A DNA stretch of 33,755 nt. Source: a virus. Position numbers and translations under genes: made by a program. Position 1 is the stretch's first letter. Every line of letters begins with the position of its first letter. The notes beneath the pieces are model-generated. The model did no database searches. It had not been told where the DNA came from and saw nothing but the letters and a program-made list of their open reading frames with translations. The stretch is from positions 1 to 33,755 of the IMG/VR virus record IMGVR_UViG_3300021956_000008; one strand, written 5' to 3'. This document shows, piece after piece, positions 1-33,755 of this stretch.

Positions 1-127
1 ATACCTGTACCACTTGGCGAAATCCAACAAGCATAAATAAAAGAATGTTGGATAATATCTTCAATCTTGCTGCCTAAGTCTTTAACCTTATCAAAATCTA
101 AAACTATAAGATTGCTATGCTCTAATA
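1..127. repeat. Terminal direct repeat, left copy (circular-genome overlap)
   Basis: These 127 bases are identical to 33629-33755. Joining the copies keeps the minus-strand primase-helicase frame open across the junction, so the window is a circular (or circularly permuted) molecule of 33,628 bp written with a redundant end. A length of exactly 127 matches a common maximum assembler k-mer, which points to an assembly overlap rather than a biological terminal repeat. Confidence 0.95.
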
Positions 128-326
128 ATTCATTATCTTTACGTTCAAGGAATACGCCACTAAATAATACTGCTGGTAGTTTCTTTTTTGCAGCATCATC
201 TTTATACTTTCTAAGTTTATCAACTTTATCCTTACTATTTCCATTTGCGATACGTTGTAAAGCATCATCAATACTTATGTATGTAGGCTGTTTATCGAAT
301 AAAGAGTTAAAGTAAGTAACTTGCAT
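1..326 (-). CDS. Primase-helicase (BT4734/VirE-N + DUF3987), N-terminal part of the gene spanning the join
   Basis: Residues 1-108 of a 711-aa protein that continues at 33628 on the same strand; codon 109 (Ile) uses bases 2, 1 and 33628. The ATG at 326 lies just after a T-rich terminator-like hairpin. The visible part is a BT4734-like/VirE N-terminal domain, a family related to archaeo-eukaryotic primases: a hydrophobic strand ending LDFD (residues 76-79, the D-x-D metal site) followed by SPSGTGIK (103-110), the second conserved motif. It probably makes primers at the phage origin. It is the last gene of the leftward replication operon. The rest is described under 31819-33755. Confidence 0.85.
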   Translation of the reverse strand, partial: MQVTYFNSLFDKQPTYISIDDALQRIANGNSKDKVDKLRKYKDDAAKKKLPAVLFSGVFLERKDNELLEHSNLIVLDFDKVKDLGSKIEDIIQHSFIYACWISPSGTG

Positions 327-330
327 ATTT

Positions 331-420
331 AAAAATAAAACGGCTCTTTGCTTTGCCTAAGGTAGCAGCTTAGGAGTGCATTGAGCCGTTAATAAGATAA
401 TCAAACCTGCTACGTTTGAG
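331..420 (-). promoter_or_regulatory. Structured leader: two hairpins with complementary loops, the second inside a terminator-like stem
   Basis: Read on the minus strand, the 103-nt gap before the primase-helicase holds hairpin 1 (TCAAAC, 7-nt loop GTAGCAG, GTTTGA; 401-419), then an outer 8-bp stem AACGGCTC/GAGCCGTT (383-390 with 339-346) enclosing hairpin 2 (CCTAAG, 7-nt loop CTGCTAC, CTTAGG; 356-374). The outer stem is followed by TTTTATTTTT and, after 4 nt, the ATG at 326. The two loops are exact reverse complements, so they could form a 7-bp kissing interaction. The stem plus T-tract resembles an intrinsic terminator. I infer an attenuator or other structured regulatory RNA. It could alternatively be a DNA cruciform. 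Confidence 0.6.
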
Positions 421-429
421 ATTGTAAAG

Positions 430-696
430 TTAAGGAGTTTTACAAATATCTTGCATATCAATATTTGTATAAGTTTTTATAAATTGTCTAAGTTCTTTTC
501 CACATTGTTCAGCCATTGCATTGCAAGTGATTAAGTCGATATTTTCATTTTGCATTAAATCAAACATCTTATTCGTAAGCACATCCATCATTATTATTGT
601 AGCATTATACATATCATCATTTGTATATTGTTTACGTTGTTCCGCTGTTAATAAACAATAATTAGATGTTGTATTTAGTATTGTTGATACTATCAT
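430..696 (-). CDS. Hypothetical protein (88 aa)
   Basis: An 88-aa, largely helical, soluble-looking protein with two cysteines near the middle and C-terminal end (NAMAEQCGKEL, MQDICKTP) and a Met-rich centre. It starts 5 nt after the stop of the DnaA-domain gene and is the last short gene before the structured leader of the primase-helicase. No family recognised. Its place in a compact replication operon suggests an accessory replication role, which is inference only. Confidence 0.6.
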   Translation of the reverse strand: MIVSTILNTTSNYCLLTAEQRKQYTNDDMYNATIIMMDVLTNKMFDLMQNENIDLITCNAMAEQCGKELRQFIKTYTNIDMQDICKTP

Positions 697-701
697 AATT
701 G

Positions 702-1292
702 TTAAAGTTGTATAATTTTATTACGTTTATTGCTTGAAATTAATAATTTAGTTTTGTTTTCAATTTCTCCAACTTTCAATCCAGCTTTCTTAACAACATC
801 AATAGCTATTTGCACCTGGCTTATAAAATCGAAATCGTTTTGCTCAATCCATTTTTGAGCATTACGGATATTATGTATTACAGTTGAATGGTCGCAACCG
901 CCTAAATATTCTCCTATTGATTGTAAACTTACAATTCCTTTTAAAGCATTATATGTAATGTATGCAAATATTTCTCTCCTACGCACATATTCAGGAGTTC
1001 TATTGCGTTTAATTAGTTTGTCATAATCATAATTAAACTCCGTACCTAATACATAACAATAAGCTGTTAATATAGTTTCAGCACTTGTTCCATATAAGTT
1101 AGCTGGTAGTTTATCAACGTGTCTAAATAGTTCTTTTTTTTCGTTTGTTTCAGTAGTCATATCTTTTAAAATTTTGATTTCGTTGGCAATAAATGTTCGG
1201 TCTATTTTCTTTTGTTGCAGTTCGAGTGAAATGTTGTTGATAACATCATTTAATAACTCTTTTTTTAGTAGTGTAAATTCGTTAGATTTCAT
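702..1292 (-). CDS. DnaA domain IV-containing DNA-binding protein
   Basis: A 196-aa protein whose residues about 97-150 match the C-terminal DNA-binding domain of bacterial DnaA: basic helix around RRREIFAYITYNAL, then the signature GGCDHSTVIH (131-140), which parallels the DnaA consensus GGRDHSTV that contacts the DnaA box. There is no AAA+ ATPase (no Walker A); residues 1-90 are a different helical region. It probably recognises origin sequences or recruits host replication proteins. It overlaps the VRR-NUC gene by 11 nt and lies in the replication operon. The family assignment is firm; the role as phage origin-binding protein is inference. Confidence 0.8.
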   Translation of the reverse strand: MKSNEFTLLKKELLNDVINNISLELQQKKIDRTFIANEIKILKDMTTETNEKKELFRHVDKLPANLYGTSAETILTAYCYVLGTEFNYDYDKLIKRNRTPEYVRRREIFAYITYNALKGIVSLQSIGEYLGGCDHSTVIHNIRNAQKWIEQNDFDFISQVQIAIDVVKKAGLKVGEIENKTKLLISSNKRNKIIQL

Positions 1293-1755
1293 TGTTTATA
1301 ATTTTATCGTAAAGTAAAAAAAACTGCTCAGGTGTGCTTATGAACTCATAAATGCCACCTGCTGCACGTTCACGTTGCTGCTCTCTTAATTGGTATTCGC
1401 TAGGTTTATCATTGCCCACTTTTATTTCAAACTTGCAACTTCGACCTTGTACAGTAGCTGTAATATCTGCAGTACCTTTTCTGGTAGTACCAGGAATAAA
1501 CCTGCCACTCCCTTCAATCTTATGACCTTGAGCGTTCTTTTGTTCAATCCACCTACCTGCACTACTAATCCTTGTGGCATTGCTATTAGTCCAGTTAAGA
1601 TAGTTGCATATAAACTTAGTTAATCCGTTTGCAGTCTTAATCTTAGGCATTGTAGGTAACGTATAAAACCCATCTTTAATTATAGACGGAGTTCTACTAT
1701 TAACGTGTTGAGCGTGTGCTGTGTAGTAGCGTTCTTTCCAGTTAAAATTAAGCAT
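1282..1755 (-). CDS. VRR-NUC domain nuclease
   Basis: A 157-aa protein with the core of a VRR-NUC (PD-(D/E)xK-type) nuclease in its C-terminal half: GTADI (Asp97), the CKFEIK strand with Glu110-x-Lys112, and a conserved Gln122 in the following helix (SEYQLREQQ), then the AGGIYEF strand. Small phage VRR-NUC proteins are thought to act on branched DNA such as replication or recombination intermediates. Residues 1-85 are unassigned. It overlaps the genes on both sides (8 and 11 nt), showing translational coupling in the replication operon. Confidence 0.8.
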   Translation of the reverse strand: MLNFNWKERYYTAHAQHVNSRTPSIIKDGFYTLPTMPKIKTANGLTKFICNYLNWTNSNATRISSAGRWIEQKNAQGHKIEGSGRFIPGTTRKGTADITATVQGRSCKFEIKVGNDKPSEYQLREQQRERAAGGIYEFISTPEQFFLLYDKIINNEI

Positions 1756-1939
1756 CTAAAATAGTTTGATTAGTTGGTAGTATAGTTACGTTTTTAAGTC
1801 GGTTATTTTCCCTTGCTATTTCAATAATTTTCTTAGCATGGTTAAAATATTCGTTATCATTTTGAACTATGTGTATTAGTTCGCCAATGAAGATAATTTT
1901 TTCAGCATGGCTGAGTTGGTTGTAGTTTTCGCAAAGCAT
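1748..1939 (-). CDS. Hypothetical protein (63 aa), first gene of the replication operon
   Basis: A 63-aa, probably all-helical protein with no recognised domain. It overlaps the VRR-NUC gene by 8 nt and is the first gene of the leftward operon. Upstream is the divergent control region (1940-2081) holding a perfect operator-like inverted repeat. A small helical protein in this position could be regulatory, but no helix-turn-helix is clear. Confidence 0.6.
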   Translation of the reverse strand: MLCENYNQLSHAEKIIFIGELIHIVQNDNEYFNHAKKIIEIARENNRLKNVTILPTNQTILDA

Positions 1940-2003
1940 ATAAAAGTATTTTGTTTGTGCAAAAGTTGTGAAAATAGTAATAAGTAAAAAGTTTATTTAT
2001 GGC

Positions 2004-2026
2004 ATCGTTTGCATAGAAAAAACGAT
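2004..2026. promoter_or_regulatory. Operator-like inverted repeat in the divergent control region
   Basis: ATCGTTT (2004-2010) and AAACGAT (2020-2026) form a perfect 7-bp inverted repeat with a 9-nt spacer between the leftward replication operon and the rightward early unit. A third half-site, ATCGTTA, lies at 2055-2061. The half-sites share ATCGT with the iteron-like repeats at 31569-31790. A regulator-binding site is inferred. Confidence 0.4.
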
Positions 2027-2045
2027 TTAATAAAAAAGTGGCGTT

Positions 2046-2053
2046 TATTTTTG
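2046..2053 (+). promoter_or_regulatory. Bacteroidota-type -7 element (TATTTTTG)
   Basis: TATTTTTG matches TAnnTTTG, 28 nt before the ATG at 2082. No good -33 TTTG is seen at the right distance, so the call is tentative. It would drive the rightward early unit. Confidence 0.35.
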
Positions 2054-2081
2054 TATCGTTAAACAATTAAAACAAAACAAA

Positions 2082-2267
2082 ATGACAACTACAAACAGAA
2101 ACTTATAAGCAAAAATTAAAGCTGATTTTATCGCTTATTTCGGTAACGAGCCAAAAAAGATTAAAATAGAAAATGAATATGCTTATGCAGATGGTTTTTA
2201 TTGCAGAATTTTAAATAATATATCAATCAAAAAAACTCACGGAATTGCTTGGAGAAGAGACAATTAA
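2082..2267 (+). pseudogene. Small ORF interrupted by an in-frame TAA at codon 9
   Basis: The ATG at 2082 follows an A-rich leader typical of this phage, but codon 9 (2106-2108) is TAA. The same frame then stays open for 52 codons (2109-2264) to a second TAA at 2265-2267, reading as an ordinary protein (FIAYFGNEPKKI ... GIAWRRDN). A CAA (Gln) to TAA change would explain it. TAA ends other genes here, so stop recoding is unlikely. A sequencing error or restart at a non-ATG codon remains possible. No family recognised. Confidence 0.45.
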
Positions 2268-2389
2268 AAAAAGCAGAGTGTGGCTGTGAAATACCAGCCA
2301 CATTAAAATTTGAAAGAACTAATAAATGTTTTAATTGTAACAAATGTTTTTGTTTAAAGCATTCAGATGCTTGGAAACTGCCAAAATAA
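2249..2389 (+). CDS. Possible Cys-rich (zinc-ribbon-like) small protein
   Basis: A 46-codon frame starting at a TTG (2249) overlaps the end of the interrupted ORF. It contains CGC followed 15 residues later by CFNCNKCFC and ends LKHSDAWKLPK. The cysteine pattern is zinc-ribbon-like and the composition looks like real protein. No ATG start exists, so it may be decayed or the 3' remnant of a larger gene. Function unknown. Confidence 0.3.
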   Translation: MEKRQLKKAECGCEIPATLKFERTNKCFNCNKCFCLKHSDAWKLPK

Positions 2390-2476
2390 GAAAGGAGCAA
2401 ACTAAGGTCAAAAACATTTCCAGGAATAGCACAGGCAATGGCTAACCAGTGGAGTGTCGCCATAGCTTGCCCATAA
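2390..2476 (+). pseudogene. 3' remnant of a coding frame ending in the first attC-like site
   Basis: After the stop at 2387-2389 the same frame is open for 28 codons (ending ...QWSVAIACP) to a TAA at 2474-2476 that lies inside the R'' box of attC-like site A. In the next cassette the ORF also ends with a TAA inside R''. This is consistent with the tail of a gene from a lost or truncated upstream cassette. No 5' end is visible. Confidence 0.3.
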
Positions 2477-2608
2477 CGAACAAGCATATTGCAAATTGGT
2501 TTCAATAATGCTATGAAGCTGAAACCACAACTAAAAGTAAAATTATTATTCAAATGTTGAGATTAAGAACGTCCAGCCACCATTTAGCAAATGCTTATGT
2601 TAGCTGCC
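2469..2608 (+). repeat. attC-like site A
   Basis: R'' GCCCATAAC (2469-2477) and R' GTTAGCTGCC (2599-2608) bound a 140-nt imperfect palindrome. The left arm AAGCATATTGCAAATTGG pairs with the right arm CCATTTAGCAAATGCTT with few mismatches. The centre holds another inverted repeat, GGTTTCA/TGAAACC (2508-2514 and about 2520-2527). Predicted exchange point G2599^T2600. Confidence 0.65.
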
Positions 2609-2638
2609 GTTTTTTGTCCAACGACAAAAAATAAAAAA

Positions 2639-3076
2639 ATGGTAAATATAAAAGATGTTAGAATTGGCAATTTATTTGACTGGGATGTTAATGAAACTTG
2701 CGTAGTTGAAGGAATTATAGGCTATCAATTAACAAAAGATTCTTTACACTTAAAAGGAACTCGATTTAATAAGCCTTTTGTAGTAAATGCTGCTATTGGT
2801 GATGTTACTCCAATAAAATTAAACATTTATTGGTTTAATAAATTCGATGCTCAAATAGTTGGTGATAGCTATATTATTTATAAAGAAGATGGAACACTTT
2901 GTATAAAGTTTATTGAAAGTGAAGGCTACTATTACCCACATATAATACAAATTGCAGAAATGAGTAGTGTGCAAGAAAATATGATAGCTTTAAACAGAAT
3001 AGAGTTTGTCCACCAGTTGCAGAATTTACTATACTTTGTAATGGGTGAAGATGCAGTTGTCGCAAATGGCAGGTAA
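2639..3076 (+). CDS. Cassette 1 protein: conserved hypothetical of Bacteroidota phages and mobile elements (145 aa)
   Basis: The ATG at 2639 is chosen; the frame is open upstream to an ATG at 2591, but that part only translates attC-like site A. The N-terminus (IKDVRIGNLFDW) and C-terminus (EFVHQLQNLLYFVMGEDAVV) resemble a widespread uncharacterised Bacteroidota family that begins with a 'lRIGN' strand and ends with 'hxLQNLyFaltGeel'. Function unknown; no membrane segment or catalytic motif is seen. The stop codon (3074-3076) lies inside the R'' box of site B, so gene and recombination site are fused end to end. Confidence 0.75.
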   Translation: MVNIKDVRIGNLFDWDVNETCVVEGIIGYQLTKDSLHLKGTRFNKPFVVNAAIGDVTPIKLNIYWFNKFDAQIVGDSYIIYKEDGTLCIKFIESEGYYYPHIIQIAEMSSVQENMIALNRIEFVHQLQNLLYFVMGEDAVVANGR

Positions 3077-3167
3077 CGGATTAGGGCTTTGCGTAGGCAG
3101 GGCTTCAAGGTACAAAAGTTCAATACATATTCGTCCGCCATGCTTACGCAAAACCCCTGTTATAGGC
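3068..3167 (+). repeat. attC-like site B
   Basis: A 100-nt site with R'' GGCAGGTAAC (3068-3077) and R' GTTATAGGC (3159-3167). The left arm GGGCTTTGCGTAGGCAGGGC pairs with the right arm GTCCGCCATGCTTACGCAAA and the adjoining CCCC, with a few mismatches and an unpaired spacer after R'', as in attC stems. Predicted exchange point G3159^T3160. Confidence 0.7.
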
Positions 3168-3236
3168 AGTGCATTTTTAGGGTTAAACTTTCCACCCATT
3201 TTAAACGGAAAGAAAAAAATAAATAAGTAATAAAAA

Positions 3237-3632
3237 ATGGAAGATTATAAACAAGAGATAACTCTCGGTAAAAAGTTAATTTATTGGTTCATTTGGATTT
3301 CAATAGTTCTTTCTGTAATTGGTTTTTGGGTTCATAAAGCAAGGGAAGCAACTCACATAGATGATGCAGTTCAAAACTATGAGCAATACCAAGAAATCTA
3401 CAACACTTGCACCAAGCTAAATACTGATTTGTGCAATATGAAAGCATTGCCCGACAATGACAAAATGTTTGAGCAGTTTAGCAAAGCACAAAGAATTTTA
3501 GCAATACAAACAAACCTTAATAGATGGGTTGAAGATTACAACGCTAAATCAAAAATGTTGGGTCGCAGTTTGTGGAAATCAAACTCATTGCCTTACCAAC
3601 TTTCAGTAACTCAATTTTCTTGTAACAATTAA
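3237..3632 (+). CDS. Cassette 2 protein: single-pass membrane-anchored hypothetical (131 aa)
   Basis: A 131-aa protein with a short N-terminal tail (1-12), one membrane helix at about 13-30 (LIYWFIWISIVLSVIGFWV), then a roughly 100-residue extracytoplasmic region that is probably helical, with three cysteines and the conserved-looking stretch LNRWVEDYNAKSKMLGRSLW near the end. Function unknown. It shares its cassette with the lipoprotein gene, which starts 9 nt later, so the two may act together in the envelope. Confidence 0.7.
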   Translation: MEDYKQEITLGKKLIYWFIWISIVLSVIGFWVHKAREATHIDDAVQNYEQYQEIYNTCTKLNTDLCNMKALPDNDKMFEQFSKAQRILAIQTNLNRWVEDYNAKSKMLGRSLWKSNSLPYQLSVTQFSCNN

Positions 3633-3641
3633 ATAAATAAA

Positions 3642-4223
3642 ATGAAAAATATTTTAATGGTAGCTATAACCTTATTAGCATTGGTTTCTTGTACAGATGT
3701 AACAAGAGTAAGTAATACATCAGCTTTGGATGAGCAAAAAGAAACGGAATTAAATCAACGCAATTTATTTTCCGTACAACCACCGCCAAAAATTAGTTGG
3801 TCGCTGGAAAGAGATAATTTGATTAAGCGATTTAAGTTGCAAAATGACCGTTCTGTAATGTTTTATATGTATTTATTCATTGAAGGAATTGCAGACCCAA
3901 TTGGTTATTATCAAGTAAATAAGGTGAGTTCTGTAAATTCTCAATTAACAAACACAGAACAAATTATTAGTGGTTATTCATCAACTAATAATATTCCATC
4001 AGGCGTTGCCTTAACTATACCAAGCCCTGCCGAAGATGGAAGTTATGGAACAAATGGCGATGCTGTTTTTGGCTTTACTCCCGAAGAAATTTATATTGAA
4101 CACAATTTGAAGTATGTAGTTTCAACTGTTCCATTATCTTTTAGAAATACTGTAAATCGTCTTACAATTATCAATGCAAAAGATGAAGCCGATTTGAAAA
4201 AAATAATGGATAAAATCAAATAG
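3642..4223 (+). CDS. Cassette 2 protein: lipoprotein (193 aa)
   Basis: The N-terminus MKNILMVAITLLALVSC is a type II signal peptide with lipobox LVSC (Cys17), so the mature 177-aa protein should be lipid-anchored. The body includes QPPPKISWSLERDNLIKRF and a strand-rich segment with KVSSVNSQLTNTEQ, features I associate with an uncharacterised lipoprotein family found on mobile elements. No enzyme motif seen. It follows the membrane protein gene by 9 nt in the same cassette. A surface lipoprotein on a phage could alter host receptors or block superinfection, which is inference. Confidence 0.75.
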   Translation: MKNILMVAITLLALVSCTDVTRVSNTSALDEQKETELNQRNLFSVQPPPKISWSLERDNLIKRFKLQNDRSVMFYMYLFIEGIADPIGYYQVNKVSSVNSQLTNTEQIISGYSSTNNIPSGVALTIPSPAEDGSYGTNGDAVFGFTPEEIYIEHNLKYVVSTVPLSFRNTVNRLTIINAKDEADLKKIMDKIK

Positions 4224-4264
4224 TTTTTAGGTAGCAATGGATGTCGTTTGGTGTCCGTTGCATT

Positions 4265-4407
4265 GCCTATAACGCAAAGGGCTTGCCGATGTTTTTGAAT
4301 TTGAAATACAAATGTTTAACAGCAAAATATTCTAAAGATGAATAATGAACCAAAAGTTGATAGCGGATTGTCAAGCAAAAATATTGGCAAACCTAATGTT
4401 GGTAGCC
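4265..4407 (+). repeat. attC-like site C
   Basis: A 143-nt site with R'' GCCTATAAC (4265-4273) and R' GTTGGTAGCC (4398-4407). The left arm AGGGCTTGCCGAT pairs with the right arm ATTGGCAAACCT. The long variable centre contains the ATG of the next ORF. Predicted exchange point G4398^T4399. Confidence 0.6.
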
Positions 4408-4532
4408 GTTTTGTCGTCCCACCTGATTATGATGATGGTTTTGACGATGCTGATAAATGGGATGATGACGGCTGCGACTATTGTGGCGATATTCATTGTG
4501 CTGGAAGCTGTCAAGATGATGATGATTTTTAA
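4338..4532 (+). CDS. Cassette 3 protein: acidic Cys-rich small protein (64 aa)
   Basis: A 64-aa ORF whose C-terminal half is strongly acidic (DYDDGFDDADKWDDDG) and ends with a possible zinc knuckle, CDYCGDIHCAGSC (47-59). Its ATG lies inside attC-like site C, 5' of the predicted boundary 4398/4399, so residues 1-20 are encoded by the end of the preceding cassette and the rest by cassette 3. No ATG is available inside cassette 3 in this frame. Translation may therefore depend on the insertion. Function unknown. Confidence 0.5.
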   Translation: MNNEPKVDSGLSSKNIGKPNVGSRFVVPPDYDDGFDDADKWDDDGCDYCGDIHCAGSCQDDDDF

Positions 4533-4551
4533 ACAATTAAATAAAAATAAA

Positions 4552-4797
4552 ATGTCAGATTATTATTCACCAAAAGAGTTAGCAAAACATTTCGATACTC
4601 ACGTTTTAGAACGTGATGCAATGGAAACAATGATAAAGTCTTGTGTTAAAGAAAATAACAAAGAATTAATTATATCATTGAAAGAACTTGTTTATTTAGA
4701 TGATATAAAAGATGTTGATGGTAAAGGCACTTACTACAATAAAATGTACCCTGCTGCTTTAGAAAGAGCAAAAAAGGTACTAAAGAATGTGTCGTAA
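4552..4797 (+). CDS. Cassette 3 protein: small helical hypothetical (81 aa)
   Basis: The ATG at 4552 is chosen; the frame is open further upstream but that stretch is an out-of-frame reading of the acidic gene. The 81-aa protein (SDYYSPKELAKHFDTHVL ...) is mostly helical and charged, without recognised domain. The first part (SPKELAKHF) could be the start of a small DNA-binding or adaptor helix bundle, but there is no firm motif. Its stop lies a few bases before attC-like site D. Confidence 0.6.
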   Translation: MSDYYSPKELAKHFDTHVLERDAMETMIKSCVKENNKELIISLKELVYLDDIKDVDGKGTYYNKMYPAALERAKKVLKNVS

Positions 4798-4800
4798 AAT

Positions 4801-4899
4801 GGCTACCAACGGTTTCGGGCTTGGCGAAGTGCCGCTACTCGAAACTTGAATTTTAGCACTGACTATCCTACGGCATTTTGCCAAACCCGTGTTATGGGA
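4801..4899 (+). repeat. attC-like site D
   Basis: A 99-nt site and the clearest of the set. R'' GGCTACCAAC (4801-4810) is followed by unpaired spacer GGTTT, then L'' CGGGCTTGGCGAAGTGCCG, which pairs with L' CGGCATTTTGCCAAACCCG (4871-4889). R' GTTATGGGA (4891-4899) closes it. Predicted exchange point G4891^T4892. Confidence 0.7.
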
Positions 4900-4946
4900 T
4901 AGTTTTAAAAACCTTTTAGGGTGGGCATTTAAATAACAAATTAAAA

Positions 4947-5363
4947 ATGAAAGCAACAGTAAAAATTGAAAAAGAAGTTGAATTGAAAACTTTAGTAGTA
5001 AAAGCAGGTGTACGCTATTACGAAGATGCAACCGTTAATGGTGTTGAAGATACCGAAGGCGATTTAATACCTTGTAAGCAGGGTGAATTGTGGTGTCCGA
5101 TTATTGATATTGATAGCGGTATAATTACCAATTGGAAACAAGGTGTAAAAGCCGAAGTACATTATAAAGTTTGCGATGCAGGTAGCTATTATTTGCAAGA
5201 TGCAGAAGGCAATACCGTTTTGTCAATTGAACAAGATTATGTACCTAAAATGATGTGTCCAAAAGAAAGCGGTTACGGAGATTATATCATTATGGATATT
5301 GATGAAAACGGTAAAATCGCAAACTTTAGACAAACACTTGACGGATTTGTTGATGAGGATTAA
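4947..5363 (+). CDS. Cassette 4 protein: conserved hypothetical found on phages and plasmids (138 aa)
   Basis: A 138-aa acidic protein that I recognise as a broadly distributed but uncharacterised family: KVEKEVELKTLVVKAGVRYYED-type start, LIPCKQGELWCPIIDIDSG, a VHYKVCDAG strand, MMCPKESGYGDYIIMDID and an Asp/Glu-rich tail. It is likely a compact beta-rich protein. Members occur on phages and mobile elements of unrelated bacteria, which fits transfer as a cassette. No function is known to me. The cassette ends at R'' TCCCATAAC (5392-5400). Confidence 0.75.
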   Translation: MKATVKIEKEVELKTLVVKAGVRYYEDATVNGVEDTEGDLIPCKQGELWCPIIDIDSGIITNWKQGVKAEVHYKVCDAGSYYLQDAEGNTVLSIEQDYVPKMMCPKESGYGDYIIMDIDENGKIANFRQTLDGFVDED

Positions 5364-5365
5364 CG

Positions 5366-5400
5366 GTGCGGTGGAAAAGGTTTTTAAAATTTCCCATAAC
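5366..5400 (+). repeat. Right end of cassette 4: R'' box with extended terminal inverted repeat (half-site E)
   Basis: TCCCATAAC (5392-5400) is complementary to the start of the same cassette (GTTATGGGA, 4891-4899). The match continues outward: the end carries AAAAGGTTTTTAAAA and the start carries its complement TTTTAAAAACCTTTT, giving an inverted repeat over about 30 bp. No convincing L'/R' half follows, so this last site is truncated or ends in phage backbone. Confidence 0.5.
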
Positions 5401-5417
5401 TCATATATTGCCGCACT

Positions 5418-5621
5418 ATGAAACTACAACTAATTAAAAGAAAGCCACTTACAATACGAGTTAAAGAAAAGGAATTTGAGTACATTAAACCTTATTATTT
5501 AGCACCTTTAAATGAATTTAAGTTAATTAAAGCAACTGTAAAAGGTAGTTGTATTGTTTGGAATGTTGAAGGTGAGCAAGTTACATATAATCAAATTAAA
5601 AAGCTGGTAACGATTGCATAG
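5418..5621 (+). CDS. Hypothetical protein (67 aa)
   Basis: A 67-aa basic, probably beta-rich protein (KLQLIKRKPLTIRVKEKEFEYIKP...) with no recognised family. Its ATG lies 17 nt after the R'' box that ends cassette 4, so it is probably the first phage-backbone gene after the array. The backbone assignment is tentative because the right boundary of the array is not clear. Confidence 0.55.
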   Translation: MKLQLIKRKPLTIRVKEKEFEYIKPYYLAPLNEFKLIKATVKGSCIVWNVEGEQVTYNQIKKLVTIA

Positions 5622-5626
5622 AATGA

Positions 5627-5658
5627 TTTGTGTAGTATAATTTGCCAATATATTTTTG
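5627..5658 (+). promoter_or_regulatory. Bacteroidota-type promoter (TTTG-N20-TATTTTTG)
   Basis: TTTG (5627-5630), 20 nt, then TATTTTTG (5651-5658) fit the Bacteroidota primary-sigma consensus (-33 TTTG, -7 TAnnTTTG) with normal spacing. It would start transcription near 5665, ahead of a hairpin leader and the gene at 5734. Confidence 0.6.
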
Positions 5659-5688
5659 CCTTGTAAATAAAATACAGTTAGTTTCAAA

Positions 5689-5721
5689 TCCGCTGTATTT
5701 CTATACTGGCGGAGATTTTTT
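5689..5721 (+). terminator. Terminator-like hairpin in the leader of the methyltransferase module
   Basis: TCCGC (5689-5693) pairs with GCGGA (5709-5713) and GTAT (5695-5698) with ATAC (5703-5706) around a TTCT loop, with small bulges. It is followed by GATTTTTT. It lies between the promoter at 5627-5658 and the ATG at 5734, so it may act as an attenuator. Confidence 0.5.
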
Positions 5722-5729
5722 AAACCAAA
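5720..5729 (+). promoter_or_regulatory. TTAAACCAAA box, copy 1
   Basis: The decamer TTAAACCAAA lies 4 nt before the ATG at 5734. The same decamer precedes the starts at 6209, 8965 and 9490. It is not a Shine-Dalgarno sequence. A translation enhancer or early-gene regulatory site is possible. Confidence 0.45.
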
Positions 5730-5733
5730 TATT

Positions 5734-5970
5734 ATGCAAAGTTTTTCTAAAATTCCAGGTATATTTGACTTACCTTTTTTTGATGAAAAGATGAATAAGT
5801 ATTACTGCTTAGGCTGCTATTTTGAAACTAATACAGATGCTATGAAGTATTTTGATATAAGGCGAAATATAGCAAAAAAAAACTATCAAATAGCAACTTT
5901 AAATACAGGCTCAAATAATTTTGAAGTAACACAATTTTTAAACAAAAATCCACAACAATTTTATGAGTAA
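5734..5970 (+). CDS. Hypothetical protein (78 aa)
   Basis: A 78-aa protein with an aromatic, Cys-containing segment (KYYCLGCYFETN, a CxxC) and a polar C-terminal half. It has a promoter, leader hairpin and TTAAACCAAA box directly upstream, so it is the first gene of a new transcript. It overlaps the next gene by 8 nt. No family recognised; the single CxxC could bind metal. Confidence 0.65.
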   Translation: MQSFSKIPGIFDLPFFDEKMNKYYCLGCYFETNTDAMKYFDIRRNIAKKNYQIATLNTGSNNFEVTQFLNKNPQQFYE

Positions 5971-6181
5971 TTTTAATCAAACAATGTACAGCCACTATTT
6001 AGGCTTATTTCACAACGCAAAAGATTTACAGGCAAAGCAGTATGCAAGATGTAGGAGCAATTATTATGGTCGAATGTTAGGAATGAGCGAATTGCAATTA
6101 AGGGACGATAAATTGCCGCTAGTAGATTTTGCAGCATTATTAGGGAAAACTGGCAGCATTGCAGGAGATGGGGATGAATAA
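5963..6181 (+). CDS. Hypothetical protein (72 aa)
   Basis: A 72-aa protein translationally coupled to the preceding gene (8-nt overlap). The N-terminal half is helical and basic (LQAKQYARCRSNYYGRML) and the C-terminus is acidic (GDGDE). It precedes the helicase-methyltransferase gene by 27 nt. No domain recognised. Confidence 0.6.
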   Translation: MSNFNQTMYSHYLGLFHNAKDLQAKQYARCRSNYYGRMLGMSELQLRDDKLPLVDFAALLGKTGSIAGDGDE

Positions 6182-6188
6182 TATTAAA

Positions 6189-6198
6189 TTAAACCAAA
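6189..6198 (+). promoter_or_regulatory. TTAAACCAAA box, copy 2
   Basis: Exact decamer 10 nt before the ATG at 6209 of the helicase-methyltransferase gene. Confidence 0.45.
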
Positions 6199-6208
6199 AT
6201 ATATTAAT

Positions 6209-8710
6209 ATGAACTACGATGATTTTTTAAAGAGTAAAATAGTATGTGCTGAAAAGTTCGGTATAGATACAAAGGACATACAACTAACTCAAAAACTATT
6301 TCCACACCAAAAGGATATTGTTAATTGGGCTATTGAAGGCGGTCGCCGTGCAATATTTGCTAGTTTTGGATTGGGCAAAACGTTTATGCAAATTGAGATA
6401 GCTAAACAACTTATACTTAAATTCAATAAGCCTTTTCTTATAGTTTGTCCCTTGGGTGTTAGTGGAGAATTTAAACGTGATAATAGTAAACTTAATACAG
6501 GATTGAAAATTAGCTATATTACTGACACAGACTCCATACAAAACTATGAGCCACAAATCTATTTAACAAACTACGAGCGTGTAAGAAAAGGAGATATAGA
6601 TGCAAGTTTATTTATAGGGGTAAGTTTTGATGAAGCAAGTATATTAAGGAATTTACAAACTGAAACAACAAACTATGTTTTAAAACACTTTAGAAAAGTG
6701 CAATTTAGGTTTGTTGCAACAGCTACACCAACTCCAAATGATTTTATTGAAATATTAAACTATGCCGATTATTTAGGTGTAATAAGTAGGGGCCACGCTT
6801 TAACAAGGTTTTTTCAACGAGATAGCACAAAAGCTGGGCAACTAAAACTATATGAGAATAAAAAAGATGAGTTTTGGAAATGGGTAAGTAGCTGGGCTGC
6901 TTTTATTAATACACCTGCAGATTTAGGATATGATGATGTAGGCTATAATTTGCCTAAATTAAATATTATAGAGCATTGCATAAAGTACAATGCTAAAGAT
7001 CAACCATTAAATAAATGGGGAGAGCCTATATTATTTAAAGATTTAAGCAAATCATTATTAGAAGTTAGTAAGGAAAAAAGAGATAGTTTAGGAGCAAGGA
7101 TTAATAAAGCTGTTGAAATAGCTGAAAGTATTGATGACAATATTATTATTTGGCATCATTTGGAATCCGAAAGAGTTGCACTTGAACAATCTTTAAAAGA
7201 TACAAATTACAATTCTGTATATGGTGGGCAGCCTAATCAACTTAAAGAAGATTTATTAATAAAGTTTAGTGAAAGTGAATATAAATATTTATTAACAAAA
7301 CCTAAAATAGCTGGTAGTGGTTGCAATTTTCAAAATGCAAGTCATACGATGATATTTGCAGGTATAGATTATAAGTTTAATGACTTTATACAAGCAATAC
7401 ACAGGTGTTATAGATTTGGTCAAAAAAACGAAGTAGATGTACACATTATTTATACTGAGAACGAATACGAAGTAATGAAAACATTGAAAGCGAAATGGAC
7501 TAAGCACATTGAGTTGAATAAACAAATGATTGATTTGGTAAAAAATAATGGTTTAAATAACGAAATAATAAAATCACAAATGGCAAGACAAATATTTAAA
7601 AATGGTAGAAAGGTAACATTTGATAATGTTACATTATATAACAACGATACAGTTGAAGTACATAACGATACAAATGAGATGCCTGATAATAGTGTAGATA
7701 TGATATTGACATCTATACCTTTCGGCGACCATTACGAATACAGCGATAACTACAACGACTTTGGACATAATCACGGCAATGATAAATTCTTTGAGCAAAT
7801 GGATTTTCTTACACCTAATTTGTTGCGTACATTAAAGCCAGGTAGAATAGCTGCAATACACGTTAAAGATAGGATTAGGTACAGTTACCAAAATGGAACA
7901 TCATTTACTACAATTAGCGATTTCAGTGGTCAAACTGTACAAAACTTTATAAAGCATGGTTTTTATTTAATAGGTAAAATAACAGTAACCACAGATGTAG
8001 TTGCTGAGAATAATCAAACATATAGATTAGGTTGGACTGAGCAATGTAAAGATGCAAGTAAAATGGGAGTTGGTTTACCTGAGTATGTTTTACTATTTAG
8101 AAAAGCACCTACAACAATGGACAACGCATATAGCGATACACCTGTAACAAAAGAAAAAACAGAATATACAAAAGCACTTTGGCAATTAGATGCACATAGT
8201 TATCAAAGAAGTTCAGGTGATAGGTTTATGACAAAAGATGAGTTACAAAAAACAGATGTAAAAACAATTGTGGCAAAATGGAAACAATTAAATAAATCAT
8301 CTATTTACGACTTTTTAGAACATTTAAGAGTTTGTGAAGATATGGATGAGTTAGAAAAATTGAGTAGTACATTTATGACTTTACCAGTTCACTCAAATAA
8401 TGATATGGTTTGGACTGATATAAATAGAATGAATACGTTGAATGCGAAACAAGTTAGCAGTAAAAAAGAAAAGCACATTTGCCCTTTACAGTTTGATATA
8501 ATTGAACGTTTAATTAATCGCTATACGATGAAAGGAGAAATTGTTTGCGACCCTTTCGGTGGATTATTTAGCACAGCTTATAAAGCACTTGAAATGAATA
8601 GAAAAGCAGTTAGTGTTGAATTAAATAGCGAGTATTTTAATGATGGGTTATTTTATATAAAATCTATGCTACATAAATTAACCGTACCTACGCTATTTGA
8701 TTTGGTATAA
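6209..8710 (+). CDS. SNF2-type helicase fused to a DNA methyltransferase (833 aa)
   Basis: Residues about 25-440 form a superfamily-2 SNF2-like ATPase: Walker A FGLGKT (53-58), DEAS (141-144), ATATPTPND (170-178) and motif VI IHRCYRFGQ (397-405). Residues about 470-833 form an amino-methyltransferase of the permuted (beta-like) order: catalytic motif IV TSIPFGDHYEY (501-511) before the AdoMet motif DPFGG (781-785), which is followed by a VSVELN strand. The usual SPPY/NPPY is SIPF here, with Ile in place of the first Pro. It may methylate phage DNA as protection from host restriction while translocating. It is the largest early gene and sits beside the recombination genes. Confidence 0.88.
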   Translation: MNYDDFLKSKIVCAEKFGIDTKDIQLTQKLFPHQKDIVNWAIEGGRRAIFASFGLGKTFMQIEIAKQLILKFNKPFLIVCPLGVSGEFKRDNSKLNTGLKISYITDTDSIQNYEPQIYLTNYERVRKGDIDASLFIGVSFDEASILRNLQTETTNYVLKHFRKVQFRFVATATPTPNDFIEILNYADYLGVISRGHALTRFFQRDSTKAGQLKLYENKKDEFWKWVSSWAAFINTPADLGYDDVGYNLPKLNIIEHCIKYNAKDQPLNKWGEPILFKDLSKSLLEVSKEKRDSLGARINKAVEIAESIDDNIIIWHHLESERVALEQSLKDTNYNSVYGGQPNQLKEDLLIKFSESEYKYLLTKPKIAGSGCNFQNASHTMIFAGIDYKFNDFIQAIHRCYRFGQKNEVDVHIIYTENEYEVMKTLKAKWTKHIELNKQMIDLVKNNGLNNEIIKSQMARQIFKNGRKVTFDNVTLYNNDTVEVHNDTNEMPDNSVDMILTSIPFGDHYEYSDNYNDFGHNHGNDKFFEQMDFLTPNLLRTLKPGRIAAIHVKDRIRYSYQNGTSFTTISDFSGQTVQNFIKHGFYLIGKITVTTDVVAENNQTYRLGWTEQCKDASKMGVGLPEYVLLFRKAPTTMDNAYSDTPVTKEKTEYTKALWQLDAHSYQRSSGDRFMTKDELQKTDVKTIVAKWKQLNKSSIYDFLEHLRVCEDMDELEKLSSTFMTLPVHSNNDMVWTDINRMNTLNAKQVSSKKEKHICPLQFDIIERLINRYTMKGEIVCDPFGGLFSTAYKALEMNRKAVSVELNSEYFNDGLFYIKSMLHKLTVPTLFDLV

Positions 8711-8764
8711 TAAACATACTCAATCGATTGCATATAAAAATAACCTACATATCATCAACTAAAA

Positions 8765-8772
8765 TAAATTTG
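8765..8772 (+). promoter_or_regulatory. Possible -7 element (TAAATTTG)
   Basis: TAAATTTG matches TAnnTTTG 4 nt before the ATG at 8777, which would give a leaderless or near-leaderless message. No matching -33 element was found at normal spacing. Confidence 0.25.
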
Positions 8773-8776
8773 CACT

Positions 8777-8938
8777 ATGACAACACTACTATTAACACTC
8801 GCTTTTCTTTCAGTATCAGCTTATTTCTACTACGAATTAAAACCTAAGCCAAAAACTCCAACGTTCAAGCAATTTTGCGAAGGGGACTTAGCAAAAAGGT
8901 TTGATGAAAACGAACATTACACCGATAACTCTTTTTAA
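8777..8938 (+). CDS. Small membrane-anchored protein (53 aa)
   Basis: A 53-codon ORF fills the gap between the methyltransferase and the next gene. Residues 2-19 (TTLLLTLAFLSVSAYFYY) form one membrane helix or uncleaved signal; the rest is polar and charged (KPKPKTPTFKQFCEGDLAKR...). No lipobox. Function unknown. The start is supported by the fit into the intergenic space and by a possible promoter element just upstream. Confidence 0.6.
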   Translation: MTTLLLTLAFLSVSAYFYYELKPKPKTPTFKQFCEGDLAKRFDENEHYTDNSF

Positions 8939-8946
8939 ACGAATTT

Positions 8947-8956
8947 TTAAACCAAA
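8947..8956 (+). promoter_or_regulatory. TTAAACCAAA box, copy 3
   Basis: Exact decamer 8 nt before the ATG at 8965. Confidence 0.45.
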
Positions 8957-8964
8957 AAATAAAT

Positions 8965-9450
8965 ATGAACACAAATCAAATAGCTATACCACAGCTTAAT
9001 AGTGGTTTAACAAAAACAAGTATAAAAACATTAGCATTACAATTTACTGAAAACATTTTAGAAAATGGCTCTGCTATGGAAGCTGCTGAGGCTTTAAGTG
9101 CAGTAGAAAACTTTATAAAAGAAGTAAAAACAATTGATAAACTTAAAGATGCTATTCGTGGTGAAATTGAATTAAATGGGAAGTCTTACACATTGCCAAG
9201 TGGTGCAAAACTTGAACTTGCTGAAACTGGTACTAAATACGATTTTAGTCAATGTAATGATGCTGATTTGGTTTATATGGAGCAACGTATGGCAGACCTT
9301 GAAGAGCAATTAAAACAACGTAAAGAAATGCTGAAAACATTGCCTTTGGCTGGTATAGATATGGTAATGCAAACAACAGGCGAAGTTGTTAAAATATATC
9401 CACCTAGCAAAACATCAACATCATCTTACAAAGTAACATTGGGTAAATAA
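8965..9450 (+). CDS. Recombination-module protein of unknown function (161 aa)
   Basis: A 161-aa protein with an N-terminal helical part (ENILENGSAMEAAEALSAVENFIKEVKTI), a short strand segment (IELNGKSYTLPSGAKLEL) and a coiled-coil helix at about 104-126 (MEQRMADLEEQLKQRKEML), then a polar tail. It precedes the RecT-like gene by 39 nt with the same TTAAACCAAA box, so the two are probably co-regulated. Similar small coiled-coil proteins often accompany single-strand annealing proteins in phages. The role is inference; no nuclease motif is seen. Confidence 0.6.
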   Translation: MNTNQIAIPQLNSGLTKTSIKTLALQFTENILENGSAMEAAEALSAVENFIKEVKTIDKLKDAIRGEIELNGKSYTLPSGAKLELAETGTKYDFSQCNDADLVYMEQRMADLEEQLKQRKEMLKTLPLAGIDMVMQTTGEVVKIYPPSKTSTSSYKVTLGK

Positions 9451-9466
9451 CTATATAAATAATAAA

Positions 9467-9476
9467 TTAAACCAAA
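9467..9476 (+). promoter_or_regulatory. TTAAACCAAA box, copy 4
   Basis: Exact decamer 13 nt before the ATG at 9490. An inverted copy (TTTGGTTTAA) lies at 10165-10174, downstream of this gene. Confidence 0.45.
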
Positions 9477-9489
9477 AAAAATAAATACT

Positions 9490-10146
9490 ATGAATTTAAT
9501 TAAAACTACAGCAACTGAAGCAATGCAATTAGGCGAAACATTTTTTAAAAGTGGAATGTTCGCAGATATAAAAAGTGCCAATCAGGCTATCGTAAAAATA
9601 ATGGCAGGTGCCGAGTTAGGCGTTAGCCCTTTCGCTGCTATGAGTGGCATCCACATTATTCAAGGTAAGCCTACAATCGGTGCAGGTCTTATGGCTGCAA
9701 GGGTTAAGGGCTTCGGCAAATACGATTACAAAGTAATTGAACATACTGAAAAGGTTTGCTCGATAGACTATTACAAAGGAACTGAGAAGATAGGCAATAG
9801 CACGTTCACTATCGAAGATGCAAAAAAAGCTGGTACAAAAAATTTAGATAAGTTTCCTAAAAATATGTTATTTGCAAGGGCCATGAGCAACGGCGTTAAA
9901 TGGTTTACGCCTGACATTTACGAAACTCCAGTATATGTACCAGAAGAGATGGAACATTTAACAGTAGATGCTCAAGTTGAAGTAATAGAAAATAAAAAAC
10001 TACAATTGAACGAAGTACAATTTCAAAAGCTATATGATAGGGTTAAAAGTGGAGAAGATTTGAGAGATAAGTTTGAGCAAATAGAATTTACTGATTTGCA
10101 AAAAATAGCATTAATGGAATTGAATATACAACTATCTGATAAGTAG
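9490..10146 (+). CDS. RecT-like single-strand annealing protein
   Basis: A 218-aa protein whose residues about 15-160 resemble RecT-type annealing proteins of phages: ANQAIVKIMAGAELGVSPF, then GIHIIQGKPTIGAGLMAARV, parallel to the RecT 'qlGipPltAinqiyvinGKPslsadlm' region, and FPKNMLFARAMSNGVKWF near the end of the core. The C-terminus (about 170-218) is a charged helical tail. RecT proteins anneal complementary single strands in phage recombination and repair. A strong + strand terminator follows. The partner exonuclease is not obvious; the VRR-NUC protein is one candidate. Confidence 0.65.
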   Translation: MNLIKTTATEAMQLGETFFKSGMFADIKSANQAIVKIMAGAELGVSPFAAMSGIHIIQGKPTIGAGLMAARVKGFGKYDYKVIEHTEKVCSIDYYKGTEKIGNSTFTIEDAKKAGTKNLDKFPKNMLFARAMSNGVKWFTPDIYETPVYVPEEMEHLTVDAQVEVIENKKLQLNEVQFQKLYDRVKSGEDLRDKFEQIEFTDLQKIALMELNIQLSDK

Positions 10147-10176
10147 TTTTCAGTTTTCATAGGATTTTGGTTTAAC

Positions 10177-10208
10177 AGCCCTATTGTTTCTACAATGGGG
10201 GCTTTTTT
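10177..10208 (+). terminator. Intrinsic terminator after the RecT-like gene
   Basis: AGCCCTATTGT (10177-10187), loop TTCT, ACAATGGGGGCT (10192-10203) pair with one bulged G and one G-T, followed by a run of T to 10208. This also rules out an ATG at 10195, inside the stem, as the next gene's start. Confidence 0.8.
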
Positions 10209-10215
10209 AAAAAGT

Positions 10216-10401
10216 ATGCAACAAACAAATAATAAAAAAAATAAAGTACTTTACTCTTACAATAGAAAAAAAAACAATATAGAAATAACCTTTGTATTGA
10301 GTGGTCCTATACTTACAGGATATGACAAAAATTGTATGCCTATCTACACAGATGCTCAACATTTACCATTTGAAAAAAGAATAATGAAGTTTTATGTCTA
10401 A
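10216..10401 (+). CDS. Hypothetical protein (61 aa)
   Basis: A 61-aa basic protein (MQQTNNKKNKVLYSYNRKK...) with a central strand-rich segment (NIEITFVLSGPILTGYD). The ATG at 10216 is preferred to the in-frame ATG at 10195, which lies in the terminator stem. It overlaps the next gene by 8 nt. Transcription must read through the terminator or start inside this short gap. No family recognised. Confidence 0.55.
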   Translation: MQQTNNKKNKVLYSYNRKKNNIEITFVLSGPILTGYDKNCMPIYTDAQHLPFEKRIMKFYV

Positions 10402-10756
10402 CAAATATAAACAAGCTAAAGACTATTTCAGTTTAATATACCATTTAAAGAGTGCTATTTATTATTGTAATAGCTACGAAAAAAACAACCATTACAACAA
10501 CATTATATGTGCTATTATTCGTGTAATTAAACCTAAATTACTTTGGGTTAAAAACGAAATATTAACCAATCATTTGCAGTCTGTACATACGCCTGATGTG
10601 CTACCTTTGATTAAAGAAAAGTTTGAAGAACATCCAGTCGAAGAATGGGCAATAATTGAGAAAATACAAATACTTACAACTGAGCAGCTACGCCAGTTAG
10701 AGCCTATCTTAGATGCTATTAACGATGCAAAAGAAATTACATACGAAATAAAATAA
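10394..10756 (+). CDS. Hypothetical helical protein (120 aa)
   Basis: A 120-aa, probably all-helical protein with a Tyr/Asn-rich N-terminal half and an acidic C-terminal half (TTEQLRQLEPILDAINDAKE). It is coupled to the preceding gene by an 8-nt overlap and lies before the SSB-like gene. No domain recognised. Confidence 0.6.
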   Translation: MSNKYKQAKDYFSLIYHLKSAIYYCNSYEKNNHYNNIICAIIRVIKPKLLWVKNEILTNHLQSVHTPDVLPLIKEKFEEHPVEEWAIIEKIQILTTEQLRQLEPILDAINDAKEITYEIK

Positions 10757-10787
10757 ACGTTGGTGTACGTTACACACTCTTAAATTT

Positions 10788-11063
10788 ATGGCACAACTAT
10801 TAAACGGCTCAATTTGTTTGAGCGACATTCCAAAAGAAAAAATAACAGTAAGCGAAAAGAATGGAAAAAAGTATTTGAACGTTACTATTTGGATTAATGA
10901 TGAAGTTGATAAATACAACAACAACGGCTCAATATCAGTCAATCAAACAAAAGAAGAGAGAGAGAATAAAGCAGCAAAAACATACATAGGAAATGTTAAG
11001 TTTGCATCCAAACAAGCTGCTACACCAGTTACAAATGATGACGATGACGGATTGCCATTTTAA
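10788..11063 (+). CDS. SSB-like single-stranded DNA-binding protein (91 aa)
   Basis: A short 91-aa protein with an OB-fold-like strand order (SEKNGKKYLNVTIWIND...GSISVNQ...KTYIGNVKF) and a C-terminal acidic tip DDDDGLPF. This matches the D-D-D-x-P-F tail by which bacterial and phage SSBs recruit replication and repair proteins. It is smaller than host SSB (about 110-180 aa). It is the last rightward early gene and ends at a bidirectional terminator. Family placement rests mainly on the tail and operon context. Confidence 0.65.
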   Translation: MAQLLNGSICLSDIPKEKITVSEKNGKKYLNVTIWINDEVDKYNNNGSISVNQTKEERENKAAKTYIGNVKFASKQAATPVTNDDDDGLPF

Positions 11064-11069
11064 AAATAA

Positions 11070-11094
11070 AGCCACTTAATAGTGGCTATTTTTT
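11070..11094. terminator. Bidirectional terminator between the converging early and late units
   Basis: AGCCACT (11070-11076), loop TAAT, AGTGGCT (11081-11087), with a T-run on the + side (11089-11094) and an A-run on the other side that becomes a T-run on the minus strand. It sits between the converging SSB-like and lysozyme genes, and the lysozyme stop codon overlaps the right arm. Confidence 0.85.
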
Positions 11095-11547
11095 AAAATA
11101 TAAATCAGCTTCAGCATTTCTCCTATTTACTAATCCTTTGAGCGTTTTGCCGTCTGCTTTTACCCACATCAAAAAAGCAGTTCTAATAGTTAAATTATTT
11201 GGGTTTTCATTTACTCTTTTTAACAGCGTACTACCTTTTAAAGCATTACTACCACAATTATAGGCAAATGAAACTAACGCATCAAATTGATATTGGTTTA
11301 CTGCATCGCTGGTCATTGCATCCACTTCAATAGCTTTTTTATTTAACTCCCATCTCATTAACTCCAATGCTCTTTGTTCACTTATTGGAGCATCTTGTAA
11401 AGTTACTTTTTTGCCATTCTCATATAATATGCTGCCGTATCCTATTGTTGGCACATTTGCAGGGCATAGATAAGGTTTACTAAAAAATCCTTCAAATTGT
11501 TTTACAAGGTTTAAACATTCATTTGATATTTCAGTAATCTTAGCCAT
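11086..11547 (-). CDS. Phage lysozyme (endolysin), GH24 family
   Basis: A 153-aa muramidase that cleaves peptidoglycan at lysis. Catalytic positions follow the GH24 spacing E-8-(D/C)-5-T: Glu19 (QFEGF), Cys28 (YLCPAN) and Thr34 (VPTIGYG). The Cys variant occurs in P21-like lysozymes. Later conserved parts include QFDALVSFAYNCG and GLVNRRNAEADLY. There is no signal peptide, so release depends on a holin. It is the last gene of the late operon, and its start overlaps a 56-aa ORF by 8 nt. Confidence 0.92.
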   Translation of the reverse strand: MAKITEISNECLNLVKQFEGFFSKPYLCPANVPTIGYGSILYENGKKVTLQDAPISEQRALELMRWELNKKAIEVDAMTSDAVNQYQFDALVSFAYNCGSNALKGSTLLKRVNENPNNLTIRTAFLMWVKADGKTLKGLVNRRNAEADLYFKK

Positions 11548-11710
11548 ATACTTTTACTTTACTTCTATTTATAGGAAAATTCTCTTTTGAGCCTTTAACA
11601 ATTAGCATTTCATCTCGTTGATTAAGTACTTGCAGTTTCTCTCCGCGTTTAGCGTAACAAGTTTTAACTTTGCCATAACTCACAACATCATTTAATATTT
11701 CGACTATCAT
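11540..11710 (-). CDS. Small lysis-cassette protein (56 aa), SH3-like
   Basis: A 56-codon ORF overlaps the lysozyme start by 8 nt and the upstream spanin-like gene by 4 nt, so it is firmly embedded in the operon. The sequence alternates short strands (TCYAKRGEKLQVLNQRDEM, LIVKGSKENFPI) in the manner of a small beta-barrel such as SH3. Function unknown. It may modulate or target the lysozyme, which is inference from position. Confidence 0.65.
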   Translation of the reverse strand: MIVEILNDVVSYGKVKTCYAKRGEKLQVLNQRDEMLIVKGSKENFPINRSKVKVYG

Positions 11711-12363
11711 ATTTTAAAAGGTAACGTTCTATATTTAGCAACAATTTTAATTCCTACAAAAGTAACTACGCAAATTAATAATATCCAAAATCTAACACGC
11801 CAAAAATCACGCAACGCCTTAAATTTTGCAATATATTCGTTAGCAATAGTAACCATACTTTGTTCAATTAAAATAGCTGCATTAGCTTTGTTTAAATCAT
11901 TTTGCAGCACTCCTATTTGTTTGCTTAGTTGGTAGTTGGTTATAGTATCTTTAACAACAGAATGAGTTACTTTCAAACGCTCAACATAGATAGTATCAAG
12001 TGGCAAAGCGTTGTAAATACTATCAATATTGATAGTAGGGCATCCCTTAGCAAGTAAAGTTTTAAGCCTATTAATCTCGTTATTATCTTTTACTTTTACT
12101 ACCTTAGTTGTAATGCTATCTTTAATAATAGTTTTGATTTCAATAGGAAAATTAGCAGCACATACACGACTAATTAATTCACGTTTCTTTTGTATGTAAC
12201 TGGTATCAACATCACTGTTCACTTGTTTGTAAGGTTTCAATGCTTTCTTTTCGGCATTGCAGCTGCTAAATAATATACTTAAAAAAATAACAAAATCTAA
12301 AATTAACATTACAACTAAATTCTTATGCAACTCTAATCTTTTTTGTTGTTTACTATTACTCAT
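11707..12363 (-). CDS. Probable unimolecular spanin (lipobox plus C-terminal membrane helix)
   Basis: The ATG at 12363 is chosen; the in-frame ATG at 12384 overlaps the upstream gene by 20 nt. The 218-aa protein has an N-terminal hydrophobic signal (LVVMLILDFVIFLSILFSSC) ending in a candidate, non-ideal lipobox with Cys35. A long periplasmic part with strand and coiled-coil segments follows, then a C-terminal membrane helix at about 190-208 (FWILLICVVTFVGIKIVA). A lipid anchor at one end and a membrane helix at the other is the topology of u-spanins such as T1 gp11, which fuse inner and outer membranes. Its position in the holin-lysozyme cassette supports this. Confidence 0.6.
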   Translation of the reverse strand: MSNSKQQKRLELHKNLVVMLILDFVIFLSILFSSCNAEKKALKPYKQVNSDVDTSYIQKKRELISRVCAANFPIEIKTIIKDSITTKVVKVKDNNEINRLKTLLAKGCPTINIDSIYNALPLDTIYVERLKVTHSVVKDTITNYQLSKQIGVLQNDLNKANAAILIEQSMVTIANEYIAKFKALRDFWRVRFWILLICVVTFVGIKIVAKYRTLPFKI

Positions 12364-12364
12364 A

Positions 12365-12622
12365 TTAATTACTTTTGACTTCATCTTCTTTTGATACTGG
12401 AGTTCCTTTAATCAACGATACTATTTGCCCTACTGTCGCCACGCCACTCATTACACATATAAATATAAGTGCTGAGTTATACATTCCTGTTATCAACTCC
12501 TTATACTTAACTGTTGCCCATATTAATACAAATGTAACGGCTAATGATATTAGTACACTAATAAATCTTTTGTGAGATACTTTGCCACCTTCACTTAGCA
12601 TTGAATAAAAAAAACTTTTCAT
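12365..12622 (-). CDS. Holin-like protein (85 aa)
   Basis: An 85-aa protein with two membrane helices at about 19-36 (RFISVLISLAVTFVLIWA) and 50-70 (ALIFICVMSGVATVGQIVSL), a short N-terminal tail and a charged C-terminus. Size, topology and place directly before the spanin and lysozyme genes fit a class II holin that opens the inner membrane at lysis. It follows a second small membrane protein, and either could be the holin or antiholin. Confidence 0.65.
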   Translation of the reverse strand: MKSFFYSMLSEGGKVSHKRFISVLISLAVTFVLIWATVKYKELITGMYNSALIFICVMSGVATVGQIVSLIKGTPVSKEDEVKSN

Positions 12623-12626
12623 AAGA

Positions 12627-12794
12627 TTATTTTGTTTTTTTGTTATAATATCTAATAGCGAATAAACCTGCTACAATGCTTACTATACTTGCAGCCAAAG
12701 TGAAATAAGGTTGAATACTTGTAATACTTATATACGCACCAAAAGTAGATATTGTTACCAATAATTTCCCTAAAACAGTATTATTGTTTTCCAT
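12627..12794 (-). CDS. Second small membrane protein of the lysis cassette (55 aa)
   Basis: A 55-codon ORF with two hydrophobic segments at about 8-27 (LGKLLVTISTFGAYISITSI) and 30-48 (YFTLAASIVSIVAGLFAIR), ending in a basic tail YYNKKTK. It starts 3 nt after the upstream gene's stop and ends 4 nt before the holin-like gene's start. A second holin or antiholin is the likely role. It is small but well packed into the operon. Confidence 0.65.
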   Translation of the reverse strand: MENNNTVLGKLLVTISTFGAYISITSIQPYFTLAASIVSIVAGLFAIRYYNKKTK

Positions 12795-12797
12795 AAA

Positions 12798-13025
12798 TTA
12801 TTTATTCACATTTTTTAAAAATTCATTAATAGCATTATCTCTTTGCTGGTCAACTTCATAACCTGTTTGAGAGTTATTACTTATTACAACAATATCTTTT
12901 GAGAATGGTGGAATTAAATCACTACCCACTTGTTTAAGTCCAATAGTAATTGTACAACTATAATCGCCATCTATATTTGTTTCACTTTCTTTGCCATAAT
13001 CTACAGCTGTAATTTCGAATTGCAT
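12798..13025 (-). CDS. Hypothetical protein (75 aa)
   Basis: A 75-aa, beta-rich, acidic protein (QFEITAVDYGKESETNIDG...CTITIGLKQVG...) with a short C-terminal helix (QQRDNAINEFLKNV). It lies between the fibre-like gene and the membrane proteins. It may be a small structural or fibre-associated protein; no family recognised. Confidence 0.6.
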   Translation of the reverse strand: MQFEITAVDYGKESETNIDGDYSCTITIGLKQVGSDLIPPFSKDIVVISNNSQTGYEVDQQRDNAINEFLKNVNK

Positions 13026-13043
13026 ATTTTTATTTTTTTTAGG

Positions 13044-14798
13044 TTATTGAATTAAACACCAATCAAATGCTACTGTACCTGTTAAGCCACTTAAAAATGT
13101 TACTGTAAATGTTGTTGTTGTCTTACTTGTAACATAAAATAATGCAGCCGTTAAAGAATTTGTTGGAGTTACTATTACTTTATATGTTGAATTAGGTTGA
13201 GTTCCGCCAAAGGTTACAGTAAATGATGTTGTTGCTGTACCTGTTGCACTATAACTTCCATTAAGTCCTTTATTAACTTTTTGCCTGGTACTATTAGCAC
13301 TTACATATAAATCGCTACCATCGTATTCTATTGCACCATTTTCAACTGTTGTTAAGTTAGTACCGCTTGTTAATTTAATAGGTGCTGTACTAGCACTTGC
13401 TGTACCTGCTTTAATATGCAAGTAAGCTGTTGCTGCCGTTGATATATTGCCAACATATAAGTTGTTAGCAACATTAGTAGTAGCATCATTTACCCTAAAT
13501 CTTGAAGTACTATTTGTAACAAAATCGTGATAAAAACCACCACCACTACCTGAAGTATAAGTAGCACCATTGCCAGTGTTATATGTTAATCTAAATCCAC
13601 TTGTAGGTAAATTAGAGCTAAATGTTGTAGCACCTATAATCAATCCTGTATTATTAGTAACTCCAACTTGTAACCATCTATTTGTTCTTAACTCCAAATC
13701 AGCTACTCCAGTAAATGCACCACGATTATATGTATTGCTTATATCAACACCTACTAAAACATCGTTATTAGCTGCTGCCGTTAAAGTATGATTAAAATAT
13801 GTCCCCCTTGCTATTGCACCACTTGCAGTTTGCGAACTTTGAAAAGTATTAGTCCCAGTAAGAGTATTATTGCTTGATAACCTTGCAAATTTGTTTCCTA
13901 ATGTAGCACTATCAACTAATAATGTCCCTGTACTTGTAATAGTACCACCACTTAATCCATATCCAGTTGCAACACTTGTAACAGTTCCGCTACCCTTTGC
14001 ATCAATTCTACTACTCAAACTTGCTGTATCTACTTTGCGTAAATATTTACTCAACATAGTTGATGTATCGCTTATATTTACTTTTAAAGATAAATTACTA
14101 ATAGTAGCATAAGTTGCACTTGCCGTTGATGAACGTAAGTAAGGACTTAACATTGTTGCAGTATCGCTTATATTTACTTTACTTGCTAAATCTGCATTAT
14201 CAGCAAGTGTATAGCTTTTATCTTGAAAAGTATATATTCTATTTGCAGTTTGTGGAGTAGCTAAAGTACTATAATAATTGCCGTCATTTTTCCACTTTAA
14301 ATAACCACTACTATTTGCAAATAACGATGTACTTTGCCCTGTTGCAGTGGCATCGCTACTTTGATGTTTCAAATGCAAATGCCCATTGCCATTTACACCA
14401 GTTATATTAATACTCGTTGCATTAAGTTGCGGTACTGTAATATCTATTGTAGTAGTTGCACCATTAGTCGTAACATCTTGTAAATCCAACGCTAAAGTAT
14501 TTGCATTAATAGCACTATCAACATAAGTTTTTCGAGCGTATTTGCTTAGCATTGCAGCAGTATCACTTGTATTTAAACCACCAACAATATTCCATTTAGA
14601 ATTATTATAAGCATACAATGTACTGCCTATTTGTGCAACGCCTAATTTATTTCGAGTAGTATCTTTTGGCAGCATTAAACTGCTATCGAATTTGCCACGT
14701 TTCCATTGCCAACCATAATCCTTACTGATAAAATACTTTGTTGTATCTTGCCCAAAAGCTACACCACATAAAAGCAATATAGTTGCTATAATTCTCAT
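13044..14798 (-). CDS. Fibre-like surface protein with an N-terminal signal peptide (584 aa)
   Basis: Residues 1-17 (MRIIATILLLCGVAFGQ) form a Sec-type signal peptide. The rest is Thr/Ser/Asn/Gly-rich and strand-rich like phage tail fibres. A motif SDTaxMLSkY is repeated at 78-87, 211-220 and 243-252. A GSGTVTSVATGYGLSGG segment follows and a beta-rich C-terminus ends DWCLIQ. It is likely a receptor-binding fibre or neck appendage. A signal peptide on a virion protein is odd, because assembly is cytoplasmic, so export or a cell-surface role must be considered. It overlaps the upstream gene by 4 nt. Confidence 0.65.
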   Translation of the reverse strand: MRIIATILLLCGVAFGQDTTKYFISKDYGWQWKRGKFDSSLMLPKDTTRNKLGVAQIGSTLYAYNNSKWNIVGGLNTSDTAAMLSKYARKTYVDSAINANTLALDLQDVTTNGATTTIDITVPQLNATSINITGVNGNGHLHLKHQSSDATATGQSTSLFANSSGYLKWKNDGNYYSTLATPQTANRIYTFQDKSYTLADNADLASKVNISDTATMLSPYLRSSTASATYATISNLSLKVNISDTSTMLSKYLRKVDTASLSSRIDAKGSGTVTSVATGYGLSGGTITSTGTLLVDSATLGNKFARLSSNNTLTGTNTFQSSQTASGAIARGTYFNHTLTAAANNDVLVGVDISNTYNRGAFTGVADLELRTNRWLQVGVTNNTGLIIGATTFSSNLPTSGFRLTYNTGNGATYTSGSGGGFYHDFVTNSTSRFRVNDATTNVANNLYVGNISTAATAYLHIKAGTASASTAPIKLTSGTNLTTVENGAIEYDGSDLYVSANSTRQKVNKGLNGSYSATGTATTSFTVTFGGTQPNSTYKVIVTPTNSLTAALFYVTSKTTTTFTVTFLSGLTGTVAFDWCLIQ

Positions 14799-15523
14799 AT
14801 AATATTTCGTGTTAAAATTTGTATTACTTGCTCATTCTCCAAATCATAAGTAAATGTAAATTGACCAGTTGAACTGTTGTAAGTATATTGTGTATCTTCA
14901 AGTAATTTATCCCCTTGAAATACCATTAATATTTGCCTATTCTTTAAGCTACCAATAGTAATAGTATTCCCTTCAGTTCCATTTGCTTTATATAAATAAT
15001 TTCCTACATATTTTGCATCGTACCAATATGGCACTCCTATTGAACTTTGTGGACTTTCAAATGTAATTCCTGTTGCTGGTACCTGGCATCTATTATTTGC
15101 AAACAATGTTTTTACCGCAATGTCAACTTGCACTCCAACACATACATCATTCATATCGTATGTTTTAATTTGCAAGTTATAGTTTACATCTGTTTGCCAA
15201 TCTTTACTATAACCGCTATAATTAACCATAGCAATATAATCTTGTGCGATGCTTGTTAAATCGCTCTTTAATTCCCACTCATTTTGTAAAGCCTTATCAC
15301 TTACATTTAGTAAATCTAAAAAATATACTTTGAAATTAAATGTAGTTTTCTTTTCGCTAGTGCTTACTTGCCCTGCATCTACATTGACATAACACAAAGG
15401 ATATTCAACATCTTTATAACTCAATAAGTCTGCAACATCGCCAACAAAAAAACTCTTAATTTGTTTGTGGCTTAATGCTAGCGTTTCCAGCCTTTGTATT
15501 ATTTGATTGAGTGTTAATGTCAT
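14795..15523 (-). CDS. Probable tail terminator or neck protein (242 aa)
   Basis: A 242-aa protein. The first 120 residues (LNQIIQRLETLALSH..., YPLCYVNVDAG, FNFKVYFLDLLNV, ...YIAMVNYSGY) resemble small tail-terminator or head-tail completion proteins of siphophages. The C-terminal part adds a strand-rich domain ending QFTFTYDLENEQVIQIL. It lies between the adaptor and fibre genes in the neck module. The role is inferred from position and general resemblance. Confidence 0.5.
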   Translation of the reverse strand: MTLTLNQIIQRLETLALSHKQIKSFFVGDVADLLSYKDVEYPLCYVNVDAGQVSTSEKKTTFNFKVYFLDLLNVSDKALQNEWELKSDLTSIAQDYIAMVNYSGYSKDWQTDVNYNLQIKTYDMNDVCVGVQVDIAVKTLFANNRCQVPATGITFESPQSSIGVPYWYDAKYVGNYLYKANGTEGNTITIGSLKNRQILMVFQGDKLLEDTQYTYNSSTGQFTFTYDLENEQVIQILTRNII

Positions 15524-15564
15524 TTTGCTTTGCTAAAAATAATTTTAGTTTTTTGATGTTTTTT

Positions 15565-16134
15565 TTACTTTCCGATTTGCTCATATTGACCTGTAAAAAT
15601 ATTTATTAATGATTTTGTTTCGCCTAATGCAATTGGTAAAGTATATGTTTGTTGTGTAGGCACTAAAACATCTACACCAGCAACAAAACTCATATACTCA
15701 GGAAATTTAGATGCTGCATTTTGTATTAAATACCTTCTACAAGCATCTGCGTAATGTTCGGCCCTACTTTGGTGTTTATCTTTTATTGCAAGCGTTTCTA
15801 ACTTAGAAGATTGATTACTTGCATCATCTTTTAAAGCACTTACACCTTTATTCCAAATTTGGTAATTAATGCTTTCAGCAATGCTACTCATTACATAATG
15901 GCATACACAATCAATAACATATTCATCAACTAAATTTTTATAATCTCCAGTTAATGTATTGTTAGCAATATCAGTCAATATTTTATTAAATAATGTACTA
16001 CCTAATAATGGTTTCAAATAAATGTTTTGCACATCTTTTATTTCAGGATAAATAAGTTTGTCATCAATATTATCATGCAAACTCATTCTTTCCTTAACAA
16101 CACTAGGTAAAATGATATATGTTATAGTTGCCAT
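15565..16134 (-). CDS. Probable head-tail adaptor (189 aa)
   Basis: A 189-aa, mostly helical protein with IYPEIKDVQNIYLKPLLGSTLF and LVDEYVIDCVCHYVMSSIAESINYQIWNKGV. This is a type found next to portals in Bacteroidota phages and similar in layout to gp6-like connectors (helical bundle, membrane-free). It abuts the portal stop codon by one base. It would sit under the portal ring. No catalytic motif. Confidence 0.55.
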   Translation of the reverse strand: MATITYIILPSVVKERMSLHDNIDDKLIYPEIKDVQNIYLKPLLGSTLFNKILTDIANNTLTGDYKNLVDEYVIDCVCHYVMSSIAESINYQIWNKGVSALKDDASNQSSKLETLAIKDKHQSRAEHYADACRRYLIQNAASKFPEYMSFVAGVDVLVPTQQTYTLPIALGETKSLINIFTGQYEQIGK

Positions 16135-17930
16135 TATTTTGTTTTTTCAATTACTGTATTTCTACGCCATTCATGCCTGCATTGTGGGTCTGCTTTTCCA
16201 TCGTGAAACCAAAAGCCACCATTTCTTTTAAACACGCTATAACCTAATCGCTCACTCAATTGCTGTATCTCTTGCCTGGTCCAAAACTTATTTGCCATTA
16301 CCATTGCTTTACAGAAAGGACGTGTAGTAGGTATAATGCTATTGCCACTTGCTTCAGGTCTTTTCTCATAACTGTACATTATTTTTACATTTGGCAAAAC
16401 ATTATCAGGCTTAATAGCTTTTTTAATTTTATCCCAAATTGTAGTGAGAATACCAAACTTATCATCTAACTCATTCGGTGGGCAACTTACACTTTCTATT
16501 ACTTCAAAATCACTTGCATTTGCTCCGCAACTCATAAACATTTCAGCGACTTCATTTTCACTAAATTGCAATTGAGTATTGAACTTTGTAGCATCGTTTG
16601 TTTGTGGGTCGTCATCAATTCCTAAGTAAGCATTTACATCTTCATCGCTAAAACCAAACCCATTTTTAAGCCTAATTGCTGCTTGTTCTTTTGTTAGTTT
16701 ACCTTGAGTAAATTGCCTTACTATTCTACTAATTTCTTGGCTTTGTCTTCCTGTTAAATTTGTTAAAGTATTATTTACGTTTACAGCTTGTTGTTGTGTA
16801 GTAGTTGGCGTTTGTTCAACTGGATATTTTGTAGTATCAATACCTAATTTTTCAAATACATACTCTTTTGGCAATATATCTTTGAAATCAACAATATTTA
16901 ATTCAACACCTACTGGCTCAATTGGAATCAATTTTAATTCAACACCAAATAAATATTTTACAAAATTTTCGATATTTTGCTGCTTTGCATTTGCATAAGT
17001 ATTTTTGAAAATATCGAAAGCAATTTTTAACTCAGTTGAATTACCTAGTTTACCTTCTTGCTGAATACCAAATAATAAAGGGTGTGTAATATTATGACCA
17101 CTAAAAATATTGTTTGTAATAAGATTGTCAATAGCAGTAAAATCTTCTTTAGTTAAATCACTCGCTCCCAAATCGTCAATAGTAGGCTTTCTATTTGGGT
17201 CGTCATTGTGTCCTATAATAAACTTTTTACCTTCAGCTCCACTATATACATTTCCAAATCTTTCTTCAATAACATTTTTTGCTGTATCATCAAGTTTTCC
17301 ATTGTAAAAGTTTATAAATTTAGTAGGAGAAAAACCAGCTTTTGCGTTGGTTAAAGTTGCTTTGCTTATTTCAATATCTGCTTCAATGTAATTGCAGCAA
17401 CTAACCCAGGAAGGCAAAGCGTATGTTTTATTCCCACTCCTATACTCTTTATAATAAAGTATTGATGGAACTTTTACATTTTTATTATATACCCTATACT
17501 CAGTTATTTTATTTTCATAAGGCTTATTAAAATCTTTGCAATAGTAAAATCTTGTATTATCTTCATTACTTCTTACATTGCAATATTCCATTTTGTAATA
17601 CTTCCAGCCACCGCCAAAAGTTGGTAAACATTCAATATAACAACCGCCAAATAATTCTACATCTTGGTTAAATCCTTTTATAAACTCATTAAGGTTTTGT
17701 TTATCATTTGGCTGTATAGTATTATCTTCAAACCCATTACCGAAAATATAAACTCCTTTACCATTAATGATAGCATTATTTTTACCACTCTTATTAAATA
17801 AAGTTAAAATATAATTTGGATAATCATTTTTTTCTCCAAACTTAATATAACCTTGCGTATAATCTTTATTTTGTGTAGGTATTTGGCTATCCGAAAATGC
17901 CATATTTATTATGTTCAATTTATCCTGCAT
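16134..17930 (-). CDS. Portal protein with MuF-like C-terminal extension (598 aa)
   Basis: Residues about 20-370 look like a siphophage portal: YIKFGEKNDYPNYILTLFNK, INGKGVYIFGNGF, then a long helical stem region (FTAIDNLITNNIFSGHNITHPLLFGIQ). The portal forms the 12-fold DNA channel at the capsid vertex. Residues about 530-598 carry RPFC (537-540) and CRHEW (584-588), the Cys/His signature of phage Mu F-like minor head proteins, so portal and head-morphogenesis functions appear fused. A Gln/Thr linker (about 370-395) joins the two parts. It overlaps the upstream gene by 11 nt. Confidence 0.75.
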   Translation of the reverse strand: MQDKLNIINMAFSDSQIPTQNKDYTQGYIKFGEKNDYPNYILTLFNKSGKNNAIINGKGVYIFGNGFEDNTIQPNDKQNLNEFIKGFNQDVELFGGCYIECLPTFGGGWKYYKMEYCNVRSNEDNTRFYYCKDFNKPYENKITEYRVYNKNVKVPSILYYKEYRSGNKTYALPSWVSCCNYIEADIEISKATLTNAKAGFSPTKFINFYNGKLDDTAKNVIEERFGNVYSGAEGKKFIIGHNDDPNRKPTIDDLGASDLTKEDFTAIDNLITNNIFSGHNITHPLLFGIQQEGKLGNSTELKIAFDIFKNTYANAKQQNIENFVKYLFGVELKLIPIEPVGVELNIVDFKDILPKEYVFEKLGIDTTKYPVEQTPTTTQQQAVNVNNTLTNLTGRQSQEISRIVRQFTQGKLTKEQAAIRLKNGFGFSDEDVNAYLGIDDDPQTNDATKFNTQLQFSENEVAEMFMSCGANASDFEVIESVSCPPNELDDKFGILTTIWDKIKKAIKPDNVLPNVKIMYSYEKRPEASGNSIIPTTRPFCKAMVMANKFWTRQEIQQLSERLGYSVFKRNGGFWFHDGKADPQCRHEWRRNTVIEKTK

Positions 17931-18300
17931 AGCCTTTTATTGTTGTTGTAGGCTCATAGCCTTGTTTAGTTAAATTGCTAGTATCACTCAATAACATTTT
18001 ACCACATTCAAGTAAATTTGTATTTGTAATAGCAACTGCTTCAATATCTTCTTCCCAAACTTCATAAGTCCATTGCCCTTTTGTTTTACTATCAAATAAA
18101 TCTGTGCAATCGATTGCAAATATATTACATCTTTCTTTGTAGCTACTTAAATCATCATCATTTGTTTTTGTTATAGTTACTTTCTCTTTAGTAGTAACAT
18201 TTTCAAATACAAACCAATAAGCAGAAGTTTGTAATTTGCATTTTTCTGTTAATGTAACTACAAACTCTAACTCAGTATTATTTTTATCGAAATTAAGCAT
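17920..18300 (-). CDS. Structural-region hypothetical protein (126 aa)
   Basis: The ATG at 18300 is chosen; the open frame upstream of it is a terminator hairpin. The 126-aa beta-rich protein (LEFVVTLTEKCKLQTSAYWFVFEN..., GQWTYEVWEE) ends with NLTKQGYEPTTTIKGY. It lies between the presumed tail tube gene and the portal, and is of a type common in Bacteroidota phages but with no assigned role that I know. A small tail or head-surface protein is likely. Confidence 0.6.
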   Translation of the reverse strand: MLNFDKNNTELEFVVTLTEKCKLQTSAYWFVFENVTTKEKVTITKTNDDDLSSYKERCNIFAIDCTDLFDSKTKGQWTYEVWEEDIEAVAITNTNLLECGKMLLSDTSNLTKQGYEPTTTIKGYAG

Positions 18301-18302
18301 AC

Positions 18303-18338
18303 AAAAAAAGCGGTGCGGTAAATTACACCACACCGCTT
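18303..18338 (-). terminator. Intrinsic terminator after the presumed tail tube gene
   Basis: On the minus strand AAGCGGTG pairs with CACCGCTT (18331-18338 with 18308-18315), extended inward by a GGT/ACC pairing past one mismatch, followed by a run of seven T. It lies 22 nt after the 18360 stop and directly before the ATG at 18300, so it can lower expression of the genes downstream of the tube gene. Confidence 0.8.
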
Positions 18339-18359
18339 GTTAATTAACTGAAATATATA

Positions 18360-18869
18360 TTAAGCAAAATAAGTTCCAATAGTACCGCTATCCGCATAAG
18401 GTGCTAAGTCAAACTCATTACCACCAAATACTAATTCATATCCATTTCTATCGCCATATTTAACGCCTGTTTTAGCAACGCTTGGCTCAAGCATTAGTCC
18501 ATTTGCATAACCATAAACAACATAATTACCGTTGTTATCTTTTACTGCAATTACTAATCTATTTTTACCTAATAAAAGCAATTCATTTCTTACTGAAACT
18601 GTTTGCTTATTGATAGGGAATTTTACAGTTTGCTTTACAAATGATGTTCCATTCTCTCTACTGGTAGTAATATCTTCTTGAGTATCCGCAGTTTCTACAA
18701 CTACTTCATACTTTCTAAAAACTTTACTTACAGTTAATTCGATAGATGCTAAACCATTTGTGATTGACTTATCGCTGACATTACTAAATTCAGTTACCCA
18801 AACTTCGCTAATACCACCGACTGAATCTCTACAATCTAAACTATATCCTTGTGTTAATGCACACGCCAT
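18360..18869 (-). CDS. Probable major tail tube protein (169 aa)
   Basis: A 169-aa beta-rich protein. The start ACALTQGYSLDCRDSVGGI is highly characteristic of a conserved Bacteroidota phage structural family. Length, position directly after the capsid gene and flanking by its own hairpins (which suggest high, separate expression) fit a tail tube subunit. A capsid decoration protein is the alternative. It ends DLAPYADSGTIGTYFA. Confidence 0.55.
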   Translation of the reverse strand: MACALTQGYSLDCRDSVGGISEVWVTEFSNVSDKSITNGLASIELTVSKVFRKYEVVVETADTQEDITTSRENGTSFVKQTVKFPINKQTVSVRNELLLLGKNRLVIAVKDNNGNYVVYGYANGLMLEPSVAKTGVKYGDRNGYELVFGGNEFDLAPYADSGTIGTYFA

Positions 18870-18883
18870 TTTTTATATTTTAA

Positions 18884-18900
18884 GGGGGTGTTACCACCCC
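18884..18900 (-). terminator. Hairpin after the major capsid gene
   Basis: On the minus strand GGGGTG, loop GTAA (a GNRA tetraloop), CACCCC forms a 6-bp GC-rich hairpin 16 nt after the capsid stop. The following sequence is A/T-rich but lacks a clean T-run, so it may stabilise or process the capsid message rather than end it. Confidence 0.55.
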
Positions 18901-18915
18901 ATAAGTTATTTAATA

Positions 18916-19962
18916 TTAACCACCGTATAATGTGATATATTTTTGATTAACAACCCATGTAGTCATAGCTTGTGTATTTTTAATATATCTTTGCATAGCA
19001 CCATTTGCAACTTGACCTATTTGTAAAGTACTCATATCTCCTTTCAAATCCATTAATACTTTTAAATATGAAGGCAAAGTCAAAATCATAAAATTAGATG
19101 CTATTGGGTGAAAACTAATCTCAACTCCATTATAACTAATTTTCTCATTTTCTCCACTACCTTCAACTAAGAAATTAATTTGTTGTGCTGCTCCAACTGC
19201 ATTATTTGCTACTTTAATTAATTTTCTATGTGATAAAGGAGCAAATATCATAGGGCTTTCTCCTGCAAAACCATCTAATACTTTATTGTCAGCACCAGCA
19301 TATAATTTACCATATTCAGTAGCAATATTTGAACTTGTAATAGTTGTACCAGTAACTTTAATATAATCTCCTAATCCTGCACCTGGTGTAGTTTTACTTT
19401 GAGAATTATTATATAAAGTTGTTACAATCAAGCTATCAAATAAAGTTGTAGGCATTGCAGCTACTGCTGTTTGTGCTGCTGCTGTAATTGAGCCTTGACC
19501 TGCACCTGGAGTTAAAGCTGCAATAGCTGTTTTAGTTGCACTTGTTGCACCATTCCAAATTTTACTCTCTAAATCAGCACCGATAGCTGGAGTTATTTGG
19601 ATTAATACTTTTTTATCGAACTCATCACTTACAACATTGTAAGCACCTGCTTTCATTGATTTTTCAAAACGAGTACCTTTTAAAACATTGTCATTAATTA
19701 TATCTTCATAATTAAACGCCACTAAAGATACTGGAGTTTTTTGAACTCCTAAAGCAATATTACCTGTAGCCGTAACTTGTCCAGTATTTAAAGCTGTCAT
19801 TGTTACATCTACTTTACTTTCATATACATCAGTTCCGCTTTTATGACCTTCTTGTATATCAATAATAGCTTCTCTAAATGTTTTAGAATCTTGATATAAC
19901 TCTTGCTGAATACGCTCTAATTCGGTATAATTCCTGGTAGTACCAGTATAATTTATAGCCAT
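18916..19962 (-). CDS. Major capsid protein (348 aa, HK97-like)
   Basis: A 348-aa protein with an N-terminal helical arm (YTELERIQQELYQDSKTFREAI), a central alanine/threonine-rich region typical of the peripheral domain, SPMIFAPLSHRKLIKVANN, and a C-terminal MTTWVVNQKYITLYGG. Its length, its place after the protease and scaffold genes, and its own downstream hairpin all support the capsid call. It forms the icosahedral head shell. No decoration domain seen. Confidence 0.8.
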   Translation of the reverse strand: MAINYTGTTRNYTELERIQQELYQDSKTFREAIIDIQEGHKSGTDVYESKVDVTMTALNTGQVTATGNIALGVQKTPVSLVAFNYEDIINDNVLKGTRFEKSMKAGAYNVVSDEFDKKVLIQITPAIGADLESKIWNGATSATKTAIAALTPGAGQGSITAAAQTAVAAMPTTLFDSLIVTTLYNNSQSKTTPGAGLGDYIKVTGTTITSSNIATEYGKLYAGADNKVLDGFAGESPMIFAPLSHRKLIKVANNAVGAAQQINFLVEGSGENEKISYNGVEISFHPIASNFMILTLPSYLKVLMDLKGDMSTLQIGQVANGAMQRYIKNTQAMTTWVVNQKYITLYGG

Positions 19963-19974
19963 TTTACTTTGTTT

Positions 19975-20148
19975 TTATTTTTTATTATAATGTTTTAAAT
20001 CTTCAACTAACCATGCAATTTGCTCTGCATCTAAATTACCTTCACAATATTTTTCAATAGTCATGTCTTTAGGTATAGATGCTAAAAAATCATCGTAATT
20101 AACTCCTGTGTCAAATGGATTTACAAACCCTATATCTTTTTTTGCCAT
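19975..20148 (-). CDS. Small head-module protein (57 aa)
   Basis: A 57-codon ORF fills the gap between the scaffold and capsid genes: starts AKKDIGFVNPFDTGVNYDDF, ends with a helical, acidic part (IEKYCEGNLDAEQIAWLVEDLKHYNKK). It begins 13 nt after the scaffold stop and ends 12 nt before the capsid ATG. It may be a small head-assembly or capsid-associated protein. No family assigned. Confidence 0.65.
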   Translation of the reverse strand: MAKKDIGFVNPFDTGVNYDDFLASIPKDMTIEKYCEGNLDAEQIAWLVEDLKHYNKK

Positions 20149-20161
20149 TGTTTATAATTGT

Positions 20162-20662
20162 TTATATAATACCCCTACTTTCTAAAACTTTTTTGAAATT
20201 ACCACTATAAATTTCTTGTGGATCATCTTTAGGCACTAAAGTTGTTTGCTCTGCAAATTTTTCTAAAGTTTCAACGATTAACTTATTGGCTTCAGTTTGT
20301 GCTGCAAATTTTCCTTTCAATTCATCTCTTTCCTTCTTCAATTTATCAATTTGAGATTGCATTGCAGCAACTTGTTTTTTCATTTCATCAATAGGCTCGG
20401 TAGCACTTTGTGCAGCAGTTTCAACTTCACTAATCAAACCTTGTGCAATTGTAATCACTGTACCATCTTCTAAAGTATAATTACCATCTGCTAATGGAGC
20501 ACCATTTTGAGTAGCAATACCACCAACTTCCAATTTATCAATAGCGATAACAACCCCATCTTTTGTTTTGTATTCAGTTGTAGTAGTTGCTGGATTAGGT
20601 GCAACTGGTGTAGCTGTATCGTCAGCGAATAACAACTTTTTAATTTGATTAATTATTTCCAT
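20162..20662 (-). CDS. Probable capsid scaffolding protein (166 aa)
   Basis: A 166-aa protein with a long coiled-coil at about 85-140 (EPIDEMKKQVAAMQSQIDKL, then KKERDELKGKFAAQTEANKL) and a short C-terminal region ending FKKVLESRGII. The N-terminal half carries a strand-rich segment (DGVVIAIDKLEVGGIA..., DGNYTLEDGTVI). Position between protease and capsid and the coiled-coil make-up fit a scaffold that guides shell assembly and is removed by the protease. Confidence 0.7.
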   Translation of the reverse strand: MEIINQIKKLLFADDTATPVAPNPATTTTEYKTKDGVVIAIDKLEVGGIATQNGAPLADGNYTLEDGTVITIAQGLISEVETAAQSATEPIDEMKKQVAAMQSQIDKLKKERDELKGKFAAQTEANKLIVETLEKFAEQTTLVPKDDPQEIYSGNFKKVLESRGII

Positions 20663-20683
20663 ATATTTAAGAGATGTATTTTA

Positions 20684-22129
20684 TTAAATCGTTCCATTTA
20701 CGATTGAAATAATTTTATTTAACAACATTTCATTACTTAAATTTTCATTAAAAGCATTTTTTAATTGTGCTATCATTTCTTGTTCAGTAGGCACTTGTTT
20801 ATAGTTAAATAATCCTTCAACGCTAAAACCTTTAATCTCTCCACTCTTAATTTTATTCCATACTTCATCATTGTTAATTTTAGCACCTAAAAACCACGTT
20901 CCGTTTGGATAATCTCCTTGCAATCCTTGAATACCTTTTGTATCATCTTTAATAACACTTTGAAAAAATACTACGCCATCCATTTGCTGCCCTGCATCGT
21001 GCATTATGTTGAAGTTATTTTGAAATCCTTTAGCAAAGAATTTAACTGCAATTTCTTTTATCGTTTCAGCACTAAAGAACACATCGAATTCGTTGTCGCC
21101 GTCTTTTCTGTAAATCTTTAAATTAGGTATCATTGCAGCACCAAATACTATACGTTCTTCATCTTTTATTTCAGCGAAGTTTGTATTTGCTTTTTTCATT
21201 GTAACTGGTCCTCCTACTACCCACGCATCACACGTTCTTTTACTTGCACATTTAAAATCAAACGCTTCACAATATCCTAACTCTCCAGCATCTATTACGT
21301 TATAAGGGTCTAATTCATTGCCTATGCCTTTTGCAATACAATCTTTTATTTTTTTCCCTACATTAAAAAATGAACAGTTACCGCATATAGATTTTTTAGC
21401 TTCATCTTCGGTAGTATTAAATTGTTTACCTTTTGCGGTCCAATATTCATCATTTGGCAAATTAGGATTAAGCGGACCGTAATGTGCAGTATTAATAGCA
21501 GTTTGTCTATTAGTTAAATTTACTTTAATATCCTGCGTAGCTATTGGGCATACATCTTCTACAAACTTTTCTTTGTCTATTTGTTCAAGTTTACGTTTTG
21601 CCCATTCAATTCCTGCATCGCCACCCCACGCTAACCACATTAATCTACCACATCCATCTCCTAATTCTTTTTGGCTATTTTCTCTATGTCTTTCAAATGC
21701 TGACATTCTCGCAATAGTTTCTCTACTTAATGGCTCTCTATTGGCTAATTGATTTGCTCTTTGTTTACCTACTGGCGTTCCACAACTTCCCCATCCGTTT
21801 TCTTCCGCCCATCGTAAAGCTATCTTAGCATTTTCAGTAGCTTCCTTAGGATAATCATCGTAAGTATCGGCTGCAAAATGTTCATCCCATACGCTGTAAC
21901 ATATAGCCGTTGCTTGTTGCTCGTCTTTACCTTCATTTATATTGTAAGCAATACACCTACTTATAAAATTATCTTTGCTTTCATTAGCATTTGGCTCAAC
22001 AAAGTTTTGGGCATCAAACGCTAAAAAATTACGTTCAATAGCTGGTTTATCAACCCCTGCAACATAATCTACTTGCAAATCATCGGTAACGTTTGCGTTA
22101 ATTTTTAATTCAAATAATGGTCTGTTCAT
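20684..22129 (-). CDS. XkdF-like prohead protease with inserted domains (481 aa)
   Basis: The N-terminal start (VDYVAGVDKPAIERNF, 21-36) and C-terminal part (about 320-450: ERIVFGAAMIPNLKIYRKDG, FDVFFSAETIKEIAVKF, NIMHDAG, GEIKGFSVEGLF) match the XkdF-type prohead protease and capsid-assembly family. Between them lie a helical domain (about 93-185: GTPVGKQRANQLANREPLSR..., WLAWGGDAGIEWAKRKL) and a Cys cluster (C249, C252, C264, C287, C294) that could bind metal or an Fe-S group. It would process scaffold and capsid. The insertions recur in Bacteroidota phages, but their role is unknown. Confidence 0.7.
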   Translation of the reverse strand: MNRPLFELKINANVTDDLQVDYVAGVDKPAIERNFLAFDAQNFVEPNANESKDNFISRCIAYNINEGKDEQQATAICYSVWDEHFAADTYDDYPKEATENAKIALRWAEENGWGSCGTPVGKQRANQLANREPLSRETIARMSAFERHRENSQKELGDGCGRLMWLAWGGDAGIEWAKRKLEQIDKEKFVEDVCPIATQDIKVNLTNRQTAINTAHYGPLNPNLPNDEYWTAKGKQFNTTEDEAKKSICGNCSFFNVGKKIKDCIAKGIGNELDPYNVIDAGELGYCEAFDFKCASKRTCDAWVVGGPVTMKKANTNFAEIKDEERIVFGAAMIPNLKIYRKDGDNEFDVFFSAETIKEIAVKFFAKGFQNNFNIMHDAGQQMDGVVFFQSVIKDDTKGIQGLQGDYPNGTWFLGAKINNDEVWNKIKSGEIKGFSVEGLFNYKQVPTEQEMIAQLKNAFNENLSNEMLLNKIISIVNGTI

Positions 22130-22197
22130 TTTTATATAATTTTATTTATTAATTTTGTATCGAAGTTTTTCATAAGCGTTTGATTTTTGTTAGTAAC

Positions 22198-22223
22198 ACC
22201 TGAGTTTCTACTTAGGTTTTTTT
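22198..22223 (+). terminator. Terminator-like hairpin facing against the late operon
   Basis: On the + strand ACCTGAG, loop TTTCTA, CTTAGGT (one G-T pair) is followed by TTTTTT. No + strand gene lies nearby, and on the minus strand the hairpin lacks a T-run. It may stop antisense transcripts before they enter the tape measure gene. The rest of 22130-22221 shows only a 13-codon ORF. Confidence 0.45.
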
Positions 22224-24393
22224 ATCCTAATCTTGCAGCCCTTTGTATTCTCGCCAAACGTTCTTGATTGTTGCTTATATCACTCTCCAAAACAAAACTT
22301 CTATTCACTCCACCCTGTGCTGCATTACCTACTCCTTGAATACTTGCAGCGTTTAATTGTGTACTCGCTTGTTGTGGGCTTATTGGTGCTGGTACACTTG
22401 CACTACCGCCGCCACTACCACCTTTAGGAACTTGCACACTGCTAATACCTTTTACAGTTTTAAAACCTGTTGCTAAAGCTGCTGCAACTCCTGCAATCTT
22501 AGCCAACAATGACATTTTAGGGTCACGCAAAACCTGTGATGCTGCTAAGTATGTATTGATAGTTGCTTCAGCTATTGCCAATCCTTTACCTACTGCCGTT
22601 TCCTTTCCTATCACATCACTTACAGTACCTGCTAACCCACTTGCTATACCTATTTGTTTGTCTGCGTTTTCTTGCTTTATTCTCGTTCTTTCTTCTTCAT
22701 AAGCCCTAATTGTTTCAGTCATTAGGTCTTCATTGCCTTCAGCTATTTCAAACTTCTTTTTATAAGTGTCATCCAACTTTTGCAACTCCAATTCTTCAGG
22801 GCTTAACCCTTTATCATTCAACTCTTTTGCTAAATCACTTTCTTTTTGTTGTTTATCTTTCTTCTTTTTGTCATCTTCATCCTTCCATTTTTGCTCTAAT
22901 TTTTCTTGGGCTATTCTTTGGGAGTTGGCAATTTCGACTTTTACTGCTTCAAGTTTTACTGCATCGTTTTTATATTGTTCTTTTGCTTTCTCAAACTTTT
23001 CAGCATAGCTTAAATCTAATTGCACCTGTTCTTTTGCTCGTTCATCTTTTATTGCTGCAATTAAATTTTCTGTTCTTAATTTGCTTAATTCTTCATTGAA
23101 TTTTATTGTACTTTCTCGTTCTTTATCGTCCTTTTCTTTTTGTGCTTTATCTCTTATTTTTTTACTCTCATTTGCAAATGACTGTTCAGCTAATTTTATT
23201 AATTCAAGTTTCTTTTCATTACTAACATTGATACCTTCAATTTGTTTTTTCTGCTGCTCTAATTGTTCACGTTGTTTGGCAATATCTAAAGTAACTTGGT
23301 CAGTTATTAATGCTTGTTCATTATCGTTTGTCAGCTTTCTTTTTAGTTCTAAATATTTCTTTAATTCGGCTTCGGCTTTCTTTTGTTCGTCCGCTGCTTT
23401 TTGTTTGCGTTCTTTGTCTGCTGCTTCTTGCTCTTTGATTAAAGACTTTTCGTTTTGTTCAACCTTTTTATTGATTTTTGCACGTTGTGCAGCTCCATCT
23501 TCGGCTGCTATAATTAGTGCATCAATCTCTTTTATCTTATCTTTATTAATACTTTTATTCAACATCAATTCAGCCCTTGCAGCTTTCATTTGTTCGATAT
23601 TGCCACTTCTTATTTTATTAATAACTTCATCCCTTGCATTAATTTCCAAAGCCAATTTTTCAAGCATAAAACTTGCTCTCTGCTGGTTTATTTGGATGCT
23701 TTTTGTTAATTCTTCATATTCAATTTTACCAGCTTTTTTTAATGCTTCAATCCTGTCTTTAATAGGAACATTAGCATCGTTAGCTAAGTCTCTAGTTTCC
23801 TGTAACAATCTATTACTTTCCGCTCTAGTAATAGCACTATCCATTTCAGTATCGTTCAAATCGTCCAACTTTTCGTCCAATTCTCCTAATCTATCAACAG
23901 ACATAGCAACATCATTTCCGAAAAAACTTGCCAATTTAGTAGCCAAATTCCCAATAACATTAATCGCTCCAACTACAACATCAATTAATGGCTTTAATAC
24001 GGCATTGGTTAATACAGTAATCACTCCACTAACTTTTGCAAAAGCCTTATTTAACGCATCACTTACGGCTTCCATATCTTTCATTTTATTGAAAGCTGCA
24101 ACCAATATACCTACAATAGCGGTCAATACCAATATAATTGGATTGGCTTTTAATACATTCAAAGCCTTATCAAATAATCCTGTTGCACTTGTAACTTCTT
24201 TGAATGCCCCACCACTTTCGCCTAATTTAGATTTTAAGCCATTAAACAATCCTGTTGATTGATTAGCTTTTTGCCCTGTTTTTTCTAAGGCATCCCCTGC
24301 ACCTTCAATGCTTTTCTTTGCATCTTCAACACCTGACTTTGCACCGCTAGTATCTATATTTATCGACCCTTGTATTTTTATATCATCTGCCAT
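22222..24393 (-). CDS. Tape measure protein (723 aa)
   Basis: N-terminus INIDTSGAKSGVEDAKKSIE is typical of tape measure proteins. A hydrophobic helix at about 86-105 (PIILVLTAIVGILVAAF) is followed by a second hydrophobic region, then long charged coiled-coil (about 220-540) and a Gly/Ala-rich end with GSGGGSASVPAP. It sets tail length; at roughly 0.15 nm per residue 723 aa predicts a tail of about 110 nm. It starts one base from the upstream tail gene's end. It is the last gene of the tail block and is followed by the capsid block, an unusual order. Confidence 0.88.
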   Translation of the reverse strand: MADDIKIQGSINIDTSGAKSGVEDAKKSIEGAGDALEKTGQKANQSTGLFNGLKSKLGESGGAFKEVTSATGLFDKALNVLKANPIILVLTAIVGILVAAFNKMKDMEAVSDALNKAFAKVSGVITVLTNAVLKPLIDVVVGAINVIGNLATKLASFFGNDVAMSVDRLGELDEKLDDLNDTEMDSAITRAESNRLLQETRDLANDANVPIKDRIEALKKAGKIEYEELTKSIQINQQRASFMLEKLALEINARDEVINKIRSGNIEQMKAARAELMLNKSINKDKIKEIDALIIAAEDGAAQRAKINKKVEQNEKSLIKEQEAADKERKQKAADEQKKAEAELKKYLELKRKLTNDNEQALITDQVTLDIAKQREQLEQQKKQIEGINVSNEKKLELIKLAEQSFANESKKIRDKAQKEKDDKERESTIKFNEELSKLRTENLIAAIKDERAKEQVQLDLSYAEKFEKAKEQYKNDAVKLEAVKVEIANSQRIAQEKLEQKWKDEDDKKKKDKQQKESDLAKELNDKGLSPEELELQKLDDTYKKKFEIAEGNEDLMTETIRAYEEERTRIKQENADKQIGIASGLAGTVSDVIGKETAVGKGLAIAEATINTYLAASQVLRDPKMSLLAKIAGVAAALATGFKTVKGISSVQVPKGGSGGGSASVPAPISPQQASTQLNAASIQGVGNAAQGGVNRSFVLESDISNNQERLARIQRAARLG

Positions 24394-26561
24394 TAGTATA
24401 TTCTATTTATAATTTTTAATAATGAAATTTTGCAAGTATCTTCAATGTTTGTATTGTAATCACTTATCTTATTGATACGATACAACTGCCCATCAATATA
24501 GATTAACTTGCTGAAATCTAAATTGTAAATGTCTTTGTAATCCAACTTAAACGTAGCTTCAAACAACCTACTATCCTTATCGGTTATCTCACTCATATAG
24601 CTACTCCAATACACATTGAATTGATTGACATTTAAAGCACCTGTTGACAACTCATAAAACAATTCTTTCGGCACTCCAAAATTCAAGTCATTAGCTGGTG
24701 CATCAGGGTCGTCAAAGTGTCCTGCATAAGGATATGAAGTATAACTGCCTAATACTGTTGTGCCGTCTTTAATATCCCACGAACTAACGCCATCAATTTT
24801 TTTAGCTTGTAATATTCTTATGTTACTATCTGTAATATCTTCTCCAGTACCAACTACATTGCCTGTTCTTTTCATTATAGCACTAATAACTTTGTCTTCT
24901 CCGCTTACACCTACTAAAGGAGTAGGACTAAATATCAATTCCACCTTTGTTGTTTCCTTTGCGAATTCAAACTCACTATCATATTGATAAGTGCCATAAG
25001 GCTCTTTGTGTCTTTTTTTGTAAGTATCGTTATAGTAATCTCCATCTTCTTTATATGCAAAATTGTAAAATCGAGCGTTCAATTCGCTCATAGGAGTTAA
25101 TGAAATAGGTTTACTTCTATCTAATTTATTGCTCCAATCTATCACTTCAGCATCAACATAAAAATCAACAAACGGCTCAATTTTTAATAACTTATCATTT
25201 TGTGGGTCTTCGAAAACATATAAATTAAATAGCTTAAATATACTACTTAAAAAATCCTTTTGTAGTACATTTTGTGGCAATGCTTTATTTGCTGAAAATA
25301 AACTACCTAAAATAATAGGTACTAATACTGGTACATTTGAACGTATAGTCAATTTGTATAATTGAATAGCAAACCATGTATAAGCATAATAAGGGTCAGG
25401 TATTAACCCCCTATACTCGTTATATATAGTAGCAACTGCATATATTTCATCATTGGGTTGTATAGTAATATTAGTTATACTATCATTTGAGATAATAGCA
25501 TTGGCGAATAAGTGTTTTTTTACAACTGTTGTATTAACAAATAATTCTATTTTATTTCTATACTTAATATCATAATTTGCGTAATAAAACCAACTGCAAT
25601 CAAAAAAACTTACTATTTGATTAATATCAATAGTTATAGGATTAGAGCCGATATATTTTAATTTTTTTGTAGTTGAATTATAACTAAATCCAGAAATTAA
25701 ATTAATAGTATCCAAAGCAACTGGATATTCATCAAATATATATTTTCTTGAATGACCTGTAAAAAAAGGCAAACTTGTATCTTCGCCATCTTCAAAACTA
25801 TGATATTTACTATCATATTTCATCACAGTTAAAGCATCTAACAAATCATTTGCATAACCTTGTAAATATCTTTGATTATGTGGTATTATACACCTTTGAA
25901 ATCTTTGTGCAGCTACGCTTGTTCCACTAAACAATTCACAGTCATAAGTATATCCACTCGCAGCAAATATTTTATCAATATATTCCTTAGCAAAAAAAGC
26001 TGGTTTGAAAGTCTTATAATCAAAATCGTGTTTATCAGTACTTGCATTACCGCAATCAATTAAAGGATAATATACTCCACTACCTGTATTGTAATTAGTC
26101 CAACTACTTACAATATTTGCAAGTGTATAATTTGCATCGTATTCACTAAAATCTAAATCTTCTAATTTCTTACTACCTATCTTGTTGACAAACCCACCTA
26201 ATTCGCCAAATACACTTACTTCATATTCAATAAAGCCATCATCAATAGTAATCTTCATTACTCTTAATATCCCTTTGAATACTTGAAAATTACTTTGGAA
26301 TATATAACACTTAGCTGCAACGGCTGCGTTGAAATTATAGTTTACATTTTTAGATGCAGGGTCGTAAGTGCTACCTGCCGTAACTTCGAATATATTGCCA
26401 AATACAACATTATTTCTTTTAGTGCCAGGCAATACAATAGTTTTGGAATATGTAGTATTCTTTGCACCAAAGTCTTTTACATCATCTATGCTAAACGAAA
26501 GCAAAGTGCTAAAATCTTCGCTCACATCTACCTTGTTATTTTCAACAAATATCTCTACCAT
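24393..26561 (-). CDS. Tail tip or baseplate protein (722 aa)
   Basis: A 722-aa protein beginning MVEIFVENNKVDVSEDF. The segment FGAKNTTYSKTIVLPGTKRN (32-51) followed by FGNIFEV is a recurrent start of large tail proteins in Bacteroidota phages. Much of the rest is beta-rich with many aromatic residues. It probably forms the distal tail hub. It shares a base with the genes on both sides (24393 and 26561), so the block is translationally tight. The role is inferred from size, position and family resemblance. Confidence 0.65.
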   Translation of the reverse strand: MVEIFVENNKVDVSEDFSTLLSFSIDDVKDFGAKNTTYSKTIVLPGTKRNNVVFGNIFEVTAGSTYDPASKNVNYNFNAAVAAKCYIFQSNFQVFKGILRVMKITIDDGFIEYEVSVFGELGGFVNKIGSKKLEDLDFSEYDANYTLANIVSSWTNYNTGSGVYYPLIDCGNASTDKHDFDYKTFKPAFFAKEYIDKIFAASGYTYDCELFSGTSVAAQRFQRCIIPHNQRYLQGYANDLLDALTVMKYDSKYHSFEDGEDTSLPFFTGHSRKYIFDEYPVALDTINLISGFSYNSTTKKLKYIGSNPITIDINQIVSFFDCSWFYYANYDIKYRNKIELFVNTTVVKKHLFANAIISNDSITNITIQPNDEIYAVATIYNEYRGLIPDPYYAYTWFAIQLYKLTIRSNVPVLVPIILGSLFSANKALPQNVLQKDFLSSIFKLFNLYVFEDPQNDKLLKIEPFVDFYVDAEVIDWSNKLDRSKPISLTPMSELNARFYNFAYKEDGDYYNDTYKKRHKEPYGTYQYDSEFEFAKETTKVELIFSPTPLVGVSGEDKVISAIMKRTGNVVGTGEDITDSNIRILQAKKIDGVSSWDIKDGTTVLGSYTSYPYAGHFDDPDAPANDLNFGVPKELFYELSTGALNVNQFNVYWSSYMSEITDKDSRLFEATFKLDYKDIYNLDFSKLIYIDGQLYRINKISDYNTNIEDTCKISLLKIINRIY

Positions 26562-27652
26562 TAGTTATATTGTGTTTTGTATTGTTGCCCAAATTCGATA
26601 TTAATTGTAAGTTGCGTTAATCCATCGACTATTATTTCCTTAAATTCATAGTTAGTATCAGTTAATGTACAAGGGTAAATAACAGTTTCCCCTAATTTTT
26701 GCACATAAATATCAGTACTTAATATAAGTTGTTGCAACCATTGATATTCTTCATTTGTTAATAAGTCTGTAGATAGTTTTAATTTTTCATTCCAACGTGT
26801 CGCAAACGTTTTCTTTTGTCTTTTTAGGATGTTGTTATCTTTAAATATTACAGCACCACTACTATTTATTTCAAATATATTTTGTTGAAAGTCTTTACGT
26901 TGTATGTCGTATGTTTTGCGTGAAACCTTATTGAACAATACACTCTCATAACCACCCCACTTGTTTAAGAAATGCACTATGTAATTATCATATAATCCAG
27001 CACATTCAACATAGCATTTTATATTTTGTCCTATTTCACTATTGATTATTAATGTGTCATCGTATCCAATAGTTAAATCGGCTATATTGATATTTTGGCA
27101 ATTAGGGTCAGTTGTTGTTGGCGTAACTCCAAACGATGTACCAGCATCATCTAAACTAACTGATATTAGATTATTTGTACTATCATAAAAAGGGATGTAA
27201 AATGTGGTACAATTCTCAGGTATTTTAATAAATGGTCGGTCGGTTAATATTCTATTTTCATAATCCTTAAATTTATCTGCAATTAAAACGGTATCAAATC
27301 TACCTTGATAATAATTGAATACATTTATAGCTGTACTTGTTGCTAATACACTACTTAAATAACCACCTACTTCTTCTCTAATCTTTATTTGCACATCTTT
27401 ACATAAAAATTCCCTTACTGTTGTTTCAGGTTTCAATTCTAAATTAGCATATTGCCTAACAATACTACTTGCATCAAATGAGCCATAACCATTATTATCA
27501 GGAAATATTTTAGCTGAAAATACTTTTGTCCCATCAATCCAAACTTCAAATACATATTTGTAATTATCTTGAGTATATCCAGCATCATATACAGTATATA
27601 CAAGTGGAAAATTGATTGATTGATATTCTACTGGTTGACTTATTATTGTCAT
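26561..27652 (-). CDS. Distal tail-like protein (363 aa)
   Basis: A 363-aa beta-rich protein (IISQPVEYQSINFPLVYTVY, VFEVWIDGTKVFSAKIFPD, FDASSIVRQYANL...). The layout, a strand-rich N-terminal half then a C-terminal segment ending LTQLTINIEFGQQYKTQYN, resembles distal tail components that cap the tube. It overlaps the upstream gene by 4 nt. Function is inferred from place in the tail block. Confidence 0.6.
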   Translation of the reverse strand: MTIISQPVEYQSINFPLVYTVYDAGYTQDNYKYVFEVWIDGTKVFSAKIFPDNNGYGSFDASSIVRQYANLELKPETTVREFLCKDVQIKIREEVGGYLSSVLATSTAINVFNYYQGRFDTVLIADKFKDYENRILTDRPFIKIPENCTTFYIPFYDSTNNLISVSLDDAGTSFGVTPTTTDPNCQNINIADLTIGYDDTLIINSEIGQNIKCYVECAGLYDNYIVHFLNKWGGYESVLFNKVSRKTYDIQRKDFQQNIFEINSSGAVIFKDNNILKRQKKTFATRWNEKLKLSTDLLTNEEYQWLQQLILSTDIYVQKLGETVIYPCTLTDTNYEFKEIIVDGLTQLTINIEFGQQYKTQYN

Positions 27653-28281
27653 TGTACTAAATAATTTATTATTGAAATCTTATATTGTTTACCTATCTCA
27701 TCTTGAATAATAGGTATCGCTCGTTGTGTTGCACGTTCCCAAAAGTGTGTATGCTTAATACCTTGTCTTTTTACCATAAAGGCCATTTGCATTGCAGCTT
27801 TTGTTGTAGCTGGTAACATCTTTTGTCCTTTACGCTCACGCTCACTAATAGCTACTTTTACATTCCGTGCACTTAATCCTTCACGTTTTATGTATGCTTC
27901 AAGGCTTTTAACCATTGGCGATTGTGGTGCAACGCCTTTCGTTTTAAAGCTATATTTACTACCACGACTATTTGCCCACCCATTTACACCCCTATCAATA
28001 AATTGAGCGTATGTTTTTGCTTCAATTTCTATTCGGTAAATATTGCCATTAATTTCAACATCTAAAGGCTGTATGCTATCTGCTAATACTCCACTACTTA
28101 CAGCATCTACATTGTTTAATTCCTGTGCTAATAAATCGCTATAAATAACGCCACAACGTTGTAGTATGCTTACTAAGTCATCATTTTCAAATGGCACAAA
28201 CTTTTGTGTTGACTGCATTTTTAAGTCAATCAAATCACTAACCTGTGCTAACTGCTTATTTACTTTTGTTTGCTTAGCCAT
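27649..28281 (-). CDS. Tail completion protein, HK97 gp10-like (210 aa)
   Basis: A 210-aa protein with features of the HK97 gp10-type tail completion family: AQFIDRGVNGWANSRGSKYS, an internal AYIKREGLSARNVKVAI, then AAMQMAFMVKRQGIKHTHFW ending in ERATQRAIPIIQDEIGKQY. Such proteins join tail to head. It overlaps the chaperone-like gene by 22 nt and the next gene by 4 nt. Confidence is moderate because the family is variable. Confidence 0.6.
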   Translation of the reverse strand: MAKQTKVNKQLAQVSDLIDLKMQSTQKFVPFENDDLVSILQRCGVIYSDLLAQELNNVDAVSSGVLADSIQPLDVEINGNIYRIEIEAKTYAQFIDRGVNGWANSRGSKYSFKTKGVAPQSPMVKSLEAYIKREGLSARNVKVAISERERKGQKMLPATTKAAMQMAFMVKRQGIKHTHFWERATQRAIPIIQDEIGKQYKISIINYLVQ

Positions 28282-28904
28282 TCGTTATACTTGCCTTTGC
28301 CTTTTAAATATACCAAAGCGTTTAAAAACTCTAATATTCCTATCTCATAAGTTTGGTTAATAGTAATCCTTAAATACTCTGCAACACTTTCAATACTAAA
28401 TAACCAACCATACTGCTCAATAAAGCGATGCGTTTCTACTTCCTTATCTTCATCATCTTGGAATAATCCTTTGTATGTTTCTAACAAATCTTTTAAACTT
28501 TCAATTAATTGCATAGTATCGGTTAAATATTTGCCAACACTATCGTTGCTTACTCGCTCAGTATCTTGTTTATGTTCGCTACGTTTAAGTAAAATACTTG
28601 CTACTATCAAATGCAAATTGCTTACAATATCATCTTTCATCCAATGCTGCAATTCTATAAACTGCCCTGCCGTTAATTTAGTTGCATCAATTTCAACCTT
28701 TCTTTTTTGCCACCACTTTTGCTTTACATTCTCAAATTGCTTTGTCAACTTAGTAACCTTTCTTAAAAACTTTTTAGGTGGCATTTCGTTAACTTTTACT
28801 GGCTCAATGTTGAATAAGCAACACACCATTAAAGCCATTTTATCAACATCATCAAATTTACTTTGTTGTATTCTGTAAAGTTCTTGATATTGTTCAATAG
28901 TCAT
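28260..28904 (-). CDS. Probable tail assembly chaperone (214 aa)
   Basis: A 214-aa helical protein: MTIEQYQELYRIQQSKFDDV, an early cysteine-containing segment (MALMVCCLFNIEP), NEMPPKKFLRKVTKLTKQF, then a helical bundle with SVAEYLRITINQTYEIGILE. The 'ieqyqeLy.i...d.lDk...lv..l....' start resembles tail assembly chaperones of Bacteroidota phages that bind tape measure during assembly. It overlaps the downstream gene by 22 nt. No clear slippery heptamer supports a G/GT-type frameshift. Confidence 0.5.
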   Translation of the reverse strand: MTIEQYQELYRIQQSKFDDVDKMALMVCCLFNIEPVKVNEMPPKKFLRKVTKLTKQFENVKQKWWQKRKVEIDATKLTAGQFIELQHWMKDDIVSNLHLIVASILLKRSEHKQDTERVSNDSVGKYLTDTMQLIESLKDLLETYKGLFQDDEDKEVETHRFIEQYGWLFSIESVAEYLRITINQTYEIGILEFLNALVYLKGKGKYNEWLSKQK

Positions 28905-28950
28905 TTTTATAATATAAAGAGTAAAAAAATGTGCAATCGTTTCCGTAAAT

Positions 28951-30114
28951 TTACAAATAAAAACCGCCTTTAGATTTTAGGCAGTTCAAAGCTATATATC
29001 GCAAAGCATCAATACTATGGTTGTATTCATCAATAGGCTCGTTTAATTGTTTACCAGTTTTATCAGTTGCCCATGAGTATTTTCGTAGTTCGCTGATTAT
29101 GTTTGTGCTGCGTTCAGTTACATTCAATTTGTAACCTTGCAAAACATCTATTGAGTTAATTATGCTATCTCTGCCTTTCATTGCAGCTTGTATATTGGTA
29201 TAACCACCATAAACAAAGTCTGCAATACTTTTAGGCTCTGCACTATCGGCGATTATTTTTGAGTGAACACTTAACCCTAACGACTTCATTTGCTGCAATA
29301 TCATTGAGTTAGTAAGTTGTGTAGCAAATATCAATTCATTAATGTACAATTCATTATTGTATTTATACACTTCAATTAGTGCCGTAGGGTCGCTGCTATA
29401 CCCCCAGTCTAAACCCATTGCAATATATTCAGCACCTGTTGGAATGTCTTTAACTATGTTAAATTGAAATATAGTCCCTTGCAAACTACCTATTTCTCCT
29501 AACCCATATACTTTGTACCAGTTGGCCCAATAATCACTATTCTTTGCCTTTTCTTTTGCTTTCAATATGAAGTTTAACGCACTTTCAGGGCAGCTTTCAT
29601 TATCTAAGTAATTGATAATTAAAAAATCAACATCATTATCACGCTGCAAATGTTCGTGAAACCAAAACTCATTTGTAGGATTCCAGTCTAAATATACACC
29701 TTGCTTGGTCCTGCTAGCTAATTCATTATAGGCGTGGAATGTCATATTGTTGCACTCATTCATATACAACCAATCACGCCTGGCACCACGTAACTTTGCA
29801 TCGCTATCGGCACTAAAAAACTCTATTTGTGAGCCGTTGGCAAAAGTATATTTGAAGTCGGTAGCGTTAAATCTACTATCAACCCAGCGACTTGTTGACT
29901 TCATTATTTTAATAAAATCTTTCATTGCACCACGTTTGAGATGTGGTATGCTTTCAGCAACTATGCTAATTTCAGTTTGTGGAATTTTAGCTGCTTTATC
30001 GATGAGAATAGGGATAATGGAGAATGTTTTACCTGCACTTGTACCACCTTGAACGGCTCTAACAAATTTTTTAAGGGATAAAATCTTATTTACTGCTGTG
30101 GTACGTTTAAACAT
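28951..30114 (-). CDS. Terminase large subunit (387 aa)
   Basis: The DNA-packaging motor. Walker A GGTSAGKT (23-30), Walker B-like WLYMNE (115-120, with Asn before the catalytic Glu), and the RNase H-like nuclease acidic residues in GLDWGYSSDP (Asp236), IIADSAEP (Asp290) and NHSIDALRYI (Asp369). At 387 aa it is a compact terminase of the PBSX/XtmB-like type. It abuts the lipoprotein gene directly and follows the small subunit two genes earlier. Confidence 0.93.
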   Translation of the reverse strand: MFKRTTAVNKILSLKKFVRAVQGGTSAGKTFSIIPILIDKAAKIPQTEISIVAESIPHLKRGAMKDFIKIMKSTSRWVDSRFNATDFKYTFANGSQIEFFSADSDAKLRGARRDWLYMNECNNMTFHAYNELASRTKQGVYLDWNPTNEFWFHEHLQRDNDVDFLIINYLDNESCPESALNFILKAKEKAKNSDYWANWYKVYGLGEIGSLQGTIFQFNIVKDIPTGAEYIAMGLDWGYSSDPTALIEVYKYNNELYINELIFATQLTNSMILQQMKSLGLSVHSKIIADSAEPKSIADFVYGGYTNIQAAMKGRDSIINSIDVLQGYKLNVTERSTNIISELRKYSWATDKTGKQLNEPIDEYNHSIDALRYIALNCLKSKGGFYL

Positions 30115-30465
30115 TTATTGCGTTTTAAATTTACCTAACTCTTCATCGCTTCCGTCTTTATGTTCAAAAATAAATGTGTAGTAAGTTACACACTTTTCGC
30201 AACTGTACAAATCTGTAACATCAATTGTTTCCTGTGGTTTTTTTAATGTAATGGTTGTTAAGTAAACTCCATCTTCAAGAACTAATAAATTTTTACCTTG
30301 CGTTGTGTCGCAGTTGTATGTGATATTTAATTTTCGTGTGTACGTTTGGTTTGTGTTCCAAAACGTGTACCAATTGTTAAGCATTAATGTATTACTACTT
30401 ACTTTACTTGTTGACTTTTGGCAGCTAATAAAAGCTAATGCTGCTATTAATAATATTTTTTTCAT
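30115..30465 (-). CDS. Phage lipoprotein between the terminase genes (116 aa)
   Basis: MKKILLIAALAFISCQK is a clear type II signal peptide with lipobox FISC (Cys15). The mature roughly 100-aa part is beta-rich and includes a CEKC pair (LYSCEKCVTYY). A lipoprotein inserted between the terminase subunits is not needed for packaging. Superinfection exclusion or envelope modification (compare T5 Llp) is a reasonable guess. It abuts the terminase ATG and starts 10 nt after the small terminase stop. Confidence 0.75.
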   Translation of the reverse strand: MKKILLIAALAFISCQKSTSKVSSNTLMLNNWYTFWNTNQTYTRKLNITYNCDTTQGKNLLVLEDGVYLTTITLKKPQETIDVTDLYSCEKCVTYYTFIFEHKDGSDEELGKFKTQ

Positions 30466-30475
30466 TGTTTATTTT

Positions 30476-30898
30476 TTAATCATTTGGGAATAAAGGCTGC
30501 TCAACTATTTCGGTTTGTGTTTTCTCTACAAGGTTATTTAATCGCTGTGTTATTGATGGGTTATATATACCAGCCATGCCACCGCCTATTTGGTCGTTTC
30601 TTATTTCAAGCCTTATATGAGAGCAGATAGGGCAAAAATCAGCATAAGCATTATCTGTGTTCTTAAAATAATGGTCTAAGGTTATTCCATTTTCCCAGCC
30701 AAAAATATAAAAACCATCTAATGTTAATGGTCGTTCCTTTTCTCTAATAACCATTTTACCCATACCGCCTACCCAGTCTTTAAATGTTATTGGGTTGTTC
30801 TTTGTTTTCGTTTTGTACTTCATGAACAGCTCCATCATTTCCTGTGGTGTCTGTATTTTTTTCGGTCTGCCTATTGGCTTTGTTTTTGTCTTTGCCAT
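30476..30898 (-). CDS. Terminase small subunit (140 aa)
   Basis: The ATG at 30898 (AKTKTKPIGRPKKIQTP) is preferred to the in-frame ATG at 30913. The protein has a GRPKK basic start, MMELFMKYK, FKDWVGG, REKERPLTLDGFYIFGW and NDQIGGGMAGIYNPSITQRL. This layout is typical of the small terminase of Bacteroidota phages, where the N-terminal helical part recognises DNA. Its first 119 nt overlap the end of the upstream gene in another frame. Confidence 0.75.
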   Translation of the reverse strand: MAKTKTKPIGRPKKIQTPQEMMELFMKYKTKTKNNPITFKDWVGGMGKMVIREKERPLTLDGFYIFGWENGITLDHYFKNTDNAYADFCPICSHIRLEIRNDQIGGGMAGIYNPSITQRLNNLVEKTQTEIVEQPLFPND

Positions 30899-31088
30899 AA
30901 TTTTCAAATACAAATATGATTAATGTTTTTATACAATCGTTGCATGAGTATACTGTAAAGTATCTTTGTGGGTCAATTTCTTTTGCAAGTCTTTGATATT
31001 CCTTTGCTTCATAACCGCTAAGATAAACATCTATTTTCAGCTTAGAACGTTGATATTGAAACTGACGCTCGATTAAAAAAGGTATCAT
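30780..31088 (-). CDS. Hypothetical protein overlapping the small terminase gene (102 aa)
   Basis: A 102-aa protein. The N-terminal 60 residues are basic and aromatic with a YSCNDCIKTLIIFVF segment (CxxC). The C-terminal 40 residues are polar and low-complexity (KANRQTEKNTDTTGNDG...) and are encoded in the 119-nt overlap with the small terminase frame, as in overprinting. It begins in the stop codon of the sigma-like gene (4-nt overlap), which supports it being real. Function unknown. Confidence 0.55.
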   Translation of the reverse strand: MIPFLIERQFQYQRSKLKIDVYLSGYEAKEYQRLAKEIDPQRYFTVYSCNDCIKTLIIFVFENYGKDKNKANRQTEKNTDTTGNDGAVHEVQNENKEQPNNI

Positions 31089-31498
31089 AAGTAATGTTTT
31101 AATTTATTTCTTATTCTGGTCATTGTGTTGAAAATAGTTGATTTTGGAATAGTTGTGTAATTGCTTACTTTCCCATAACTTCCAAAATGCAAATATAGTT
31201 CTAAAATTTCACTTTCAAACCATGTTAGGCACTTTGTATCTATTTTTGTTTTAAAATCAAAATTTACTGCCTTTCCGTCGCATTTATCAATATCTTCATA
31301 AGTTACTTGCTTTTTACTTTTGTTAAAAATACTTTTTACAACATAACTTTTTAAATCTTTTATATTTTCAAAGTAACTTTCATCTTTTGTTAGAAGTTCG
31401 GTAAATACATCTTGTTTACAATCTTCGCCGTTAAAACATCGAGTAACTACGGCAGCTACTTCTGTTGAGTTGTAAATATCTAACAATTCTTTATTCAT
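31085..31498 (-). CDS. Sigma factor-like regulator (137 aa), first gene of the late operon
   Basis: A 137-aa protein laid out like a small ECF-type sigma factor: QDVFTELLTKDESYFENIKD then LKSYVVKSIFNKSKKQ (about 45-65, region-2-like) and a C-terminal segment LELYLHFGSYGKVSNYTTIP then KSTIFNTMTRIRNKLKHYL (about 99-137), which looks like region 4 with a helix-turn-helix. It is first in the late operon, directly after a promoter-like sequence and the iteron-like region, so late-gene activation is a natural role. The sequence is divergent and the call is by pattern. Confidence 0.5.
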   Translation of the reverse strand: MNKELLDIYNSTEVAAVVTRCFNGEDCKQDVFTELLTKDESYFENIKDLKSYVVKSIFNKSKKQVTYEDIDKCDGKAVNFDFKTKIDTKCLTWFESEILELYLHFGSYGKVSNYTTIPKSTIFNTMTRIRNKLKHYL

Positions 31499-31506
31499 TC
31501 ACTTTG

Positions 31507-31540
31507 CAAATCTATAATAAATTATTTTTATAATTCCAAA
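31507..31540 (-). promoter_or_regulatory. Late promoter, Bacteroidota type
   Basis: On the minus strand TTTG (31537-31540) and TAGATTTG (31507-31514) are separated by 22 nt, slightly more than usual. Transcription would begin near 31500, giving a leaderless or very short 5' end before the ATG at 31498. It drives the late operon. Confidence 0.5.
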
Positions 31541-31568
31541 TTTATTTTAATTTATTGATAATCAAATA

Positions 31569-31790
31569 TTTACGATGATATACGGTATAAATACGATACT
31601 TTTACGATTATAATTTATTGATATTCATATATTTACGATGTTTACGATGTTTTTCTACAAAGTGCATATTCTTTTTTTTTCTTAAATATATATTATTAAA
31701 ATATATACTTATAGAAATACGTCGTAAATATCGTAAACGCTTTACTACATTGAGTTTCATTATCGTAAATTTATCGTAAACTATCGTAAA
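31569..31790. repeat. Iteron-like repeat region (TTTACGAT / ATCGTAAA), candidate origin or regulator-binding array
   Basis: Forward copies of TTTACGAT are at 31569, 31601, 31632 and 31641, with a weaker AATACGAT at 31590. Inverted copies ATCGTAAA are at 31730, 31762, 31773 and 31783, with GTCGTAAA at 31721. Some copies are 9-11 bp apart. The two groups point toward each other around an AT-rich core (about 31650-31720) with a T-run and TATATATT-like sequence. This arrangement is typical of replication origins, and the DnaA-domain protein is a candidate binder. Binding by a late regulator is the alternative. No gene is supported in 31499-31818. Confidence 0.6.
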
Positions 31791-31796
31791 AGTCAT

Positions 31797-31820
31797 AAAA
31801 AAAACGGCATTTAGCCGTTT
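31797..31820 (-). terminator. Intrinsic terminator of the replication operon
   Basis: On the minus strand AAACGGC (31814-31820), loop TAAAT, GCCGTTT (31802-31808) is followed by more T residues to 31797. The left arm overlaps the stop codon of the primase-helicase gene. It separates replication transcripts from the iteron region and late promoter. Confidence 0.85.
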
Positions 31821-33755
31821 AAGTTTTAAAAAATTCACCTTGTTTTAATTTGGAAAAGTATCGTTTGAAATCTTTTTTTGCCGTCCAATATTCAAACTTT
31901 CTTTTATTTAGATGTAATTTTTCGCAAATAGTAGCTGCATCCTTTGAAGTAAATTGCTCAGGTAAAGTTTCATAAAGTAATTTATAATCACCTGTTAAAC
32001 CTGTTTCAATTTCTCCATTTAACTGGCTTATTATTTTAATAGTCGAATTAGCATAGTATCTATAAACATCATAAGCATATTGTACTATTTCAGCTGTTAT
32101 TTGTGGCGTTTCAGGATTGTGTAGTATTGCTATTATTTGACAAAGTCTTGGAAAATACGCAGTCATCTTAGCTTCAGTACCTATAATATATTGTTCTACT
32201 TTATTTAAAATTCTATCATTTGCAGCGTTCAAATTTTCTTTATAATATTTTCTATATAACTCTTTGGCATCAAATGTGATATGGATATTTGTTTGCATTA
32301 AATGTGAGTTGTATTCATAACCAGCATTAAACAAATATCTAACAATATCACTCCAATCTTGGCACATCTCACGTCCTTTGCTGAATGGGTCAATATCGGT
32401 ATTCAATTCAATATAATCACTTTCAACCATTAAGAACCTGGATGCAAAACCACTACTCAATTTATCTTCAGTAAATATGTTTTTAAGTCGGCTCGGTTGT
32501 GTACCCATTAATAAGTTTAGATTAAGATTTGCCACTACACGTTCCTTAGTTTCATCTGCTCTAATTTGAGTGGTCCTACCACCACTAAATGCCTGTGTGA
32601 AAAAACTAATAGCATCGTTATTGCTTTTGAAACTACCAGCGTTTAGGATTGTTTCAGCTTCATCCTGGTAAACGCCAATACCATTAGGTTGTACCATAGA
32701 TTTTGAAATATATCCTTCAGTTGTTCCATCTACTGCAATAGGAATAAAACGGCTTGGGCGTTTCTTTTCAAATGATTGTTTATTATGTTTAGCTTCCATT
32801 TGAGCCACTTGCCAGGCTTTTAAGTCTGCATCAAATTGTTTGTCGAAGTGGCTTTGTATTTCTTTTAAAGGTGTTTCGCACATCACTTTAAATGCTGGAG
32901 TTTTACCAACGCTCACAGGTGCAATAAGCAAAGCGAATAGAATATTTTTGCCGTCGCCGTTAAATTCGCTCACATATCTACTGCCAGCCAAAGCTGAGAC
33001 GGTCCACAATCCTGCTGTTGCAACAAATGATGGGCAAAGACTTCGAGCTTCACAAACTTCTAAAATTGAGTTAGCAATAGGACCAGGAAATATATGTAAA
33101 GGAAATTCAGGTAATTTAGGTAATACAAGTTCTAAGTTAGTAGTAATATCAACTGCTATTTGTTTATTATTAAATGTAGCTGTGTTAAATTTATTACTGC
33201 GATATGCTGAGCGAATAGATGCGTTAAACTCACGCTCAGTATAACCACCACCAAAATTAATTTCAAACTTAATTAATGAACGTGCAACACTTTCATCAAT
33301 GCCAAATCTACAACAAGCTGAAGCTAATTTGAAAACAAAAAGATTGCGATTTCCATTTGTAAAATAATCATTACGTTTAGCCAACCATTTTTTTATGAGT
33401 TCAAAAGTTTCATCGGTACTTTTTATTTCGGTTGAACCTGTGATTATTGTTTCCTTTATTTGAGCAAATGCTGTGGCGTTTTCGTTGATATAAATATTAG
33501 GGTCATAACTTTCAAAACACGCCCTACTTTCATTTGAGCCACTACTATCTAAGTCGGTAAATATATCTTGTAAAGCTGCGTAGTGTAAACGATGTTTTGA
33601 GCCATCTTTAACTTTGGCAAGTGCCTTAATACCTGTACCACTTGGCGAAATCCAACAAGCATAAATAAAAGAATGTTGGATAATATCTTCAATCTTGCTG
33701 CCTAAGTCTTTAACCTTATCAAAATCTAAAACTATAAGATTGCTATGCTCTAATA
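31819..33755 (-). CDS. Primase-helicase (BT4734/VirE-N + DUF3987), main part; continues at 326..1
   Basis: With the part at 1-326 this gives a 711-aa protein; 33629-33755 is the redundant copy. The frame is open without a stop across 33384, where a TTG could be mistaken for a start. Layout: primase-like N-terminal domain (1-150); a PriCT-like helical region (about 180-255, with GNRNLFVFKLASACCRFGI and a closing EREFNASIRSAY); then a DUF3987 ATPase with Walker A-like PVSVGKT (about 346-352) and DEAE (431-434). It probably primes and unwinds DNA for phage replication. The stop codon overlaps a strong terminator. Confidence 0.85.
   Translation of the reverse strand, partial: LEHSNLIVLDFDKVKDLGSKIEDIIQHSFIYACWISPSGTGIKALAKVKDGSKHRLHYAALQDIFTDLDSSGSNESRACFESYDPNIYINENATAFAQIKETIITGSTEIKSTDETFELIKKWLAKRNDYFTNGNRNLFVFKLASACCRFGIDESVARSLIKFEINFGGGYTEREFNASIRSAYRSNKFNTATFNNKQIAVDITTNLELVLPKLPEFPLHIFPGPIANSILEVCEARSLCPSFVATAGLWTVSALAGSRYVSEFNGDGKNILFALLIAPVSVGKTPAFKVMCETPLKEIQSHFDKQFDADLKAWQVAQMEAKHNKQSFEKKRPSRFIPIAVDGTTEGYISKSMVQPNGIGVYQDEAETILNAGSFKSNNDAISFFTQAFSGGRTTQIRADETKERVVANLNLNLLMGTQPSRLKNIFTEDKLSSGFASRFLMVESDYIELNTDIDPFSKGREMCQDWSDIVRYLFNAGYEYNSHLMQTNIHITFDAKELYRKYYKENLNAANDRILNKVEQYIIGTEAKMTAYFPRLCQIIAILHNPETPQITAEIVQYAYDVYRYYANSTIKIISQLNGEIETGLTGDYKLLYETLPEQFTSKDAATICEKLHLNKRKFEYWTAKKDFKRYFSKLKQGEFFKT
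33629..33755. repeat. Terminal direct repeat, right copy
   Basis: Identical to 1-127; see that entry. It should be removed once when the circle is closed. Confidence 0.95.

Follow-up and report, generated by a model that had tools for sequence, protein, structure and literature searches.

The primase-helicase gene of the virus record IMGVR_UViG_3300021956_000008 is preceded by a short leader with two hairpins, the loops of which could pair with each other, and by a T-rich tract after the second hairpin. The question raised by this locus is whether the two loops do pair, and what such a contact would mean for the gene behind it. In what follows, the window is the whole stretch of DNA analyzed (33,755 nucleotides), and positions refer to it.

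The leader and its genome

The window begins and ends with a 127-bp exact direct repeat (1-127 and 33629-33755), so that the contig is most likely a closed circular phage genome of 33,628 bp, in which the genes at the contig ends, the primase among them, are split. The features around the leader are as follows:

3..326, minus strand: start of the primase-helicase gene (BT4734-like_N and DUF3987), which extends past the contig ends as far as 31819 and encodes 711 aa
331..338, minus strand: U-tract TTATTTTT, from the sequence
339..390, minus strand: HP2, the terminator hairpin, whose 7-nt loop CTGCTAC (368-362) is the complement of the HP1 loop
391..400, minus strand: AU-rich linker TTATCTTATT, 10 nt
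401..419, minus strand: HP1, the 5' hairpin, 6 bp with a 7-nt loop GTAGCAG (413-407), from the fold and homologues
425..432, minus strand: promoter element resembling a -7 box, TAACTTTA (consensus TAnnTTTG), which overlaps with the upstream gene's stop codon, from the sequence and homologues
430..696, minus strand: upstream 88-aa ORF without a family match, ending at the promoter-like element

The stem of HP1 pairs 419-414 (TCAAAC) with 406-401 (GTTTGA). HP2 has an 8-bp outer stem (390-383, AACGGCTC, with 346-339, GAGCCGTT), a 6-bp inner stem (374-369, CCTAAG, with 361-356, CTTAGG) and, between them, an internal loop with a 3-bp TGC/GCA step. The U-tract is followed by AAAT and then by the primase ATG (326-324). 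Both of these elements had been described in the initial annotation, namely 6-bp hairpins with loops that are exact reverse complements and an outer stem with a T-rich tract directly before the primase-helicase ATG, and both were confirmed on the minus strand. At the leader spacing, this complementary loop pair is found a single time in the window and in none of 100 window shuffles, and the leader folds with a minimum free energy of -27.1 kcal/mol (z = -3.95), a stability reached by none of 200 shuffles. Lone GTAGCAG copies elsewhere in the window are found at chance frequency, with no excess of loop targets in trans. The promoter match is imperfect (TAACTTTA vs TAnnTTTG), and no good -33 element was seen by eye upstream of the window leader.

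No Rfam 15 family matched the leader at the gathering threshold in the window and 36 related loci, where only tRNAs were matched, and a permissive scan of the window leader gave chance-level matches only. No description of such a leader was found in the open-access literature. The earlier statement that it resembles no recognized riboswitch or phage RNA is thus supported by the lack of an Rfam family.

Two other proteins of the window are of note. Beside the primase, 702-1292 (minus strand) encodes a protein of 196 aa that matches the C-terminal DNA-binding motif of DnaA (domain IV, Pfam E 4.5e-12) and for which the related-locus search found no relative in viral contigs. Positions 6209-8710 (plus strand) encode an 833-aa protein with matches to both helicase and N6/N4 DNA methylase families.

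Compensatory changes in the two loops

Relatives were found in IMG/VR through the primase, their leaders not being picked for complementarity, and these leaders were folded by a constrained-fold scan. A leader could be read in five primase homologues, window included; each of the five has a complementary loop pair, and the sequences differ: CCGACA/TGTCGG (L005), GTAGAGA/TCTCTAC (L006), TGCGGG/CCCGCA (L007) and TAAGGC/GCCTTA (L009) in the four others. No leader was seen by eye or with a strict hairpin scan in the first distant primase relatives (L002-L004), the same scan having missed L005 and L006. The primases of L005 and L006 are 62-63% identical to that of the window in the C-terminal helicase half and unrelated in appearance in the N-terminal primase half, which, as read from the sequences, is a domain swap.

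Cultured Flavobacterium phages gave a second comparison, in which the homologous stretch of elemoA-D was fetched with the elemoE leader by flank similarity (75% identity). The loops are GTGGAGG/CCTCCAC in elemoE and TGAGAGC/GCTCTCA at the same site in elemoA-D; promoter and U-tract are near-identical, yet both loops have been replaced together. In two alignments, 100% of the cells of the kissing helix are paired, with both sides changed in 4/7 and 4/8 pairs, and none of 500 shuffles reached its paired percentage or its covariation score. Sliding the helix by 1-3 columns left roughly 30-49% paired. The compensatory change between two loops that marks a kissing-loop RNA is therefore present in related phages, where the initial annotation had proposed to look for it, and the loop-loop contact is backed by strong compensatory covariation. 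The RNA structure itself is very likely real.

The survey was widened with the upstream VRR-NUC-like endonuclease (alignment A2), which added 80 viral and 47 genomic loci. A scan for complementary loop pairs beside this gene gave about 35 further leaders, and a loop-blind search for terminators directly before an ATG, at loci where the pair scan had given none, yielded 12 distinct leaders. The endonuclease of L009 (567-1418) carries an N-terminal extension of ~120 residues that is absent from the other four aligned.

Since the scan and pattern collections select for complementarity, and pairing there is 100% by construction, two further tests were used, the elemo comparison above and a mismatched pattern. 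In viral contigs, the pattern GTAGCAG..CTGCTAC..T-tract had promoter, stems and ATG in 24 of 51 distinct matches, against 0 of 15 for the same pattern with one mismatched base. Among 45 distinct units set by terminator, TAnnTTTG and ATG only, 32 pair with their own 5' loop (baselines of 7.9% when cross-paired and 4.2% when shuffled). The curated survey of phage contigs comprises 71 leaders; their pairing strings, 6-10 nt long, number 37, or 29 once contained strings are removed. Three scan matches judged spurious (L139, TGCTAAAT; L152, TGCAAGC; L033, GCCAAGA) were dropped from it.

Builds, neighbors and distribution

The leaders occur in three builds. Build Ia, that of the window, has a short HP1, a single-stranded linker and a long HP2 with an internal loop; build Ib has a long HP1, a linker hairpin and a short HP2; and in build II the partner of the 8-nt HP1 loop is a complementary bulge, likewise of 8 nt, in the 3' arm of a long terminator hairpin. 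Build II accounts for 11 of the 12 distinct leaders from the loop-blind search, and probably for the twelfth (L040) as well. Its loop and bulge sequences change (GTGAAACC/GGTTTCAC, GTGAGATC/GATCTCAC, GTAGAACC/GGTTCTAC and others), and the loop-bulge pairs covary over the build II loci L034, L035, L041, L045, L047, L049, L050, L051, L052, L055, L059, L064 and L073.

All share a GC-rich hairpin and then a U-tract between promoter and coding sequence, the layout of an intrinsic terminator or attenuator, with 0-19 nt from the last TTTT to the ATG. Purines usually dominate the 5' loop (33 of 40 strings, in the set before curation). In homologous leaders, the TAnnTTTG box mostly lies 3-7 nt before HP1, most often 4; as the -7 box of Flavobacterium psychrophilum is at -12 to -5 (PMC9723704), transcription is predicted to start at about the first base of HP1. 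The lengths of HP1 and HP2 trade off, with a sum near 22 bp (Spearman -0.66, raw and with kinship ignored), and a linker hairpin is present in 24 of 34 leaders with a long HP1 and 3 of 23 others (raw counts, kinship ignored). Trade-off and linker hairpins together suggest that both stems, when docked, are present in the same molecule.

Unrelated genes follow these leaders: DUF3987 primases, a DnaG-type primase, a Lin1244_N (Lin1244-type) protein, GIY-YIG and NUMOD4/HNH nucleases, N6/N4 methyltransferases and TnpB. On the viral contig L167, a kissing leader (383-468) lies directly before the TnpB gene (OrfB_IS605, Cas12f1-like TNB). Hence, of the proposed switch for a replication gene, the terminator before such a gene stands, but its specificity for replication genes does not. 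Where two leaders share a contig, their loops always differ. This holds for all 13 such pairs, of which about seven look independent on inspection; in one of them the loops are GTAGCAG and GTAGGAG, and each has a partner that matches it exactly. This argues for pairing in cis or self-dimers and not for a shared RNA in trans, so that the dimerization suggested earlier is unlikely between different leaders and possible between copies of one.

Among seven named records tested, two, both of cultured phages, carry leaders. That of Flavobacterium phage 11b (CGGGCAGG/CCTGCCCG) lies before gp62, and that of elemoE precedes a 61-aa ORF, a replication protein and a primase/helicase. Against named phages, blastn with the leader region gave chance matches only, and tblastn with the endonuclease of the window gave none. 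The GTAGCAG pattern had no match among 395 Bacteroidota genomes, and this version thus looks virus-borne. A search of genome contigs with the primase alignment found no relatives, and the Bacteroidota genome loci found with the endonuclease alignment held no convincing leaders. At two Bacteroidales genome loci (L104 near 1429, L110 near 853), a terminator lies directly before an integrase-looking ORF of 432-453 aa. The RNA is predicted to begin with TGTGAA, the complement of which, TTCACA, lies within the terminator; bacterial mobile elements may follow the same principle.

Proposed function and comparison with known systems

On balance, the leader is probably a cis-acting transcription attenuator held by the covarying kissing interaction, as far as sequence analysis can tell. 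Transcription would start at the base of HP1 from a predicted host sigma-A promoter, and HP1 would fold first; once the terminator hairpin emerges, its apical loop (an internal bulge in some leaders) would form 6-10 Watson-Crick pairs with the HP1 loop, and a compact kissing fold would result around the terminator. A transcript of ~90 nt, ending at the U-tract, is expected, and the next gene, whose ATG comes directly after the U-tract, would be expressed only on read-through. The U-tract and the ATG lie too close together for a second promoter between them, and the gene should therefore rely on this read-through. Docking may tune termination, and some signal would set the read-through, perhaps a protein that recognizes the shape, because the loop sequence is free to vary. 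Pairing, placement and overall size are maintained although the pairing sequences are free to change, and selection thus appears to act on the docked shape rather than on the letters.

The initial annotation left open whether the contact competes with the terminator or stabilizes it. Apical-loop kissing (builds Ia and Ib) is compatible with a closed terminator stem and may thus stabilize the terminator rather than oppose it; the contact could favor termination, or the docked form could be what a factor recognizes in order to release it. No alternative antiterminator pairing, as in a classical switch, was found.

The same promoter box, predicted +1 at HP1 and U-tract end, as well as the very diverse downstream genes, could also belong to a stand-alone phage small RNA whose kissing fold is functional in itself (protein-bound or decay-resistant) and against which the next gene is merely packed. 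We consider this unlikely, as the U-tract abuts the ATG in nearly all cases, leaving no room for a separate promoter, and genomes carry several different leaders with differing loops. Less likely again is a 5' untranslated region controlling translation or mRNA stability, in which the docked hairpins would gate ribosome access or protect the 5' end, and the U-tract would only be an unstructured initiation region. The hairpin does end within about 10-20 nt of the ATG, and flavobacterial ribosomes do not use Shine-Dalgarno pairing (PMC9976891); however, intrinsic terminators typically consist of a GC-rich stem with a U-tract behind it, and all types retain this layout.

Two copies of one leader might instead pair loop to loop in trans, in the manner of the phi29 prohead RNA rings. 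Each molecule has both complementary loops, and their self-specificity fits homodimers as well as cis pairing, but the trade-off between HP1 and HP2 and the linker hairpins, kinship ignored, suggest the geometry of one molecule, and short linkers favor cis; we regard such self-dimers or multimers as improbable. A DNA-level element (cruciform or replication origin), to which the position before the primase in the window might point, is highly improbable given the strand-specific order of U-tract, promoter and ATG in all leaders, the excess of G-U over A-C on the sense strand (12 vs 2-3 cells in alignment A4) and the many leaders before non-replication genes.

If attenuation is the correct reading, many Bacteroidota phages would control genes through regulated termination right at the start codon, and the ribosomes of this phylum do without Shine-Dalgarno pairing. 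It is possible, and we propose it tentatively, that the leader is a general gene-control module borne by Bacteroidota phages before many unrelated genes, a self-kissing terminator recognized by shape, with loops diversified for self-only pairing and a common trans-acting factor or infection-stage signal as the gate. It appears to be a structured-RNA class with strong covariation support that is undescribed so far. The class was found by pairing and not by sequence, which may explain its absence from sequence- and consensus-based RNA searches. The cultured carriers, Flavobacterium phages 11b and elemo, make the leader testable now, and its swappable loops would give ready orthogonal control parts.

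Several known systems share part of this anatomy. The prohead RNA of phi29, which pairs in trans and forms rings in the packaging motor, likewise has complementary covarying loops within one phage RNA, whereas here they belong to a leader with a U-tract and an ATG. In ColE1 RNAI/RNAII and pT181-type antisense control, loop-loop helices of 6-7 nt are also fully paired, and in pT181 the contact controls a terminator, but there the pairing joins two RNAs transcribed from opposite strands, whereas the leader has both loops in a single sense RNA and implies no antisense transcript. The HK022 put RNA and lambda nut are structured RNAs near the 5' end of a phage transcript that control termination in cis, as here, but they act on downstream terminators, whereas in the leader the terminator is itself part of the structured RNA, the sequence of which is not conserved. 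The C4 antisense RNA of P1/P7 phages (RF01695) is again a phage RNA with pairing segments that control a downstream gene, but it acts by antisense pairing to a target leader, and the window leader has no Rfam match at the gathering threshold. In place of the conserved ligand-binding core of a riboswitch, stems and loops vary freely with pairing kept, and the downstream genes share no common function, metabolite or metabolic gene set. In kind, the leader appears to be an attenuator, and as an RNA class it appears to be new: with intrinsic-terminator attenuator leaders such as riboswitch expression platforms it shares the promoter, the structured 5' leader and the terminator hairpin with its U-tract before the gene, and it differs from them in that no alternative antiterminator stem was found and in that the apical loop, or the bulge, contacts the loop of the 5' hairpin, with the shape conserved and the sequence not.
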